From: Flavisolibacter tropicus
GTDB taxonomy: Bacteria > Bacteroidota > Bacteroidia > Chitinophagales > Chitinophagaceae
Assembly (NCBI RefSeq): GCF_001644645.1
Contig: NZ_CP011390.1
Span: forward strand, 806,001-870,000
Direction of reading: 5' to 3'
DNA: 64,000 nucleotides
Shown: positions 1-64,000 of the stretch, in pieces
Position numbering within the stretch: position 1 is the stretch's first letter
Layout: each line of letters opens with the position of its first letter
The notes under the pieces: model-generated
What the model was told of the DNA's origin: nothing
Seen by the model: the letters and a program-made list of their open reading frames with translations, nothing else
Database searches by the model: none
Program-made: the position numbers and the translations under genes

Positions 1-302
1 GTAGCTAGTTTGCGAAAAGACACCAATTGCTCGCCTGTAAGTAAGGCTCCTTCAATCTGGAGTAAACGTAATTCTTTTGCCAGATTAAGGATATAATCAT
101 TAGGGAAATAGATACCGTTTTGCAGTAATTGTTTGAATTCAAACGTTTGGCGTAGCTCCCTATCTATATAGTCCTTTCGGGTATGTATACGTAAATTGGC
201 AGCTTTTTCTTTAGCATATTCAGACCGACACTTCTCAAGGAGTAGGTTCTTAATTTTATCAAATTCAAGCTGTACTGTTGCTGATTCCGGATATAACTTC
301 AT
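1..302 (-). CDS. mutS2: Endonuclease MutS2 (N-terminal fragment)
   Basis: The minus-strand frame starts with the ATG at 302-300 and runs off the left edge, giving about 100 residues. The translation begins MKLYPESATVQLEFDKIKNL and continues with NGIYFPNDYILNLAKELRLL and GALLTGEQL. This resembles the N-terminal region of MutS2 in Bacteroidetes. MutS2 proteins are MutS-like ATPases, many with a C-terminal Smr nuclease domain, that act on branched DNA or, in some bacteria, on collided ribosomes. The ATPase and Smr parts lie outside the window, so neither can be verified. The gene is divergent from msrA. The family call comes from memory of homologous N-termini rather than from a catalytic motif. 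Confidence 0.75.
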   Translation of the reverse strand, partial: MKLYPESATVQLEFDKIKNLLLEKCRSEYAKEKAANLRIHTRKDYIDRELRQTFEFKQLLQNGIYFPNDYILNLAKELRLLQIEGALLTGEQLVSFRKLA

Positions 303-455
303 GAAATTCTTAACGAAAATTGTCTACAAATTTACGATTACTGCGCCGCTTCTCTTAAAGCTTTGTCAAAGCTTAATTAAACCTCTTGTTAAATCTAATT
401 ACCTATAGTAGATTACAAGCTGTTACAATGAACTTTGTTATATATGTTTGTCGCA

Positions 456-1106
456 ATGAACAAAATTCTGTTTGCAGTGTTGATTATGTCGGGATTTATA
501 GCAGGCTGTTCTGCAAAAACCCAAACTAATAAATTAAGTGCGTCAATGATGAATGTAAACGAAACTATTGATACAGCTACATTTGCAACGGGTTGTTTTT
601 GGTGTACAGAGGCTATTTTTGAAGAGTTGAATGGTGTTTTGAAAGTGACCTCTGGATATTCTAACGGCCATGTGGCCAATCCAACCTACAAGGATGTATG
701 TACAGGTGAAACTGGTCATGCAGAATGCGTTCAAATACTGTATGAACCTAGTAAAATTTCATATGATGAACTATTGGAAGTATTTTTTCAGGTACATGAC
801 CCAACTACTTTAAACCGGCAAGGTGCAGACGTAGGTACGCAATATAGGAGTGCTATATTCTATCACAACGATGAGCAGCGTAAAAAGGCAGAATATTATA
901 AAACAGAATTGAATAAAAGCGGCGCCTTTAACAAACCTATTGTAACAGAGATAGCTGCTGCTGAAACGTTTTATCCAGCGGAGGATTATCATCAAGAATA
1001 CTATGTAAATAATAAGAACTCTAACCCTTATTGCGCGGTAGTTATACGTCCTAAGTTGGATAAGTTCAAGAAGGTATTTGCGCAAAAACTTAAATCAGCT
1101 AATTAG
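456..1106 (+). CDS. msrA: Peptide-methionine (S)-S-oxide reductase MsrA, lipoprotein
   Basis: MsrA reduces methionine-S-sulfoxide in proteins. The catalytic GCFWC motif is present (reading ATGCFWCTEAIF), as is the family C-terminus (SNPYCAVVIRPKLDKFKK). The N-terminus from MNKILFAVLIMSGFIAGC is a lipoprotein signal peptide with its Cys after IAG, so the enzyme is probably anchored in the cell envelope and repairs exported proteins. I chose the start at 456 because it gives a clean signal peptide; in-frame ATGs at 435 and 444 would add seven or four residues before it. A strong terminator follows 21 bp after the stop, so the gene looks monocistronic. Confidence 0.93.
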   Translation: MNKILFAVLIMSGFIAGCSAKTQTNKLSASMMNVNETIDTATFATGCFWCTEAIFEELNGVLKVTSGYSNGHVANPTYKDVCTGETGHAECVQILYEPSKISYDELLEVFFQVHDPTTLNRQGADVGTQYRSAIFYHNDEQRKKAEYYKTELNKSGAFNKPIVTEIAAAETFYPAEDYHQEYYVNNKNSNPYCAVVIRPKLDKFKKVFAQKLKSAN

Positions 1107-1127
1107 AATATATAACTTAATCGAGGC

Positions 1128-1150
1128 CCCGCTTGTAGCGGGTTTTTTTT
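1128..1150 (+). terminator. Rho-independent terminator after msrA
   Basis: The stem CCCGC/GCGGG with loop TTGTA is followed directly by eight T residues. It lies 21 bp past the msrA stop and is a textbook intrinsic terminator. Confidence 0.9.
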
Positions 1151-1440
1151 AACCGCGGATGTTAGGGATTGTTGATTGGATTAGCATGATTACAGTCCTG
1201 AATAATTTAAAAAACCTTCTGTCAGTAGAGTTTATGTTCTTCCAAGTATAATATGATGAGAATTATATATTCTCCATCTATGTGTATTTAATTAGCCACA
1301 TTGCTTTTAATTGGGTTCTAGGCTGTTATAATATCCGAATTTCATAATTTGATTTTCCGCATTTTCCTTTACTATATACAGCTTGAAATATAATTACTCC
1401 AGTTTTGACTATATTGTAGATACATTAGGAATAATTATCC
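1151..1440. other. Intergenic region, no gene seen
   Basis: The 334 bp between msrA and the YCF48-like gene hold the msrA terminator at the left end and then AT-rich sequence. I found no ORF, strong repeat or hairpin. The promoter of the downstream gene should be here, but no clear TTTG/TAnnTTTG pair at the right spacing was visible. Confidence 0.6.
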
Positions 1441-2472
1441 ATGAAAAAGCTATTACTCCTCCCCTTCTTACTGCTTGTAGTAACAAGTTTTAGTCAATAC
1501 CCAGAAATAGCAGTTCTTACACAAGGTACCAAAACAAGTATCCGTGGTCTAAGCGTAGTAAATGATGCTACGGCATGGGTTAGTGGCAGCAATGGAACGG
1601 TAGGTAAAACCACAGATGGGGGAAAAAACTGGAAGTGGATAACCGTAAAAGGTTTTGAAAAAAGGGATTTTAGGGACATAGAGGCTTTTGATGCTACAAC
1701 AGCTATAATAATGGCTGTTGACGCTCCTGCCTATATATTAAAAACAGTTGATGGTGGTTCAAGTTGGAAGATAGTATATGAAAATGAAACGAAAGGCATG
1801 TTCCTTGATGCCATGGAATTTTGGAATATAAATGCAGGTATCGTTGTAGGTGATCCCATTGATGGTCGACTATTTATTGCTCGCACATTTGATGGCGGTA
1901 ATACCTGGAAGGAAATACCAAATGAATACAAGCCGAAAGTAGATAGTGGAGAAGCCCTTTTTGCAGCTAGTGGCACAAATATCCGCATATTAGATCGCGA
2001 TGAAGCCATTTTTGTAACCGGCGGATTACAGTCACGTGTATTTATTAGAGATAAGATTATTGCCTTGCCTATTATTCAAGGAAAAGAAACAACAGGCGCC
2101 AATTCTATTGATGTTATGGATAAATACTCAAGAAACGGTGGACAAACGTTAATGGTTGTTGGCGGCGACTTCAATAAACCTGATAGCGATACTTTAAACT
2201 GTGTATATAGTACTAACCGTGGTAAGTCATGGCAAACGCCTAAGCGCGCGCCCCATGGCTACCGTAGCTGTGTGGAATATTTATCTAAAAAACACGCTAT
2301 TACTTGTGGTCTTAATGGTGTTGATTATACCATTGATGGTGGTAAAAACTGGAAATTGATCAGTAAAGAAGGTTTTAATGTTTGCAAAGTAGCTAAAAAT
2401 GGATCGGCAGTATACTTAGCTGGTAGCAATGGAAAAATTGGCAAAATTATTTCTGACAAAAGCAAAAACTAA
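1441..2472 (+). CDS. YCF48/BNR-like beta-propeller protein, exported
   Basis: This 343-residue protein has a Sec signal peptide (MKKLLLLPFLLLVVTSFSQ). Repeated blade motifs follow, such as VGKTTDGGKNWKW, ILKTVDGGSSWKI, IARTFDGGNTWKE and DYTIDGGKNWKLI, spread over the whole length. The [ST]xDGGxxW repeat is the hallmark of BNR and YCF48/HCF136 (photosystem II stability factor-like) propellers. In heterotrophic Bacteroidetes such proteins are usually annotated as oxidoreductases or propeller proteins without a known substrate, and I see no catalytic residues. The gene converges with the peroxiredoxin gene, with only three bases between stops. The location is inferred to be periplasmic or extracellular. 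Confidence 0.8.
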   Translation: MKKLLLLPFLLLVVTSFSQYPEIAVLTQGTKTSIRGLSVVNDATAWVSGSNGTVGKTTDGGKNWKWITVKGFEKRDFRDIEAFDATTAIIMAVDAPAYILKTVDGGSSWKIVYENETKGMFLDAMEFWNINAGIVVGDPIDGRLFIARTFDGGNTWKEIPNEYKPKVDSGEALFAASGTNIRILDRDEAIFVTGGLQSRVFIRDKIIALPIIQGKETTGANSIDVMDKYSRNGGQTLMVVGGDFNKPDSDTLNCVYSTNRGKSWQTPKRAPHGYRSCVEYLSKKHAITCGLNGVDYTIDGGKNWKLISKEGFNVCKVAKNGSAVYLAGSNGKIGKIISDKSKN

Positions 2473-2475
2473 TTT

Positions 2476-3063
2476 CTACAGATTATTCAATAAGTCTTTT
2501 ACAAGAACACGCTTACGGTAATCTTCTTCAAAGTATCTGAAAGTAATAGTGCCATCACGGTTTACAATGTAAACAGCAGGGACAGGCAAGTAGGCTCGTT
2601 CTTTTTGCCCGTTGATTTCTAATAGGTCATTTCCAAAGCTTTTATAGCGTTGCTGCGTTTTCTCATCTACCTGATAGGCTACTCCATACCCTTTAGCAAT
2701 CTTCATGTCTTCATCGTGAAGAATTGAAAAAGTTGCTCCTGTTTTTTCTACTGTTTTTGTAATGCCTTCACCTTTTTCTGGAGAGATGGCAACTACTTGA
2801 GCGCTCTTGTCTGTCAGTAATTGTAAAGAATCTTGCATGCGCTTTAATTCTTTGTTACAGTAAGGACACCAATTCCCTCTATAAAAGACCACTACTACTG
2901 GGCCTTTTTTCCGAAGATCTTTTAAGCTTATCTCTTTGCCATTCTGATCTTTCCCTTTAAAATCTGGGGCTTTGGAGTTAATAAACAAGCCTTCAGGTTT
3001 GTCCTGTGCGTTCACAATGGTGAAATTGAAGACGAGAAAAGCAAGGGCAAGAAACTTCTTCAT
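2476..3063 (-). CDS. Peroxiredoxin-like (AhpC/TSA) thiol protein, exported
   Basis: This 195-residue protein starts with a signal peptide (MKKFLALAFLVFNFTIVNA) and carries an AhpC/TSA-Redoxin fold. The active-site segment VVFYRGNWCPYCNKELKRM contains a WCPYC thioredoxin-like pair. The opening APDFKGKDQNGKEISLKDL is typical of Bcp/AhpC-type peroxiredoxins and thiol-disulfide oxidoreductases. The C-terminal AVYIVNRDGTITFRY fits the same fold. The likely role is peroxide reduction or thiol redox control in the periplasm. The CxxC spacing leaves open a TlpA/ResA-like oxidoreductase instead of a peroxidase. Confidence 0.85.
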   Translation of the reverse strand: MKKFLALAFLVFNFTIVNAQDKPEGLFINSKAPDFKGKDQNGKEISLKDLRKKGPVVVVFYRGNWCPYCNKELKRMQDSLQLLTDKSAQVVAISPEKGEGITKTVEKTGATFSILHDEDMKIAKGYGVAYQVDEKTQQRYKSFGNDLLEINGQKERAYLPVPAVYIVNRDGTITFRYFEEDYRKRVLVKDLLNNL

Positions 3064-3142
3064 AACAGGTATTTATAAGTTCAAATGTAAGATAGGTATA
3101 TTAGGTTTTTTAATGGATGCCTGTTCTTAACAAACTGTTGCA

Positions 3143-3472
3143 TTATTTTTTAAACATAAAATATACGGCACACAACAAAAAACCAAAGCTGATCAAGTAG
3201 CGGTAATGAAAGTGCTCTTTTAATACAAAAACAGCAAACAAGCTAAAAACAACCAGTGTAACAACCTCTTGAATGATTTTAAGTTGGAACGCACTAAACC
3301 CGCCTACATAGCCCAGTCGGTTTGCCGGCACCATTAGGCAGTATTCAAAAAAGGCTATGCCCCAACTTAGCAAAATTGCTTTCCATAGAGGCATACCCGT
3401 ATTTTTTAAATGGTAATACCAAGCAAACGTCATAAATACGTTGGATGCCAATAACAATACTAATGTTCTCAT
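3143..3472 (-). CDS. DMT-family small membrane protein (DUF486)
   Basis: This 109-residue, very hydrophobic protein has four predicted membrane helices. It begins MRTLVLLLASNVFMTFAWYYH, continues with PLWKAILLSWGIAFFEYCLMVPANRLG, and ends in short helices. The AWYYHLK and FFEYCLMVPANR segments are characteristic of the DUF486 group related to drug/metabolite (EamA/SMR-like) transporters. The substrate is unknown. It lies downstream of smc on the same strand, but a terminator at 3482-3507 separates the two, so it probably has its own promoter. Confidence 0.82.
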   Translation of the reverse strand: MRTLVLLLASNVFMTFAWYYHLKNTGMPLWKAILLSWGIAFFEYCLMVPANRLGYVGGFSAFQLKIIQEVVTLVVFSLFAVFVLKEHFHYRYLISFGFLLCAVYFMFKK

Positions 3473-3481
3473 ACAAACAAT

Positions 3482-3507
3482 AAAAAAAGACTACCAAAGC
3501 AGTCTTT
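3482..3507 (-). terminator. Terminator after smc
   Basis: On the minus strand, the stem AAAGACT/AGTCTTT with an 8-nt loop runs into a T-tract (the A-run at 3482-3488 on the plus strand). It lies between the smc stop and the DUF486 gene start. Confidence 0.65.
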
Positions 3508-3564
3508 AAAAGTAATTCAATATGAAGTAATTTATTCTTTTAGGAGTCTTTAGAATAAAATTCT

Positions 3565-6500
3565 TTAATTCAAGTTTCTAAAGTCCACACTCACCAGCTT
3601 ACTTACTCCCGGCTCTTGCATGGTTACACCATAGATCACATCTACAGTGCTCATAGTGGTCTTGTTGTGAGTAACTATAATAAATTGAGAGTTTTGGCTA
3701 AACTCACGAATCATCTTTGTAAACTTACCCACGTTAGCATCATCCAGAGGGGCGTCAACCTCATCAAGAATACAGAATGGAGCAGGCTTAATCAGGTAAA
3801 TGGCAAACAGTAAGGCAGTTGCCGTTAACGTACGCTCACCACCACTAAGCTGTCCAATGCTAGCCGGGCGTTTACCTTTTGGCTTAGCCATGATGTCAAT
3901 TCCTGTTTCAGCCAGGTTGTCTGGATTTTCTAAAATCAAATCACACTGATCATCTTCGGTAAACAAGGCTTTAAATACTTTATGGAAGTTCTCACGTACT
4001 TGGTTAAACGTATCTAAGAACTTCTGGTTGGCTGTAGTTTCTACTTCAGCAATTGTTTGCAACAGGCTTTCTTTAGCAGTAACAAGGTCGTTCTTTTGTT
4101 CAACGATAAACTCATAACGTTTCCTCATTTCTTCAAAAGCCTCAATTGCAGTTGGGTTAACCTCTCCGAGGTTCTCCAACCGCTTCTTCATTTTGTCGGC
4201 TTTTTCCTGAAGCTCCTCCACTGGAGTTGTTCCAGTTCTAGCTTCATCAAGTATCTCTTCCAGATTAATTCTAAACTCAACGTGCAAGCGTTCTTTCATA
4301 CCGGCCAAGCCAAGCTTAACATCTGTCAGTTTATCCTTAAGTGCATTTAAAAGTTGCTCAATGGCATCTTTCTCTTTAACTATCTGGCGCAACTCGCTTT
4401 CTTTAGTGCTTAACTGGTTGCGTATATTATAGTATGCCTGGTCTGCTTCATTTAGGCTGCTTTCTTCCGCTTCACGTCTGCGCATTAAATCATATAACGC
4501 ATCAGCTATGCCTTGAAGGTCTTCCTGTAATGTTTCAATATTAGAAGTAGCTTCTCCTAATTGCTTTGTGTTTGTTTCTACTTGCTGGCGCAGGTCGTTT
4601 AATTGATTGCTCTTGAACTGATGTTCCTGTTTTAAAGCAGTGATCTTACTTTGCTGGCGTGTTAGATTCAGGTTGCTTGCATTGTACTGGGTATTTATTT
4701 CATTATACTCCATTTCAATGCGGCGGTAATCACTTTCTGCTTGTTGTAAACCTTCCGTATACTGTGTAAGATTTTCATTCAAAGAGTTCAATTCTCCTCT
4801 TACTGCTTCAATTGAAGCCTGAGTCTGATCTAACTGGCTGTGTAGATCTTCTACGCGGGTACGAGATTGATTTTGTGTATGTACCAAGTTCTCCAAGCGG
4901 TTTTGAACAGAGAACATTTGGTTATTTAACTGTCCAATCTCACGCTCCGTATCCTTAATTACATTCTCTTTCAAATCCTGGTTAAAGGCTATTACTTCAT
5001 TGTGACGAGCTTGTATCTGATTTTTCAAATCATCTACTACCACTTGTTGTGCTAAGATCTCTTCCTGTAATTTCTCCAGGTTTTTAGCACGACCAATTTT
5101 CTTGCCTTCAAATAAACCTACACTACCACCTGATAGAGAATATTTACCTTTTACATATTTACCATGACGTTCCAGTATAACCGCGCCATTAGTACTTTCT
5201 AAAGCAATATCAGAATCTGCAATAAAAACGTTGCCTAGTAATTGCTCTGCTAATTTCTTGTACTGGGCATCAACTTCTATTACATCCATTGCTGCAATGG
5301 TGCCTTCTGGTTGATGGCCAATTGCACCTTCTGTTGAATTAACCTTATCCAAAAGGAAGAAGTTTGCCTTACCTTTTTTGTTTTCATCCAAAAGATGAAT
5401 GGCTTGTAAACCTTCTGCCAGGTTGTTTACTACATAGTAGTTCAAATAAGGTTCCAATACATTTTCTACAGCAGCACGATAGGATTCTTTTACATAAATG
5501 ATATCTGAAAGAATTGGGGCTTTATGGTTCCAACCTTTATTATTATGTAAGAACTTAATACTTTCTGGATAGCCTTCCATGCTATCGATGAGGCTTTTCA
5601 GCAGGTCGTGCTCATTCTTCTTAGCGTCAAGCTTACGATTTTCTTCTGCTAATTGGGTACGCAACTCCTCTAATACAGACTGAGTCTGTAAAATTTGCTC
5701 TTTGGTAGTATTATGGTGATGCTGAAGTTGGTCCAGGTCTTTTTTCCGGGTTTCCAGCTCTTTTTGCTTATTATCTTTTTCTACTTCCAGTTGTTGTATC
5801 TGCTCCTCACGGTTAGCGCGTTCTTCCTCTATTTGGTGAATGGCACGTTGCAAATTCTGAATAGAGGTATCTGCAATGGCAACTTTTTTCTCTGCATCAA
5901 ATTGGTTTCGCTGTACTTGCTGGAAAGAGTTGCGTAAGTCATTAACAGCCGTTCTCTTTTCGTCTAAGATGCTACGCTTCGCATCTACCTGGTTGCGATA
6001 TTCTTCTAATTGAGAAGTCAGGCCTTCTAATGCACCTTCTTCATCTTTTATCTGTTGCTCTGTAAAGACAATACTCTCCTCAATACCAGTAATTTGGCCA
6101 CCGGCCTTTGAAAGGAAATCTTGAAGTCCAGTAGCTCTTTCTTTCAAATGCTCCAGCCGTTGAGAGGCTAAGCTCTTTTCGTTTTCTTTGGTTCGCACCT
6201 GTTGCACCAGCTCATTAAATGACTGTTGCATGCTATGCAAGGATTTTTCTCTTTCTATGAAGCCTACTCTTTCTTGTTCCAAAGAAGCTTCGCGTGTAGC
6301 TATATCAGCTTCTAAAGCAATGCGTCTGTCTGTTTCTTTTTCATGTTGCTCATTCAAGTCTTTGAACGTTAGATTGAAACCTTCGAGTGCAGCCTTAGCT
6401 AATTCAATTGAGATCTCACGATAATCCTTCTTGATCTCATAGTATTTCTCAGCTTTTTTTGCCTGATTTTCAAGCGTTTTAAGCTGATTGTTAATTTCAA

Positions 6501-7086
6501 ATAACAAGTCCTCAATACGATTCAAGTCTTGTTCTGTAGCGTCTAACTTTTGCTTTGCTTCCTTTTTCCTAGTTTTATAAATAGAAATCCCGGCTGCTTG
6601 TTCTAACATCCGGCGACGGGAGTTTTCCTTGTCTTTGATCAAGTCGTCCACCATGCCTAATTCAATGATGGCATAGCTGTCTGTTGAGATACCCGTATCC
6701 ATAAACAGGTTTTGGATATCTTTTAAACGACACTGTACATCATTCAGTCGGTATTCACTATCCCCGTTCTTATAGAACTTACGGGTAACTGTGATGGTAC
6801 TAAACTCAGTGGGTAAGAGATTGCGGGTATTTTCAAATGTAAGGCTTACTTCTGCTAAACCGCTGGCACTACGGGTTTTTGAACCATTAAATACAAGACT
6901 TTCAAGGTTTTCAGAACGTAACTGTGAGATTTTTTGCTCCCCGATTACCCAGCGAATACTGTCCACAATGTTGCTTTTTCCGCAGCCATTGGGGCCAACA
7001 ATTCCTGTAATATTTTCATCGAAGTTGACAATGGTTTTATCAGCAAAGGATTTAAAGCCTTTTATCTCCAGGGATTTTAATCGCAC
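3565..7086 (-). CDS. smc: Chromosome segregation ATPase SMC
   Basis: The 1173 residues match the usual length of bacterial SMC. The N-terminal head has Walker A GPNGCGKS at residues 31-38. Two long coiled coils flank a hinge at roughly 515-680 (KAPILSDIIYVKESYRAAV onward). The C-terminal head has the ABC signature QLSGGERTLTA and Walker B FCILDEVDAPLDD. SMC dimers with ScpA/ScpB organise and segregate the chromosome. No scp genes are adjacent. The gene is complete and uninterrupted, and divergent from the usp gene. Confidence 0.97.
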   Translation of the reverse strand: MRLKSLEIKGFKSFADKTIVNFDENITGIVGPNGCGKSNIVDSIRWVIGEQKISQLRSENLESLVFNGSKTRSASGLAEVSLTFENTRNLLPTEFSTITVTRKFYKNGDSEYRLNDVQCRLKDIQNLFMDTGISTDSYAIIELGMVDDLIKDKENSRRRMLEQAAGISIYKTRKKEAKQKLDATEQDLNRIEDLLFEINNQLKTLENQAKKAEKYYEIKKDYREISIELAKAALEGFNLTFKDLNEQHEKETDRRIALEADIATREASLEQERVGFIEREKSLHSMQQSFNELVQQVRTKENEKSLASQRLEHLKERATGLQDFLSKAGGQITGIEESIVFTEQQIKDEEGALEGLTSQLEEYRNQVDAKRSILDEKRTAVNDLRNSFQQVQRNQFDAEKKVAIADTSIQNLQRAIHQIEEERANREEQIQQLEVEKDNKQKELETRKKDLDQLQHHHNTTKEQILQTQSVLEELRTQLAEENRKLDAKKNEHDLLKSLIDSMEGYPESIKFLHNNKGWNHKAPILSDIIYVKESYRAAVENVLEPYLNYYVVNNLAEGLQAIHLLDENKKGKANFFLLDKVNSTEGAIGHQPEGTIAAMDVIEVDAQYKKLAEQLLGNVFIADSDIALESTNGAVILERHGKYVKGKYSLSGGSVGLFEGKKIGRAKNLEKLQEEILAQQVVVDDLKNQIQARHNEVIAFNQDLKENVIKDTEREIGQLNNQMFSVQNRLENLVHTQNQSRTRVEDLHSQLDQTQASIEAVRGELNSLNENLTQYTEGLQQAESDYRRIEMEYNEINTQYNASNLNLTRQQSKITALKQEHQFKSNQLNDLRQQVETNTKQLGEATSNIETLQEDLQGIADALYDLMRRREAEESSLNEADQAYYNIRNQLSTKESELRQIVKEKDAIEQLLNALKDKLTDVKLGLAGMKERLHVEFRINLEEILDEARTGTTPVEELQEKADKMKKRLENLGEVNPTAIEAFEEMRKRYEFIVEQKNDLVTAKESLLQTIAEVETTANQKFLDTFNQVRENFHKVFKALFTEDDQCDLILENPDNLAETGIDIMAKPKGKRPASIGQLSGGERTLTATALLFAIYLIKPAPFCILDEVDAPLDDANVGKFTKMIREFSQNSQFIIVTHNKTTMSTVDVIYGVTMQEPGVSKLVSVDFRNLN

Positions 7087-7273
7087 GCTTCAGCAAATTT
7101 TAGTCGACAAATATAACCTAATAGAGGTGAAAAAGGATGAGCTGAGCATTTTTACCTTAATTCTTAAGTGACATTTTTACACGAATTTGGCATAAAACAC
7201 AAAATAAATGACAGTATTTGGTCAAATATGATAGAGAACCTTTAACTTCCTTTGACAAAAACTAAACCAACGA

Positions 7274-8059
7274 ATGAAAACGGTTATCGTTCCTGTCGAT
7301 TTTTCTCCTACTTCTTACAACTCAGCCCGTTATGCTGTTAAAATGGTTACCGGAACCTATGATGTAAACCTGGTATTATTCCATGTTTTTGAGAAAGAAT
7401 CTGAAGAAGAAGAAGCTTATTTTTTATTGGAAAAACTGAAAACTGAGCTTTCTGAACAAGGTATTGCAAAAATTTCCTGTCACGCAGAACTCGGCAGCGA
7501 CTTTCCTGATACATTAAGTCGTTTTGCACGTCATAGAGCTGCTCAATTGATTGTTATGGGCTTAAATGGCAAAACCAAACTGGAACAGATCTTTTTGACT
7601 AGCAATACACTAAAGATCGTAGATAAGAACCCTTGTCCGGTTATGATCATCCCTCCTTCTGCTGATTTTGCTTCCATTAAGAACATTGCGCTTACATCAG
7701 ATTTTAAAGACGTAATGTCTACAATCCCGGTTCAACCTATTAAATCAGTATTGGAAATCTTCCGCCCGCAATTACATATTGTAAATGTAGATAGTGAGCA
7801 TTATGTTTCTCTTACAGAGGAGTATTTGCAAGAAAGAGCCAAATTGGCTGAAATGTTCAAGGATTTCAAGCCGGAATTTTACTTCATTGGTACATTTGAT
7901 TTCCACGATACGATTAACCAATTTGTTGCTGACAAAAAAATTGATATGGTAATTACTATTCCACGGAACCATTCCTTTATTGATAATTTGTTTAAATCTA
8001 GCAATACAAAAAAACTGGTATTTGAAAGTACTGTCCCTGTATTGGCAGCCCATGAATAA
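7274..8059 (+). CDS. Universal stress protein (tandem Usp domains)
   Basis: This 261-residue cytoplasmic protein has two Usp folds. The first, from MKTVIVPVDFSPTSYNSARY, ends with CPVMIIPPSA at about residue 135. The second is degenerate and ends with STVPVLAAHE. The segment VMGLNGKTKLEQIFLTSNT matches the nucleotide-binding loop region (GxxG-type) of UspA proteins in altered form. Tandem Usps of about 260-280 residues are common in Bacteroidetes and usually respond to starvation or energy stress. The exact role is unknown. A hairpin terminator follows. Confidence 0.9.
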   Translation: MKTVIVPVDFSPTSYNSARYAVKMVTGTYDVNLVLFHVFEKESEEEEAYFLLEKLKTELSEQGIAKISCHAELGSDFPDTLSRFARHRAAQLIVMGLNGKTKLEQIFLTSNTLKIVDKNPCPVMIIPPSADFASIKNIALTSDFKDVMSTIPVQPIKSVLEIFRPQLHIVNVDSEHYVSLTEEYLQERAKLAEMFKDFKPEFYFIGTFDFHDTINQFVADKKIDMVITIPRNHSFIDNLFKSSNTKKLVFESTVPVLAAHE

Positions 8060-8085
8060 ATGAGCTAAGTTTTGCCTGTAGAAGT

Positions 8086-8122
8086 ACAAACCCTAATTTC
8101 GAGTTGCGGAGTTAGGGTTTGT
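8086..8122 (+). terminator. Terminator after the usp gene
   Basis: A perfect 11-bp inverted repeat (ACAAACCCTAA/TTAGGGTTTGT) with a 15-nt loop, 26 bp past the usp stop. The right arm ends in T-rich sequence, but no long T-tract follows. Confidence 0.6.
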
Positions 8123-8148
8123 TGCTTTGGGAGATTTAAAACGATTGC

Positions 8149-9096
8149 ATGAAAAATATTAAGCTGATTGAGGTTCCATCAGAGATTGGAGCAGGAACTA
8201 GAGGTGCTAGTCTGGGTGTAGAAGCTATAAAAATTGCAGCTCTGGATTATATGTCCAGTTTTTTTGTACATTTTCCTTGTGAGTCCATTCCTGTAGAAAA
8301 TAAATTGTTGTATGAGCCGATTCAATCACCATATGCAAAGCGCATAAAAGGAATTGTTTCGATGTATGAAAAAGTTAGTAAGTCTGTTACCGATAGCTTA
8401 AAAGGTCATTTCTTCCCTGTTGTACTTTCTGGTGATCACAGTATTGGCGGTGCTACGATAGCTGGAATTAAAATAGCTAAGCCAAAAAGTAAACTAGGCG
8501 TGATCTGGATCGACGCTCATGCTGATTTACATACCCCCTACACCACCCCATCTGGTAATATGCATGGTATGCCCCTTGCTATTTCTATTAATGATGATAA
8601 TAAAGAATGCGCCGTTCATGACTTGGATCCTGAAACACAAAAGCACTGGCAATATTTAAAGAACTTAGGAAAGATTGCACCCAAAGTTTTGCCTGAGGAT
8701 ATTGTATTAATCTCTTTACGTGATTTTGAACGTGAGGAAAAGCATTTAATCGACAAGTACGGTATAAAGGTCGTTTCTACAAAAGAGGTTCGTAGTAAAG
8801 GGCCTGAAAACGTTGTGCGTTCTGTATTGCGTTATTTAAGTGACTGCACTGATATTTATATATCCTTTGATGTTGATAGCCTTGACTCATCCATATCAAA
8901 AGGCACTGGTACACCTGTAGGAAATGGCTTAAAAGAAAGAGAGGCTGAAGATTTGATCTCTAAGTTTATGCAGAATAGAAAAGTATGCTGTTTTGAGATT
9001 ACTGAAGTGAATCCTACATTGGATAAGGAAAACCTGATGGCGGAAATTGCATTTAATATCTTGCAAAGAAGCGTAAATGTAGTAATGATGAGCTAG
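8149..9096 (+). CDS. Arginase family protein
   Basis: This 315-residue ureohydrolase has the metal-binding motifs in order: SGDHSIGG, DAHADLHT and SFDVDSLDSS, which supply the His and Asp ligands of the Mn2+ pair. The opening SEIGAGTRGASLGVEA is typical of the Bacteroidetes arginase group. Arginase splits arginine into ornithine and urea. Agmatinase and formiminoglutamase share the fold and are the alternatives. The GNMHGMPLA segment after DAHAD favours arginase (compare SGNLHGMP in characterised arginases). The gene follows usp by 89 bp, with a terminator between. Confidence 0.85.
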   Translation: MKNIKLIEVPSEIGAGTRGASLGVEAIKIAALDYMSSFFVHFPCESIPVENKLLYEPIQSPYAKRIKGIVSMYEKVSKSVTDSLKGHFFPVVLSGDHSIGGATIAGIKIAKPKSKLGVIWIDAHADLHTPYTTPSGNMHGMPLAISINDDNKECAVHDLDPETQKHWQYLKNLGKIAPKVLPEDIVLISLRDFEREEKHLIDKYGIKVVSTKEVRSKGPENVVRSVLRYLSDCTDIYISFDVDSLDSSISKGTGTPVGNGLKEREAEDLISKFMQNRKVCCFEITEVNPTLDKENLMAEIAFNILQRSVNVVMMS

Positions 9097-9103
9097 TCGT
9101 ACA

Positions 9104-10018
9104 CTAAATCCTTTCCATCATCGGCTTTATTTCCCTAAACGTTTTTTGTAACCCTTCCTCGAAAGAAATAGGTTTATAACCTAACTCCCGTTCTGCTTTT
9201 GCCAGTCGAAAGCCCGTTTTGGGTGGGCGTAAGGCTGGTTGTTGAAAGGTATTTGCTGTTACAGGTTCAATCAAGGACTCTTTCAGTCCTAAATACTTTG
9301 CAACAGCTATTGTCATTTGATAAGGAGTAAGTATGTCATTGCCTGAAATGTGATAAATACCGGTAGCCTTTTTAGCAATAATGGTATTTATAGCCCCTGC
9401 CAAATCTTCCACATATGTGGGCGTACGCACCTGGTCATTTACAATACGAGACATTTTCCCTTCCTTTAGCGATTTAGCTACTATTGTTAAAATATTATCT
9501 CTGCCTGACTTTGGTGCTCCATAAACTAATACCGTGCGAACAATTGACCAATCATATTCATAAGCCTGTACTGCATTTTCTGAAAGTAATTTGGTCATTC
9601 CATAGTAATTAACAGGATTAGGAACATCTTCTTCAATGTACATACCTGTTTGGCCATCAAATACAAAATCAGTAGATACATACACAAAAAAGCTTTTCAA
9701 AAAGTTTGATTGCGCCAGCAAATGTTTAGTAGACTCGACATTTGATTGATAGGCGAACTCTTTATTTAATTCACATGTATCGGGTTGAGAAATAGCACCA
9801 GCATGGACAACAATATCTGGCTTTACTTTTTGAAACAAGTACTCAACCGCATCCCTTTGAGTAAAATCCAAGGATTCGTAGCAAAAGTTCTCGTGTAGCA
9901 AGTTAATGCGACAAGCCCCTTTCCCCGTAGCAATTACTTTATAATTATGAACCAGCAAAGCCGTTAAGTAATGACCAAGAAAGCCGTTGGCACCTGTTAT
10001 TAATACCTTTTGCATCAT
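9104..10018 (-). CDS. dTDP-4-dehydrorhamnose reductase-like SDR oxidoreductase
   Basis: This 304-residue extended short-chain dehydrogenase has an N-terminal NAD(P)-binding GANGFLG motif in KVLITGANGFLGHYL. The catalytic Tyr-Lys pair is in NYYGMTKLLSE. The segment VYVSTDFVFDGQTGMY matches the RfbD/SDR substrate-binding family (RmlD_sub_bind). Such enzymes reduce keto-sugar nucleotides. No other rml genes are nearby, so the substrate is uncertain. Two adjacent ATGs (10018 and 10015) could start it. The downstream end lies 7 bp from the arginase stop, convergent. Confidence 0.82.
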   Translation of the reverse strand: MMQKVLITGANGFLGHYLTALLVHNYKVIATGKGACRINLLHENFCYESLDFTQRDAVEYLFQKVKPDIVVHAGAISQPDTCELNKEFAYQSNVESTKHLLAQSNFLKSFFVYVSTDFVFDGQTGMYIEEDVPNPVNYYGMTKLLSENAVQAYEYDWSIVRTVLVYGAPKSGRDNILTIVAKSLKEGKMSRIVNDQVRTPTYVEDLAGAINTIIAKKATGIYHISGNDILTPYQMTIAVAKYLGLKESLIEPVTANTFQQPALRPPKTGFRLAKAERELGYKPISFEEGLQKTFREIKPMMERI

Positions 10019-10039
10019 TCAAAAATAATGTTATCTCCC

Positions 10040-10666
10040 CTATGGTGTTTTTGCAGTAAACGTTATTAACTGTTTATAACTCATATTCTTTAACGCTGTT
10101 GGACTAAGCTTTTTCTTCTTTAAATAGGATTTGTCCAGTAGGAAATAACAGAATTGAACCTTTTCTTTCAACTTTGTAAGTTTTTCGGTCATGTCTAACG
10201 GTGCTTGAAACGTTATGACCAAATGATCCGATGATGTAGTATAGTACCAAGAAAGTGGTTTTAAGGCATTGCCGTCAGGAGTAAAAAAGTAAAAGGGAAG
10301 CGAAAGCGGCTTTTCCGAATCAGAAGTATCTTCAAATAGGTATCCTTTGACAAATACAACTAATTCACTTTTAGACAATAGTTGTATTTGTTGTTTAGAA
10401 AGTAAACGTTTAAAGGAATATTGTATGGTTTCTTGGTTTTTAATGGCTTCCCAAGATGTTACCTGTTCCCAATTAGATATAAAAATACCAGTTATTGACT
10501 TTGTTAAAGGTAATTTACTTGAATCAGGTTGTGGAGGTAAAACGGTCAAGGGGTTATATATTGTTAAAAAAAATGAAAGAGTTAAGGTGCAAAGGCTGGT
10601 CATAAACTGTCTTATAGGTATGGCAGAGGGAACTAATTTTGTGCCACTCAACAATAGAATGGACAT
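10040..10666 (-). CDS. Hypothetical protein with N-terminal hydrophobic segment
   Basis: I do not recognise this 208-residue protein. A hydrophobic stretch (SLCTLTLSFFLTIYNPL) follows a possible internal start at 10603, which would turn it into a signal peptide or anchor; that shorter form of 187 residues may be the real one. The rest is mixed alpha/beta, with a lysine-rich C-terminus. It lies 21 bp upstream of the SDR gene on the same strand, so the two may be co-transcribed. No motif supports a function. Confidence 0.6.
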   Translation of the reverse strand: MSILLLSGTKLVPSAIPIRQFMTSLCTLTLSFFLTIYNPLTVLPPQPDSSKLPLTKSITGIFISNWEQVTSWEAIKNQETIQYSFKRLLSKQQIQLLSKSELVVFVKGYLFEDTSDSEKPLSLPFYFFTPDGNALKPLSWYYTTSSDHLVITFQAPLDMTEKLTKLKEKVQFCYFLLDKSYLKKKKLSPTALKNMSYKQLITFTAKTP

Positions 10667-10752
10667 TTAAGCAAAGGGTGATTTAATGGTGAAATAATCG
10701 ATTTATATAAGAGTAATAATTTACCCATGAAGATTAATTTAATTATTTAAAA

Positions 10753-10792
10753 TGTGTATAGTCTACACAGTTAATACAAAATCTTATTTTTG
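10753..10792 (+). promoter_or_regulatory. Candidate pfkA promoter with inverted repeat
   Basis: TATTTTTG at 10785-10792 is a perfect match to the Bacteroidetes -7 element TAnnTTTG. An inverted repeat TGTGTA-TAGTC-TACACA at 10753-10769 covers the place where the TTTG -33 element would be. The repeat shares GTGTnnAGnCTACAC with the one at 34898-34916, suggesting a common regulator. The inference is from sequence only. Confidence 0.45.
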
Positions 10793-10850
10793 GATTTTAC
10801 AGGGCAGTTGGAAGCAACTGTTCTATCTTGTTTGAAATTACAATAACCTG

Positions 10851-11834
10851 ATGCAAAAGAAAATAAGTCGCATTGGTGTATTAACCTCCGGAGGCGATGC
10901 CCCTGGAATGAATGCTGCCGTGCGCGCTGTAGTACGTACCGGAATTTACCATGGATTGGATGTATTTGGTATCATGAGAGGATACCAAGGCTTGATGGAA
11001 GATGATATCTATCAAATGGAAGGTCGCTCTGTTGCCAATATCATTCAGCGAGGCGGCACAATCCTAAAAACAGCTCGCTGCAAAGAATTTTACACGCCTG
11101 AAGGCCGCAAAAAGGCTTATGAAATCCTAAAACAAAGAGGAATTGAAGGCCTTGTTGTTATAGGCGGCGACGGCTCATTCAGAGGAGCTGTGGCTTTTAG
11201 CCAGGAATATGACATACCTGTTATAGGTATTGCCGGCACCATCGATAAAGATATCTATGGTACCGATTTTACAATAGGTTTTGATACTGCAGTGAATACT
11301 GCTGTAGAAGCTATTGACAAAATTCGTGATACTGCTGATGCTCATGACCGCTTATTTATAGTAGAAGTAATGGGCAGAGATGCCGGCTATATAGCACTAC
11401 ACAGTGGAATAGCTACCGGTGCGGAAAATATTTTGGTTCCCGAACGGAAGACCGATCTTAAAGACATCATTAACTCCTTACAGGAAAAAGAACGCCGTAA
11501 AAAGCTGGTAAATATTATAGTGGTAGCTGAGGGTGATGAATATGGCGGTGCTCAAAATGTAGCCAACCTTTTAAAGGAGCATTTACCTAAGGCTGAAGCC
11601 AGGGTATGTATCTTAGGACATATTCAACGTGGAGGTGCCCCCTCCTGTTTGGACCGCTTAATTGCCAGCCGTATGGGCTATCATGCTGTTGAGTGTTTAA
11701 TTGAAGGTAAATTCAATGTGTTTGTTGGTATCCTGAACAATAAAATGAACTATGTGCCACTGGAAAACGTGGGAAAAAAGAAAGGCACTATTTCTGAAGA
11801 ATGGATGAAGATTGTAAAGATATTGGCTAGTTAA
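10851..11834 (+). CDS. pfkA: ATP-dependent 6-phosphofructokinase
   Basis: This is the committed step of glycolysis, fructose-6-phosphate to fructose-1,6-bisphosphate. The 327 residues are the typical bacterial length. Motifs are LTSGGDAPGMNAAVRA (nucleotide site), GGDGSFRGA (the Gly after GGD points to ATP rather than pyrophosphate), GTIDKDIYGTD (catalytic Asp in TIDxD; the usual Asn is Lys here) and VEVMGRDAGYIA. The gene is followed 134 bp later by pyruvate kinase on the same strand, pairing the two regulated steps of lower glycolysis. Confidence 0.96.
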   Translation: MQKKISRIGVLTSGGDAPGMNAAVRAVVRTGIYHGLDVFGIMRGYQGLMEDDIYQMEGRSVANIIQRGGTILKTARCKEFYTPEGRKKAYEILKQRGIEGLVVIGGDGSFRGAVAFSQEYDIPVIGIAGTIDKDIYGTDFTIGFDTAVNTAVEAIDKIRDTADAHDRLFIVEVMGRDAGYIALHSGIATGAENILVPERKTDLKDIINSLQEKERRKKLVNIIVVAEGDEYGGAQNVANLLKEHLPKAEARVCILGHIQRGGAPSCLDRLIASRMGYHAVECLIEGKFNVFVGILNNKMNYVPLENVGKKKGTISEEWMKIVKILAS

Positions 11835-11968
11835 TTTGCCCTGTCTCCTTGAAAACGACTCAGGAGTAAAGAGTCTTATAGAAAAATAACAGCTCTTTTA
11901 ATAGAAGAATTTATATACGAGAAGAACTATTTCAAAACAAACTAAACTCCCCTTAAGAGGTTGGTATT

Positions 11969-13462
11969 ATGAGTAAGAATATAGATAAATATTTACACCG
12001 TCAGATGGATAAGACGGCAGGGATTGAACACGCGTACCATCGTACTAAAATTGTAGCTACTGTAGGTCCAGCCTGCGATACACCAGAAAAGCTCTTGCAG
12101 TTGGTTAAATGTGGCGTGAACGTTTTCCGCCTGAACTTTTCTCATGGTGCACACGATGACAAAGCCCGTATCATTGAAATTATCCGCAACATCAACAAGA
12201 ATGAACCTTATAACATTGCTATTTTGGGCGATCTACAAGGTCCTAAATTGCGTGTAGGTGAAATGGAAGGAGGCGGTATTGATGTTGAGCCAGGCGACAT
12301 CTTAACCTTTACCAATGAGAAAGTAGTTGGTAATAAAGAAAAAATCTATGTTTCTTACCCTAACCTGCATGCTGATGTGAAGGTGGGCAATAAGATCATG
12401 ATCGACGATGGAAAGCTGGAAGTACAGGTAAAAAATATTAGTGCCAAAACCGGTGAAGTAAAGGTGCAAGTAACTATGGGGGGGCGTCTTTCTTCTAAAA
12501 AAGGAATTAACCTCCCAGATACAAAAATCTCTTTGCCAGCATTAACGGAAAAAGACCTTGTAGACCTGGAATTCATTATAGACCAGCAGTTAGACTGGGT
12601 GGCATTATCATTTGTTCGTAGTGTAAAGGATATCATTATACTGCGAAATAAACTGCAAGAACGCAAAAGCAAGACGAAGATCATAGCTAAAATTGAGAAG
12701 CCAGAAGCACTTCATAACATCCGTGATATTATTGTCGAAAGTGATGGTATCATGGTTGCGCGTGGCGACCTTGGTGTTGAGCTGCCAGTAGAACAAGTTC
12801 CATTAATTCAAAAGCAAATTATTCGTAAATGCTTACACCGTGCTAAGCCTGTGATTGTGGCTACACAGATGATGGAAAGCATGATCGACCGCATTAAACC
12901 TAACCGTAGCGAAATCACTGATGTTGCAAACGCTGTATTGGAAGGTGCAGATGCCGTGATGCTAAGTGGTGAAACAGCTACAGGTCAACATCCACACCTG
13001 GTAGTTGAAACCATGCGCAAGATCATTATGGAAGTAGAGCGTACAGATTACCGTTATAACCTTGAGGAAGCGCTACAGCCTCAGCCCCACTCTCCTTCTT
13101 TCTTATCTGATGCCACCTGCTATAATGCCTGTAGCTTAGCTAAAGATGTACATGCTGATGCCTTAATTGGTATGACACAAAGTGGATATACAGGTTTCAT
13201 GTTAAGCTCTTACAGACCTAAGGCTCCTTTGTATGTATTTAGTAAAGAGCGCTCACTTATCAACCAGTTAAGTTTAAGCTGGGGTGTACGTGCCTTTTTC
13301 TATAATGAAGAGGAAAGCTTAGATGATATTGTACAAGACCAGATCAATATCCTGAAAGAGCGTGGATTCTTGAAATCCGGCGATGTGGTAGTGAATACAG
13401 GTAGTACACCTGTGCATCTTCACTTACCCACCAACGTGGTGAAGATCACTAAAGTGGATTAA
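11969..13462 (+). CDS. pyk: Pyruvate kinase
   Basis: The enzyme converts phosphoenolpyruvate and ADP to pyruvate and ATP. Its 497 residues hold VFRLNFSHGAHDD, the signature IIAKIEKPEAL, the active-site segment MVARGDLGVELP, VATQMMESMI and MLSGETATGQHP. The C-terminal domain (about 370-497) is complete. A run of seven G at 12478-12484 lies in frame (codons ATG GGG GGG), so this long homopolymer is intact here. It probably forms a transcription unit with the small gene that follows after 4 bp. Confidence 0.97.
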   Translation: MSKNIDKYLHRQMDKTAGIEHAYHRTKIVATVGPACDTPEKLLQLVKCGVNVFRLNFSHGAHDDKARIIEIIRNINKNEPYNIAILGDLQGPKLRVGEMEGGGIDVEPGDILTFTNEKVVGNKEKIYVSYPNLHADVKVGNKIMIDDGKLEVQVKNISAKTGEVKVQVTMGGRLSSKKGINLPDTKISLPALTEKDLVDLEFIIDQQLDWVALSFVRSVKDIIILRNKLQERKSKTKIIAKIEKPEALHNIRDIIVESDGIMVARGDLGVELPVEQVPLIQKQIIRKCLHRAKPVIVATQMMESMIDRIKPNRSEITDVANAVLEGADAVMLSGETATGQHPHLVVETMRKIIMEVERTDYRYNLEEALQPQPHSPSFLSDATCYNACSLAKDVHADALIGMTQSGYTGFMLSSYRPKAPLYVFSKERSLINQLSLSWGVRAFFYNEEESLDDIVQDQINILKERGFLKSGDVVVNTGSTPVHLHLPTNVVKITKVD

Positions 13463-13466
13463 ACAC

Positions 13467-13805
13467 TTGATCAATTATAACAACAAGACGTTTCGTTCCG
13501 TAAACAACTCCAGCAATGGGGATGTAGGGAGCGAAACGTTTTTTTATTATCAACAGCAAGACTACATTGTTACAGCCCACTATAGCGGTGGTAATATCAT
13601 TAAGGGACATCTGATTGCAATTGTTGATGAAACAGGGCACTTGAATATGCGTTACCAGCATATCAACACTGATGGAAAATTGATGACAGGCATCTGTCAT
13701 TCCAAACCTGAAATCTTACCCAACGGAAAGCTTCGCCTGCATGAGGCCTGGCAGTGGACTTCTGGCGACCAATCTTCTGGAAATTCAGTTATAGAAGAAA
13801 TATGA
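13467..13805 (+). CDS. Small conserved protein, often labelled N-acetylglutamate synthase
   Basis: This 112-residue protein begins MINYNNKTFRSVNNSSNGDV and contains ETFFYYQQQDYIVTAHYSGG, KGHLIAIVDETGHLNMRYQH and EILPNGKLRLHEAWQWTSGD. I recognise the family as a widespread small beta-rich protein. Automatic pipelines often call it N-acetylglutamate synthase, but it has no GNAT fold, so that name should not be trusted. It starts 4 bp after pyk and is probably co-transcribed with it. Its biochemical function is unknown. Confidence 0.78.
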   Translation: MINYNNKTFRSVNNSSNGDVGSETFFYYQQQDYIVTAHYSGGNIIKGHLIAIVDETGHLNMRYQHINTDGKLMTGICHSKPEILPNGKLRLHEAWQWTSGDQSSGNSVIEEI

Positions 13806-13818
13806 GTTTTGTGGGTTT

Positions 13819-13847
13819 GTGAAACGTCAAACGTGAGACGTGAAAGG
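13819..13847. repeat. Low-complexity ACGTGA/AACGTCA repeat
   Basis: A stretch of three imperfect units (gaaACGTcaa, ACGTgag, ACGTgaaa) lies between the small gene after pyk and the terminator. An inverted relative occurs at 53684-53713. Both copies are intergenic. Confidence 0.5.
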
Positions 13848-13895
13848 AAGGTTGCACGCTACACGTACATGCAGAGAGCTAACCATTTTATATAC

Positions 13896-13923
13896 AAAAG
13901 CACTCCACCATTGGAGTGCTTTT
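13896..13923. terminator. Bidirectional terminator
   Basis: A perfect 12-bp stem AAAAGCACTCCA/TGGAGTGCTTTT with loop CCAT. A- and T-runs flank both arms, so it can serve the pyk unit on the plus strand and the GH92 operon on the minus strand. Confidence 0.8.
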
Positions 13924-14034
13924 GTATTATATGAGCTTTTGATTTTTTTGGATTTGTGTGCTGGCACTACTTACTATTAACCATTTGTCATTCATGAGCC
14001 GTGCTTACCCATTTGGGCCAGGGGCTTGTGTAGT

Positions 14035-16956
14035 TTATCTAACAATAACTTCATCGATAAACAAGTGTGAGGGTTCGCTGGCGCTTTCATGCCAAGAAGG
14101 CAATTTACCGCCGGAAATAGCTTTTACTTTAATATAGCGCGCTTTTGTATTGACTTCAGCGCCTAATTCTTGAACTTGTATGGTTTCTAGTTGTTGATCT
14201 ACTTTGTTGGTAGCCCGAGCTATTTCCTTATACGTCTTACCATCATCGCTACCATAAAAGATCACTTCTTTGGGATACATGATCCATGGACTTATATCCT
14301 GTAACACATGTACACCTACATAAGAAACAGGCTTAACCTTCTTCTGATCTACAATAGCTTCAAAGTCAGTATTAAAATAGCTTTGCCAGGCTCCTGTTTT
14401 CCAATTTGTTGTACCTTCTATACCATCAATTAAAGCTTCAGGTCCACCGCCAGTATACATAGGGTGTACTTTGCTTAAAACCGTAATTGATTTATCGCCC
14501 GGTACATGGTAAAAGGGCTGCACCACTTCCCTGCTCTTTACACCATTTCGTTCTGCATAAATATGTAATTCGCCAGACTGTGAAATGGGAAACGGTTTGG
14601 TGTACTTAACAAAACGTGAGCGGATGTTGGGCTGGATCCACATATAGTAGATATCCGTATTCGGCTCATAGGTTTTTAACTTCACCTGCAAGTTTTTCGT
14701 AAACTTGTTGGTAATCATGTCAAAGTAAGGAACAGCCACAATGGGTTCTGTTGTGATCTTTGATACCGGAACATCTTTATCACTAATACCTCTGGATTTT
14801 TGAGGTTGGCTGCTCATTGTAAAATCTAATTGCCCTCCCTTCATTACATCAGTATGCGAGATATAATTAGCCGTAAATGGCTTACCATTGAGACTGGTAG
14901 CTACTATATATTTTGCTTTAGATGAGTTATTCTTTGCATTGATAATGAAACTCTTACCGTCTTCCAGATTTATCTTTACTTCATCAAATAACGGTGATCC
15001 CAGATCGTAATTTCCTGAGCCTGGACACACTGGATAAAAGCCCATAGAGCTTAAAACAAACCAGGCGCTCATCTGTCCACAGTCTTCATTACCAATCAAA
15101 CCATCCGGACTATTTTTATAAAACTCCGTATTGATCTGATGAATCAATTCTTGTGTGCGCCAAGGCATTCCTGCATAATTGAATAAGTAAGCCATGTGGT
15201 GACTAGGTTCATTACCATGTGCATATTGGCCAATTAATCCTGTTACGTCGGCTTGTTCTCTACCCGTTAATTTAGAAGCGGTCGTAAATAATTCATTCAG
15301 TTTTTTACCAAATGCTTGTTTACCACCATATAGTTGAATCAGGGTTTGAATGTCTTGCGGTGCTGCAAAAGAATATTGCCAAGAGTTTCCTTCTGTGTAA
15401 AAATTATTCACCTCGCGTGCATCAAATGGAGAATACCATAGTCCAGCTACTTTCCCGCGCATATGCCTGGTCTGTGGGTCAAATACGTTTTTGTAGTATT
15501 GAGCACGCTGGCTGTACGTTTGATAAACAGAATCGTTGCCTAACATTTTAGCAAACTGGGCAATACACCAATCATCATACGCATATTCTAATGTTTTAGA
15601 AACAGACTCATGGTCTTTTTCATTACTTAAAAAACCATTTTCACGATAATTTGCTAGTCCAAAGCGGTCGCTTTCAGCATAAGAACGCATAGCTTGTAAG
15701 GCCAACTGGGTATTAAAGCCACGAATTCCTTTTTGATATGCATCTACAATTACAGGAACAGAGTGGTAGCCGATCATACAGAAGGTTTCATTGCCACTTA
15801 ATTCCCATACCGGTAGCATGCCACCGTTTTGATATTGTGCCAAAAAGGTGTTGATCCAATCGGTAACACGTTTTTGATTAATAATGGTCATTAAAGGATT
15901 GTAGCCTCTGTAAGTATCCCAAAGAGAGAACACAGAGTAATTGGTAAACCCATTTGCTTTATGAACTTTCAGATCTGTTCCACGATACTGACCATCAACA
16001 TCCTGGTAGATATTAGGAGCTAAGAAAGTGTGATACAGTGCTGAATAGAAGATCGTTTGCTGGTCTTTAGTGCCACCTTTCACCTCAATCTTATTCAATT
16101 CTTTATTCCAGGCATCTTTGGCTGTTTGACGAATCTTGTCAAAGTTCCAATCTGTAATCTCAGTATCCAGATTGAGCTTGGCACCATCTGTACTAACGCC
16201 AGATATGCCCACTTTTGCCTTCACCACTTTATTGGAAGTGGTATTAAAGCGCACGAAGGCTTTGACATTGTTACCTTGTGCTATGGCGGTATTTACAACT
16301 TTGCCATCATCGCCCATTACAGCAAATTCCTGGATGGGTTGTTCAAAGCGGATGTAGAAATATAAGATTTGATTGGATGCCCAGGATTTACTGCGACGCA
16401 ATCCGCGCAGTTCATAAGGACTTACTTTCTCTATATAGGATTCCAGCACCTGGTCGCGGTGTTTTAAATCGATCAATACAGCTCCGTCGTTGGTATTGGG
16501 CGCGAATTGATATTCATGCATACCACTTCTGTATGAGGTTGTCAGCTTTGCTTTGATGTTATCTTTATCCAGCAATACTTCATAGTAACCCGGAGATGCT
16601 TTTTCATTTTTATGAGAGAAAGAGGAACGATACTCTTTATTATTCCATTTAACCTCGCCACTGAATGGCATCATTAGAACATCGCAATAATCAGGAATGC
16701 CCACGCCACTTAAGTGTGTATGTGAGAAACCATAAATCACAGAGTCGCTGTAATGATAACCAGAACTACCATCCCAGTCGGCCATGCGTGTATCCGGGCT
16801 CAATTGCATCATACCAAACGGCATGCTGGCGCCTGGGTAAGTATGTCCATGTCCACCCGTACCAATAAACGGATTGACTAAGTTGGTGTAATCGGTTTGT
16901 GCTTGTGATGTCAATACTGATAAAGAAAACAGCAAGGAAAGCGAGAGTTTGTTCAT
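14035..16956 (-). CDS. GH92 family alpha-1,2-mannosidase, exported
   Basis: This 973-residue enzyme has a signal peptide (MNKLSLSLLFSLSVLTSQAQ) followed by the GH92 start TDYTNLVNPFIGTGGHGHTY. GH92 hallmarks are SGNETFCMIGYHS, GNEPSHHMAYLFNYAG, GNEDCGQMSAWFVLSSMGFYPV and PGSGNYDLGSPLFDEV. GH92 exo-mannosidases are Ca2+-dependent and trim mannose from N-glycans. The last 140 residues or so (from VHPMYTGGGPEALIDG) form an F5/8-type discoidin-like carbohydrate-binding domain. The operon continues from glycosylasparaginase and cutC, and the cutC stop is one base from this start. The context points to glycoprotein N-glycan degradation in the periplasm or outside the cell. Confidence 0.93.
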   Translation of the reverse strand: MNKLSLSLLFSLSVLTSQAQTDYTNLVNPFIGTGGHGHTYPGASMPFGMMQLSPDTRMADWDGSSGYHYSDSVIYGFSHTHLSGVGIPDYCDVLMMPFSGEVKWNNKEYRSSFSHKNEKASPGYYEVLLDKDNIKAKLTTSYRSGMHEYQFAPNTNDGAVLIDLKHRDQVLESYIEKVSPYELRGLRRSKSWASNQILYFYIRFEQPIQEFAVMGDDGKVVNTAIAQGNNVKAFVRFNTTSNKVVKAKVGISGVSTDGAKLNLDTEITDWNFDKIRQTAKDAWNKELNKIEVKGGTKDQQTIFYSALYHTFLAPNIYQDVDGQYRGTDLKVHKANGFTNYSVFSLWDTYRGYNPLMTIINQKRVTDWINTFLAQYQNGGMLPVWELSGNETFCMIGYHSVPVIVDAYQKGIRGFNTQLALQAMRSYAESDRFGLANYRENGFLSNEKDHESVSKTLEYAYDDWCIAQFAKMLGNDSVYQTYSQRAQYYKNVFDPQTRHMRGKVAGLWYSPFDAREVNNFYTEGNSWQYSFAAPQDIQTLIQLYGGKQAFGKKLNELFTTASKLTGREQADVTGLIGQYAHGNEPSHHMAYLFNYAGMPWRTQELIHQINTEFYKNSPDGLIGNEDCGQMSAWFVLSSMGFYPVCPGSGNYDLGSPLFDEVKINLEDGKSFIINAKNNSSKAKYIVATSLNGKPFTANYISHTDVMKGGQLDFTMSSQPQKSRGISDKDVPVSKITTEPIVAVPYFDMITNKFTKNLQVKLKTYEPNTDIYYMWIQPNIRSRFVKYTKPFPISQSGELHIYAERNGVKSREVVQPFYHVPGDKSITVLSKVHPMYTGGGPEALIDGIEGTTNWKTGAWQSYFNTDFEAIVDQKKVKPVSYVGVHVLQDISPWIMYPKEVIFYGSDDGKTYKEIARATNKVDQQLETIQVQELGAEVNTKARYIKVKAISGGKLPSWHESASEPSHLFIDEVIVR

Positions 16957-16957
16957 A

Positions 16958-17692
16958 CTATTGATATAATGCGTTTCGTAAGGCTTTTACTTCTTCTGGG
17001 TGAATACATGGGTTGATATAAGACTCTTCTGATGTAGCAAAGGCAGGATGAATAAATGTCATTTTTGTTTTGGTACTACTTCTCAAAGAAGAATGGAATT
17101 CTGTAGCGCCAGATTTTTCTGCCAGCAGCTTAATATTCTCTTTACGGACGCCGCTGCCTGGCAAAATAATAATGCGATCATCTGCGGCCTTCACCAGTTC
17201 TACCAAGGTATCCAATCCTTCTGTAACAGTAGGTTTCTGGCCAGATGTAAGTATACGCTGGCAACCGATATCTATTAATTGTTCCAAGGCTTCAAATGGG
17301 TCTGCACAACGATCAAAGGCACGGTGAAATGTTACCTCTAATGGATAGGCTGCATTTACTAAAGCCTCGGTATGTTTTACGTCAATGGCACCATTAGACA
17401 GGAGCATGCCTATGACAACACCATCGCAGCCCAATTCTTTACAAAGCTTGACTTCTTTGAGCATGATCTGGAATTCTTCCTCTGTGTAAAGGAAATCGCC
17501 TCCGCGGGGGCGGATGATGGGAAATAAGGTGGTATTGAATGCTTCCCTACATTGCCTGATAGTGCCATAAGAAGGAGTTGTTCCCCCCTCTACTAAGGCT
17601 GCACACAGTTCAATACGATCGGCACCGCCCTCTACAGCAGCCTTGGAAGTAGTGAAATCGGTTGTGGCAATTTCTATAATGTAATTAGTCAT
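16958..17692 (-). CDS. cutC: CutC family protein
   Basis: CutC is a TIM-barrel protein historically linked to copper homeostasis; its actual activity is unsettled. Family motifs are GGADRIELCAALVEGGTTPSYG, FPIIRPRGGDFLYTEEE, GCDGVVIGMLLSNGAID, TFHRAFDRCADP and ILTSGQKPTVTEGL. I start it at the second Met (17692), which fits the compact family N-terminus; the upstream ATG at 17704 would add four residues. It sits between two N-glycan-degrading enzymes, one base from GH92, which suggests a carbohydrate-related role here rather than a copper one. That reading is inference from context. Confidence 0.9.
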   Translation of the reverse strand: MTNYIIEIATTDFTTSKAAVEGGADRIELCAALVEGGTTPSYGTIRQCREAFNTTLFPIIRPRGGDFLYTEEEFQIMLKEVKLCKELGCDGVVIGMLLSNGAIDVKHTEALVNAAYPLEVTFHRAFDRCADPFEALEQLIDIGCQRILTSGQKPTVTEGLDTLVELVKAADDRIIILPGSGVRKENIKLLAEKSGATEFHSSLRSSTKTKMTFIHPAFATSEESYINPCIHPEEVKALRNALYQ

Positions 17693-17760
17693 CGACAAAT
17701 TCAATGATTGAAAGGTTGAATTGTTTTAGTTGGTAAAATTAAGATGAGGGCAGTTGGTTG

Positions 17761-18780
17761 TTATTTGTAAAAGCTTTCTGCGTGGAACACTTTAACGCCT
17801 GCATTGGACTGAACGGCCACTGAAAAGCCTTTTTGAATGGCATAGCCACCATATTCACCTTTCTTATTAATGGCAATAAAACCAACCTGCAGGTCTTTGG
17901 CCTTATCTCCTTTAATCTTCATAATGCGCTGCACGGCACCCTTGCAAGCCTCCTTGGGTGATTTACCCTGTCTCATTAATTCTACTACTGTGTGTGATCC
18001 ACAGATGCGTACAACTTCTTCACCCACACCAGAAGATGTAGCAGCTCCTACCTCATTGTCAACAAAAAGTCCCGCACCGATGATAGGACTATCACCTACA
18101 CGTCCGCGCATTTTAAAGGCCATACCGCTAGTGGTGCAGGCACCGCTTAAGTTCCCTGCTGCATCCATTGCCATCATGCCAATGGTATCGTGATTGTTTA
18201 CCTGGCCCGGTATATTTTTCTTATTGCGCTCTTCTAAAATTTTGGGAATTGTCATCGGGTCGTAGTTAGCGTTCTTCAACCAGTTTTTCCAGGCAGCTTC
18301 ACTTTCAGGAGTAAGCAAGTTTTCAATAGTGAAACCGTTTGCCAGTGCAAATTGTAAAGCGCCTTCACCAACCAGTTGAACGTGAGGTGTTTTTTCCATA
18401 ACCAAACGAGCCACTTTTATGGGATGTTTAATACCTTCTAAAAACATTACGGCGCCACAATTGCTATTCTCATCCATAATACAAGCATCGAGGGTAACTT
18501 TACCATCTCTATCTGGTAAACCGCCATAACCAACACTTTGATCAGCGGGATCAGCTTCCGGAATCTGTACACCTGCTTCTACTGCGTCTAAAGCTCTACC
18601 ACCCTTTACTAAAATCTTCCAAGCTTCTGCATTTGCTTTTACATTCGGCTCCCATGTAGAAATTACAATAGGATTGTTTTTTGTGGTCTTGTACCTGGTT
18701 TCAGCAAATCCATTTGAAGAAATCAATAGGCCTAAGGATGATAAAACAGAGGAGTTTAGAAACTTTCTACGGTTTAGCAT
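17761..18780 (-). CDS. N(4)-(beta-N-acetylglucosaminyl)-L-asparaginase
   Basis: The enzyme cleaves the GlcNAc-Asn bond that joins N-glycans to protein. It is an Ntn-hydrolase made as a precursor, with autocleavage before the nucleophile Thr199 in NNHDTIGMMAMD. Downstream GACTTSGMAFKMRGRVGDSPIIGAG carries the substrate-binding Arg and Asp. An N-terminal RRKF followed by a hydrophobic stretch looks like a Tat-type signal, so the enzyme is probably exported already folded. The 339-residue length is typical. It is the first gene of the operon with cutC and GH92, which makes the set a plausible N-glycan removal unit. A generic isoaspartyl peptidase is less likely, since those have different motifs around the Thr. 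Confidence 0.9.
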   Translation of the reverse strand: MLNRRKFLNSSVLSSLGLLISSNGFAETRYKTTKNNPIVISTWEPNVKANAEAWKILVKGGRALDAVEAGVQIPEADPADQSVGYGGLPDRDGKVTLDACIMDENSNCGAVMFLEGIKHPIKVARLVMEKTPHVQLVGEGALQFALANGFTIENLLTPESEAAWKNWLKNANYDPMTIPKILEERNKKNIPGQVNNHDTIGMMAMDAAGNLSGACTTSGMAFKMRGRVGDSPIIGAGLFVDNEVGAATSSGVGEEVVRICGSHTVVELMRQGKSPKEACKGAVQRIMKIKGDKAKDLQVGFIAINKKGEYGGYAIQKGFSVAVQSNAGVKVFHAESFYK

Positions 18781-18850
18781 GTTGATGATTTGTGCTAAAG
18801 GTAATATTTAACCTAAAGCAGACATTCGAACTGAGGAATGAAAATGGATT

Positions 18851-18858
18851 TATCTTTG
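18851..18858 (+). promoter_or_regulatory. Candidate -7 element for the FMN reductase gene
   Basis: TATCTTTG fits the Bacteroidetes -7 consensus TAnnTTTG perfectly and lies 43 bp before the start at 18902. The upstream element is weak (TTCG at 18825-18828, spacer 22). It shares the short divergent region with the glycosylasparaginase operon. Confidence 0.4.
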
Positions 18859-18901
18859 AAGTTGTAACACCAAGAGTGCGTTAAACAATTAAAAAAGAAT
18901 C

Positions 18902-19459
18902 ATGAGGATAGAGATCATATCTGGCAGTCCCAATAAGAACAGTGTTACATACCGAGTAGCATTACACTTGCAAAAAGCAATAACTTCTTCAACTGGACAT
19001 GAGGTAGGGATCCTTGATACCCGCGAATATCCATTGCCAGTTATACAAAAAGTGTTTGTATCTGTAGAAGCAACTCCAGATCCTTTTAAGCCATTAGCTG
19101 AACGCATGTTTGGTGCTGATGCTTTTATACTGCTTACCCCTGAATTTAATGGAAGCTATACCCCTGCTTTAAAAAATCTGGTTGACCATTTTCCCAAACA
19201 GCATCATAAGGCATTTGGAATTGTTACTGCGTCACCGGGTTCAATGGGTGGCATGCGGGCAGCCATGCAGATGCAGCAATTGGTATATGCCCTGTTTGGT
19301 GTCGGTTCTCCTTATATGCTAGTAACGCCACATGTAGAAAAGAAGTTTGATGCAGAAGGTAATTTGATAGAAGAAAGTTTTAGAAAAGCGGTGGATACTT
19401 TTATTCGCGAATTTCTTTGGCTGGCGAAAAAGTTGGTGAGTGAGAAAGTGGAAGCTTAA
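18902..19459 (+). CDS. NADPH-dependent FMN reductase
   Basis: This 185-residue flavodoxin-fold protein starts MRIEIISGSPNKNSVTYRVA, where the SGSPNxxS loop binds FMN phosphate. The second flavin loop is LLTPEFNGSYTPALKNLVDH. This is the NADPH_red/azoreductase-type family, which supplies reduced flavin or reduces quinones and chromate. The position of the PEFNGSYTPALKN motif and the length match the family. It is divergent from the glycosylasparaginase operon and 74 bp upstream of a pirin gene on the same strand. Confidence 0.9.
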   Translation: MRIEIISGSPNKNSVTYRVALHLQKAITSSTGHEVGILDTREYPLPVIQKVFVSVEATPDPFKPLAERMFGADAFILLTPEFNGSYTPALKNLVDHFPKQHHKAFGIVTASPGSMGGMRAAMQMQQLVYALFGVGSPYMLVTPHVEKKFDAEGNLIEESFRKAVDTFIREFLWLAKKLVSEKVEA

Positions 19460-19533
19460 TTACTATAATAACTATTGATTACTCATTATTGATTATTGAG
19501 TAAATTTCATGCTCTTTTTCAAATACTACTATT

Positions 19534-20388
19534 ATGAAAGAGAAAACCGCTATCAGGCATACTGATCTACAGCATATGAGTGTGGGGCCCTTTAATGTAA
19601 AGCAACCTTTCCCTAGTGCTGGTATTGAGCAAGTGAGTCCCTTTCTATTATTGCACCATGCTGGTCCTGATGTATATGCGCCTGGCGCAATTAAAGCACG
19701 TTTGAGTCCTCATCCCCACCGTGGTTTTGAACCTGTGACCTTTCTATACAGTGGTAAGATACATCATAAGGATTCTACCGGTAGTGAGGGCTTTTTAGAG
19801 AGTGGCGATGTACAATGGATGACAGCAGGTAGTGGTATTATACATAGTGAGGGTCCATCAGTAGCTTTTGCCAACGAAGGCGGCACTATGGAACTGATAC
19901 AACTGTGGGTAAATCTACCCCGTGATCATAAAATGACCACGCCAAAATACCAGGATATAAAGAAAGCAAGCATACCGGTTTTACAGGAGAATGGTTTTGA
20001 AATCAATATTGTTGCTGGAGAATATAAAGGGATAAAAGGCCCTGCTTCAACTTTTACTCCCATTCTTGCTTTGATGATGCATTTTACCGAAGGAGGTTTT
20101 ATCACTGTTGACATTCCAACCGGTTATAATACTGTTGCCTATTTGTTAAATGGTAAAATCACTTCTAATGGCATTGATCTGGAGCAATACAATACTGCCA
20201 TCTATAAACCAGATGGAGAGACTGTTACATTGTCTGCTCAAACAAATGGACAGCTTTTATTCTTAAGCGGACAACCTATAAATGAACCAGTTATATCGTA
20301 TGGACCTTTTGTCATGAATTATCCTGGTGAGATCAAACAAGCCATTTTGGATTTTGAAAACGGAAAAATGGGTGTGTTAGAAAGCTGA
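19534..20388 (+). CDS. Pirin family protein
   Basis: Pirins are bicupin proteins with a metal site in the N-terminal cupin; some oxidise quercetin, others act as regulators. The N-terminal domain shows LSPHPHRGFEPVTFLYSGKIHHKDSTGSEG, with the metal-binding His pattern HPHRG...H, then GDVQWMTAGSGIIHSEGP. The C-terminal cupin ends near residue 284, the usual length. The substrate is unknown. Both this protein and the preceding FMN reductase are redox-type proteins, and co-transcription is plausible. Confidence 0.92.
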   Translation: MKEKTAIRHTDLQHMSVGPFNVKQPFPSAGIEQVSPFLLLHHAGPDVYAPGAIKARLSPHPHRGFEPVTFLYSGKIHHKDSTGSEGFLESGDVQWMTAGSGIIHSEGPSVAFANEGGTMELIQLWVNLPRDHKMTTPKYQDIKKASIPVLQENGFEINIVAGEYKGIKGPASTFTPILALMMHFTEGGFITVDIPTGYNTVAYLLNGKITSNGIDLEQYNTAIYKPDGETVTLSAQTNGQLLFLSGQPINEPVISYGPFVMNYPGEIKQAILDFENGKMGVLES

Positions 20389-20468
20389 TAATTATCATTA
20401 TTTATTTGAACGAGAGTTAGCCTTTTTAAGATTTGGGTGGAGTTACTTTGTGGTTTAAATCATAACCT

Positions 20469-20855
20469 ATGTTTCCTACTATATCTATAACACAACTTCA
20501 TTTGGAATATCAGCGTTGGATAAATGAATTGATCTTCTATAAAGAAGAGATTAACATGTTTGAAAACTACCTTGTAAAAATAGTCCGGACCAATAAGAGT
20601 AATGAAGTAGCTGTTGGAATTGAACATTTTCAAAATCAGTTTATACTACAAAAAGAGATCATTGATTATCTAAAACATGATTTGAAGATATCAGAAAAAC
20701 AGCTGGCTAGTTTTGTGAAAGAGCTGTCTGGATTGGGTTTGGAGAATATAAGAATGGATAATCATGCAAAATTGCGGGAACGCATGAGAACCTTTAGAAC
20801 CATTTTCAATGAGCTGAAAAAGGAATTTAGAGATTTTGAAGTAGAATGTCTCTAA
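20469..20855 (+). CDS. Hypothetical helical protein
   Basis: I do not recognise this 128-residue protein. It is almost entirely charged helix with coiled-coil character (YQRWINELIFYKEEINMFEN at the start, FNELKKEFRDFEVE at the end). It has no signal peptide or membrane segment. A strong terminator follows, so it may be the end of a unit or a single gene. Confidence 0.7.
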   Translation: MFPTISITQLHLEYQRWINELIFYKEEINMFENYLVKIVRTNKSNEVAVGIEHFQNQFILQKEIIDYLKHDLKISEKQLASFVKELSGLGLENIRMDNHAKLRERMRTFRTIFNELKKEFRDFEVECL

Positions 20856-20889
20856 AGGTAAAGTATACACTAAATACACACTTTTAATG

Positions 20890-20920
20890 CACAGGCTTTA
20901 TACAAGCCTGTGTTTGTTTT
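20890..20920 (+). terminator. Terminator after the helical hypothetical gene
   Basis: Perfect 9-bp stem CACAGGCTT/AAGCCTGTG with loop TATAC, followed by TTTGTTTT. Confidence 0.85.
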
Positions 20921-20968
20921 ATATACCCCATCCTTTTTCTCTAACTTAGGAGCCTTTAAATACCTAAC

Positions 20969-22848
20969 ATGAAAAAGTTGCTTGGGCTTTCTATTTGTTT
21001 AGTCCTATCTATTCTCTCCTTTGCACAAACGAACTCTCTAGATAGTGCATGGGTACGTGAAAACTACTATAAAATAGAACGCATGGTTCCTATGCGTGAT
21101 GGTAAGAAACTCTTTACCGCCATTTATATACCTAAAGACACTTCAGAGAAACATCCAATACTAATGCGTCGTACGCCATATTCTTCGGCGCCATATGGTG
21201 AGAACAACTATCCGGATGCTTTTTGGAATAGTTACTACCGCCTTTATATGCGTGAAAACTATATTATGGTTGTACAAGATGTGCGTGGTAAGTTTATGAG
21301 TGAAGGTGAATTTGTGGATGTTCGCCCTTATAATACGACCAAGACTGGAACACAGGTAGATGAAGCCAGTGATACCTATGATGCCGTAGACTGGCTCATA
21401 AAAAATGTTCCCAATAATAATGGCAATGTAGGAGCCTTTGGAATCTCCTACCCTGGCTTTTATTCTACGATGGTTGCTTTAAGTAATCACCCAGCAGTAA
21501 AGGCAGTGAGTCCACAGGCGCCGGTTACAGATTGGTTTATGGGAGATGACTTTCACCATAATGGAGCCTTCTTTATTATGGATGCCTTTGCCTTCTATCC
21601 TAGTTTTGGTGCACCGCGTCCTGTCCCTACTTCAAAATCTGCTGCACCACGCTTTACTCCACTTGCGGATAATTACAGTTTTTACCTGCAAACAGGCGCT
21701 TTGAAAAATTTTGCCAAGTTAATGGGGATAGCATTACTTTCTGGAGGGATCTTTATGCACATCCTAATTTGGATGAGTGGTGGAAAGCACGCAATACAAG
21801 GAATTTTGTGCAGAATATTCCTGCAAATACAAATACACTTGTAGTGGGTGGATTATTTGATGCAGAGGATTGTTTTGGCGCCTGGAACTTATATAAGGCT
21901 ATTGAAACTAAGGCAAAGAATAACAATAAAGTGGTTATTGGGCCATGGTTTCATGGCCAGTGGGGAGGCCGCGGAGATGGCAGTTATTTAGGAAATGTGA
22001 GATTTGGTTCCAAGACCTCTGAGTGGTATCAGAATAATATTGAAGTGCCGTTCTTTAATTATCATTTAAAAGGAAAAGGCGACCTTTCAAAGTTGGCGGA
22101 AGCCACTGTCTTTTTCACAGGTGAAAATAGCTGGAAGCAGTTCGATCAATGGCCTGTTGCTAATATGAAATCCCAAAACCTCTATTTACAAGCAAATGGA
22201 AAATTAGGTTGGAATAAACCTGCAACTTCCGCTTCTTTTAGTCAATATACCAGCGATCCTTCTAAGCCTGTGCCTTATACAGAAGATGTGCACCTGCGTC
22301 GTACAAGAGAATATATGACTGATGATCAACGCTTTGCTGCCAGACGTTCAGATGTATTAGTGTTCCAGACGGATGTGTTGCAAGATGATGTGACGCTTGG
22401 TGGACCTCTATATGCAGATCTATTTGCATCGTTATCAACAACAGATGCTGATTTTGTAGTTAAGCTGATTGATGTATTTCCTGATACGTTTAGTTATAAA
22501 GCACCCGCACCTAATGGCGTAGACTATTTCATGGGGGGCTACCAAATGCTAGTTCGCGGAGAAGTAATGCGTGGTAAATTTCGTAATTCTTTTGAGAAAC
22601 CAGAGCCATTTACACTGGGTAAAGTAGAAAAAGTAAACTTTTACTTACCTGATGTGGCACATACTTTTAAAAAAGGACACCGTATTATGGTGCAGGTTCA
22701 AAGTAGTTGGTTTCCGTTAGTTGACCGTAACCCTCAGAAATTTGTAAATATTTATGAGGCTAATGACAACGATTTCCAGAAAGCTGACATCAAAATATAT
22801 CATAGTAGCCAGTATCCATCAAGTATTGTTTTACCCATAATCAAGTAA
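20969..22848 (+). pseudogene. CocE/NonD family hydrolase (frameshifted)
   Basis: The gene encodes an exported alpha/beta-hydrolase of the X-Pro dipeptidyl-peptidase/CocE/glutaryl-7-ACA acylase group. The signal peptide is MKKLLGLSICLVLSILSFAQ. The nucleophile Ser160 is in GAFGISYPGFYS, and a likely catalytic His is in GPWFHGQWGG. The C-terminal XPD-type jelly roll ends at 22848. The reading frame breaks at 21724-21727, where ATGGGG would need one more G to continue as MG-DSITFWRDLYAHPN. With that base the protein would be 626 residues, normal for the family. Either a real mutation or a base-call error explains it. The downstream GH20 gene starts 1 bp later, so the two form an operon. Confidence 0.88.
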
Positions 22849-22849
22849 T

Positions 22850-25221
22850 ATGAAACGAATAACATTTGCATTTTTGTTCTTAGTGCAACTTGTTCAAGCG
22901 CAACAGCATAAACAGCTTACACCACAGATCATACCACAGCCAGTATCAATGCAGGTAGGTAGTGGGGAGTTCAAGCTTTCCAAGAAGACCGTAATAACTG
23001 TAAGTGATGAGGAAGATCGTAAGGCAGCCAACTTTCTTAATGATTATTTGCAACAGGTTTATGGCTTAAAACTAGATATAGATAAGCAGGAAGGCAAAGA
23101 TTATATACGGTTAGCTACTAAGAAGTTTATTAAGGCACCTGATAAAGACGCCTATTCATTAACTGTATCGAAAGAAGGTATAGCAATTAGTGGCGATACT
23201 TATAATGGTACATTTTATGGCGTGCAATCGCTTATTCAATTGCTGCCATCATTAAACGTTCAGCCTTTGATTAATTCTAATGAGGGTGTGAATGTTTCTT
23301 CCCTGCTTATTCCTTTTGTTACTATTCAGGATTATCCTCGATTTAATTACAGGAGTATGCATCTGGATGTGAGTCGTCACTTTTTTCCAGTATCGTATGT
23401 CAAAAAATATATTGACTATCTAGCATTTCATAAAATGAACTATTTCCACTGGCACTTAACTGATGATCAGGGCTGGCGGATTGAAATCAAAAAATATCCT
23501 GAGCTAACAACGATTGGTGGCTATAGAAACGGTACTATTATTGGCCGCTATCCCGGTACAGGAAATGATAACCTGCGTTATGGTGGCTTTTACACTCAAG
23601 ATGAAGTAAAGGACATTGTAAAATATGCTGAAGATCGACGAATAGCGGTTATTCCAGAAATAGAGATGCCAGGTCACGCTTCAGCTGCTATTGCTGCCTA
23701 TCCATGGTTAAGCTGTTTTCCAGACAGACCGACAAAAATTCCATCAAACCCATCTCCCACAAGTAAACAACAACAAGCAGAAGGAAAAAAGAAATTAGTG
23801 CAAGAAACCTGGGGTGTATTTGAAGATGTGTTTTGTGCAGGTAATGATTCTACATTCCAATTCCTGGAAAATGTGTTGGCAGAAGTACTTCCGCTTTTCC
23901 CATCTACTTATATCCATGTAGGTGGTGATGAGTGCCCTAAATCTAACTGGAAACAATGTCCGAAATGCCAGGCACGTATGAAAAAGGAAGGTTTGAAAGA
24001 TGAACATGAACTACAGAGTTATTTCATACAAAGGATGGAAAAGTATTTAAACAGCAAAGGGCGTACTTTAATCGGTTGGGATGAAATTTTGGAAGGTGGC
24101 TTAGCTCCTAATGCCATAGTAATGAGCTGGCGTGGTGAAAATGGCGGAATAGAAGCTGCCAAGCAAAAACACCAGGTGATCATGACACCTGGAAAACCGG
24201 TTTATTTTGATCATTCACAAACACGTAATGAAGATTCTGTAACCATTGGTGGCTACAACCCCTTAGAGGCTGTTTATGCGTATGAGCCTGTGCCTGCAGC
24301 CTTGAATGCTGAAGAAGCTAAATACATTATGGGGCACAAGCAAACTTGTGGACGGAATATATTGGATATCCCAGCAAAGTGGAATATATGATCTTCCCAC
24401 GTATGAGTGCATTAAGCGAAGTATTATGGAGTCCAAAAGAAAAAAGAAACTGGAAAGATTTTGAGAAGCGATTGCAAACACAGTTCAAGCGTTATGATCT
24501 ATGGAAAGCCAATTATAGCAGGGCCTATTTTGACATGAAAGCCTCTATACTTCCTACAAAAGATTTCAAGGGAGTGTTATGGCAATTGCAAACAGCACAA
24601 CCAGTAGGCAAAATAGAATATACATTAAACGATCGGTCTGCAACTACTCAATATAAATCGCCTGTAAAAATTAATAGTACTGGAAACTATGTTGCTTTCT
24701 ATTCTAATGGTGGACCTATACTGAATACTATTCAACAACCTTTCTATTTTAATAAAGCAACTGGTAAGAAAATAACTATTAAAAGAAAGCCTGATGAAAA
24801 GTACCCTGGCCAAGGAGGAGCATTTGGTTTGGTAAATGGTATTTATTCTAATAAAGGATTAAGCTATTCAGATTGGTTAGGTTGGATTGGTGATGATCTG
24901 GAAGCCACTATTGATCTTGGAAGAACTGACAAAATAACGTCCGTAAAACTGCATACAATAGAACAGAATGGTAGCTGGATCTATTTACCAACTGCCATGA
25001 ATGTATATGTTTCTAATGACGGAAAGAACTTTAAACAAGTTGGCGAATCTGCTACGTTTGAAAGCGACGTATTAACTACAGGATTTTTGACTGTATCAGT
25101 TCCTGCCACAACCACACGTTATGTGAAAATAGTTGTAAAGAATTATGGAATAATACCTGATGGAAATCCAGGTGCCGGAAACAAAGCTTGGTTGTTTGCA
25201 GACGAAATTCAAGTAAACTAA
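22850..25221 (+). pseudogene. GH20 beta-N-acetylhexosaminidase (frameshifted)
   Basis: The enzyme removes terminal GlcNAc/GalNAc from glycans. The parts in order are a signal peptide (MKRITFAFLFLVQLVQA), a GH20b domain (about 25-160), the catalytic barrel with the active-site HVGGDE at 356-361 (Asp360-Glu361), a chitobiase-type C-terminal segment, and a discoidin-like F5/8 domain to the end. The frame breaks at 24331-24334: ATGGGG lacks one G needed to read MG-AQANLWTEYIGYP, the conserved GH20 segment. With it the protein would be 790 residues. The first frame ends at 24391 after 513 residues, so as read the product loses its conserved tryptophan segment and everything after. Confidence 0.9.
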
Positions 25222-25419
25222 TTATTACAGCAAGTATTTGTATAACAGTAGTTTTTACACATGCATTCTAATAAGATTTAAGTAGTAATAGTTAAGTCGA
25301 CGTTTTTATCTAATTCAGTGACTTAACTATTACTTTTTTATAATCTTCTGTTTTACTGATTACTTAAATTTGATCAGAGCTATTAGCTGCGGTTTTTATA
25401 GTCAGATCGAGTAATAGAA

Positions 25420-25623
25420 TTAAAACTCCATTTCTTGCATTGCTAGTTCTAATTGCAAGACTTTTCCATTGTATACTTCTTCTGCTACTATAATATCAGC
25501 TTCAGAAAGTTGACCGGTAAGTGAAATGGCTGAAGCATTGATTCTATAACTAGTCATTTCAATTGCTTTCTGGAACTTTACTAGATCTCCTAGTGTGTCG
25601 AATTGAATTGTTGTTTTGTTCAT
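25420..25623 (-). CDS. Small hypothetical protein
   Basis: I do not recognise this 67-residue soluble protein (MNKTTIQFDTLGDLVKFQKA start, acidic C-terminus). The composition is normal for a real gene of this genome. It has no neighbours on its strand within 500 bp. The alternating strand-helix pattern suggests a compact fold. The function is unknown and the call rests on coding appearance alone. Confidence 0.5.
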   Translation of the reverse strand: MNKTTIQFDTLGDLVKFQKAIEMTSYRINASAISLTGQLSEADIIVAEEVYNGKVLQLELAMQEMEF

Positions 25624-26201
25624 GATGACTTTGTAGGATAACTGGTTAACGGGGTTAAAAATTACTTATACTAAATTATAAACGCATTCTCTTACTTAAA
25701 AGTTGTTAAAGACATTTTAATAGCGCTATTATTTTATTAACACTAAGAATCAATCTATAACAAATTGATTTTCCGCTTAAACATAAACTTTAGAAAAGTT
25801 ATTCAGGTTACAGGTAAAACCATTTCATCAGGACTATATATCATCAGGAAGTACGAAAAATAAAATACGAAATCCCAATACGATTATAGTCTCCTAACTG
25901 AAACAAGTATAGGTTCATATCAATTAAATAGGACTCTACACTTTTTTAAAATTTGAACAATATAAAGCCCCTGTATTAGAGGGGCTTTGGATTAAATTTA
26001 CATAGGTAAAGACTAGAAGTACGTTTTAGCGTTTGTCTATAGGTATCAGATAATTCAATAGGAATTGGATATAAACGGGTATTTGTAAATTTATTTACAC
26101 TATTGGTCCTGACCTATCAATTATTTAAGGCTTTAAGAGGAATTGCTTAATTGGGATTATCGAAGTTGATTGGTGTCAACCTGACGAATATGTTAAACTC
26201 A
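25624..26201. other. Intergenic region with one strong hairpin
   Basis: These 578 bp contain no convincing gene. A perfect 9-bp inverted repeat AAAGCCCCT/AGGGGCTTT with a 7-nt loop lies at 25964-25988. It has no proper T-tract on either strand, so it is only terminator-like. The rest is AT-rich. Confidence 0.55.
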
Positions 26202-27422
26202 TCACTCGTAGCGTAAGGCTTCTATTGGATCTAATCGTGACGCTTTTTGGGCAGGATAATAGCCAAAGAATATTCCTGTAATGGCACAGACCAAAAAAGA
26301 TAGCCAAACAGAAGATGGGGCAACTAATGTAGGCCATTTGAGCAATATATTGATGAGCCAGGCACTGAGAATACCAAGACTCACCCCAATAATGCCGCCT
26401 GTAATGCTAATGAGTATCGCTTCTACTAAAAACTGAAGAAGTATATCTCGGCTTCGTGCGCCAATAGACATACGCAAGCCAATTTCTTTAATTCTTTCCG
26501 TTACAGATACATACATGATGTTCATAATGCCAATACCTCCAACAACTAGCGAAATAGCAGCTATAGCTGCCAATAATACAGTAAGTAACTGACTAGTAGA
26601 ACTGAATGTTTGAATGAGCTCGGCTTGTGTACGTACAGTAAAGTCATCTGCATCCTCTGCTTTTAATCTATGTGTTGAACGAAGAATGGAAGTTATTTCT
26701 GCAGTAGCCTGGGAAGTACTTTTCTCATCTAAAGCTGAAGTAAATATGTTTTGAAAATAGAGGGAGCCAGTAATGCGTTCCTGTACAGTAGAATATGGCG
26801 TTAAAATAATATCATCCTGATCTTGACCGAAAGCATTCTCTCCTTTTTCCGCCAGAATACCTATAACACGAAATGGGATTTTATTGAAACGTACCACTTG
26901 TCCTAATGCTTCTTGCCCGTTTGGAAAAAGATTATCTATTACTGTTTGTCCCAACAAACAAACTTTACTAGCTGTTGTTAAATCTGAATTAGTAAAGGAG
27001 GTGCCTTCTTTTAGTGGCCAGTTCCGGATAGCTAAATAGTCATTACCTACGCCTTGAATAGTAGTGGGCCAGTTGTTATTGCCAACAATTGCCTGTCCTC
27101 GAGCAGAAGAGGCAGGAGAAACATAGCGTAGATGATGAGCCTGCTTTTTGAGTACGTCTACATCCTGTTGTGTAAGCGTTTGCAAATTGGAGAAATCGAG
27201 TCGTGCGCCTGCCGTAATATTGCTATTGGGCCGGATCGTGATCATATTGGAGCCCATTGTGGCTAATTGGTCTTGTATGCTTTTCTTTGATCCCTGGCCA
27301 ATAGCAATCATAGCAATCACCGCACTGACGCCAATGATAATACCCAGCATAGTAAGGAAGGCCCGGAGTTTATTTCGTTGCAGTGCCTTAATCGCTATCC
27401 GTAATAGGTTAATTGCATTCAT
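26202..27422 (-). CDS. MacB-type ABC transporter permease
   Basis: This 406-residue inner-membrane permease has the MacB/FtsX layout. There is one N-terminal helix (MLGIIIGVSAVIAMIAIG), a periplasmic MacB_PCD domain of about 220 residues, and three C-terminal helices with the FtsX signature IGLRMSIGARSRDILLQFL. MacB-type systems use ATP to drive export through a TolC channel rather than moving substrate across the inner membrane. It is the last gene of a four-gene operon with ATPase, adaptor and TolC-like protein. The substrate may be an antibiotic, peptide or siderophore, which the sequence cannot settle. Confidence 0.92.
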   Translation of the reverse strand: MNAINLLRIAIKALQRNKLRAFLTMLGIIIGVSAVIAMIAIGQGSKKSIQDQLATMGSNMITIRPNSNITAGARLDFSNLQTLTQQDVDVLKKQAHHLRYVSPASSARGQAIVGNNNWPTTIQGVGNDYLAIRNWPLKEGTSFTNSDLTTASKVCLLGQTVIDNLFPNGQEALGQVVRFNKIPFRVIGILAEKGENAFGQDQDDIILTPYSTVQERITGSLYFQNIFTSALDEKSTSQATAEITSILRSTHRLKAEDADDFTVRTQAELIQTFSSTSQLLTVLLAAIAAISLVVGGIGIMNIMYVSVTERIKEIGLRMSIGARSRDILLQFLVEAILISITGGIIGVSLGILSAWLINILLKWPTLVAPSSVWLSFLVCAITGIFFGYYPAQKASRLDPIEALRYE

Positions 27423-27428
27423 AGCTAA

Positions 27429-28175
27429 TCAATAATCATCTAGTACTGGTAACGTAGCCAACATGTCCTTGGCTGACCGCACTTGTTGGTTTAATACATC
27501 TTTTATCATTCGGCCATCACGTAATGTTATTGTACGTTGACTAAAGGCAGCAATATCTGGTTCATGTGTAACAAAAATGATGGTCCTGCCTTGTCCGTTT
27601 AACTCTTGTAACAAAGCCATGATCTCGTAAGATGTTTTTGTATCTAGATTTCCAGTGGCTTCATCTGCCAGTATTATTACAGGTTCATTGACCAGGGCTC
27701 TGGCAATGGCAACACGCTGCTGTTGACCGCCGGAAAGTTGGTTTGGCAAATTGTTGAGGCGGGACTCAAGCCTTACAGCTTGTAATGCGTTCATTGCTCT
27801 TTCTTTTCTTTCTTTTGCAGAAACAGCCGAATTGTAATACAACGGTAATTGTACATTTTCCAGTGCGCTTGTTCGCGGCAGCAAATTGTAAGCCTGGAAG
27901 ATGAAACCTATTTTTTTATTTCGCAGCATAGAAAGTTCATTTCGGTTTGACGAACCTACATTGATGCCATCTAGTAAGTAGATGCCTCCAGATGGTTTAT
28001 CCAGGCATCCTATTATGTTAAGCAATGTGGTTTTACCTGACCCACTACTACCCATGATTGTCATAAATTCACCTTCATCTACGTCAAATGAAACATCCTT
28101 CAGTGCTCGCACTGTTTCTGCCCCCATTATAAATTCTCTTTTCAGGTTTTTTATTTCAACGATTGTTTTTTTCAT
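27429..28175 (-). CDS. MacB-type ABC transporter ATP-binding protein
   Basis: This 248-residue ATPase of the LolD/MacB type has Walker A GSSGSGKTT, the Q-loop in FIFQAYNLLPRTSALENVQLP, the signature LSGGQQQRVAIARAL and Walker B VIILADEATGNLDT with the H-loop in IIFVTHEPD. In the E. coli protein the ATPase and permease are fused; here they are separate genes 6 bp apart, as is common in Bacteroidetes. It lies in the efflux operon. Confidence 0.94.
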   Translation of the reverse strand: MKKTIVEIKNLKREFIMGAETVRALKDVSFDVDEGEFMTIMGSSGSGKTTLLNIIGCLDKPSGGIYLLDGINVGSSNRNELSMLRNKKIGFIFQAYNLLPRTSALENVQLPLYYNSAVSAKERKERAMNALQAVRLESRLNNLPNQLSGGQQQRVAIARALVNEPVIILADEATGNLDTKTSYEIMALLQELNGQGRTIIFVTHEPDIAAFSQRTITLRDGRMIKDVLNQQVRSAKDMLATLPVLDDY

Positions 28176-28256
28176 CAGGTTATTAGTTTAAGATTTTCAA
28201 CAAGGCTTGCATTACAATTTATGGCTGATTCCATAAATACGGTATTATGGATAAAC

Positions 28257-29498
28257 TTACCTTCCGGTACGACCGCCTCTTGTAGGCATAAATGGGCTTC
28301 TTTCTTCTTTATTAGCCTTGTTGTTACCCTTATTAAGACGGATACCTGTGACTACAACATCTCCTGTATTTAAGCCATTTATTACTGCTTGCTGTACATC
28401 ATTGGAAAGCCCTGTTTGAATCTGCTTTTCTAAAAGTGTATCACCTTTTTCTATCCATATATCCGCTGCATTATTCCCTGATTCACTATTCTTACTACTT
28501 TTTATATGACTATTATTGAAGGTTGCTTTTTGTTGCGTGGTATGAATGACCAATGGTACAATGCGATATTTTTTTAATTGTGAAGGATCAGGGGTAAACT
28601 GAGTTGCTAATAGAGGCACTAGCAGTACATGATCCTGCTCCTGGGTTATAATATTGATGTTGGCTGTCATGCCGGGTTTTAGCTTACGACTAGCATTATT
28701 GACCTCAATAATGGTTGTATAGGTAACCACATTGGCTGTTACCGCTGGCTCCAATCGTATCTCTTGCACCATTCCGTAGAAGGTTTCATCCGGATAGGCA
28801 TCTACTGTAAAACTTGCCTTCTCTCCTTTTTGTACAGAACCTATATCTGCTTCATCGACTGATGCTCTGACCTGCATTTGTGTAAGGTCATTGGCGATAC
28901 TAAACAAAGTAGGCGTATTGAAGCTTGATGCTACTGTTTGGCCAACACTAATATTCCGCGATAAGACCGTTCCGTCAATAGGCGAATAAATGTGGGTAAA
29001 AGAGAGATTTTTTTGTGCTTCTGACAATTGCGCCGCATTACTATTCAGATTATCCCCTGCCGCCTGGTACTGGTAAGTAGCTGTTTCCATATCTGCTTTG
29101 CTTATTGCGCCTGCATTGAATAATTCCAGCTGCCTGTAATAGTTAGCTGATTGGTACTCCAGATTGGATTTTGCTTGTTGGTGGTTAGCAGCTATCTGGC
29201 GTTCCTGAGATAAAAGCAATACAGGATCCAGATCTGCCAGTAATTGTCCTTTTCTCACTACCGAATTAAAATCTACGTAAATGTTTTTGATTGTACCAGA
29301 TACTTGTGCACCAACAGCTACCGTATCTACTGGCTGCAATGTGCCTGTAGCTGTTACTGTTTTAGATATACTTCCAAAGGAAGGTTTGGTAGTAAGTAAT
29401 ATGGTGTTATTTTCATTCTTTTTAAAGAGTGTTATCCCTGAAAGCGTTACCACAGCAAGCGACAAAACCATCCAGACAACTAACCTATGTTTTTTCAT
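28257..29498 (-). CDS. MacA/HlyD-type periplasmic adaptor
   Basis: This 413-residue membrane-fusion protein has one N-terminal anchor helix (VVWMVLSLAVVTLSGITLF). A barrel-sandwich hybrid follows (VTATGTLQPVDTVAVGAQVSG), then a helical hairpin (about 110-170), the second lipoyl half (FTHIYSPIDGTVLSRNISVG) and a beta-barrel (YPDETFYGMVQEIRLEP). It links the permease-ATPase pair to the outer-membrane channel. The C-terminus is Gly-Arg rich. The downstream ATPase follows after 81 bp. Confidence 0.92.
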   Translation of the reverse strand: MKKHRLVVWMVLSLAVVTLSGITLFKKNENNTILLTTKPSFGSISKTVTATGTLQPVDTVAVGAQVSGTIKNIYVDFNSVVRKGQLLADLDPVLLLSQERQIAANHQQAKSNLEYQSANYYRQLELFNAGAISKADMETATYQYQAAGDNLNSNAAQLSEAQKNLSFTHIYSPIDGTVLSRNISVGQTVASSFNTPTLFSIANDLTQMQVRASVDEADIGSVQKGEKASFTVDAYPDETFYGMVQEIRLEPAVTANVVTYTTIIEVNNASRKLKPGMTANINIITQEQDHVLLVPLLATQFTPDPSQLKKYRIVPLVIHTTQQKATFNNSHIKSSKNSESGNNAADIWIEKGDTLLEKQIQTGLSNDVQQAVINGLNTGDVVVTGIRLNKGNNKANKEERSPFMPTRGGRTGR

Positions 29499-29508
29499 AA
29501 CAAATGCT

Positions 29509-30861
29509 TTAAAGTTCTATAGGATCCCCATTATAAAAATGATAGACTTGTGCGCTGATCAATGCATTATACTTTGCCTGTAAGTATGCCTGCATAGCCT
29601 GTATATAGAGATTTTTTTGCAGTAAAAAATCGGTAGCGGTAAAAGAGCCAAGCTTTAATTCTTCAAGTGAAATACGATAGGACTCCTTGTTGGCGGTGAG
29701 TTGTTTTTGTGCTGCCGTTAATTGTGCTTGTGCATTAAGGCTGTTGATATATGCTTGTTCTACCTGTTGTGATAAAACTGTTTTTCTATTGCGCAAGTCT
29801 ACATCGGTCTGCTCTATTGCTATTTGTGATTTAGCAATATTTGTTTTTACAATGCGGTTATTGAATAATGGGAAAGAAAGCATTAACCCAATTCTTTCGT
29901 ACAGGTTTTTATCAATTTGTTGACCATAATCTTTGAGCATATTGTTGTTATAGCTAGAAGCAATGCTATTGTTCAATGAAAGCACGGGCATACGGCCTGC
30001 TTCCGCTTTCTTTAATTGGAAACTTGCTGCTTGCTTTGCCAATTCACTGCTTTTGATCTCTGGCCGATGGTTTAGTGCCGCAGCTTCTACATCGGTCAAA
30101 GGTAAAATAGTAGATATGGTATGTAACGTATCTGGAACTACAATTTGAAAATCAGTGGTGGCAGGTAACTGTATTAACAACTTAAGATTAAATGTGGCTT
30201 GCCGTTGATTATTGGTAGCAGTCGCCAGGTTGTATTGATCATTGGCTAGTTGTGCCTGCAATTGAACAGCTTCTTTTTTGGCCAGGCTGCCTGCATTATA
30301 TTTTATTACTGCCTGTTGTGTTTGGGATTGTGCTGTTTTTACCAGGTCGTTGAAATAAGATACATTCTCTTTAGCAAGTAAAATTTGCAAGTAGGATTGT
30401 ACAATTTGAAGTGTTATATCATTTTCAGTAGTGAGAATATCTTGCTTTGCCGCTTTTACCTGCAAGTCTTTTTGCCGGATATCATTGTTAAGGTAATTGT
30501 CATTATATAATGTGAAAGCCGAATTCAGGGAATAAATACTAGCCAAACTGCCATTCGATGTACCTGCTGGATAATTACCTGCATTATTGTTATTGAGTGT
30601 TTGAGTGGCAGCCACTATTAGGTTGGGATATTTGGCCGCCTTAGCCAATAACCGATCTTGTTCAGAAGTCTGTTCTGTAAGCCTAAAGCTGGCTATTTGA
30701 AGATTGTTTTGTTTGGCGTATGCAATGCATTGCTGTAAATTCCAAGTGTACCCCGTATTATTTGCAGATTGCGCATAGAGATTATCTGTGGCGATCAAAT
30801 TGGTTAGCCATACTAGCGAATGAATGACAAAACACTTTTTTTGTAGCAAACAGTGTTTCAT
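29509..30861 (-). CDS. TolC family outer-membrane efflux protein
   Basis: This 450-residue OEP-type protein starts with a signal-like segment and the TolC-family N-terminus (YTWNLQQCIAYAKQNNLQIA). Long alpha-helical repeats follow, such as LQAQLANDQYNLATATNNQRQA and KANIA-type tunnel helices with a second OEP repeat from about residue 230. It forms the exit duct for the MacAB-type pump. It is the first gene of the operon, so the promoter and the operator-like repeat at 30932-30947 lie directly upstream. The adaptor gene follows after 10 bp. Confidence 0.9.
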   Translation of the reverse strand: MKHCLLQKKCFVIHSLVWLTNLIATDNLYAQSANNTGYTWNLQQCIAYAKQNNLQIASFRLTEQTSEQDRLLAKAAKYPNLIVAATQTLNNNNAGNYPAGTSNGSLASIYSLNSAFTLYNDNYLNNDIRQKDLQVKAAKQDILTTENDITLQIVQSYLQILLAKENVSYFNDLVKTAQSQTQQAVIKYNAGSLAKKEAVQLQAQLANDQYNLATATNNQRQATFNLKLLIQLPATTDFQIVVPDTLHTISTILPLTDVEAAALNHRPEIKSSELAKQAASFQLKKAEAGRMPVLSLNNSIASSYNNNMLKDYGQQIDKNLYERIGLMLSFPLFNNRIVKTNIAKSQIAIEQTDVDLRNRKTVLSQQVEQAYINSLNAQAQLTAAQKQLTANKESYRISLEELKLGSFTATDFLLQKNLYIQAMQAYLQAKYNALISAQVYHFYNGDPIEL

Positions 30862-30901
30862 ACCGAAGTTCGTTTATTGGATAAGGGCTATCGTACAATC
30901 C

Positions 30902-30947
30902 TAAAGCTAAGATGTGTTTTTACACCGTTTATTCGCATATGTGCGAA
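30902..30947 (-). promoter_or_regulatory. Candidate promoter and operator of the efflux operon
   Basis: On the minus strand TAGCTTTA (30909-30902) matches the -7 element TAnnTTTG at seven of eight positions. Where the -33 element would stand, 22 bp upstream, there is instead an inverted repeat TTCGCA-tatg-TGCGAA (30932-30947). That geometry suits an activator or repressor. No regulator gene is adjacent. Confidence 0.4.
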
Positions 30948-31373
30948 AAGGCAAAATCAATCGCTAGAAAGGAAAAATCAGTTTGCAAGTGTATGGCATT
31001 AATTTATGTGAACCGTAATGGTTAAAACTGTACGGTTATCCTTCTGCCGTCATTCATTCCTACTATCATTTATAGAAAAGGGTGTAATGTGCGTTCGTGA
31101 ATCCTTTTCAGCATTTGTCTTAAGGGCATATTAAACAACTAATAAGGCCAAGTAAGCCCTACATTTCCATAGTAAACAATTTAGGAGGAGAAAATAGTGC
31201 TGATCTATTGCTTTAAGGACAAGGCATGAATAAAGTCTATTTCTTTTAAATAGATATTTTGTTGTCGATTCTATTTGCCTTGCCTGACTATTGGATCTGC
31301 CTATTTGCCTATTGGCAAACATTTTCGGTATTTTCTGGATGTAGGTTTATATCAGCAATCAAATATCTTAATA
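30948..31373. other. Intergenic region with small repeats
   Basis: No gene is seen. Two copies of CTATTTGCCT (31271 and 31301) and an inverted repeat TTTGCC-tatt-GGCAAA (31304-31319) lie 55-105 bp before the next gene and could be its regulatory sites. Confidence 0.4.
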
Positions 31374-31850
31374 ATGGAAAAGCCCTTACTTCTAAGACAA
31401 TATGAATACGAAATTCCTACTTCGCGTGTAATGTTACCTGCTGTAACTAAGGAAGGCAATAATAATGATACAGAAAATCAACCCTTATTAAAGGTTTTTT
31501 TTGATTTCAAGAATGGGCATTTAAAAATAGAAGCTGATTGGCAGTATATGGTATTTGCAAGCAAATACAGTGAAGAGGCTTGGATAGGTTACCATGAAAA
31601 TAGAGTTTCTATTGACGCTTCGATATATCCGGCACTCTCGATTAATTTAAATGATAGCACTTGCGATGGATTGGTATTGCCTTTGGAAGGATATATTGAA
31701 GATGGTGCAATACTAAGTTCCTGCTCCGGATTACTGGCTTTGGATAAAATATCTGCAAGCTATGAGCCACACTGGAAGATTACTACTTATCTCTGTGATT
31801 TACAGTTTGACAATTGTGAATTAAATGTCCAGTTTCCGGTTTACGTATAA
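31374..31850 (+). CDS. Hypothetical protein
   Basis: I do not recognise this protein of 158 residues from the start I prefer (ATG at 31374, MEKPLLLRQYEYEIPTSRVM). An in-frame ATG at 31275 would add 33 residues of unlikely sequence over the repeat region. There is no signal peptide; the protein is acidic and beta-rich with several Cys (TCDGL, SSCSGLL, YLCDLQFDNCEL). A terminator follows. Confidence 0.6.
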   Translation: MEKPLLLRQYEYEIPTSRVMLPAVTKEGNNNDTENQPLLKVFFDFKNGHLKIEADWQYMVFASKYSEEAWIGYHENRVSIDASIYPALSINLNDSTCDGLVLPLEGYIEDGAILSSCSGLLALDKISASYEPHWKITTYLCDLQFDNCELNVQFPVYV

Positions 31851-31909
31851 TTACTTCAATTCAATATTTCAATTGTGTAATTGAATAATCATCAATAACC
31901 ATAAAAGAA

Positions 31910-31948
31910 AAAGGGTTATACATTTTTAGATGTATAACCCTTTATTTT
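31910..31948. terminator. Bidirectional terminator between hypothetical gene and tRNA-Arg
   Basis: A perfect 14-bp stem AAAGGGTTATACAT/ATGTATAACCCTTT with a 6-nt loop. T-rich tails follow on both strands (TTTATTTT on plus; TTTTTCTTTT on minus), so it can end both the gene at 31374-31850 and the tRNA. Confidence 0.85.
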
Positions 31949-31952
31949 CTTG

Positions 31953-32026
31953 TGACCGCGTCAGGATTCAAACCTGAAACCTTCTGATCCGTAGTCAGAT
32001 GCTCTATTCAGTTGAGCTACGCAGCC
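31953..32026 (-). tRNA. tRNA-Arg (anticodon ACG)
   Basis: The minus strand gives a full cloverleaf of 74 nt. The acceptor GGCTGCG pairs with CGCGGTC, with discriminator A. The D arm is GCTC...GAGC. The anticodon stem TCTGA/TCAGA encloses loop CTACGGA with anticodon ACG. The T arm is TCAGG TTTGAAT CCTGA. CCA is not encoded. ACG is read as ICG after deamination and decodes CGU, CGC and CGA arginine codons. Confidence 0.96.
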
Positions 32027-32194
32027 AGCGTTTGTGGGGTGCAAATATAAGGAGGTAAATGAATACCAACCAAATACTATAGAAAAAAAAGTTACTAATT
32101 TTTTGAAAGCCTGTATTTTATAACTTGTTTTCTACCAAGTGCACCCACATTACGAAATATAAAAAGAACTAGTTAGAATAACATTTATTGCCCA

Positions 32195-34123
32195 TTAATA
32201 ATGCCAACGTACAAAGGCTTCCATGGCGGCATAATGGGTGAGTCCGAGCTGGGCATACAGGTTGGCGGTATTGCTGTTTCGTTCTTCGGCCCGCTGCCAG
32301 AACTCCCGGCTATCGCTGCCCTGGAAGGGCACCATATCTTTTTGGGATTGGTGGATGAAAATGCCATAGCGTTTTTTCATCACCTGGTCGGGGCTCATGG
32401 GAATAGCCATTTCGATTTCTTCAATATTCCACTCCTGCCACGCACCCTTGTATAACCACAGCCAGCAATCCCCGATCCATTCATCACCGGCTGCCTTGAT
32501 GCGACGCAGGGCTTCAAAAACAATATCCAAACAAACCTTGTGGGTGCCATGCGGATCGGCCAGGTCGCCGGCGGCAAACACCTGGTGTGGTTGAATCTTT
32601 CTTAACAGTTCCATGGTCATCAACACATCCTCCTCGCCCATTGGTTTTTTTTCAATGGTACCGGTTTCGTAGAACGGAAGGTTTTGGAAATGGATATTGG
32701 CATCCGCAATACCAACGTAGCGACACGTAGCCGCCGCTTCACAGCGTCTGATCAATCCTTTGATCGCGCGAATTTGTTCGGTATCCATTTGGTTGGATTT
32801 CTTCTTGCCCAGGAATTGACGCACATCGTTTAAGATACCTTGCGAGGTTTCATTGTTAATGCCGGCAATGGATTCAAAGCCGACTGCGAAATCCAAAAAG
32901 CGCGTTACGAATTCATCGGTCACCGCGATGTTGCCCGATGTCTGATACGCCACGTGCACGTCATGCCCCTGGTCGTGCAGGCGCTGGAAGGTTCCGCCCA
33001 TGCTGATGATATCATCATCGGGGTGCGGCGAGAAGATCACGACCCGCTTGGGCGAAGGCTGCGAACGCTCGGGATGAGCCGGTATATTGGCATTGGGTTT
33101 GCCCCCCGGCCAGCCGGTAATCGAGTCACGTAGCATGTAATACACCTGAAGGTTGATTTCATAAGCATCGCCCTGCTCTACCAGCAGGTCGCCTAAACCA
33201 TATTCATTGTAGTCATTGTTGGTAAGCGATAACACGGGCTTGTTACGATCAATGGCCATGTTAACCACCGCTTTTTTGATCAGCTTGGGGGTCCACTCCA
33301 TTTCCCCCGTGAGCCAGGGGGAGCGGAAACGGGTCAGCTCCGCTGCAGCAGCGGTATCAATGATAAAAGCGCAATCGCTGTGTTGTTGCAGTAACGAGGC
33401 CGGCACCTGCTCGGTAACATTTCCTTCTACCGACTCCCTGATGACGGGTGCTTTTGCCGGGCCCCAGGCCAAGAGAATGACTTTGCGGGCCTTCATAATG
33501 GTGCTGATGCCCATGGTGATGGCCAGGCGGGGCACCTGGGAGATGTTGGCAAATTCATACGCATTGGCCAACCGCGTGGAATTTTCCAGGTTGATCAACC
33601 GCGTCCGGGAATAAATACTGGAACCGGGTTCGTTAAAACCAATATGGCCGTTATTACCAATGCCCAGGATCTGCAGGTCAATGCCACCAACCGCCTCGAT
33701 CTTGCTTTCATAATCGGCGCAGTGTTGTTTTATGGCTTCCTTGGGTAACTCCCCGTTGGGAATATGGATGTTGCCAGGATCGATATCGATGTGGGAGAAC
33801 AAATGCCGGTGCATATAGCTGTTATAGCTTTGCAGGGCATCGTTTTCAATGGGGTAATATTCATCCAGGTTAAAGGTAATCACATTTTTAAAGCTTAACC
33901 CCTCTTCCTGATGCAGCCGCACCAGTTCGGCATACAACGTTTTGGGGGTAGAACCCGTGGCTAAACCTAACACACAAGGCTGACCCACTGCCTGCTTATC
34001 GCGTATTAACCTGGCAATCTGTTTTGCGGCTAAAACTGAACCTTTCTTTAAATCGTCAACAATCGTTACTGGAACACGTTCAAAAGCGTCAATTAAATTA
34101 ATTTCTCGAATTTGGTCTGCCAT
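32195..34123 (-). CDS. nagB: Glucosamine-6-phosphate deaminase fused to a LmbE/PIG-L domain
   Basis: This 642-residue fusion is of the Bacteroidetes type. The N-terminal deaminase domain (about 20-290) has GLATGSTPKTLYAEL, FNLDEYYPI and GIGNNGHIGFNEPGSS. The C-terminal LmbE-like domain (from about 375) has the metal motif SPHPDDDI and AAGDLADPHGTHKVC. The deaminase converts glucosamine-6-phosphate to fructose-6-phosphate and ammonia. The LmbE part may be an N-deacetylase. It would take in GlcNAc released by the nearby GH20 enzyme. The coding region from about 32215 to 34000 is near 57% GC, while codons 1-35 and both flanks are near 38-40%; see the GC feature and finding. Confidence 0.95.
   Translation of the reverse strand: MADQIREINLIDAFERVPVTIVDDLKKGSVLAAKQIARLIRDKQAVGQPCVLGLATGSTPKTLYAELVRLHQEEGLSFKNVITFNLDEYYPIENDALQSYNSYMHRHLFSHIDIDPGNIHIPNGELPKEAIKQHCADYESKIEAVGGIDLQILGIGNNGHIGFNEPGSSIYSRTRLINLENSTRLANAYEFANISQVPRLAITMGISTIMKARKVILLAWGPAKAPVIRESVEGNVTEQVPASLLQQHSDCAFIIDTAAAAELTRFRSPWLTGEMEWTPKLIKKAVVNMAIDRNKPVLSLTNNDYNEYGLGDLLVEQGDAYEINLQVYYMLRDSITGWPGGKPNANIPAHPERSQPSPKRVVIFSPHPDDDIISMGGTFQRLHDQGHDVHVAYQTSGNIAVTDEFVTRFLDFAVGFESIAGINNETSQGILNDVRQFLGKKKSNQMDTEQIRAIKGLIRRCEAAATCRYVGIADANIHFQNLPFYETGTIEKKPMGEEDVLMTMELLRKIQPHQVFAAGDLADPHGTHKVCLDIVFEALRRIKAAGDEWIGDCWLWLYKGAWQEWNIEEIEMAIPMSPDQVMKKRYGIFIHQSQKDMVPFQGSDSREFWQRAEERNSNTANLYAQLGLTHYAAMEAFVRWHY
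32215..34000. other. High-GC island inside nagB
   Basis: Hand counts of 60-base lines give 58% GC at 32521, 33001 and 33901, and 57% at 32221. The line at 34021 gives 38%, and the flanking lines are AT-rich. The change is abrupt about 20 bp inside the 3' end, and gradual over 33960-34020 near the 5' end. The tract ends fall inside the gene, which suggests gene conversion with a higher-GC homologue. Confidence 0.75.
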
Positions 34124-34501
34124 GTCTTGGTTTTGAAGGGGCTAAAGATAAGAACTCATAAAGAATTTGATGAACTAACGATGAAGACAATTAGTAGAAA
34201 CCCTTGTAAATAGTGCTTGAAATTTGAAAATATTTTATTTGGGTTGCCATCTATGAATTGATTTATATTGAAACAAAGGCAAAATAGTTACAAGAAAATT
34301 GAATATAGAAAAGGTGAAGATGAATTATGAATAAGGGGTAGATTGTTGTGAAAATACCCAACGAATATTTAGCATTTTCGTATTTTTAAGCTCTACATTT
34401 TACGATTGTATTTTACTTCTTCTTATTACTCTTTTTATTACTATTTGTAGTTGCTTTTCGGTAAATTATTTAGCTGTGATTCGGCGGTTGGTTGGTTAGA
34501 T
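34124..34501. other. Intergenic region, AT-rich
   Basis: No gene, hairpin or clear repeat was seen in this first part of the 861-bp gap between nagB and the response regulator. The rest of the gap is described in the following entries. Confidence 0.5.
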
Positions 34502-34633
34502 TACGGATGAGGAAGGGCCTTGATACGGAGTTACTATGGCTTCCATACGGAATAACATAGTCTTTTATACGGAGTAACCATGAAGGATCAGAGGAGTAGC
34601 CATGAAGGAACGTAGGAGTAGCAGGCAAGGAAG
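34502..34633. repeat. 22-bp tandem repeat, six units in exact phase
   Basis: Degenerate units begin at 34502, 34524, 34546, 34568, 34590 and 34612, each exactly 22 bp, with a weaker seventh to 34655. The units share a head like TACGGAGTAAC and a tail like CATGAAGGA, and the later units drift to AGGAGTAGC. The unit head TACGGATGAGG recurs at 34713. The period is not a multiple of 3 and there is no ORF, so it is not a coding repeat. Confidence 0.7.
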
Positions 34634-34856
34634 CATGAAGGAACTAAGAGAAGTTAATCAATTTAGGAGTGAAACATACCTGACTATAAATAATCATAGT
34701 AAAGGATTAAAATACGGATGAGGTCGAATGCTTAAATCTTAGCAGTTATTTTATCTTAAGAGCAATTATTATTGATGAGTTTACAATAATTGAATACTGA
34801 TAATCAAACTGTTAAATTATTATAAGATCTGTACCCTACTTTAGAAAGCTTGGTTT

Positions 34857-34893
34857 TTCTCAAAAAGGTTGTTTTTACAACTTTTTTTGAGAA
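34857..34893 (+). repeat. Long hairpin upstream of the response regulator
   Basis: The arms TTCTCAAAAAGGTTGT and ACAACTTTTTTTGAGAA pair over 16 base pairs with one bulged T, around a TTTT loop. No T-tract follows on the plus strand. It stops 4 bp before the inverted repeat at 34898-34916. Confidence 0.6.
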
Positions 34894-34897
34894 TTAG

Positions 34898-34930
34898 TTG
34901 TGTGAAGACTACACAATGTCTTTATATTTA
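34898..34930 (+). promoter_or_regulatory. Candidate promoter and operator of the response regulator
   Basis: The inverted repeat TTGTGT-GAAGACT-ACACAA (34898-34916) is followed by TATATTTA (34923-34930), a seven-of-eight match to TAnnTTTG. The repeat includes a TTG that could act as the -33 element. It shares GTGTnnAGnCTACAC with the pfkA promoter region. The gene starts 55 bp further on. Confidence 0.4.
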
Positions 34931-34984
34931 CAGACAGCGATAAACCTATAACCTACCTCTTTGTTGACAGACCAAATCTGAAAA

Positions 34985-35449
34985 ATGAAAATTATAAAGC
35001 ACCCCATACGAACTATATTATTAATAGATGATGATAAGGATGATTGCGCCCTTTTTAAGGAGGCTCTTCATGAAGTTGATCCTACAATACAGCTTGTCTT
35101 TTTAAATACTGCAGAGGCACTTCCGAATACAGTATTAAACGTAAATCCAGATTTGATCTTTTTAGATATCAATATGCCCCGTGTAAATGGTTTTGAGTGT
35201 TTAAAAATGCTTTATGAATCGGTAACTAAATTTCGAATGCCGATTGTGATGTATAGTAATTCAAATAATGCTAAAGAGATCAATATAGCTTATGCATTAG
35301 GAGCAACTTTATATCTGCAAAAACCAATGGGCTATATAAAGCTAGTAGAAAGTATACGAGGCATCCTTAATTTATCCTGGGATACTCCTGCAGAGGTTAA
35401 ACAACAATTTTTTCAAGAAGGAAAGTATTCAAGATTTGAATTGACTTAA
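34985..35449 (+). CDS. Single-domain response regulator
   Basis: This 154-residue receiver domain has no output domain. The acidic pocket is in ILLIDDDKDD, the phospho-acceptor is Asp61 in LIFLDINMPRVNGFECL, the Ser/Thr position is in IVMYSNS, and the conserved Lys is in YLQKPMGY. Such single-domain regulators pass phosphate or act through protein contacts. The PAS histidine kinase at 35747-37765 converges on it and is a possible partner, though a terminator and a small-RNA candidate lie between. The region upstream carries a tandem repeat, a hairpin and an inverted repeat. Confidence 0.9.
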   Translation: MKIIKHPIRTILLIDDDKDDCALFKEALHEVDPTIQLVFLNTAEALPNTVLNVNPDLIFLDINMPRVNGFECLKMLYESVTKFRMPIVMYSNSNNAKEINIAYALGATLYLQKPMGYIKLVESIRGILNLSWDTPAEVKQQFFQEGKYSRFELT

Positions 35450-35472
35450 AAGATATAATTAGTTTAGAATAA

Positions 35473-35510
35473 ATAGAAAAGAGCCCTTTATTTAAGAGGC
35501 TCTTTTCTAT
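35473..35510. terminator. Terminator after the response regulator
   Basis: A perfect 13-bp stem ATAGAAAAGAGCC/GGCTCTTTTCTAT with a 12-nt loop. The arms carry A- and T-runs, so it can act on both strands. Confidence 0.8.
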
Positions 35511-35572
35511 TAAGAAGATTCTTGACTTGGATCATTTTCTGAAAGAAAGTAAGCTTATTATTTATTGTTCAG

Positions 35573-35604
35573 CTTGTTAGGCTTTGGCTATGAGCGTAAC
35601 TTAC
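35573..35604 (+). promoter_or_regulatory. Promoter of small-RNA candidate, copy 1
   Basis: CTTG (35573-35576), exactly 20 bases, then TAACTTAC (35597-35604). This is the Bacteroidetes -33/-7 arrangement (TTTG, TAnnTTTG) in a slightly weak form. Copy 2 has the same spacing. Confidence 0.6.
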
Positions 35605-35607
35605 TAA

Positions 35608-35668
35608 CAGTTTTCATAGGGTACGGATTAAAAACGGGCCAGGGTTTCTACCCAGGCCTTATTTTTTA
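35608..35668 (+). ncRNA. Candidate small RNA, copy 1
   Basis: Conserved 5' block from 35608 (contains CATAGGGTACGGATT), identical over 26 nt to copy 2 at 55339. It is followed by a hairpin GGCC-A-GGGT/ACCC-A-GGCC with loop TTCT (35637-35658) and a T-rich tail TTATTTTTT. With the promoter just upstream this is a complete unit of about 60 nt. It sits between convergent genes, and no ORF fits. Confidence 0.65.
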
Positions 35669-35746
35669 TATCGTTTCTCTAAAATCAATCGAAAAATGAT
35701 GTTCTATTCGACTGCTTTTAGAGCAGATTAATAGGTGGATTAACCG

Positions 35747-37765
35747 CTAACCGTCGGCCGGAAAATACACTTTAAAAGTAGCACCTTCTCCAGGCGTACT
35801 ATCAGCTAAAATATAGCCTTTGTGATTTTCAACAACCTTGCGTGCAATTGAAAGACCTATACCTGTTCCAGTATATTCTGTGTTGCCATGAAGACGAGTA
35901 AAAACATTGAAGATTCGATCTGCATCTTTGGGGTCAAAACCAATACCATTATCCTGGATTTTGATTTCGTAAAACAATTGGTGATTGTCTCTTAGAGGAA
36001 GGCCTGCATCCTGTGCCAGTAGTTTTTGACAAGAGATCTTTATTTCTGGCCTAACGCCAGGCTTACCATATTTCAGTGCGTTACCAATCAGGTTTTGAAA
36101 CAGTTGTTGAATTTGACGTTTATGTCCTTTAATAATAGGCAAGGTAGCAACACTAATCTTGGCCTTTTTTTGTTCTACTTCTAATTCAAGATCTTCCAAA
36201 ACCAGTTTTACTTTATTATTTAAGTTTACCTCTTCTGAAAAGCTAGAAATTCTGCTTACATGTGAATAGGTTAATAAATCATCTATAAGCGTTCCCATTC
36301 GACTGGCAGCATGTTTCATACGATCAAAATAGCGCTGTGCGTCAGCATCCAATGTATTATTTAAATGATGTTGTAAACGATCAGCAAAAAAGTGAATCTT
36401 TCGTATAGGCTCTTTCATGTCGTGCGAAGCTGCATAAGCAAACTCTTCCAGGTTAGCATTTGATCGTTCCAGTTCTTTGTTCTTATTTTCCAACTCAAAC
36501 GTCCGTTCCTGTATTCTTTTCTGCAGATTAGCTTCGCTTTCTTTAATCTTTTGCTTAGTTTCAACTAGTTCAGTAACATCTACTGCCATATTGAGAATAC
36601 CATAGATTTGGCCTTGGGAATTGCGAAGTGCTTTATAACTAAAGTTGAAGTAGTATGTGCGAAGGTTTCCATCAACAACCAATTCTCCTTTATCTTCTTT
36701 ACCCCAGTATGTATTGCCAGTTGTATAAACGTTATCCAATAACTCATGGAAAGGCTGCCCTTCAAGTTCAGGAAGTGCCTCTCTAACGGTTTTGCCTATG
36801 ACAGAAGAATCTTTCCCCCAAACTTTAATCATAGCCTCATTTGCATATTGGATCTTCATTTCACGTCCCATATATACGGCAGTAGCCACATCTGCTTCAG
36901 CAATCAGGTTACGATATCGTTGTTCGCTTTCTTCCACTCTTTTCCTTGCTAATACCTGCTCGGTAACTTCGTTTGCAATAACCAATACTCCAATAGGTAC
37001 TTTGCTTCCCTCTTCATAATAAGGTTGATAGACAAAATTGAAATAAACCAGCTCTTCCTTACCGTTACGTATAAAACAGGCATGACTTTCATTTTCATAA
37101 TGCGGATTGCCAGTAGTTAGCACTTGATCCAGCAATTCTGGGAAAGGACCGCCTAAAATTTCTGGTAATGCTTCTAAAACTGGTTTTCCAATAACCTCCT
37201 TCCCTTTTCGCCAGATTTGCAAGATAGAGTCATTGGCCAAAGCAATTTTTAGATCAGGCCCTTTAAGGATACCAACGGCCACTGGGGCCTGCATAAATAA
37301 ATGATACGTATCCTCAACCGTCTTTAATGTACCTTCTTGTCCTTTACTCTTTTCTGGATTTACTATTTCCTCAGCGGAGAAGATAATGTATTGAACAGTG
37401 TCGGTACCTTCTATAAGTGGCCGACACAATACTTTCCAATATTGCTTTTCGGATGAATTGTATGCACTATGACTTTGGACGCTTTGAGCAGAAAAACTTT
37501 GTGATTCTTTACTTTGAATAGCCTTTGCAAAAGAATTCTGTAAGCTGCCATTATCGTTAAGATTACTAAATACAGCGTATGAGGTGTGTATATTAAAAAA
37601 GTCTTTCCCTATTAATTGCTCTTTAATTAACCCTGATTGATTAATAAAATCATCTGTAACCGCAATAATTGTGTAACTAGAGCCATTGGTTTTTAAAAGG
37701 GCGCAGATACCTGGTAATGTCTCAAAAACCGACTTGTAATCTACAAATCCTTCGTTCGGTGTCAT
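35747..37765 (-). CDS. Cytoplasmic multi-PAS sensor histidine kinase
   Basis: This 672-residue protein has no membrane segment. Three PAS domains (about 10-130, 150-275 and 285-400) include repeated motifs such as VIGKPVLEALPEILGGPFPEL and VIGKTVREALPELEGQPFHEL. A coiled coil, a HisKA domain with the phospho-acceptor His in YAASHDMKEPIRKIH, and a HATPase domain (NGIGFDPKDADRIFNVFTRLHG, TGTGIGLSIARKVVENH) follow. It senses an internal signal, perhaps redox or a ligand. The convergent response regulator at 34985-35449 has no DNA-binding domain. A promoter was not identified. Confidence 0.93.
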   Translation of the reverse strand: MTPNEGFVDYKSVFETLPGICALLKTNGSSYTIIAVTDDFINQSGLIKEQLIGKDFFNIHTSYAVFSNLNDNGSLQNSFAKAIQSKESQSFSAQSVQSHSAYNSSEKQYWKVLCRPLIEGTDTVQYIIFSAEEIVNPEKSKGQEGTLKTVEDTYHLFMQAPVAVGILKGPDLKIALANDSILQIWRKGKEVIGKPVLEALPEILGGPFPELLDQVLTTGNPHYENESHACFIRNGKEELVYFNFVYQPYYEEGSKVPIGVLVIANEVTEQVLARKRVEESEQRYRNLIAEADVATAVYMGREMKIQYANEAMIKVWGKDSSVIGKTVREALPELEGQPFHELLDNVYTTGNTYWGKEDKGELVVDGNLRTYYFNFSYKALRNSQGQIYGILNMAVDVTELVETKQKIKESEANLQKRIQERTFELENKNKELERSNANLEEFAYAASHDMKEPIRKIHFFADRLQHHLNNTLDADAQRYFDRMKHAASRMGTLIDDLLTYSHVSRISSFSEEVNLNNKVKLVLEDLELEVEQKKAKISVATLPIIKGHKRQIQQLFQNLIGNALKYGKPGVRPEIKISCQKLLAQDAGLPLRDNHQLFYEIKIQDNGIGFDPKDADRIFNVFTRLHGNTEYTGTGIGLSIARKVVENHKGYILADSTPGEGATFKVYFPADG

Positions 37766-37832
37766 GGAGGTTTCGTTGGTTATATAGGGGCACGAAGGTA
37801 AGCAAATTCCCCTATGATCAGGGTGAGTTCCC

Positions 37833-39410
37833 TTAAGACGTTAGTTTTCCCTTTGCAGCATTTTTAGAATTCATTTTATCCAAGTATTTCTGTCGTAGTA
37901 TATCCTGTACGTGTAAGTGATGAATTTTGCTTTCCAGCCAGGAAATAATGTCGAGGTAGGCAAAAGCTCTTGTGGCTAGTGGGTTATATTCAAGTTCTTT
38001 CAGTCGTTGCAATAACTTTTTAAATTCCGGTTGAAGTTCGTTTGGCGTTAACTGAAAGGACCGCTGTAAGAACTTAAAGATTTCTTCTTCAACAAAGCCC
38101 AGGTTTTCCATTTTAGCCATAAAACGGTAGACCGATTTAATAAGATATTCCAGCAGGTTGTAGTTCCCTAATTCATAATGAGCAATCAAATGAAGCAACC
38201 GAGCATAGCATTGAAGGTCATTGCGAAGGTTTACTTTCCAGTTGATAATCTTATTCAGATACTTAATCGTGTTATCATAATCACCACTGCCAAAATAAAG
38301 TGATGCTATTTTATAATAAAACACAAGAATTCGATGGCTATCCAGATATAATGTGTATTCTGCCAGTTTTTCTGTTATGTAAGGAACTAGTACAAGGCCT
38401 TCTTTGAAAGAACCCTGCATGAAGTGGCGATTAATCTTGGCAATATATAAGTAAACAAAAACCTGAATGGTGTTGTTCTGATTACGTTTTACCAGCTCGG
38501 ATTGCGAGAACTCTTCAAAGGTTTTCAGGGTTTTATCAAAGCCTTCAAAATTATTTAAATCAAAATGAGCACTAATTAAATTGTGTAAGCCTTTAATGTA
38601 ATGCGCCGTTTCAATTTCTATCATAAATGGCTCTTCATGGAAAAGATCGACCCATTTTTGTGTATAGCGGTAATACATTAAAAAGTCGAGCTGAATAAAG
38701 GCATACCAACAGAAACTTTGATAGAGATACAGTTTTTGATAGAAGCCATTAATCTTGGTGGGTTCGGCAGGAAGATGTTGGTGAAAGAATCCAGATAATT
38801 CTACTACATCCTGCTTATTCCTGGCGTGTCCGTTACTAATATACCATCCATATAATTCAAGTGCCAAGTTGGACAGTTTCGTAATCAAGGTTATATGATC
38901 CACCACCCCATTTGACTCTACTCTTAAATCCTTTGCCCTACTGTGTAAGCTATGTGTAATATGAAGGGATTCTATCTTCTTTTCTAAAAATAAGATCTGT
39001 ACTAGAAAGGAATACTGATTGTTGTTGCGTGCATTTTCTTTTGCCTTGTCCAGGATCTTCAGACTTTGAATATATAAGCCCTTGTTATAAAGAATCCGGG
39101 CATAATCTAGCTGTTCATGCAATTGAATGTCAATATTGTCGGTAGTTTCTAAAAGACGTAGACTTGCCAATATCTGCCTATAAAGATGAGCTTTACGGTT
39201 AGCAAGCTGTTCCTTTTTTATGGACTCCATTTTAGTAAGAACCACGTTTTCATCATATTCCCGCATTTTATCCAAAACGTCAAATAGCTGTATCACTTTC
39301 AGGTCTTCATTTGAAGAATTGCGCTTCATGTACAGCTTAAAATTGCGTTTTTCACCCTTTTGGAGTGAATGGATCAACTGGAACAATGGATCTGAAGACC
39401 GGTTAGGCAT
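37833..39410 (-). CDS. Hypothetical helical repeat protein (paralogue of 51857-53431)
   Basis: This protein has 525 residues from the ATG at 39410 (MPNRSSDPLFQLIHSLQKGE). The ORF continues open to 39482, but its paralogue begins at the equivalent Met, so I use the shorter form. It is all-helical, TPR-like, with repeating hydrophobic-charged segments and no signal peptide or membrane helix. Conserved between the two copies are FKLY, RNSSNE, LFD.LDK and the C-terminal AYLD.[IV]SW[IL]ESKI. I do not recognise the family function. It is divergent from the leucine operon across a 293-bp region that holds the leader peptide. Confidence 0.8.
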   Translation of the reverse strand: MPNRSSDPLFQLIHSLQKGEKRNFKLYMKRNSSNEDLKVIQLFDVLDKMREYDENVVLTKMESIKKEQLANRKAHLYRQILASLRLLETTDNIDIQLHEQLDYARILYNKGLYIQSLKILDKAKENARNNNQYSFLVQILFLEKKIESLHITHSLHSRAKDLRVESNGVVDHITLITKLSNLALELYGWYISNGHARNKQDVVELSGFFHQHLPAEPTKINGFYQKLYLYQSFCWYAFIQLDFLMYYRYTQKWVDLFHEEPFMIEIETAHYIKGLHNLISAHFDLNNFEGFDKTLKTFEEFSQSELVKRNQNNTIQVFVYLYIAKINRHFMQGSFKEGLVLVPYITEKLAEYTLYLDSHRILVFYYKIASLYFGSGDYDNTIKYLNKIINWKVNLRNDLQCYARLLHLIAHYELGNYNLLEYLIKSVYRFMAKMENLGFVEEEIFKFLQRSFQLTPNELQPEFKKLLQRLKELEYNPLATRAFAYLDIISWLESKIHHLHVQDILRQKYLDKMNSKNAAKGKLTS

Positions 39411-39510
39411 GGTAAAATATTTATAATAAAACGCAGTATTATAGGGCCTTCCAGCGGATGAGGGCCGGTTTTCCCAATGCAAAATACCTCATATTTTGAT
39501 TTCCTGAGCT

Positions 39511-39582
39511 ATGACTGTTACGTTAGTTTCGATACTGACGCTTGCCTGCTATAGAAGAATGCCAATGTTTTGCTTCGGTTAA
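39511..39582 (+). CDS. Leader peptide of the branched-chain amino-acid operon
   Basis: A 23-codon ORF starting MTVTLVSILTL that stands in front of leuA. It holds three Leu (TTA, CTG, CTT), two Val and one Ile codon within ten codons, then ends in a Cys-rich and Arg/Met-rich tail before TAA. This density matches leader peptides of ilv and leu attenuators in other bacteria. A hairpin with a T-rich tail follows at 39598-39637. A weak TATTTTG element lies at 39492-39498. Attenuators of branched-chain operons have been proposed for Bacteroidetes by comparative work; this particular peptide is my inference. Confidence 0.55.
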   Translation: MTVTLVSILTLACYRRMPMFCFG

Positions 39583-39597
39583 TGAAAATGAGGTATG

Positions 39598-39637
39598 AAT
39601 GGAAAACTTGGAAAAACACAATTCCATTGTTTTATTT
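39598..39637 (+). promoter_or_regulatory. Candidate attenuator hairpin before leuA
   Basis: AATGGAA (39598-39604) pairs with TTCCATT (39622-39628), followed by GTTTTATTT. TTCCA can pair instead with TGGAA at 39609-39613, giving two exclusive forms. A 9-bp inverted repeat ATACCTCAT (39484-39492) / ATGAGGTAT (39588-39596) encloses the leader ORF, if transcription starts far enough upstream. Confidence 0.4.
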
Positions 39638-39703
39638 CCAGACTTCAGTTTAACCGACAGACAGTAAATAAACAAACACGTATTTAAGACTCATTCCAAT
39701 ACT

Positions 39704-40876
39704 ATGGCTGAAAACAAAATCTTCATTTTTGACACTACATTACGAGACGGCGAGCAGGTACCTGGCTGTAAACTAAATACCAATGAAAAGGTAGAATTGG
39801 CATTGGAGCTGGAATCTCTAGGCGTAGATATAATTGAAGCTGGTTTTCCTATTTCCAGTCCTGGTGACTATGAATCGGTTAACCAGATATCAAAATCCAT
39901 TAAGGATGCCACTATTTGTGCTTTAAGCCGGGCCGTACAAAAAGATATTGAAGTAGCGGCCGAAGCCTTACGTTATGCCAAGCGACCACGCATTCATACG
40001 GGTATTGGCACTTCGGATTTCCATATAAAAAGTAAGTTTAACTCAACTCGGGAAGAAATACTTGAAAGAGCCGTACAATGTGTAAAATGGGCTCGTCGCT
40101 TTACCGATGATGTGGAGTTCTATGCTGAAGATGCCGGCAGAACTGAAAATGAATATTTAGCCAAAGTAATTGAAGCCGTAATTGCTGCAGGTGCAACAAC
40201 AGTAAATATTCCAGATACAACTGGTTATTGCTTACCGCATCAATACGGTGAAAAGATAGCCTACCTGGTAAACAACGTTAAGAATATTGACAATGCCATT
40301 ATTTCTTGCCATTGTCACAACGACTTAGGGTTAGCGACAGCCAATTCTATTGCCGGTGTAATTAATGGTGCCCGTCAGATTGAGTGTACGATTAATGGGT
40401 TAGGTGAACGTGCTGGTAATACCTCTTTGGAAGAAGTGGTGATGGTACTGAAACAACATAAAAACCTTGGATATTTTACTGACGTAAAGAGTCAAAAGCT
40501 GAATCCAATCAGCCGGTTAGTATCAGAAACTATGCGTATGCCGGTACAGCCTAATAAAGCAATTGTAGGTGCCAATGCATTCTCCCACTCTTCTGGTATC
40601 CACCAGGATGGTTTTTTAAAGGATGCTCAAACCTATGAAATCATTAATCCAGAAGAAGTAGGTGCAGAGCAAAGTAAGATCATACTTACCGCCAGAAGTG
40701 GTAGAAGTGCTCTTGCTTATCGCTTTCAGAAAATGGGCTTTCAGTTCACTCGCAATGATGTAGACTCTTTATATGATTCATTCCTAAAAGTAGCAGATGC
40801 TAAAAAGGAAGTGAAAGAAGAAGACCTGTTAGAACTAGCCAACCAATATCAAAAAGAAACAGTCAGTGTAGCATAA
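39704..40876 (+). CDS. leuA: 2-isopropylmalate synthase
   Basis: This is the first committed step of leucine synthesis, acetyl-CoA plus 2-ketoisovalerate. The HMGL-like barrel has [12 protein letters not shown], the metal-binding [14 protein letters not shown] and [15 protein letters not shown]. At 390 residues it is much shorter than the 510-520 residues of E. coli LeuA and lacks the C-terminal LeuA allosteric domain that binds leucine. Short forms of this kind are common in Bacteroidetes, so feedback control must come from elsewhere, for instance the leader peptide. Homocitrate synthase-like activity is the alternative, but the operon supports leuA. Confidence 0.93.
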
Positions 40877-40882
40877 AGAATT

Positions 40883-42286
40883 ATGGGTAAAACATTATTT
40901 GAAAAGATTTGGGAAAAGCATGTGGTGCGCTCCATAGAAGGTGGACCAGAAGTGCTGTATATTGATAAACATTTTATACATGAAGTAACCAGTCCGCAAG
41001 CTTTTGCCGGGTTGGAAAAAAGAGGACTTAAAGTATTTCGACCTCACCAGGTGGTAGCTACAGCTGATCATAACGTACCTACTCAAAATCAACATTTGCC
41101 CATTGGTGATCAATTATCTCGCCAGCAAGTAAATACGTTGATTGAGAATTGCAAAAAGCACGATATAGAGCTATATGGCCTTGGACATCCATTTCAAGGA
41201 ATAGTACACGTTATTGGACCAGAGCTTGGCATTACTCAACCTGGTATGACCATTGTGTGTGGTGATAGTCATACTTCTACCCACGGTGCGTTTGGATCAA
41301 TAGCCTTTGGCATTGGCACCAGTGAGGTAGAAATGGTCTTTGCTACCCAGTGCTTGTTACAGAGCAAGCCTAAGCTAATGCGTATTAACATTGAAGGTGA
41401 GCTAGGTAAAGGCGTTGTTTCCAAAGATGTCATCCTTTATATCATATCGCAAATTTCTGCTAGTGGTGCCACTGGCTACTTTGTAGAATTTGCCGGATCT
41501 GCTATCCGCGCCCTTAGTATGGAAGCCCGCATGACCATCTGCAACATGAGTATAGAGATGGGGGCGCGCGGTGGCATGATTGCTCCTGATGAAACAACAT
41601 TTGAGTACTTGCAAGGACGCCAATTTACTCCTACAGGCGAACGATGGGAGTCTAAAAAAGCTCAATGGCAACAATTGTATAGCGATGCTGATGCTGTCTT
41701 TAATAAAGAAGTTAATATCAATGCAGCGGATATTGAACCTATGATCACCTATGGTACCAACCCTGGATTAGGGATTGCAATAAATGGTCTCATTCCTGCA
41801 TTGGAAAGCATCCCGGAAGAGAGCGAACGTAAGAATATAATTAAGGCGCTTGACTATATGGGATTGCAAGCCGGCAAAGCTTTGAAAGGCACTCCTATTC
41901 AGAACGTATTTATAGGAAGCTGTACCAATTCTCGTATTGAAGATCTTCGTTTAGTTGCTAGCATAGTTAAAGGCCGCAAGAAGAATGAGCATGTAAAAGT
42001 GATGATCGTACCTGGTTCTCAACAAGTAGCTGCTCAAGCTAAAGCAGAAGGTTTAAATAAGATCTTTGAAGAAGCTGGTTTTGAAGTTAGACAAGCTGGC
42101 TGCAGTGCCTGCTTAGGCATGAACGAGGATAAAGTGCCAGCCGGTGAGTATTGCATCTCTACCAGCAATCGCAATTTTGAAGGCCGCCAAGGTGCAGGTG
42201 CCAGAACTTTATTGGCCAGTCCTTTGACAGCTGCTGCTGCAGCTATTACAGGAGTTGTTACAGATGTACGTGAACTTTTAAGCTAA
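40883..42286 (+). CDS. leuC: 3-isopropylmalate dehydratase large subunit
   Basis: It isomerises 2-isopropylmalate to 3-isopropylmalate as a LeuCD complex with a [4Fe-4S] cluster. The 467 residues include [29 protein letters not shown] and the cluster-binding [11 protein letters not shown]. The gene starts 6 bp after leu[16 protein letters not shown] is the family N-terminus. Confidence 0.97.
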
Positions 42287-42290
42287 TTGA

Positions 42291-42875
42291 ATGCAAGCAA
42301 TACACACGATAAATAGCCGTTTTATTCCTTTTGTTTTAGAGAATATAGATACAGACCAAATTATTCCGGCGCGTTTTCTAAAAGCCACCACCCGGGAAGG
42401 ATTTGGCAAAAACCTATTCAGAGACTGGCGATATATAAATGATGATGAAGGCCAACCTAAAGCTGATTTTATTTTAAACAACCCTAACTATACTGGAGAG
42501 ATATTGGTTGCCGGAAAAAACTTTGGTTGTGGTTCTTCCAGAGAGCATGCCGCTTGGTCTATAACTGATTATGGGTTTAAGGTTGTTGTTTCCAGCTTCT
42601 TTGCTGATATCTTTAAAAACAATGCGCTGAATAATGGCTTGTTGCCAGTAAGAGTTACTGAAAGCTTTTTGCAAAAAATCTTTGAGCAAAATAACGAAAG
42701 TACTTTAACGGTAAACTTAGAAAAGCAGACAATTACAATAGATGCTACAGGAGAATACGAGCAGTTTGACATCAATAACTATAAAAAAACCTGTTTACTA
42801 AATGGGTATGATGATATTGATTTCCTGTTAAGTATTAAAGAAAACATTGAAGTTTTTGAAAAGGCAGCCTTATAA
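42291..42875 (+). CDS. leuD: 3-isopropylmalate dehydratase small subunit
   Basis: This is the swivel subunit of the LeuCD complex. Its 194 residues contain [14 protein letters not shown] and the conserved [15 protein letters not shown]. It starts 4 bp after leuC, as expected for co-translation. Nothing is missing. Confidence 0.97.
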
Positions 42876-42902
42876 ATTAAAAACATTTAATACAAATTCA
42901 CT

Positions 42903-44018
42903 GTGGAAAAGAAGATAGCAGTTATACTAGGCGATGGAATTGGCCCTGAGGTTACTAATCAATCGCTTAAAGTTTTAAATGCAATTGCAGAACGTTTTGA
43001 GCATCACTTTGAATATACATATGGATTAATGGGGGCTGATGCTATTGATAAAACAGGTAGCCCATTACCAGATGAAACGCTGGCTATTTGCTTAGAGAGC
43101 GATGCTATCCTGTTTGGAGCTATTGGCGATCCTAAGTATGATAATGACCCAACAGCCAAAGTGCGTCCAGAACAGGGTTTATTAAAACTCAGAAAGTCGC
43201 TTGGTCTCTTTGCTAATATTCGTCCAGTGGCTACATTTCCATCACTGCATCATCTGTCGCCTTTGAAAAGCGATCGTTTAGAAGATGTAGATTTTGTAGT
43301 GTATCGTGAATTAACGGGAGGTATTTATTTTGGTGAAAAGAAAGTAGATGCTGCTTATACGGAAGCCTCTGACCTTTGTTCATATAATAAAAGTGAGATA
43401 GAGCGTATTAGTCATCATGCCTTTAAAGCCACGCAACAGCGAAAGAAACACTTGACGTTAGTAGATAAAGCTAATGTTCTTGAAACTTCTCGTTTATGGA
43501 GAAAAGTAGTACAAGAAGTGGCGAAGCAGTATCCCGATGTACAGGTAGATTATTTGTTTGTTGATAATGCTGCAATGCAGTTGATTGTAAATCCCAAACA
43601 ATTTGATGTAATGCTTACTGAAAATATGTTTGGTGACATATTGAGTGATGAAGCCAGTGTAATTACTGGTTCATTAGGAATGTTACCTTCAGCATCAGTT
43701 GGTGCTACAACTGCCCTGTTTGAACCTATACATGGCTCTTACCCACAAGCAGCAGGCAAAGATATAGCCAACCCAGTGGGCTCTATTTTATCAACTGCCA
43801 TGCTATTGGACCATTTGGGATTATTTACAGAAGCATCACTGGTACGTGATGCAGTAGCCTGGACATTAGAGTCAAAGTTTGTAACCAAAGACATTGATCC
43901 TATCAATTACTATTTTACATCAACTATAGGTGATCTTGTTAGTGAATATGTAGCTGGTCGCTTACCTAATGATGTAAATCGAATCAATATAGAGCTTAGA
44001 AAGTCCACCTTGATTTAG
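42903..44018 (+). CDS. leuB: 3-isopropylmalate dehydrogenase
   Basis: This NAD-dependent oxidative decarboxylase makes 4-methyl-2-oxopentanoate. Its 371 residues contain LGDGIGPEV, VVYRELTGGIYFGEK and the metal/NAD segment MFGDILSDEASVITGSLG. The start codon is GTG at 42903, the only one at a plausible distance. It lies 27 bp after leuD. The G5 run at 43030-43034 is intact and in frame. Confidence 0.97.
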   Translation: MEKKIAVILGDGIGPEVTNQSLKVLNAIAERFEHHFEYTYGLMGADAIDKTGSPLPDETLAICLESDAILFGAIGDPKYDNDPTAKVRPEQGLLKLRKSLGLFANIRPVATFPSLHHLSPLKSDRLEDVDFVVYRELTGGIYFGEKKVDAAYTEASDLCSYNKSEIERISHHAFKATQQRKKHLTLVDKANVLETSRLWRKVVQEVAKQYPDVQVDYLFVDNAAMQLIVNPKQFDVMLTENMFGDILSDEASVITGSLGMLPSASVGATTALFEPIHGSYPQAAGKDIANPVGSILSTAMLLDHLGLFTEASLVRDAVAWTLESKFVTKDIDPINYYFTSTIGDLVSEYVAGRLPNDVNRINIELRKSTLI

Positions 44019-44083
44019 AATTTCCATATCGATTGCTTGCCTAGTATGAATGAATAGTTTAAAAAAATTCATAAGGCAAGAAT

Positions 44084-44974
44084 ATGTACTACAACGAAGA
44101 GACGATCATTTACTACAATGGCGCGTTTGTAAAAGCCATTGAAGCAAACGGCAATGTGTATGATCAAACACTCCATTATGGATATGGTGTGTTTGAAGGC
44201 ATACGTGCCTATGATACAGCAAATGGTGTAAGGATATTTAAAGCGCAGGAGCACTTTGACCGTATGCGGTTTTCCTGCGAGGCCATTGGTATTCCCTATC
44301 CTTACTCCAATGCTGAATTGATTGATATATCCTATGAGGTACTTCAGCGTAATAATTTGAGTGATGCGTATTTGCGTCCCTTAGTGACATGTCCTCCCAA
44401 TATGTCCTTAACAAAAGGTCGGGGTGCGCAACTTCTTATTGCTGCCTGGGAATGGGGCGCTTATCTGGGAGAAAAGCTCTTGCGTTTAAAAACCTCTTCT
44501 TACCGACGTATTTCTCCTAAGAATTTTATTGTAGAAGCTAAGGTTTCTGGTCATTATGTAAACTCCATTCTTGCTACACAAGAAGCAAAAGATCTGGGTT
44601 ATGATGAAGCCTTATTGCTAGATATGGAAGGCTTTATAGCTGAAGGCCCGGGTGCTAACATCTTTATAGAAAAAGATCAAACACTATATACACCCCAATT
44701 GGGAAGTATACTGCCAGGTATAACACGAGCTACTGTTATTGAAATTAGTAAAGAGCTCGGCATCCCAGTAATTGAAAAACAAATAAGGCTTGAAGAAGTA
44801 TATAATGCTGATAGTGTGTTTTTATGTGGCACAGCTGCTGAAATCATAGGCGTTGAATCGTTGGATGATCAAACTTTTCAAAAGCCTTGGAGTGAATCTA
44901 TAGGTGCTGTAATCAAGCATGCCTACAAAAACTTAGTTCTGGAAAAAGATTATAAAAACGTACACGCCCATTAG
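44084..44974 (+). CDS. ilvE: Branched-chain amino acid aminotransferase
   Basis: This is a PLP-dependent fold-type IV aminotransferase, the last step for Leu, Ile and Val. Its 296 residues have [13 protein letters not shown], the PLP Lys in [23 protein letters not shown] and [11 protein letters not shown]-amino-acid transaminase and aminodeoxychorismate lyase share the fold, but the position in the operon settles it. The next gene starts one base after the stop. Confidence 0.95.
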
Positions 44975-44975
44975 C

Positions 44976-46664
44976 ATGAGTGAAATGAACAGATACAGTA
45001 AAGTACTGACGCAAGATGAAACGCAACCTGCCGCCCAGGCCATGTTATATGGTATTGGCTTGACTGATGATGACTTGAATAAAGCACAAGTTGGCATTGT
45101 GAGCATGGGTTATGATGGCAATACTTGTAACATGCATTTAAATGACTTAGCCAAACTGGTAAAGCAAGGTGTATGGGATAATGATTTGGTAGGGCTGATC
45201 TTTAATACAATTGGTGTAAGTGATGGTATGAGTAACGGTACTGATGGTATGCGTTATTCATTGGTGAGTCGTGATGTAATTTCGGATTCGATAGAGACAG
45301 TTTGTGGTGCTCAATATTATGACGGATTAGTAGCGCTACCGGGATGTGATAAAAATATGCCCGGTTCCATCATCGCTATGGGACGCCTGAATAGACCAGC
45401 TATAATGGTGTATGGTGGTACAATAGCGCCGGGACATCATAACGGACAAGATCTGAATATCGTATCTGCCTTTGAAGCATTAGGACAAAAGATAGCGGGC
45501 ACCATTACAGAAGAAGATTTTAAATGTGTGGTAAAAGCCTCTTGCCCGGGTGCAGGTGCCTGCGGTGGTATGTATACAGCCAATACCATGGCCGCAGCTA
45601 TCGAAGCCTTGGGTATGAGCCTTCCCTACTCTTCTTCCAATCCGGCTATCAGTGATGAAAAGAAACAGGAATGCCTAGCTGCAGGGAAAGCTATCTATCA
45701 GTTGCTTGAAAAAGATATTAAGCCTAAAGATATCATGTCACGCCAGGCATTTGAAAATGCCATTGTAGTGATCATGGCACTGGGCGGTTCTACCAATGCA
45801 GTTTTACACCTGATTGCTATGGCCAAAAGTGTAGATGTAGATCTTACACAAGATGACTTTCAAACAATCAGCAATAAAATACCTGTACTGGCAGATTTTA
45901 AACCAAGTGGTAAATACCTGATGCAGGACTTGCATCAATATGGAGGTATACCAGCTGTAATGAAGTATTTGTGGAAACAAGGTTTATTACATGGCGACTG
46001 TTTAACAGTTACAGGTAAAACGGTTGCTGAAAACTTACAGCAAATACCTGATTTGGATTTTGAAAAACAACAGATTATTCGTCCTATAGAAAATCCTCTA
46101 AAACAAACCGGTCACCTGCAAATTCTATATGGTAACCTGGCGGAAGGCGGTAGTGTAGCAAAAATTAGTGGTAAAGAGGGCGAGAGATTTGAAGGGCCAG
46201 CACGTGTATTTGATGGTGAGTTTGAATTGATTGCAGGCATTCAATCTGGCAAAGTACAAGCAGGCGATGTGGTAGTGATCCGTTATGTAGGACCGAAAGG
46301 CGGCCCCGGTATGCCGGAAATGTTAAAACCTACATCTGCCATTATTGGTGCAGGCTTAGGTAAATCAGTGGCCCTTATAACTGATGGTCGTTTTAGTGGT
46401 GGCACGCATGGCTTTGTAGTAGGACATATTACTCCAGAAGCATTTGATGGTGGCACGATAGCTCTTGTAAATGATAATGACCGCATTATCCTGGATGCTA
46501 CTAAAAATACGATCACATTAGATGTTTCTGCTGATGTACTGGAACAACGCAAGGCGCAATGGAAACAACCTGCACTTAAAGCAAATAAAGGAATACTATA
46601 TAAGTATGCGAAACAAGTAACAACAGCTGCAGAAGGTTGTGTTACAGACGCACCCTCTGAATAA
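44976..46664 (+). CDS. ilvD: Dihydroxy-acid dehydratase
   Basis: This Fe-S enzyme of Val and Ile synthesis converts the dihydroxy acid to the 2-keto acid. Its 562 residues contain [24 protein letters not shown] and [16 protein letters not shown]; the cluster Cys residues are present. It starts 1 bp after ilvE, so the two are tightly coupled. The length is normal for the bacterial family. Confidence 0.97.
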
Positions 46665-46726
46665 AACAAACGAAGAGGGTTATCGTAGCAGCAATAAATC
46701 AGAATCATCTTCATTAAATCATTAGT

Positions 46727-48472
46727 ATGCAAACCTTTGACACGGTAAAAGCAGGTAGTCTAGAACAGGTCTCACTTAAGACAGAAAGCATTAGTGGCTC
46801 AGAGGCCGTATTAGATGCCTTTCTTCATGAAGGTGTAACAACCATTTTTGGATATCCTGGCGGGGCTATCATGCCCATTTATGACGCTTTGTATGACTAT
46901 CAGGATAAGCTGGAGCATATACTTGTACGACATGAGCAAGGGGCTATACATGCGGCTCAAGGATTTGCACGCACATCAGGAAAAACAGGTGTGGTGTTTG
47001 CTACTAGTGGTCCAGGTGCTACCAATTTAGTTACCGGATTAGCAGATGCTATGATTGATAGCACACCCCTAGTATGTATTACCGGACAAGTATTTGCTCA
47101 TTTATTAGGGACTGATGCCTTCCAGGAAACGGATATCATCAACATTACCACGCCCATTACCAAATGGAATTATCAAATAACAGACGCAACTGAAATTCCT
47201 ACCGTTTTAGCAAAAGCTTTCTTTATTGCCTGTAGTGGCAGACCAGGTCCTGTATTAATTGATATCTCTAAAAATGCCCAGCTTCAAAAGTTTGATTATA
47301 AAGGGTATCAAAAATGCGAGTTCATCCGCAGTTATCGTCCAAAACCATTTGTACGCCAGGAGTATGTAGAACAAGCTGCTGATTTAATTAATAAGGCCAA
47401 AAAACCGTTGGTTGTTTTTGGGCAAGGTGTTATACTGGGAAAAGCTGAAAAAGAGTTTCAAGACTTTATTGAAAAGGCTGGGTTACCTGCCGCTTGGACC
47501 ATTATGGGATTAAGCGCATTGCCTTCTGGTCATCCATTAAATGTAGGCATGTTGGGCATGCACGGCAACTATGCTCCCAATGTTTTAACCAATGAATGCG
47601 ATGTATTGATAGCCGTGGGAATGCGCTTTGATGATCGTGTTACCGGAAGATTAGATAAGTATGCCAAACAAGCCAAAATCATTCATTTAGATATTGACCC
47701 TGCTGAAATAGATAAGAACGTAAAGACAACTGTATCTGTTTGGGGAGATTGTAAAGAAACACTCCCTCTTTTGATCCAGTTGTTAAACCATAATCAACAT
47801 CCTGAATGGCTACAGACTTTTAAGGCATTAGAGCAAAAAGAAATTGATGCCTGCATTCAAAATGAATTACATCCAACAGGCGAACAAATGACGATGGGTG
47901 AAGTGATTGATGTTCTAAATGAATTAACTGAAGGCAAAGCAGTTATAGTAACCGATGTTGGTCAGCATCAAATGGTAGCCTGCCGCTATGCACAATTTAA
48001 TCAAAGTAAAAGCAACATTACTTCTGGTGGACTGGGTACAATGGGCTTTGCCCTTCCAGCCGCTATAGGTGCCAAGTTTGGAGCACCCAATCAAACAGTC
48101 ATTGCCATAATGGGTGATGGCGGAGTACAAATGACCATTCAGGAGTTAGGCACTATCATGCAGAGCCAGGTAGATGTAAAACTGCTTATTCTCAATAACC
48201 AATTCCTTGGCATGGTGCGTCAATGGCAAGAGTTATTTCACGGCAAGCGTTACTCCTTTGTAGATATTGAAAGTCCCGACTTTGTACAAGTAGCCAAGGG
48301 TTATGGAATACCAGGCCAGCGAGTAACAGCAAGGGAAAATTTAAAAGAAGCCCTTAAAGCAATGCTGGAATATAAAGGGGCCTATTTATTAGAAGTAATG
48401 GTTGGAAAAGAAAATAATGTTTTTCCAATGGTAGAAGCTGGCACCAGTGTATCTGAAATACGATTGAAATAG
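46727..48472 (+). CDS. ilvB: Acetolactate synthase large subunit
   Basis: This ThDP-dependent enzyme is the first common step for Val, Leu and Ile (acetolactate or acetohydroxybutyrate). Its 581 residues include the catalytic Glu in VRHEQGAIHAAQGFA, an FAD-binding middle domain, and the ThDP motif MGDGGVQMTIQELG...LNNQFLGM. It works with the small subunit that follows after 6 bp. Confidence 0.96.
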   Translation: MQTFDTVKAGSLEQVSLKTESISGSEAVLDAFLHEGVTTIFGYPGGAIMPIYDALYDYQDKLEHILVRHEQGAIHAAQGFARTSGKTGVVFATSGPGATNLVTGLADAMIDSTPLVCITGQVFAHLLGTDAFQETDIINITTPITKWNYQITDATEIPTVLAKAFFIACSGRPGPVLIDISKNAQLQKFDYKGYQKCEFIRSYRPKPFVRQEYVEQAADLINKAKKPLVVFGQGVILGKAEKEFQDFIEKAGLPAAWTIMGLSALPSGHPLNVGMLGMHGNYAPNVLTNECDVLIAVGMRFDDRVTGRLDKYAKQAKIIHLDIDPAEIDKNVKTTVSVWGDCKETLPLLIQLLNHNQHPEWLQTFKALEQKEIDACIQNELHPTGEQMTMGEVIDVLNELTEGKAVIVTDVGQHQMVACRYAQFNQSKSNITSGGLGTMGFALPAAIGAKFGAPNQTVIAIMGDGGVQMTIQELGTIMQSQVDVKLLILNNQFLGMVRQWQELFHGKRYSFVDIESPDFVQVAKGYGIPGQRVTARENLKEALKAMLEYKGAYLLEVMVGKENNVFPMVEAGTSVSEIRLK

Positions 48473-48478
48473 ACAACT

Positions 48479-49069
48479 ATGCAAAAACAAGAATTCACAA
48501 TAACAGTCTATACAGAAGACCAGATTGGTTTGTTGAACCGCATTGCTATCATCTTTTCTCGCCGTAAAGTGAGTATTGATAGTATCAACTCCTCCCCTTC
48601 TGAAATTAAAGGAATTTACCGCTTCACTATTGTCATACATGAAACAGAAGAGATGGTGATCAAGATATGTCGCCAGATCGAAAAGCAGGTAGATGTTTTA
48701 AAGACGTATTACAATACCAGTGATGAGATTGTATGGCAAGAATTAGCCTTATATAAAGTACCAACGGATGAAGTTGCGGAGAAGGTTCAAGTAGAGCGTT
48801 TGCTACGTGAAAATGGCGCACGTGCTGTAGTGATCCGTAAAGACTATACTGTATTTGAAACCACAGGCCACCGCGAGGAAACAGACGCCCTAATTAAGGT
48901 TTTAGAGCCTTATGGATTGATTGAATTTGTACGTAGTGCCCGTATAGCTATTATCAAAAACAGTAATGGCTTTCATGAAAAGCTTAAAGAGTTTGAACAG
49001 CTGGCACCGGGGCCTGAACTAGTAGAGAATGAGTATCTAAATAAACGAAACGAGGTCTTTGATTATTAG
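48479..49069 (+). CDS. ilvN: Acetolactate synthase small (regulatory) subunit
   Basis: The ACT domain at the N-terminus (TITVYTEDQIGLLNRIAIIFSRR, residues 5-75) binds valine for feedback inhibition. The ALS_ss_C domain (about 85-165) activates the large subunit. The 196 residues are longer than short IlvN types and closer to IlvH-type subunits. Confidence 0.94.
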   Translation: MQKQEFTITVYTEDQIGLLNRIAIIFSRRKVSIDSINSSPSEIKGIYRFTIVIHETEEMVIKICRQIEKQVDVLKTYYNTSDEIVWQELALYKVPTDEVAEKVQVERLLRENGARAVVIRKDYTVFETTGHREETDALIKVLEPYGLIEFVRSARIAIIKNSNGFHEKLKEFEQLAPGPELVENEYLNKRNEVFDY

Positions 49070-49084
49070 TTGACGGCTAATGGA

Positions 49085-49138
49085 TGACAGAGGGCAGTAT
49101 GTACTAAAACACTGTTAACTGTCATCAAACCTCTGTCA
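49085..49138 (+). repeat. Alternative hairpins upstream of ilvC
   Basis: TGACAGAGG (49085-49093) can pair with CCTCTGTCA (49130-49138). The overlapping GATGACAG (49083-49090) can pair with CTGTCATC (49119-49126). The two forms exclude each other. No T-tract follows, so it is not a simple terminator. Confidence 0.45.
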
Positions 49139-49186
49139 ACTTTCTTAAACTATATATTCTATTTAGTAACAAATAAACACACAACA

Positions 49187-50311
49187 ATGGCAAAATTAAA
49201 TTTTGGTGGTGTTGAAGAGAACGTAGTAACACGCGAAGAGTTTCCACTTGTAAAAGCACAAAAGGTTTTACAAAATGAAGTAGTAGCTATTATTGGCTAT
49301 GGCGTACAAGGTCCAGGACAGGCCTTAAACCAACGTGATAATGGTATTCATGTGATCGTTGGTCAAAGACGCAACTCAAAATCCTGGGATAAAGCCGTAC
49401 GCGATGGATTTGTTCCTGGTGAAACGCTTTTTGAAATTGAAGAAGCTTTAGAGCGCGGTACCATCATTTGCTACCTGTTGAGTGATGCAGCCCAGATACA
49501 ACTATGGCCAACTGTAAAGAAGCATTTAACACCTGGTAAGGCCCTTTACTTCTCTCACGGATTTGGTATCACTTACAATGACCAAACAGGCATAGTACCA
49601 CCTGCAGAAGTAGATGTTTTCTTGGTGGCTCCTAAAGGCTCAGGAACCTCACTACGCCGTATGTTCTTACAAGGACGTGGATTGAATAGCAGCTATGCTA
49701 TTTTCCAGGATGCTACTGGCCGTGCTTTTGAGCGTGTAATAGCATTAGGTATTGCAATTGGCAGTGGTTACCTGTTTGAAACCAACTTTAAAAAAGAAGT
49801 GTATAGCGACCTTACTGGTGAGCGCGGTACTTTAATGGGCGCTATTCAGGGATTATTTGCTGCCCAGTATGAAGTTTTACGTTCTAAAGGGCATACCCCT
49901 TCTGAAGCTTTTAATGAAACAGTAGAAGAGCTCACACAATCATTAATGCCATTGGTAGCAGAGAACGGAATGGATTGGATGTATGCTAATTGTTCTACAA
50001 CAGCGCAACGTGGTGCACTGGATTGGTGGAAGAAGTTCCGTGATGCTACTCTTCCAGTTTTCAATGACCTTTATGAAAGTGTAGCTACTGGCAAAGAAGC
50101 TGCCAAATCCATTGAAAGCAATAGTAAGCCAGACTACCGTGAAAAGCTGGAAGCAGAATTAAAAGAACTGCGCGAAAGTGAACTATGGCAAGCCGGTAAA
50201 ACAGTTAGAAGCCTACGTCCGGAAAATCAGGATCCTGCTGCTAAATCCGAAAATAAGTTGCACAAATCAACAGCAAAACAGAAGTTCTCTTCAACACTGT
50301 ATCATGACTAG
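49187..50311 (+). CDS. ilvC: Ketol-acid reductoisomerase (NADP+)
   Basis: It isomerises and reduces acetolactate. Motifs are IIGYGVQGPGQALNQRD (nucleotide loop), VAPKGSGTSLRR, and the knotted C-terminal domain ending near EVEELTQSLMPLVAENGMDWMYANCSTTAQRGALDWW-type segments. The 374-residue ORF carries a tail of about 27 residues past ENQD compared with the usual length of about 347. This tail is Lys/Ser-rich and its DNA overlaps the next gene start by 8 bp. ilvC is preceded by a 117-bp gap, longer than the others in the operon. Confidence 0.94.
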   Translation: MAKLNFGGVEENVVTREEFPLVKAQKVLQNEVVAIIGYGVQGPGQALNQRDNGIHVIVGQRRNSKSWDKAVRDGFVPGETLFEIEEALERGTIICYLLSDAAQIQLWPTVKKHLTPGKALYFSHGFGITYNDQTGIVPPAEVDVFLVAPKGSGTSLRRMFLQGRGLNSSYAIFQDATGRAFERVIALGIAIGSGYLFETNFKKEVYSDLTGERGTLMGAIQGLFAAQYEVLRSKGHTPSEAFNETVEELTQSLMPLVAENGMDWMYANCSTTAQRGALDWWKKFRDATLPVFNDLYESVATGKEAAKSIESNSKPDYREKLEAELKELRESELWQAGKTVRSLRPENQDPAAKSENKLHKSTAKQKFSSTLYHD

Positions 50312-51560
50312 TGCCAATAGCCATAGTATCCATTTTGATTATAAGACTGCACAAGAGCGATTGAAGCCAGTGGTACAGCGTACGCCACTGGTCTTCAGTC
50401 ATAGCTTATCTCGCAGATATCAATGCCAGGTATATCTGAAACGTGAAGACCTACAGGTAGTACGTTCCTACAAAATACGTGGCGCTTATAACATGATCAG
50501 CAGCTTACCTGCTGAATTATTACAACAGGGTGTTGTGTGTGCCAGTGCTGGTAATCATGCACAAGGTGTTGCCTATAGCTGTAAAAAGCTTGGAGTAAAA
50601 GGTGTCATCTTTATGCCGGTAATTACACCACAACAAAAAGTCCAGCAAACCAAGTTCTTTGGTGAGAGCTATGTTGATATCAAACTAACCGGAGACACCT
50701 TTGATGATTGCGCAGAAGCAGCTAAACAATTTGCCAGCCTCAATGGCATGACCTTTATCCCACCTTTTGATGCACCTAAAGTAATTGAAGGGCAAGCAAC
50801 GGTTGGAGTAGAAATACTGGAAGATCTGCCAACACCAGACTACTTATTTGTTCCCATTGGCGGTGGTGGATTATGTGCTGGTGTAGGTTCTTATGTTAAG
50901 ACCATTTCTCCTAAAACCAAATTGGTTGGTGTAGAGCCCAAAGGCGCACCCTCTATGAAAGCGGCAATAGAAGCCGGTCATCCAATTACATTGACCAATA
51001 TTGATCGTTTTGTTGATGGTGCAGCTGTAAAGCGTGTTGGCGACCTTACCTTCTCCCTTTGTAAAACATTCTTGGATGAGATGCACGTAGTTGCCGAAGG
51101 CAAAGTTTGCTCCACCATTCTAAAACTCTATAATGAAGAAGCACTGGTTGTAGAGCCTGCCGGTGCCTTATCTATAGCAGCGTTGGATGATTATGCAGCC
51201 GAAATTAAAGGCAAGAAGGTTGTATGTGTGGTCAGTGGCAGTAACAACGATATTGATCGTATGCAGGAGATCAAAGAACGTTCCCTGCAATATGAAGGCT
51301 TAAAGCATTATTTCCTGATCCGTTTTGCACAGCGGCCAGGCGCATTAAAAGAGTTTGTAAACCATGTACTAGGGCCCACTGATGATATCACACGCTTTGA
51401 ATATGTACAGAAGCATAACAAAGAAACAGGGCCGGCCTTAGTGGGTATAGAGTTGCAATCCAGGGAAGATTATACATTGTTGATTACCAAACTCAAGAAG
51501 TTTCAGATCAATTACACTGAGTTGAACAATCATGATAATTTGTTTGGCTACATTGTTTAA
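50304..51560 (+). CDS. ilvA: Threonine dehydratase (biosynthetic)
   Basis: This PLP enzyme makes 2-oxobutanoate for isoleucine. From the ATG at 50304 it has 418 residues. Motifs are the PLP Lys in VRSYKIRGAYNM, SAGNHAQGVAYSC, the glycine loop GGGGLCAGV, and a C-terminal ACT-like domain (about 335-418) from FLIRFAQRPGALKEFV. The ORF is open further upstream to 50178, inside ilvC, but the family N-terminus and the ATGACTAG overlap with the ilvC stop favour 50304. It ends the operon. Confidence 0.93.
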   Translation: MTSANSHSIHFDYKTAQERLKPVVQRTPLVFSHSLSRRYQCQVYLKREDLQVVRSYKIRGAYNMISSLPAELLQQGVVCASAGNHAQGVAYSCKKLGVKGVIFMPVITPQQKVQQTKFFGESYVDIKLTGDTFDDCAEAAKQFASLNGMTFIPPFDAPKVIEGQATVGVEILEDLPTPDYLFVPIGGGGLCAGVGSYVKTISPKTKLVGVEPKGAPSMKAAIEAGHPITLTNIDRFVDGAAVKRVGDLTFSLCKTFLDEMHVVAEGKVCSTILKLYNEEALVVEPAGALSIAALDDYAAEIKGKKVVCVVSGSNNDIDRMQEIKERSLQYEGLKHYFLIRFAQRPGALKEFVNHVLGPTDDITRFEYVQKHNKETGPALVGIELQSREDYTLLITKLKKFQINYTELNNHDNLFGYIV

Positions 51561-51743
51561 AGTGCCAAATCCCTAAAGGCATAAAATATTTTATTTATTT
51601 GTGCTTGGATTGTAAAAAAACACTTAAAATTGTTCTACGATTAGAGCGGACGTAAACGCTTGCTTGCTACTTGAACCAATACCAACTCGTATCACTGATC
51701 GCTAATATTATTTTTCGATTGCTTGCTATTGTTTTTAAGAACT

Positions 51744-51787
51744 GAAAGCCATTATAAATTGTTAACAAACGAGCTATAATGGCTTTC
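51744..51787. repeat. Strong hairpin between ilvA and the helical paralogue
   Basis: A perfect 13-bp inverted repeat GAAAGCCATTATA/TATAATGGCTTTC, extended one base pair each side (51743-51788), with an 18-nt loop. There is no T-tract on either strand. The 296-bp gap holds nothing else clear. Confidence 0.5.
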
Positions 51788-51856
51788 ATTACATTAAAAC
51801 AAACTAATTTACTCTAAGCCCTTTGATATTGTTTTCTTTCATGGCTTAACTAATTT

Positions 51857-53431
51857 ATGTCCAATCGGTCTACAGATATATTGTTCCAATTGATACGTTC
51901 TCTGGAAAAAGCAGAGAAACGGCATTTTAAACTATACATCAACCGTAACTCCTCTAACGAAAATCTTAAGATTGTTCAGCTTTTTGATGCTTTAGATAAG
52001 GCAAAGGAATATGATGAGAAACTGATCTTAAGAAAAGTAACAGATATTCAAAAAGCACAGCTGTCTAATTTAAAAGCACACCTCTATAAACAGATATTGG
52101 CCAGCCTGCGTTTATTAAAGAGCGCCGATAGTTTGGATCTGCAGTTAAATGAACAATTTGACTATGCCCATATCCTTTATAAAAAAGGACTTTTTCTGCA
52201 GAGTCTTAAAATATTGGAAAAAGTCAAAGCGCTGGCGAACGCTAATCAGAAATATAGCTTTTTACCTCAGATCATTAACCTGGAAAAGCGCATTGAAGCC
52301 TTGCATATTACTCGTAGTATGGAAGACAGAGCTGAAAGCTTGTCAATGGAGGCAATTGAGGTTAGTAAGCATATAGATATGGTGGCTCGCTTGTCTAATT
52401 TATCGCTGCTGTTGTATAGCTGGTATATCAAAAACGGACATGCAAGAAACGAGCAGGATGAAGATAAGCTGAAGGAGTTTCTCAAGACCCAGCTACCTGA
52501 TGATGCATGGGAACAAACAGGATTTTATGAACGCATGTACCTCTATCAAAGCTATGCTTGGTACGCTTTTATACGTCGCGACTTTTTAATGTATTACCGG
52601 TATTCACAGAAGTGGATCAACCTGTTTCATGAAAATCCATTAATGAAGCGTGTAGAAACGGGACATTACATTAAAGGCCTGCATAATCTGCTAAATGCGC
52701 ATTTTGATATCAGGAACTATAAGAAGTTCCAGGAAACGCTTTTAGAATTAGAGGCGTTTTCAAAAACAGATCGCGTACAGGAGAATGAGAACTTTCGCAT
52801 ACATTCATTTATATACATATCGCAGGCCAAAATGAACCAGCATTTCATGACAGGGTCTTTTGAACAGAGTATGAGCTTAGTGAAAGAGATAGAAGATCGC
52901 TTAAAGGATTATGAGATGTTCATAGACAATCATCGTGTGCTGGTATTGAATTACAAAATCGCTACACTCTATTTTGGAAATAATGATTTTGAGAAAAGTA
53001 TCGATTATCTCCATAAAATCATTCACCAGTCTACCGATTTGCGCTACGACTTGCAGTGCTATGCTCGACTTCTGCACTTACTAGCACATTTTGAATTAGG
53101 TAATCACGATCTGATTGAGCACCTGGCTAAGTCAGTGTACCGGTATATGGCTAAAATGAAGAATACAACCGCATTAGAAAGGGAAATGTTTAAGTTCCTG
53201 CGTCAAGCTATGAACTTATCCAGGTATCAATTAAAAGAAGAAATGGTTTCTTTCCTGGAACGTATTAAGGTCTTAGAAAAGAACCGGTTTGAAAATCGCT
53301 CTTTTGCCTATCTCGATGTAGTCTCTTGGATTGAAAGCAAGATTCAGAACCGCAAGATGAGTGAGATTGTACAGGAGAAGTATAAGAAGGGATTGCAGAA
53401 AAAACAATTAACACCCATCAGTGGATTGTAA
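51857..53431 (+). CDS. Hypothetical helical repeat protein (paralogue of 37833-39410)
   Basis: This 524-residue protein begins MSNRSTDILFQLIRSLEKAE and is all-helical. It matches its paralogue along its whole length, for example FKLYINRNSSNENLKIVQLF against FKLYMKRNSSNEDLKVIQLF, and the shared ends AYLDVVSWIESKI and AYLDIISWLESKI. It has no signal peptide. I do not know its function. The two copies sit outside the ends of the leucine/isoleucine operon and face away from it. A strong terminator follows. Confidence 0.82.
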   Translation: MSNRSTDILFQLIRSLEKAEKRHFKLYINRNSSNENLKIVQLFDALDKAKEYDEKLILRKVTDIQKAQLSNLKAHLYKQILASLRLLKSADSLDLQLNEQFDYAHILYKKGLFLQSLKILEKVKALANANQKYSFLPQIINLEKRIEALHITRSMEDRAESLSMEAIEVSKHIDMVARLSNLSLLLYSWYIKNGHARNEQDEDKLKEFLKTQLPDDAWEQTGFYERMYLYQSYAWYAFIRRDFLMYYRYSQKWINLFHENPLMKRVETGHYIKGLHNLLNAHFDIRNYKKFQETLLELEAFSKTDRVQENENFRIHSFIYISQAKMNQHFMTGSFEQSMSLVKEIEDRLKDYEMFIDNHRVLVLNYKIATLYFGNNDFEKSIDYLHKIIHQSTDLRYDLQCYARLLHLLAHFELGNHDLIEHLAKSVYRYMAKMKNTTALEREMFKFLRQAMNLSRYQLKEEMVSFLERIKVLEKNRFENRSFAYLDVVSWIESKIQNRKMSEIVQEKYKKGLQKKQLTPISGL

Positions 53432-53544
53432 AGGCACTACTTAGTGCCTCCTATTGTTTTTAATGTTTGGCAAAATTAGGCGACTCTAAGTCTTGCAATA
53501 ATGCCAACTTTGTCGTATCAATTTCTTACTCGTTTAATTAAAGG

Positions 53545-53585
53545 AAAAAAGAAGCACTGTATCTACAGAGCTTCTTTTTTTATTT
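53545..53585 (+). terminator. Terminator after the helical paralogue
   Basis: The stem AAAAAAGAAGC-a-CTGTA / TACAG-a-GCTTCTTTTTT ends in a run of seven T and TATTT. The symmetric A- and T-runs make it bidirectional. Confidence 0.9.
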
Positions 53586-53741
53586 GGGTGTTTCAATAAT
53601 TCAGTCGTTGTTTAAGTTCTTAAATAAACACTCTAATCTCTATCTCCTTAACTATTGCTAAATACAACTACTACTTAAAATGCCTCACGTTTGTCGTTTC
53701 ACGTTTCACGTCAGTGAAAACCCTGTTTATGATTAATGCTT
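53586..53741. other. Intergenic region with ACGTGAAAC-type repeat
   Basis: The 310-bp gap (53432-53741) contains the terminator above and the repeat at 53684-53713 and otherwise AT-rich sequence without a gene. Confidence 0.6.
53684..53713. repeat. Inverted copy of the ACGTGA repeat
   Basis: CTCACGTTTGTCGTTTCACG and the following CACG words read as GTGAAACGTGAAACGACAAACG on the minus strand, the same class as the stretch at 13819-13847. Confidence 0.5.
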
Positions 53742-54863
53742 TTACTTGCCATCAATCCATTTTATACAAACAGGATTTGGCACTTCAATACGTTTACCTG
53801 TATCGGTCAATAGCCCAGTTTCGGGGTTGATGCTAAAGATCACAACGTTGTTTGTATCCTGGTTAGCTACCAGCAACAACTTACCTGTAGGGTCAAAGTT
53901 GAAGTTACGTGGCGCTTTACCCATAGTAGATTGTTCCCCAACTAATGTCAACTTACCATCTTTTTGGTTAATGCTGAAGATAGCAATGGTATTTGTTGGG
54001 TTTCTGTTAGACGCATACAGGAATTTTCCGTTGGGAGAAACATGAATATCAGCACTGGTAGCGGCACCCTTAAAATCGGCTGGTAAGAGCGAAATAACCT
54101 GTTGCTCTTTCATTGTTCCTTTATCATAAGAAAAAACTGTTACCGTACCAGAAAGCTCTTGTACCAAATAGGCCCAATTACCTGATGGATGAAATTCCAA
54201 ATGGCGTGGCCCTGATCCATCTGCAACCTTTACATGTTGCTTCTTGGGAGAAAGAGTGCCGGCCTTATGGTTAAATGTATATTCCACCACTTGATCGATT
54301 CCAAGGTCTGGAACAAAAAGATACTTGTTGTCAGGTGAAAGAACAGTAGCGTGTACGTGCGGACTAGCCTGGCGCTCTTTATTGGCGCCGTGGCCCTGGT
54401 GTTGCATATTGGTTGAAGGGTTTCCTACTCCGCCGTCTGGAGCAATTGGCATTACAGCTAGGTTGCCCGTACTATAATTACCTACAAAAACCCAGTTATT
54501 CTTTTTATCAACCGCTATATAACAGGGATGGTCACCCATTGAAGGTAACTGGTTAATTAGGGATAGCTTCTTGGTGGATTTGTTATAGGAATAAGCACTC
54601 ACCTTGCCACCACCTTTGTCATTTCCATCTTCATTTACAGCATAAACATAGCGTTCATTGGGAGCTACAGCCAGGTAAGAAGGGTTAGATGATTTAACTG
54701 AATCTCTTAAAACGGCCTCTCCTGAGCCGCTATTAAAGTCATATTGATAGATCCCATAGCTCCTTCCACTTGTATAGGTACCAATTAAAAGAGTACTCTG
54801 CGCCTGTGCCTGACTGGCTAGACTTGCCAGCACATAGCCTGTAGCAATCAAATGCTTAGTCAT
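53742..54863 (-). CDS. Lactonase family protein (6-phosphogluconolactonase-like)
   Basis: This 373-residue, seven-bladed propeller has a signal peptide (MTKHLIATGYVLASLASQAQAQ). Motifs are LIGTYTSGRSYGIYQYDF, GNYSTGNLAVMPI, HATVLSPDNKYLFVPDLGID, GPRHLEFHPSGNWAYLVQEL and APRNFNFDPTGKLLLVANQ, which fit the YbhE/lactonase family. The cytoplasmic E. coli relative hydrolyses 6-phosphogluconolactone; the exported form here may act on another lactone. No pentose-phosphate genes are adjacent. Confidence 0.88.
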   Translation of the reverse strand: MTKHLIATGYVLASLASQAQAQSTLLIGTYTSGRSYGIYQYDFNSGSGEAVLRDSVKSSNPSYLAVAPNERYVYAVNEDGNDKGGGKVSAYSYNKSTKKLSLINQLPSMGDHPCYIAVDKKNNWVFVGNYSTGNLAVMPIAPDGGVGNPSTNMQHQGHGANKERQASPHVHATVLSPDNKYLFVPDLGIDQVVEYTFNHKAGTLSPKKQHVKVADGSGPRHLEFHPSGNWAYLVQELSGTVTVFSYDKGTMKEQQVISLLPADFKGAATSADIHVSPNGKFLYASNRNPTNTIAIFSINQKDGKLTLVGEQSTMGKAPRNFNFDPTGKLLLVANQDTNNVVIFSINPETGLLTDTGKRIEVPNPVCIKWIDGK

Positions 54864-54969
54864 TATACGAATACGATTGAATAAATGAAATTAAGAAGTG
54901 TAAAGTTAAGGTTGCACCATTGAAGCTATACAAATAAAGAAGAAACTAACCAGGAAGTTTGGTTAATCG

Positions 54970-55236
54970 TTATTTTGCAATTGCCTCAATAGCATGCGCT
55001 ATCGCTTTTAATAACTCCAGATTGAGTTCTTTATTGCTTTTGATATCGGCCGTTTCAATTATAGCCCTGTAATTCCTTTCCTCATCAGGTTCAAAATAAA
55101 CAGGTTGTCCGTTAACGTCAACTACAAACTTGTGCGTGTAACCGTGTTGTAAAAGCCGCGAAGAAAAGAAATAGCTTTCACCTTTGAAAGAAACCGGAAG
55201 ATCGAAAGTCCCATTCATAACTGTTTTGGTAACCAT
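54970..55236 (-). CDS. Small hypothetical protein
   Basis: I do not recognise this 88-residue protein. It has a beta-rich start (FDLPVSFKGESYFFSSRLLQ) and a helical end (LLKAIAHAIEAIAK), with no signal. It reads as a normal coding sequence, with an apparent relative in the neighbouring 78-residue protein in the style of its C-terminal helix. Confidence 0.65.
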   Translation of the reverse strand: MVTKTVMNGTFDLPVSFKGESYFFSSRLLQHGYTHKFVVDVNGQPVYFEPDEERNYRAIIETADIKSNKELNLELLKAIAHAIEAIAK

Positions 55237-55302
55237 TGTAATAAACTTGGTTAAGGTGTTTTTTACGCTTTAAAAAACTGAACTAAAAAGAACAGTAAAG
55301 AA

Positions 55303-55334
55303 TTTGCAGAAACAAAGCCTTAGGTGTAGCTTGG
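55303..55334 (+). promoter_or_regulatory. Promoter of small-RNA candidate, copy 2
   Basis: TTTG (55303-55306), exactly 20 bases, then TAGCTTGG (55327-55334). This is a good Bacteroidetes -33/-7 pair. The spacer length equals that of copy 1. Confidence 0.65.
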
Positions 55335-55338
55335 TTTC

Positions 55339-55397
55339 CAGTTTTCATAGGGTACGGATTAAAACGGGCTGAAGTTTCCACTTCGGCCTTTTTATTT
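55339..55397 (+). ncRNA. Candidate small RNA, copy 2
   Basis: The 5' block is identical to copy 1 over 26 nt. The hairpin is GGCTGAAGT/ACTTCGGCC (55367-55388) with loop TTCC and tail TTTTTATTT. Compared with copy 1 most stem positions change on both arms together, and one pair becomes G-T. It lies in the 177-bp gap between two minus-strand small genes. Confidence 0.65.
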
Positions 55398-55413
55398 GTA
55401 CAATGACCTAGAA

Positions 55414-55650
55414 TTAATCAATCAGAAAAGCTTTCACGAGATTTTCAATCTTATTGATGGCCTGTTCCATTAATTGTATATTAATAGCCTCTTCTGTTTC
55501 CCAACCACCTGCTATTTTCTTAAGGAAAAAAGGACTAACAGCTGAGTCGTTTGCTAAGCTTCGCATGGGGGTAAAATGAAAGCCGCCCTTCCCTTTATGC
55601 ACTTCGTACACGGTGGGGTTACCATTGGTAAATAATACGACCCAATCCAT
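55414..55650 (-). CDS. Small hypothetical protein
   Basis: I do not recognise this 78-residue protein. It starts MDWVVLFTNGNPTVYEVHKG and ends in an amphipathic helix (AINKIENLVKAFLID). It is soluble, with no signal. The stop at 55414 lies 16 bp beyond the end of the small RNA on the other strand. Confidence 0.6.
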   Translation of the reverse strand: MDWVVLFTNGNPTVYEVHKGKGGFHFTPMRSLANDSAVSPFFLKKIAGGWETEEAINIQLMEQAINKIENLVKAFLID

Positions 55651-56037
55651 GATTTAAAGTTATTATTTATATCCTTAGCATATAAATATATTTATATATG
55701 ATAATATGTCTTCAACCAGCTTTCCAAAGAAGCTCAGCTATTTTTTCATTGATATATAATGACTTATAGATGCACGTCTATAATTGCCCATTTTTATAAT
55801 TCAGTACAAGTACTGATGGCAGAGCTAGTCACTCTAACAGGCACAACTATATGTAATATGGCTATATCACCTAAAGATTGATTGAATTGTAAGGCTTAAA
55901 AGGTAAGAGAGAAGCGAAAGCAATCTAAATTAAATTACCGGGCATTGTGTTGCTAAAATCTTCATCATAAAAAAAGCCCTGAATAATTCAGGGCTTTTCA
56001 ATTCGTTTGGTGGGGCGTTAAAGTGGTGCGTACTTTT
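55651..56037. other. Intergenic region with a terminator
   Basis: These 387 bp hold AT-rich sequence with no gene. The only clear element is the terminator hairpin at 55972-55998. Confidence 0.6.
55972..55998. terminator. Strong terminator hairpin
   Basis: A perfect 12-bp stem AAAAGCCCTGAA/TTCAGGGCTTTT with loop TAA. A- and T-runs at both ends suggest action in both directions, including after the small membrane gene at 56038-56253 on the minus strand. Confidence 0.85.
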
Positions 56038-56253
56038 CTATTTTAGAACCACTTCTCCGTAAAACAGTACCATTAATAATATAATAATGGATACTGCCAA
56101 TAACAACCGTTGCTGGTTGCGGCGCCTGAAGTAAATCATAAGATACCAGTTTTCAATTAGGATATAAAGACTACTTAATAGTAGCAACCAAATGTAAAGT
56201 TTCTCCCACAACCAATTAATCAATAAATCATTAAATCTTAGTGAAATGAACAT
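56038..56253 (-). CDS. Small membrane protein, hypothetical
   Basis: This 71-residue ORF has two strongly hydrophobic segments (KLYIWLLLLSSLYILI and LLLAVSIIILLMVLFYG) separated by a basic stretch YFRRRNQQR. It looks like a hairpin in the inner membrane. No family is recognised. It is followed by a terminator, which supports a transcribed gene. Confidence 0.5.
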   Translation of the reverse strand: MFISLRFNDLLINWLWEKLYIWLLLLSSLYILIENWYLMIYFRRRNQQRLLLAVSIIILLMVLFYGEVVLK

Positions 56254-56966
56254 TATAAGTGGTGAACTGGAATATCAACAGATAGGAAGTATTAAGCTTT
56301 ATTTTAACGCTAAGGCTGATGGGTCTTTATTTTAATTAGCAATAAAATTCCAGGCTATAACCAAGCTAATATTTAAATAACTATTTAATAATCAATGTCT
56401 TTTGAAATTTATTCGTGATTCTTACGCTAATCTTTGGCTATCCTCAACTACTTTCTAACTGCAATTACAATTTAAACACTAAACCGCTTTATTGTAGGCA
56501 AAGAGCTATAGAGATTGAATCTGGTTAACAGGGGTATAGTGTCCCTTTTTACTTATCTTTAGTACCTCTTCTCTTTACCAGGTTTTTCCTTGGTTATCTC
56601 CTCTTTTCAGGCGGAATTCTGTGTTTCTTTTGACTTTCTTTTACCCTTGTTCGGGAATTTCCGAAGGTGTTCCGAACAACTCTCGAAGAATAGCAAACCA
56701 AAGGCTAACCAAGGCTAAAAAAAAGAAATGGGCGTCTGCTGTTTTTAGTACCCTGCCAGGAGTCTGCCTACTATCTATGATAGAGCGTCTTCCTCCCCTG
56801 AAAGTGTTTTCGTCCAATGGTCTACCTTACTTAAGCTTGCCGTATATAGTCCCAGAAATAATGTTTGAAGTGGTATTAAGGAAAACTTTCATCAAAAAAT
56901 ACCCGCTTTTACCAGGTAGTTTTTTGAACTATTAGTACTTGGCGTGCTTCACAAAGCCAATCATAC
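56254..56966. other. Intergenic region with TTCGG/CCGAA repeats
   Basis: These 713 bp have no convincing gene; a 104-codon ORF at 56621-56935 lacks protein-like character. The notable part is 56648-56716. TGTTCGG (56648-56654), CCGAA (56661-56665) and CCGAACA (56672-56678) can form two exclusive hairpins. After them come a tandem AACCAAAGGCT and AACCAAGGCT (56696-56716). Confidence 0.45.
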
Positions 56967-58061
56967 TTAAACGGACAGAATGGAGAACAAGGTTATTTTT
57001 TCACCTCTACCCCTTAATGTAGTTTCTCCTAAGTCTTTGATTTGAAAGGGAAAAGGACGCTGGAGCTGCTTAATTAATTCATTTGATACCAGGTTGTCAA
57101 CACCATACTGATTGCATAAGTCTTGTATCCTTGCGGTTGTATTCAATACATCTCCAGTAAAAATGATATCTTTCTTGATCACTCCTATTTCACCTGTAGT
57201 TACCTTGCCCATATGAAAGCCGGCTTTAAAGGTTGGCAGTAAGCCATATTGCTTCAAGTACTTATCAGTTTGTAGATGCAAGGCTGCTTTCATTGCCAAA
57301 AAGCAATGGATACAATTGTTGTTTTGAAGACCGTTTTTTAATCTCCACGATACTACTATTTCATCACCTACATATTGATATACTTCACCTAAATATTCAA
57401 TAATCGGCTCCGACAAATCGGCATAATAAGTTTTCAGCATTTCAAAATACCTCACATGTCCCATACTTTCTGCAATGGTGGTGGAAGACTTCATGTCTAA
57501 AAACATGAATATGCGCTCCTCTTCTACCGGTTGGAGGTACTTACCGGTAAAGAAATTTCGTAGAACGCCTAAACCTACATTCTCACTTACTTCTGCATAA
57601 AACTGCGTTACAATAATGATGGCGCCTATATAAACCAGTATACTTAAAAATGGAATTGAAAGCGAAAATACCCATACTGCATCCCATATTTGTTTACTAA
57701 ATAGACTGGTACCTCTTGCCAGATAATTAGAAAAAGCAGTAACCAGAATTAGAAACAATGATATAATGATGAGGTAGATTGTGGATTTGAAAAAGATCTT
57801 TTTACCAAAGCTTAATCTCCTGAACCATTTATGGATATACAATACTTCCAGTGTTCCCAGAAATAATCCTGTTAACGTAGCTGAGATAGGCGTAAGGTAT
57901 ATGGCACTTCTAAAATTATAGGGATTGCCAGTGGATGGGTAATGGTTAGAATGACCAAGAATACCTCTTTCAAGAAGGGTATAGACAATACTAAAGATTA
58001 ACCACATCAAACCAAAGGGAATGATTCGATAAATATTCCTCTTGGTTTTTGGTGATATCAT
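56967..58061 (-). CDS. Adenylate/guanylate cyclase, membrane-bound
   Basis: This 364-residue protein has four membrane helices in the first 170 residues, then a class III cyclase domain. Motifs are FMFLDMKSSTTIAESMGHVRYF (metal-binding Asp), GEVYQYVGDEIVVSW (second Asp) and GDVLNTTARIQDLC (near the catalytic Asn-Arg). The product, cAMP or cGMP, cannot be told. A receiver-CRP fusion with a cyclic-nucleotide-type domain lies two genes upstream, which may connect to it. A 12-bp palindrome lies 51 bp before the start. Confidence 0.9.
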   Translation of the reverse strand: MISPKTKRNIYRIIPFGLMWLIFSIVYTLLERGILGHSNHYPSTGNPYNFRSAIYLTPISATLTGLFLGTLEVLYIHKWFRRLSFGKKIFFKSTIYLIIISLFLILVTAFSNYLARGTSLFSKQIWDAVWVFSLSIPFLSILVYIGAIIIVTQFYAEVSENVGLGVLRNFFTGKYLQPVEEERIFMFLDMKSSTTIAESMGHVRYFEMLKTYYADLSEPIIEYLGEVYQYVGDEIVVSWRLKNGLQNNNCIHCFLAMKAALHLQTDKYLKQYGLLPTFKAGFHMGKVTTGEIGVIKKDIIFTGDVLNTTARIQDLCNQYGVDNLVSNELIKQLQRPFPFQIKDLGETTLRGRGEKITLFSILSV

Positions 58062-58111
58062 TACATACAGACCATCAATTTAAACCGTACAAGCTGTCTC
58101 TAAAATTACCC

Positions 58112-58123
58112 TTAACGCGTTAA
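58112..58123. promoter_or_regulatory. Palindrome upstream of the cyclase
   Basis: TTAACGCGTTAA is a perfect 12-bp palindrome 51-62 bp upstream of the cyclase start. Its symmetry suits a dimeric regulator. A CRP/FNR family protein is encoded nearby, but no consensus is known for it. Confidence 0.4.
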
Positions 58124-58169
58124 AATAGCAACTGCTATGATGTATGGGCTATAAAAATGAAAACATAGT

Positions 58170-58234
58170 AAGTTGTTAGAGAAAAAGAAGACTTTGGCCT
58201 TTCAATAATAGTCCACCTATTCCTCTAACAACTT
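58170..58234 (-). repeat. 12-bp inverted repeat after hemN
   Basis: AAGTTGTTAGAG (58170-58181) and CTCTAACAACTT (58223-58234) are exact complements enclosing 41 nt. The right arm touches the hemN stop codon. It may serve as a terminator or mRNA-end structure for hemN. Confidence 0.5.
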
Positions 58235-59613
58235 TAAATAGCTTTACTAAAAATCGGCTTGGATGATGATTCGTTAGTGCTTCTTTGCAGGTACAAATCA
58301 AATGCACTACATATATTACGAATAAAGAAATGCCCTTTGTTGGTAATGGTTAGCTCCTTCTCATCATAAAGTATCAACCCGTCTTTTTCCAGTAGTTCAA
58401 ATTGCTGAAAACTATATTGTTTTAAAAGTAATAAATGATCGGAATGGAATTGTACGTGACCTTTGCAGGCTGCACTAAGGATATACTTTTTAAAAATCAA
58501 ATCTTCATGCGTTAGGAAATACCCTTTCTTAATAGCTAATTCATTTGCTTCAATGGAAGCATAGTAATCATGCAATGTTTTATGATTTTGTCCATAGGCA
58601 ATACCAATATCACTAATACTGGATACACCTAGCCCCAATAAAAAGCCTGTGTTTTGCGTGGTATACCCCATAAAGTTGCGATGCAATCTACCCTCCATAC
58701 TGGCTTGGTATAATTCATCTTGCGGCAAGGCAAAATGGTCCATTCCAATATCTACATAACCCGCTTCCATCAACAACTCCTTTCCTTTTATGTAAAGCTG
58801 AATCTTTTCTTCTGCAGATGGCAGATGTGATTCATTGAATAAACGTTGTGCTTTACTGGTCCAGGGTACATGCGCATAACTATAAAAGGCTATACGGTCC
58901 GGGCGCAGTGACAACACTTCATTAATTGTGTTTTCTATACTTTTTAGAGTTTGTAGGGGTAAGCCATAGATTAGATCGAAGTTTACTGAAGTATATCCAA
59001 TCTGTCTGGCTTCTTCAGTGGCCCTTTTTACATTTTCAAATGGCTGAATACGATTAATAATTCGTTGCACCTCCGGATCCATGTCCTGTACGCCATAACT
59101 GATTCGTCGGAAACCTAATTGGTATAACACTTTCAGGTGGCCGGCAGTCGTATTATTCGGGTGACCTTCTATACTAAAACTATGTTGAGGATGTACGATA
59201 CTGTTTTTTAAAATGAATTTAAGTAGCCGTTCAAGATTCTTAGGCGAGAAAAATGTAGGCGTACCACCCCCTAAATGCAGCTCCCTGATTACAGGTGTTT
59301 GCCGCATCATTTTGCGATAAAGCTTCCACTCCTTTTCAATTGAATTCAAGTATTCTTCTTCAACACTATGGTTGGTGGTAATCTTTTTATTACAGCCGCA
59401 GTAAGTACATAAAGACTCACAAAAAGGTAGGTGAATATATAATGAGATGCCCTTTTGGGGGTTTTCCTTGTGAAATTGCTCATCAAATGCTTTTAACCAA
59501 AGCGATTTATCAATTTCTTCATTCCAGTAAGGAACTGTAGGATAGCTTGTATATCGAGGAACAGGCTGATCGTATTTGCGAATTAATAAAGAGCTAATGG
59601 TTTCTAGTTTCAT
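58234..59613 (-). CDS. hemN: Oxygen-independent coproporphyrinogen III oxidase
   Basis: This radical-SAM enzyme makes protoporphyrinogen IX under low oxygen. The 459 residues are typical. The cluster motif C65ESLC69TYC72 followed by GC74, with YIHLPFCES before it, is the HemN pattern. The SAM-binding segment LHLGGGTPTFF, and GHPNN and GVQDMDPEVQ, follow. The C-terminal HemN_C domain is present. It is part of the low-oxygen block with the receiver-CRP regulator upstream, and its start lies 82 bp from that regulator's stop. Confidence 0.96.
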   Translation of the reverse strand: MKLETISSLLIRKYDQPVPRYTSYPTVPYWNEEIDKSLWLKAFDEQFHKENPQKGISLYIHLPFCESLCTYCGCNKKITTNHSVEEEYLNSIEKEWKLYRKMMRQTPVIRELHLGGGTPTFFSPKNLERLLKFILKNSIVHPQHSFSIEGHPNNTTAGHLKVLYQLGFRRISYGVQDMDPEVQRIINRIQPFENVKRATEEARQIGYTSVNFDLIYGLPLQTLKSIENTINEVLSLRPDRIAFYSYAHVPWTSKAQRLFNESHLPSAEEKIQLYIKGKELLMEAGYVDIGMDHFALPQDELYQASMEGRLHRNFMGYTTQNTGFLLGLGVSSISDIGIAYGQNHKTLHDYYASIEANELAIKKGYFLTHEDLIFKKYILSAACKGHVQFHSDHLLLLKQYSFQQFELLEKDGLILYDEKELTITNKGHFFIRNICSAFDLYLQRSTNESSSKPIFSKAI

Positions 59614-59695
59614 ATTACAAATCTAGAAAAGCCATTAGCCCTTTCACCTGACCGGTGTTAGCTTTTGACAGGAGTTTACTCAACCCTACTCATGG

Positions 59696-60751
59696 TTAAT
59701 ATAGGAGGTTTTTTAGTTTATCTAAGTCAACAATAGAGATCTTGCCGCTTTTGATATCGATCAGCTTTTCACTTTTAAAATCACTTAATGTACGAATCAA
59801 CGACTCTGTAGCAGTACCTATATATTGAGCAATATCATCTCTTGAAAATTCAATAATGCTACCGGTACGCTCTTTATAAAACTTTTCATGAATATTCACC
59901 AGTGCTTTTGCTACTCTTTTTCGTAAGGAACTGTAGGCAAGGTTTAATAATCGTTCTTCCTTCTCCTTTACATTCTGGGTAACGATCTTAATAAATTTCG
60001 AAGCTATATTGATATCGCTATAGATCATTTGCAAAAACTCATCCTTGGGAATCTGCATTACTTCAGCGTCTTCTAAAACAGTAGTACTTTCTTCATATAC
60101 TTTATCCTCAAATAAGGCAGTATACCCCATAAAATCGCCTGCGCTGTATAAATCAGTAATATACTCTTTACCGTCCTCATGGATTTTAAAAGCCTTGACT
60201 TTTCCGCTTACCAGATAGTATAAAAAGCGAGGGCGTTTGCCTTCCGCATAAACGGTTTGTTTTTTGGAAAAATGCTCTACATCGTATTGTTCAGACAATT
60301 GCTTAAGAAGGCCAGCGTCTTTTACATCTTTTACAAACTGTGAAAGTCCCTGAGGAGAAGGGCTATAGTTCTGCTGCAAAACCTCCGTCTTTTTTAAACG
60401 AACTTCAATAGCATTTAGCAGTTCAATATCTTCAAATGGCTTGGTCACATAATCATCTGCCCCCATTTCCATTCCCTTTCTAAAATCGCTACGTTCAGTT
60501 TTAGCAGTTAAAAAGATAAAAGGAATCTGCTGGGTATCTGGATGCTTTCGTAATAAGTGCAATACACCATAACCATCAAGCTCAGGCATCATAATATCGC
60601 AAACGATCAATGCTGGCTTTTCTTTAATGGCTAGATCAACGCCTCTTTTACCATTCTCAGCAGTAAGCGTTTTATACCCAGCCAGATCTAAAATCTCAGC
60701 TGTATTTTCTCTTAAATCATTATTATCATCAATTACTAAGATCGTCTTCAT
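59696..60751 (-). CDS. Receiver-CRP/FNR fusion response regulator
   Basis: This 351-residue fusion begins with a receiver domain (1-120; acidic pocket VIDDNND, phospho-acceptor Asp52 in IVCDIMMPELDG, conserved Lys in FLTAKTE). A CRP-like effector domain follows (about 150-270: FSKKQTVYAEG, YYLVSGKVKAFKIH, GDFMGYTALFED), then a winged helix (about 295-345, FSRDDIAQYIGTATESLIRTLSDFK). Signals from phosphorylation and from the effector domain could be combined. It overlaps the kinase gene upstream by 23 bp, so the two are cognate. Heme-, NO- or nucleotide-binding residues cannot be decided from sequence. Confidence 0.93.
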   Translation of the reverse strand: MKTILVIDDNNDLRENTAEILDLAGYKTLTAENGKRGVDLAIKEKPALIVCDIMMPELDGYGVLHLLRKHPDTQQIPFIFLTAKTERSDFRKGMEMGADDYVTKPFEDIELLNAIEVRLKKTEVLQQNYSPSPQGLSQFVKDVKDAGLLKQLSEQYDVEHFSKKQTVYAEGKRPRFLYYLVSGKVKAFKIHEDGKEYITDLYSAGDFMGYTALFEDKVYEESTTVLEDAEVMQIPKDEFLQMIYSDINIASKFIKIVTQNVKEKEERLLNLAYSSLRKRVAKALVNIHEKFYKERTGSIIEFSRDDIAQYIGTATESLIRTLSDFKSEKLIDIKSGKISIVDLDKLKNLLY

Positions 60752-62351
60752 GGTAGTTTTTATTTTGTACTGGGAATTCTATGGTAAATGTGGTGCCTTC
60801 CTCAAGCTTACTTTTTACAGTTATATTTCCTCCAATTAAATCTAAATAACGTTTTACAATATGCAAACCCAAGCCTGTTCCTTGAATATTTGTCACATTG
60901 TGTCCTCTGAAAAATGAACTGAAAAGATGGTGTTGATCTTCATCTGAAATTCCAATACCCTTATCAGATACGGATACAATGGCTTTGCCATTATTGTACC
61001 TGCTTTTTACAGTAATACAGCCGTTTATTTCAGAAAACTTGACAGCATTACTAATTAAATTGATAAGGATATTTTTCAATAATCTTTTATCACTAAACAC
61101 TTCTTGCTCACCCTCATGGTTATACTGAATTTGTTGCCCCTCCTTTACTAACCCACGCATATCTTCTATAGTATCCAGTATTGTTTCGGGTAGATCAAAA
61201 CTTGAAAAACTAGCACCCACTTTTCCTTCATCTAGTTTGCCTAAAGATAAAAAGTCTTCCAACAGGTCATTAAGGTGTTTAACTGAATCCTTTATCCGAT
61301 TAATGTGCTTATTTCTGTTTTCCTGTTGTTCAGTGGTTGTATATTTTGATATCAAAGAAGCCGAAGACAGTACAGCACTTAAAGGTGTACGAAACTCATG
61401 GGATGCCATAGAAACAAAGCGGCTTTTGATTTCATTTAATTGACGCTCTTTATCCAACGCTTCACTTAGCTCCTGTTGTGATTGTTCCAGGCGCTGCAAT
61501 GCTTCCTTTAAAATAAGCGTACGTTCTTCCACCTTCCCTTCCAGTTCTGTATTTAGCTTTCTAATATCACCTGAAACCCTTTCCAGCTGTTGCTGCTGTT
61601 GAAGAAAACTTCTTTCAATTTCCTTTCTGTGGGTGATATCAATAATAAAAGCAATTACATACTGGTTGTTGTTTTGCTTATAAGAACTCAAGCTTACTTC
61701 TACAGGAAAGTTATCACCTCCTTTGCGCTCACCAAAAAGATCCCTCCCCGACCCCATAACCCTGTCATGAGGATCGCCATAAAATTCTTCCCGCAGTTTT
61801 ACGTGTGCTGCTCTATGTTTTCGAGGTAGAAGAACTTCCACCTTTTTACCCAACAACTCTTCTGGATTATAATGAAACATCCGGCAAGCAGCTGGATTCA
61901 CAAGAATTATCTCAGCTTTATTATTGGCAACAATAATTCCCTCTGTGGCATTTTCAAATAAAGACGTCATGTGTGACTTATCAAACTGCATTTTCCGAAT
62001 CAGGGATTTGATATACAGTACGATCAGCGTAGAGAATATAACAAGGGTTAGGATAAATAAAGATGGGGTCCAGATATTGTCTGATTTATTTGAACTCCAG
62101 GAATGCCAAGCCAAAAAACCAATAACTACCAGGCTACTTACTATGCCAGCAATGACTGTAGAGCTACGTGTTTCAACAAATACAGACAGAAAAATAACGA
62201 TCAGCAATCCACTCAAGGTGATGGTTTCACCTTGCATGAAGTAAGAAAGCATAATCGTTGTAATAAAAACGATAGCCGCATAGATACTAGCTTGCCGGCT
62301 TGAAAGTTGGGGCATGTTCAGATTCTCGCTTTTTACAAACTTAACGAACAC
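60729..62351 (-). CDS. PAS-containing sensor histidine kinase
   Basis: This 540-residue membrane kinase has three or four N-terminal helices (about 13-110) and a PAS domain (about 125-240; ATEGIIVANNKAEIILVNPA, with a PAC tail FIIDITHRK). A coiled coil leads to a HisKA domain (phospho-acceptor His in FVSMASHEFRTPLSAVLSS) and a HATPase domain (GIGISDEDQHHLFSSFFRGH, GTGLGLHIVKRYLD). The gene overlaps the receiver-CRP gene by 23 bp and lies 3 bp after ric. I kept the first ATG (62351); 62315 is the alternative. The pair probably controls respiration or nitrosative-stress genes. Confidence 0.93.
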   Translation of the reverse strand: MFVKFVKSENLNMPQLSSRQASIYAAIVFITTIMLSYFMQGETITLSGLLIVIFLSVFVETRSSTVIAGIVSSLVVIGFLAWHSWSSNKSDNIWTPSLFILTLVIFSTLIVLYIKSLIRKMQFDKSHMTSLFENATEGIIVANNKAEIILVNPAACRMFHYNPEELLGKKVEVLLPRKHRAAHVKLREEFYGDPHDRVMGSGRDLFGERKGGDNFPVEVSLSSYKQNNNQYVIAFIIDITHRKEIERSFLQQQQQLERVSGDIRKLNTELEGKVEERTLILKEALQRLEQSQQELSEALDKERQLNEIKSRFVSMASHEFRTPLSAVLSSASLISKYTTTEQQENRNKHINRIKDSVKHLNDLLEDFLSLGKLDEGKVGASFSSFDLPETILDTIEDMRGLVKEGQQIQYNHEGEQEVFSDKRLLKNILINLISNAVKFSEINGCITVKSRYNNGKAIVSVSDKGIGISDEDQHHLFSSFFRGHNVTNIQGTGLGLHIVKRYLDLIGGNITVKSKLEEGTTFTIEFPVQNKNYHEDDLSN

Positions 62352-62354
62352 GTC

Positions 62355-63083
62355 TTATAATTCAAGTAGTTCTTTTTCTAATTGTAAACCTTTGGGAAAG
62401 AGAACGTTATTCTCTAAATGCATATGCTGCACCAAATCATTATCAAACTCTTTTAACTGGTTGTAAATAACTTGGTGACGGGTGCAGGCTTCCTCCGCAA
62501 ATTGATAAGAATCTGTTTCCTTTCGTAATTGTTGCAATAGCGCTTCTATACGAAGGTGATCGGTAACAGTAATATCATTCAACGATTTCTTTAGGAGCCG
62601 AACAAAGAGAGGGCCATAAACTTCTTTGTTTTTAAGGGTACTGCTTACTTGTTTCAGGTAAGGAAACACCACCTGCTCTTCTTTTTTTATGTGTTCTTGT
62701 AATACAGTAGCCAAATCTTCAAAGGCCTCCTGCACTATTTCCATATGAGGATATTTCTTTTTATGTCCTGGAACAAAGGCTATCAGCGCTTCTTGTAACT
62801 GTGGAATTGCTTCATTTAAATAGCTGTGATGGACGTTTAAGATATAATCGATAAGGAAGTCAATAGGCCACTGATTATAGTTTACAGAATTTGGAATCCG
62901 TACTTCACGTGTTACTTGCTGTATATCCTGTTCAATTAGGCGTTGATCCAATCCTTTATGAAAGCAGGTTTCTGCAAGTGACAAATTGCCGCCACAACAA
63001 AAGTTTATACCCCATTTTTTAAATACTTCAGCCGTTCTATAGTCATTACGTACGATCTCAGATATCGTATTCACCTTATACAT
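62355..63083 (-). CDS. ric: Iron-sulfur cluster repair di-iron protein Ric (ScdA/YtfE)
   Basis: Ric repairs Fe-S clusters damaged by nitric oxide or oxidation. The N-terminal ScdA_N domain has FKKWGINFCCGGNLSLAETC. Two hemerythrin-like halves supply His and Glu ligands (HHSYLNEAIP, LQEHIKKEEQVVFPYL, HMHLENNVLFPKG). From the ATG at 63083 (MYKVNTISEIVRNDYRTAEV) it has 242 residues; the longer ORF to 63137 would add an atypical N-terminus. It heads a unit with the kinase and receiver-CRP regulator, and is divergent from the oxidase genes. Confidence 0.94.
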   Translation of the reverse strand: MYKVNTISEIVRNDYRTAEVFKKWGINFCCGGNLSLAETCFHKGLDQRLIEQDIQQVTREVRIPNSVNYNQWPIDFLIDYILNVHHSYLNEAIPQLQEALIAFVPGHKKKYPHMEIVQEAFEDLATVLQEHIKKEEQVVFPYLKQVSSTLKNKEVYGPLFVRLLKKSLNDITVTDHLRIEALLQQLRKETDSYQFAEEACTRHQVIYNQLKEFDNDLVQHMHLENNVLFPKGLQLEKELLEL

Positions 63084-63226
63084 ATTGTAAATATAGCGGC
63101 GGGCCAGAACCAACTTATTGACTTCACTACATAGCAAACCTGATAAAAGTCATGTTTTCAACTCCGCCACATCATCCATCACACATTACTGTGACAATAC
63201 TTTTGATCTGAATTAAAACACGCAAT

Positions 63227-63394
63227 ATGGAAGTACGCGAAGCGCCACAACCCGCCATCACAAATGAAGATCTTGAAAAGCAATTTGACCAGAATTTCAA
63301 GCCCAAAGGTGCTATTGCCTTTTTCCTCCTACTCATACTTTTAGGTTCTATCATCTGGTTTGGTATTTATTTCTTAATGCTTGAACGTATCTAA
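63227..63394 (+). CDS. Cytochrome c oxidase small subunit (subunit IIa-like)
   Basis: This 55-residue ORF starts MEVREAPQPAITNEDLEKQF and has one membrane helix (GAIAFFLLLILLGSIIWFGIYFL) before LERI. It has the single-helix layout of the ba3-oxidase subunit IIa and lies 10 bp before the subunit II gene. It is too short for typical ORF calling. The position and composition support it as the first gene of the oxidase operon. Confidence 0.78.
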   Translation: MEVREAPQPAITNEDLEKQFDQNFKPKGAIAFFLLLILLGSIIWFGIYFLMLERI

Positions 63395-63404
63395 ATCAAT
63401 TATT

Positions 63405-63866
63405 ATGTCAGTAATCGATAAATCAGAAAAAAAAGTATTGATGATAACAGGCGCCACCTTAGCCTTATTCATCTTTTCTATACTATACGCCAGAGGAAAG
63501 TATAATGATGCACCTGAGTGCTTGCCTTTTGATAAAACTTACGAAACGCCCAAGGTTAACAAACTAGACGATAAAACCTACCAAGTATATGCTGTTGCCC
63601 AAATGTGGCAGTTTCAACCTTCACAAATCTATATCCCAGTTGGTGCAGAAGTAGACTTTTTCCTGACATCAAAAGATGTGGTACATGGATTTAATATAGC
63701 CGAAAAGAATGTAAACATGATGGCTGTATATGGCAACATTAATAAAACAACTGTCAAGTTTGACAAGCCTGGAGTATATAAAATTACCTGCCACGAATAT
63801 TGTGGTGTTGGACACCAAAACATGCAAGCCGAAGTTATTGTAAACGATCCGGCAGCCACCAAATAA
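63405..63866 (+). CDS. Cytochrome c oxidase subunit II, ba3 type
   Basis: This 153-residue membrane-anchored CuA subunit runs from the ATG at 63405 (MSVIDKSEKKVLMITGATLA). One N-terminal helix precedes a cupredoxin domain. The CuA ligands are visible: His in DVVHGFNI, then CHEYCGVGHQNM, with two Cys spaced by three residues, a His and a Met. It hands electrons from cytochrome c to subunit I. The short form with one helix matches ba3-type, microaerobic oxidases. The upstream in-frame ATG at 63381 overlaps the small subunit gene and is not used. Confidence 0.93.
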   Translation: MSVIDKSEKKVLMITGATLALFIFSILYARGKYNDAPECLPFDKTYETPKVNKLDDKTYQVYAVAQMWQFQPSQIYIPVGAEVDFFLTSKDVVHGFNIAEKNVNMMAVYGNINKTTVKFDKPGVYKITCHEYCGVGHQNMQAEVIVNDPAATK

Positions 63867-63891
63867 CACTGAAACGAAAAACTTTTGAACA

Positions 63892-64000
63892 ATGCAAATC
63901 TCTAAATCATTAAAGCGACTTATCTACTGGGAACTAGGTATCCCCGTAACGCTTTTGTCTATAGGAATATATCATGGTTTAATGCAAACCATTTACCGGT
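63892..64000 (+). CDS. Cytochrome c oxidase subunit I, ba3 type (N-terminal fragment)
   Basis: The 36 residues to the right edge begin MQISKSLKRLIYWELGIPVT and end YHGLMQTIYR. The helix and the GLMQTIYR loop match the start of ba3-type heme-copper oxidase subunit I. It lies 25 bp after subunit II. The heme and copper ligands are outside the window. Confidence 0.8.
   Translation, partial: MQISKSLKRLIYWELGIPVTLLSIGIYHGLMQTIYR

Follow-up and report, generated by a model that had tools for sequence, protein, structure and literature searches.

The window analysed here is a 64,000-nt stretch of the Flavisolibacter tropicus genome (G000:C1:806001-870000, in a single-contig genome of 5.94 Mb). It contains two repeat loci, at 35608-35668 and 55339-55397, both outside every listed long ORF. 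Each is composed of a 5' block, a hairpin and a T-tail, with TTG-type and -7-type boxes positioned 20 nt apart upstream. The 26-nt sequence CAGTTTTCATAGGGTACGGATTAAAA at 35608 recurs letter for letter at 55339. This identical block, the box pairs with a spacer of exactly 20 bases (CTTG-N20-TAACTTAC and TTTG-N20-TAGCTTGG) and the UUCN-loop hairpins followed by T-tails had been described in the initial annotation, and all can be read at the two loci. The loops are TTCT and TTCC, and the arms differ in sequence with retention of pairing. Predicted folding energies are -16.2 kcal/mol (z -1.7) for copy 1 and -15.5 kcal/mol (z -2.5) for copy 2. The parts, with the evidence for each, are as follows:

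35573..35604, plus strand: putative promoter of copy 1, with CTTG (35573-35576), a 20-nt spacer and TAACTTAC (35597-35604); sequence, and a -7-like box position common in the family
35608..35635, plus strand: class I 5' block of copy 1, CAGTTTTCATAGGGTACGGATTAAAAAC, a predicted unpaired seed with a predicted 5' end near 35608; sequence, folding and family conservation
35636..35667, plus strand: predicted terminator hairpin of copy 1, GGGCCAGGGTTTCTACCCAGGCCT, and T-tail; sequence, folding and covariation
55303..55334, plus strand: putative promoter of copy 2, with TTTG (55303-55306), a 20-nt spacer and TAGCTTGG (55327-55334); sequence and family box position
55339..55365, plus strand: class I 5' block of copy 2, CAGTTTTCATAGGGTACGGATTAAAAC, a predicted seed with a predicted 5' end near 55339; sequence, folding and family conservation
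55366..55397, plus strand: predicted terminator hairpin of copy 2, GGGCTGAAGTTTCCACTTCGGCCT, and T-tail; sequence, folding and covariation

The exact 15-base core of these loci occurs at five sites in the genome, every one with a 5' block, a GC hairpin and a T-tail. Because only about 0.01 such 15-mers would be expected (an arithmetic estimate over 11.9 Mb of strand), the five are not chance matches; ten sites with two mismatches are about the number that chance would give. A covariance model built from the five class I copies (R1) finds six diverged class II copies with GGTTTTTCATAGGATATTGGATTTT (b1-b3 and k1-k3; E 3.6e-8 to 1.3e-4) and one class III copy. The two-locus repeat first reported is real, but the copy number in the genome is 12 (five class I, six class II and one class III), not two. 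The class I and class III copies are located as follows:

inside the window: class I copies c1 and c2
1,229,589, minus strand: class I copy c3
2,825,310, plus strand: class I copy c4
5,468,651, minus strand: class I copy c5
4,435,668, minus strand: class III copy d1, GGTGTTTTTCATAGGTTAGCAACGGCC (R1 match, E 0.024)

A joint model of the classes (R2), which has some of these copies among its building sequences, scores all 12 at 62.6-73.7 bits, and the next match in 1.06 Mb of own-genome stretches reaches 24.2 bits. That match is a stand-alone, terminator-like hairpin without the block, located in the window at 53530-53584 between genes at 51857-53431 (plus strand) and 53742-54863 (minus strand). 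The hairpin versions do differ between the two window loci, as originally noted, but each version recurs (c1 equals c4; c2 equals c3 and c5). Among the 29 non-copy TTTTCATAGG sites in the genome, the 21 inspected by eye include none with a strong terminator hairpin and T-tail. In intergenic sequence close to an AraC-like gene (L006:1490-1760; G000:C1:174058-174352, minus strand), the block recurs several times in degenerate form and sense orientation (GTTTTCAGAGGGTACGGATC, GTTTTACATAGGGACAGATT, CAAAGGATACGGATT and GTTTCAATAGGGTACGGAAT) without terminator hairpins; this stretch is possibly a decoy or a decayed array. A stretch on the minus strand of L080 resembles it.

Homologues of the kind that a covariance-model search of the genome and of other Chitinophagaceae had been expected to reveal are present in most sampled genomes of that family, which is the inferred family of the window genome. 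At E 0.01, R1 matches 84 of 89 same-family genomes and 107 of 148 genomes overall; the matches in 23 of the 59 genomes from other families are all weak (E 1e-4 to 1e-2). The strict class I/II pattern TTTTCATAGGRTAY(N)GGATT is found in 63 of 298 genomes of the order, corresponding to 63 of the 85 same-family genomes and none of the 213 from other families, and the reversed control has no match anywhere in the 298. Phylum-wide, the same pattern occurs in 12 of 395 genomes (12 of 14 in the family, 0 of 381 outside it). Class III, with up to two mismatches allowed, is found in 52 of 117 same-family genomes (reversed control, seven). A hairpin is present at 29 of 30 fetched class III loci, the exception being a two-mismatch match. 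A pattern scan of named genomes matched at least 119 stretches; among the matches listed are Niabella, Niastella, Ferruginibacter, Flavihumibacter, Cnuella, Filimonas, Longitalea, other Bacteroidota and one member of the Opitutae. By eye, three of 122 listed sites are without a hairpin: L139, L144 (Opitutae) and L187.

To describe the conserved parts we used 217 distinct class I/II sites, derived from 246 collected by the exact core after near-end sites and exact duplicates were dropped; two viral contigs are included. A fixed rule detects the hairpin and T-tail at 215 of the 217, failing at L139 and at L216, where the hairpin is just below the energy limit. Information content is low upstream (0.2-0.3 bits per position) and rises sharply to 1.5-2.0 bits at -3/-2, directly before the block; the 2.0 bits per position inside the 19-20-nt core arises by construction, as the sites were collected via the core. 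The exact core is also held by 37 of 40 stretches chosen with R1, and by all 29 top R1 loci, R1 itself being built from the class I block. The three exceptions are L082, with one change, and L099 and L105, which have diverged blocks and a hairpin. Comparison shows a common architecture in which the conserved 5' block is followed by a short A-rich linker and a covarying hairpin of predicted intrinsic-terminator type. The three classes share UUUUCAUAGG and differ after it.

The initial annotation took the differing arms as evidence of stem covariation. The five own copies provide two double-changed pairs, a number matched by 245 of 500 shuffles, but covariation is strong once relatives are added. 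In 138 dereplicated class II sequences, columns 38-47 are paired in 138 of 138 (GC 103, AU 18, CG 11, UA 5, GU 1), compared with a mean of 96 and a maximum of 105 in the shuffle control. Class II also has excess pairing at 34-52, 37-48 and 39-46, with little or no excess in the lower stem pairs, and 55 class I sequences have a covariation excess at 33-52, 37-48 and 38-47. A further 4-bp pairing is predicted within the block of class II, and its columns never vary. In these sequences the 5' block is nearly invariant while the promoter sequence drifts and the hairpin covaries. Peptide coding was considered and set aside, as single-base variation in the linker and the drifting stems argue against it.

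The upstream boxes occupy narrow ranges relative to the block. TAnnTT is positioned at -15 in 83, at -14 in 46 and at -13 in 6 of 215 sites, and a looser scripted rule finds a sigma-A-type (-7-like) box at -15 to -13 from the TTTT of the block at 145 of the 215. GG-N8-TTG, which is the -24/-12 pattern of sigma-54 promoters, lies at -29 in 15 sites, at -28 in 4 and at -30 in 1, and no other position has more than 4. The window copies are not among the 20 of 215 sites with this sigma-54-type sequence pattern; own copies that have it are c3 (weakly), c5 and class II b1-b3, and the genome contains two RpoN genes. Comparison shows that paralogues stand behind predicted sigma-A-type or sigma-54-type promoters at the same distance to the block. 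The initial proposal of an RNA of about 60 nt with its own promoter, its own terminator and an unpaired 5' block fits the invariant block, the covarying hairpin and the boxes at fixed distance. These loci almost certainly represent a real, multi-copy family of small RNAs of about 60 nt in the Chitinophagaceae.

We surveyed the genomic positions of 202 loci in 200 distinct contexts, naming genes by reading their sequences rather than by family search. Three positions recur. In the first, class I adjoins a polysaccharide-deacetylase-type gene (51 loci), and a TatD-type gene is upstream in 33. In the second, class II follows a GldN-type gene (35) and precedes a UvrC-type gene (30), and in the third it follows a pyruvate-dehydrogenase-beta-type gene (12). 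Own copies c4, k3 and k2 occupy these recurrent positions. Two class II copies are present per locus at L083, L100, L160, L204 and L226; in the L204 and L226 pairs the promoters are near-identical within the pair.

A repeated DNA element that spread by duplication, such as a mobile repeat or a REP-like terminator, with no RNA regulator involved, would account for a short, multi-copy sequence that forms some tandem pairs, enters two phage contigs and, at c1 and c2 in the window, lies outside the recurrent positions. We regard this as the least probable of the explanations considered. Positions are kept across the family at the deacetylase-type cluster and after the GldN-type gene, the promoter boxes, hairpin covariation and T-tail are retained while the rest drifts, and sigma-A-type and sigma-54-type promoters interchange at equal spacing. 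Very unlikely, too, is a cis-acting element, be it a terminator or leader of a neighbouring gene or a read-through 3'UTR product. Gaps between convergent genes hold 93 of the 202 loci, 24 overlap a predicted ORF of at least 80 aa, mostly at the ORF end, and the hairpin is a good terminator, all of which such an element would explain; against it, the neighbours of the 12 own copies are unrelated to one another, a promoter-like box directly precedes the block in most, and a terminator by itself would not conserve a 20-nt block.

The class I/II pattern is also present in 14 viral contigs, with full copies in two: L336, of 236 kb with baseplate-like and ribonucleotide-reductase-like genes, and L342, with a terminase-like gene (names assigned by eye). 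The viral pattern GTTTTTCATAG-N12-42-GCCTTTTTT matches 57 stretches representing 27 distinct sequences. A hairpin of -11 kcal/mol or below is found in 11 of these distinct sequences, in 25 contigs, and some of the others look coding. Phage contigs L429-L484 carry short genes consisting of GTTTTTCATAG and a terminator, with varying hairpins (e.g. the group L429, L439 and L446).

The family probably consists of trans-acting translational repressors of the GibS/FopS type. RNA polymerase would start at the block and stop at the hairpin, which would leave the block as the exposed 5' end. The block would then pair in trans across mRNA start codons and block initiation, as FopS does. The targets of class I would most likely be the mRNAs for a set of secreted or envelope proteins, several promoters may allow different signals to feed one seed, and RRM-domain proteins are the likely protein partners. 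We infer transcription, pairing, repression and partner proteins alike from sequence.

The block contains UUUUCAU, the complement of AUGAAAA. A simple start-codon target rule was rejected: CCTATGAAAA occurs at 41 sites genome-wide (11 of them outside fetched loci, three of those being known copies), 12 of which are the RNAs themselves, and the 29 others, not clearly enriched over 24 in the reversed control, gave a plausible gene start at only 2 of the 21 non-copy sites inspected. SusC starts show no special pairing in the 30 inspected of 41 SusC genes over the cut-off; energies of -14 or below were reached by 3 of 30 for class II and 2 of 30 for class I, versus 139 and 164 of 844 genes in a rough comparison involving longer windows.

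Pairing was tested more generally as ViennaRNA duplexes with 806 genes of the own genome and 595 genes of other contigs. Genes near copies were removed because RNA copies antisense in gene windows (L122 and L228) gave artefacts, and L139, L144 and L187 were dropped from the other-contig test as not RNA loci. Class II complementarity to gene starts is strongest at L139 and L187, so dropping them works against class II. The hairpin-less class II block of L139 (site near 4114) is antisense, along roughly 24-25 nt, to the start region of a gene for a small lipoprotein-like protein, and the hairpin-less L187 (site near 2888) is nearly as complementary to a gene start.

For class I, 16 own-genome translation-start windows pair at -18 kcal/mol or below, compared with 5.2 (sd 2.8) in shuffles, none of 60 of which reach 16; coding windows give 10 versus 8.2. 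At -20 no excess is left (1 versus 1.4 among the 806 genes), and the mean difference between start and coding energies is reached by 4 of 60 shuffles. When shuffles keep the first 10 nt of the block, the 16 compare with 8.3 (1 of 50 reach it) and 7.6 (3 of 40). With the same constraint, 11 of the 16 are secreted-like by a crude script rule, versus 3.0 (0 of 40), and 11 matches lie over the ATG, versus 4.5 (1 of 40). In the 595 other-contig genes, 33 windows reach -16 or below versus 13.7 (3 of 60 shuffles reach this), 15 of the secreted-like kind versus 4.6 (0 of 60). The class II block has no enrichment at starts in the own genome or the other contigs once the first 11 nt are kept. Genes for signal peptides often begin with ATGAAAA. 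For this reason, and because gene starts were crude, several thresholds were applied and shuffles were few, the target tests are suggestive only, pointing to modest pairing above shuffles of the class I block, and of class I only, with translation starts of mostly secreted-like genes.

The RNAs could alternatively be protein-binding decoys, with the block bound by an RNA-binding protein, of the RRM-domain or another type, that the copies titrate, as Csr-type sponge RNAs do. Hfq (PF17209) has no match over the cut-off in the own genome (best 15.1 bits versus 27), and RRM_1 has 11 over the Pfam cut-off (L383-L390 and three more places), which would supply candidate proteins. Near-invariance over about 20 nt (exact core in 37 of 40) exceeds what a base-pairing seed needs, and class II is without a target signal. 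Excerpts of the FopS study report that the RRM protein RbpB binds FopS and, as an antagonist, titrates it off its targets in vitro (PMC11697453). We nevertheless consider decoys unlikely. The three classes keep UUUUCAUAGG and are sharply different downstream, which divergent target specificity fits better than one protein site; class I has a pairing signal at translation starts; and FopS, the closest analogue, works by pairing. Under trans-acting repression, a host with 11 RRM_1 genes and no Hfq over the cut-off would be of the same kind as that of the FopS system.

No family in Rfam release 15 reaches its gathering threshold for the window or the copies. The low scorers MicC, SorY and MicX were rejected as far below gathering (best, MicX, 31.6 versus 75 bits, E 0.00055), as was a GibS-like stretch upstream of one copy (E 0.002-0.05). 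The GibS threshold (RF04182, gathering 115 bits) is unmet in the window, and the own genome has no GibS match at E 1e-4. The class I and class II seed cores, in DNA or RNA letters, occur in none of the literature searched. The family is new in the sense that it lies below every Rfam threshold and that these cores are absent from that literature. The initial statement that no named Bacteroidetes RNA matches holds at Rfam thresholds, but the 5' GUGUUUUUCAU[A/G]G and the architecture recur in GibS and in short RNAs of FopS-like type, which makes a relative among the named RNAs probable.

At E 1e-4 the Rfam model for GibS has matches in 4 of the 395 genomes of the phylum, and one of these exceeds the cut-off. 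The eight GibS-model loci start with GTGTTTTTCATAG (four) or GTGTTTTTCATGG (four). Six of these (L423-L428), labelled FopS-like by description, are predicted short RNAs with a terminator, following a TAT[AC]TTTG box. The first 13 nt of class III are those of L421, L422, L425 and L427. When 24 kb of sequence is scanned with R2, the six FopS-like loci come out on top, placed at their exact 5' ends, but their scores are weak (14.8-21.2 bits, E 0.0045-0.094) and lower than the 24.2 bits of the unrelated window hairpin, and the alignment has gaps in the block. In 620,970 bases from other families, a search for intermediates found no exact GTTTTTCATAG and two weak one-mismatch candidates; the best R2 match there (23.8 bits) is a hairpin without most of the block.

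The likeness to FopS and GibS may have arisen by convergence, as any seed able to read AUGAAAAA would come to contain UUUUUCAU. Convergence, a matter of origin only, is compatible with trans-acting repression and is quite possible: the shared part centres on the complement of the start codon, the R2 scores of the six loci are weak, and no clear intermediate was found in the other-family bases. On the other side, the AG after the octamer, together with GUG before it, is common to class III and four of the eight loci, GUG is present in all eight, -7-type boxes are similarly placed in six of the eight, and the multi-copy architecture is alike. Descent is likely, and would make the family distant relatives of the GibS/FopS regulators of gut Bacteroides. 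More speculative, and somewhat doubtful, is a Bacteroidota-wide, phage-borne anti-start-codon superfamily. Its GU(G)UUUUUCAUAG module would read AUGAAAAA starts, interchangeable downstream modules (I, II, III, FopS, GibS and phage) would pick mRNAs, and swapping between sigma-A and sigma-54 would couple a seed to signals, in hosts with no recognisable Hfq and many RRM proteins.

To our knowledge, most of what is known about post-transcriptional control in Bacteroidota comes from Bacteroides. Present across much of the Chitinophagaceae in as many as a dozen copies, the family would be a strong candidate for a main sRNA regulon there and would supply an outgroup for FopS and GibS. It would also open the question of how sRNAs work in the absence of Hfq or Shine-Dalgarno sequences to tests in culturable strains.

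The Qrr sRNAs, which depend on sigma-54 and Hfq, are another set of paralogues whose seeds overlap. The present family would resemble such siblings in that some copies have a predicted sigma-54-type promoter, and differs in that these are a minority and no Hfq exceeds the cut-off. Qrr is named in the Discussion of the FopS paper (PMC11697453). Rfp18 of Flavobacterium is likewise a Bacteroidota sRNA of conserved sequence, with mRNA effects, but in the excerpted text its predicted pairing region is the third stem-loop (PMC9723704), whereas here it would be the unpaired 5' block. GibS has an unpaired 5' seed that likewise pairs at start codons, according to excerpts of its description (PMC7366714). 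Class III has the same 5' GUGUUUUUCAUAG for 13 nt (in L421, which exceeds the Rfam cut-off, and in L422, which falls below it), but the GibS model is 142 nt long and includes a second seed and further hairpins. The closest parallel is FopS. For B. thetaiotaomicron, PMC11697453 describes 14 paralogues composed of a 5' seed that is single-stranded and a terminator; it gives experimental evidence in Bacteroides that they pair with susC mRNA start regions and block translation, and it reports a FopS sequence in a phage. The 12 copies here similarly have a conserved 5' seed predicted to be single-stranded, one predicted Rho-independent terminator and a putative promoter directly upstream, in a host with RRM-1 protein and with copies also in phage. 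FopS-like loci share the 5' start noted above with the class blocks but continue with the downstream seed UAUUAGAUUUAAGGUUAAC, where the present classes have GAUAUUGGAUUUU, GGUACGGAUUAAAAACGGGC or GUUAGCAACGGCC; three seed classes, sigma-54-type promoters and unenriched SusC starts also set the family apart. Although not a proven member, it is best filed beside the GibS/FopS kind.
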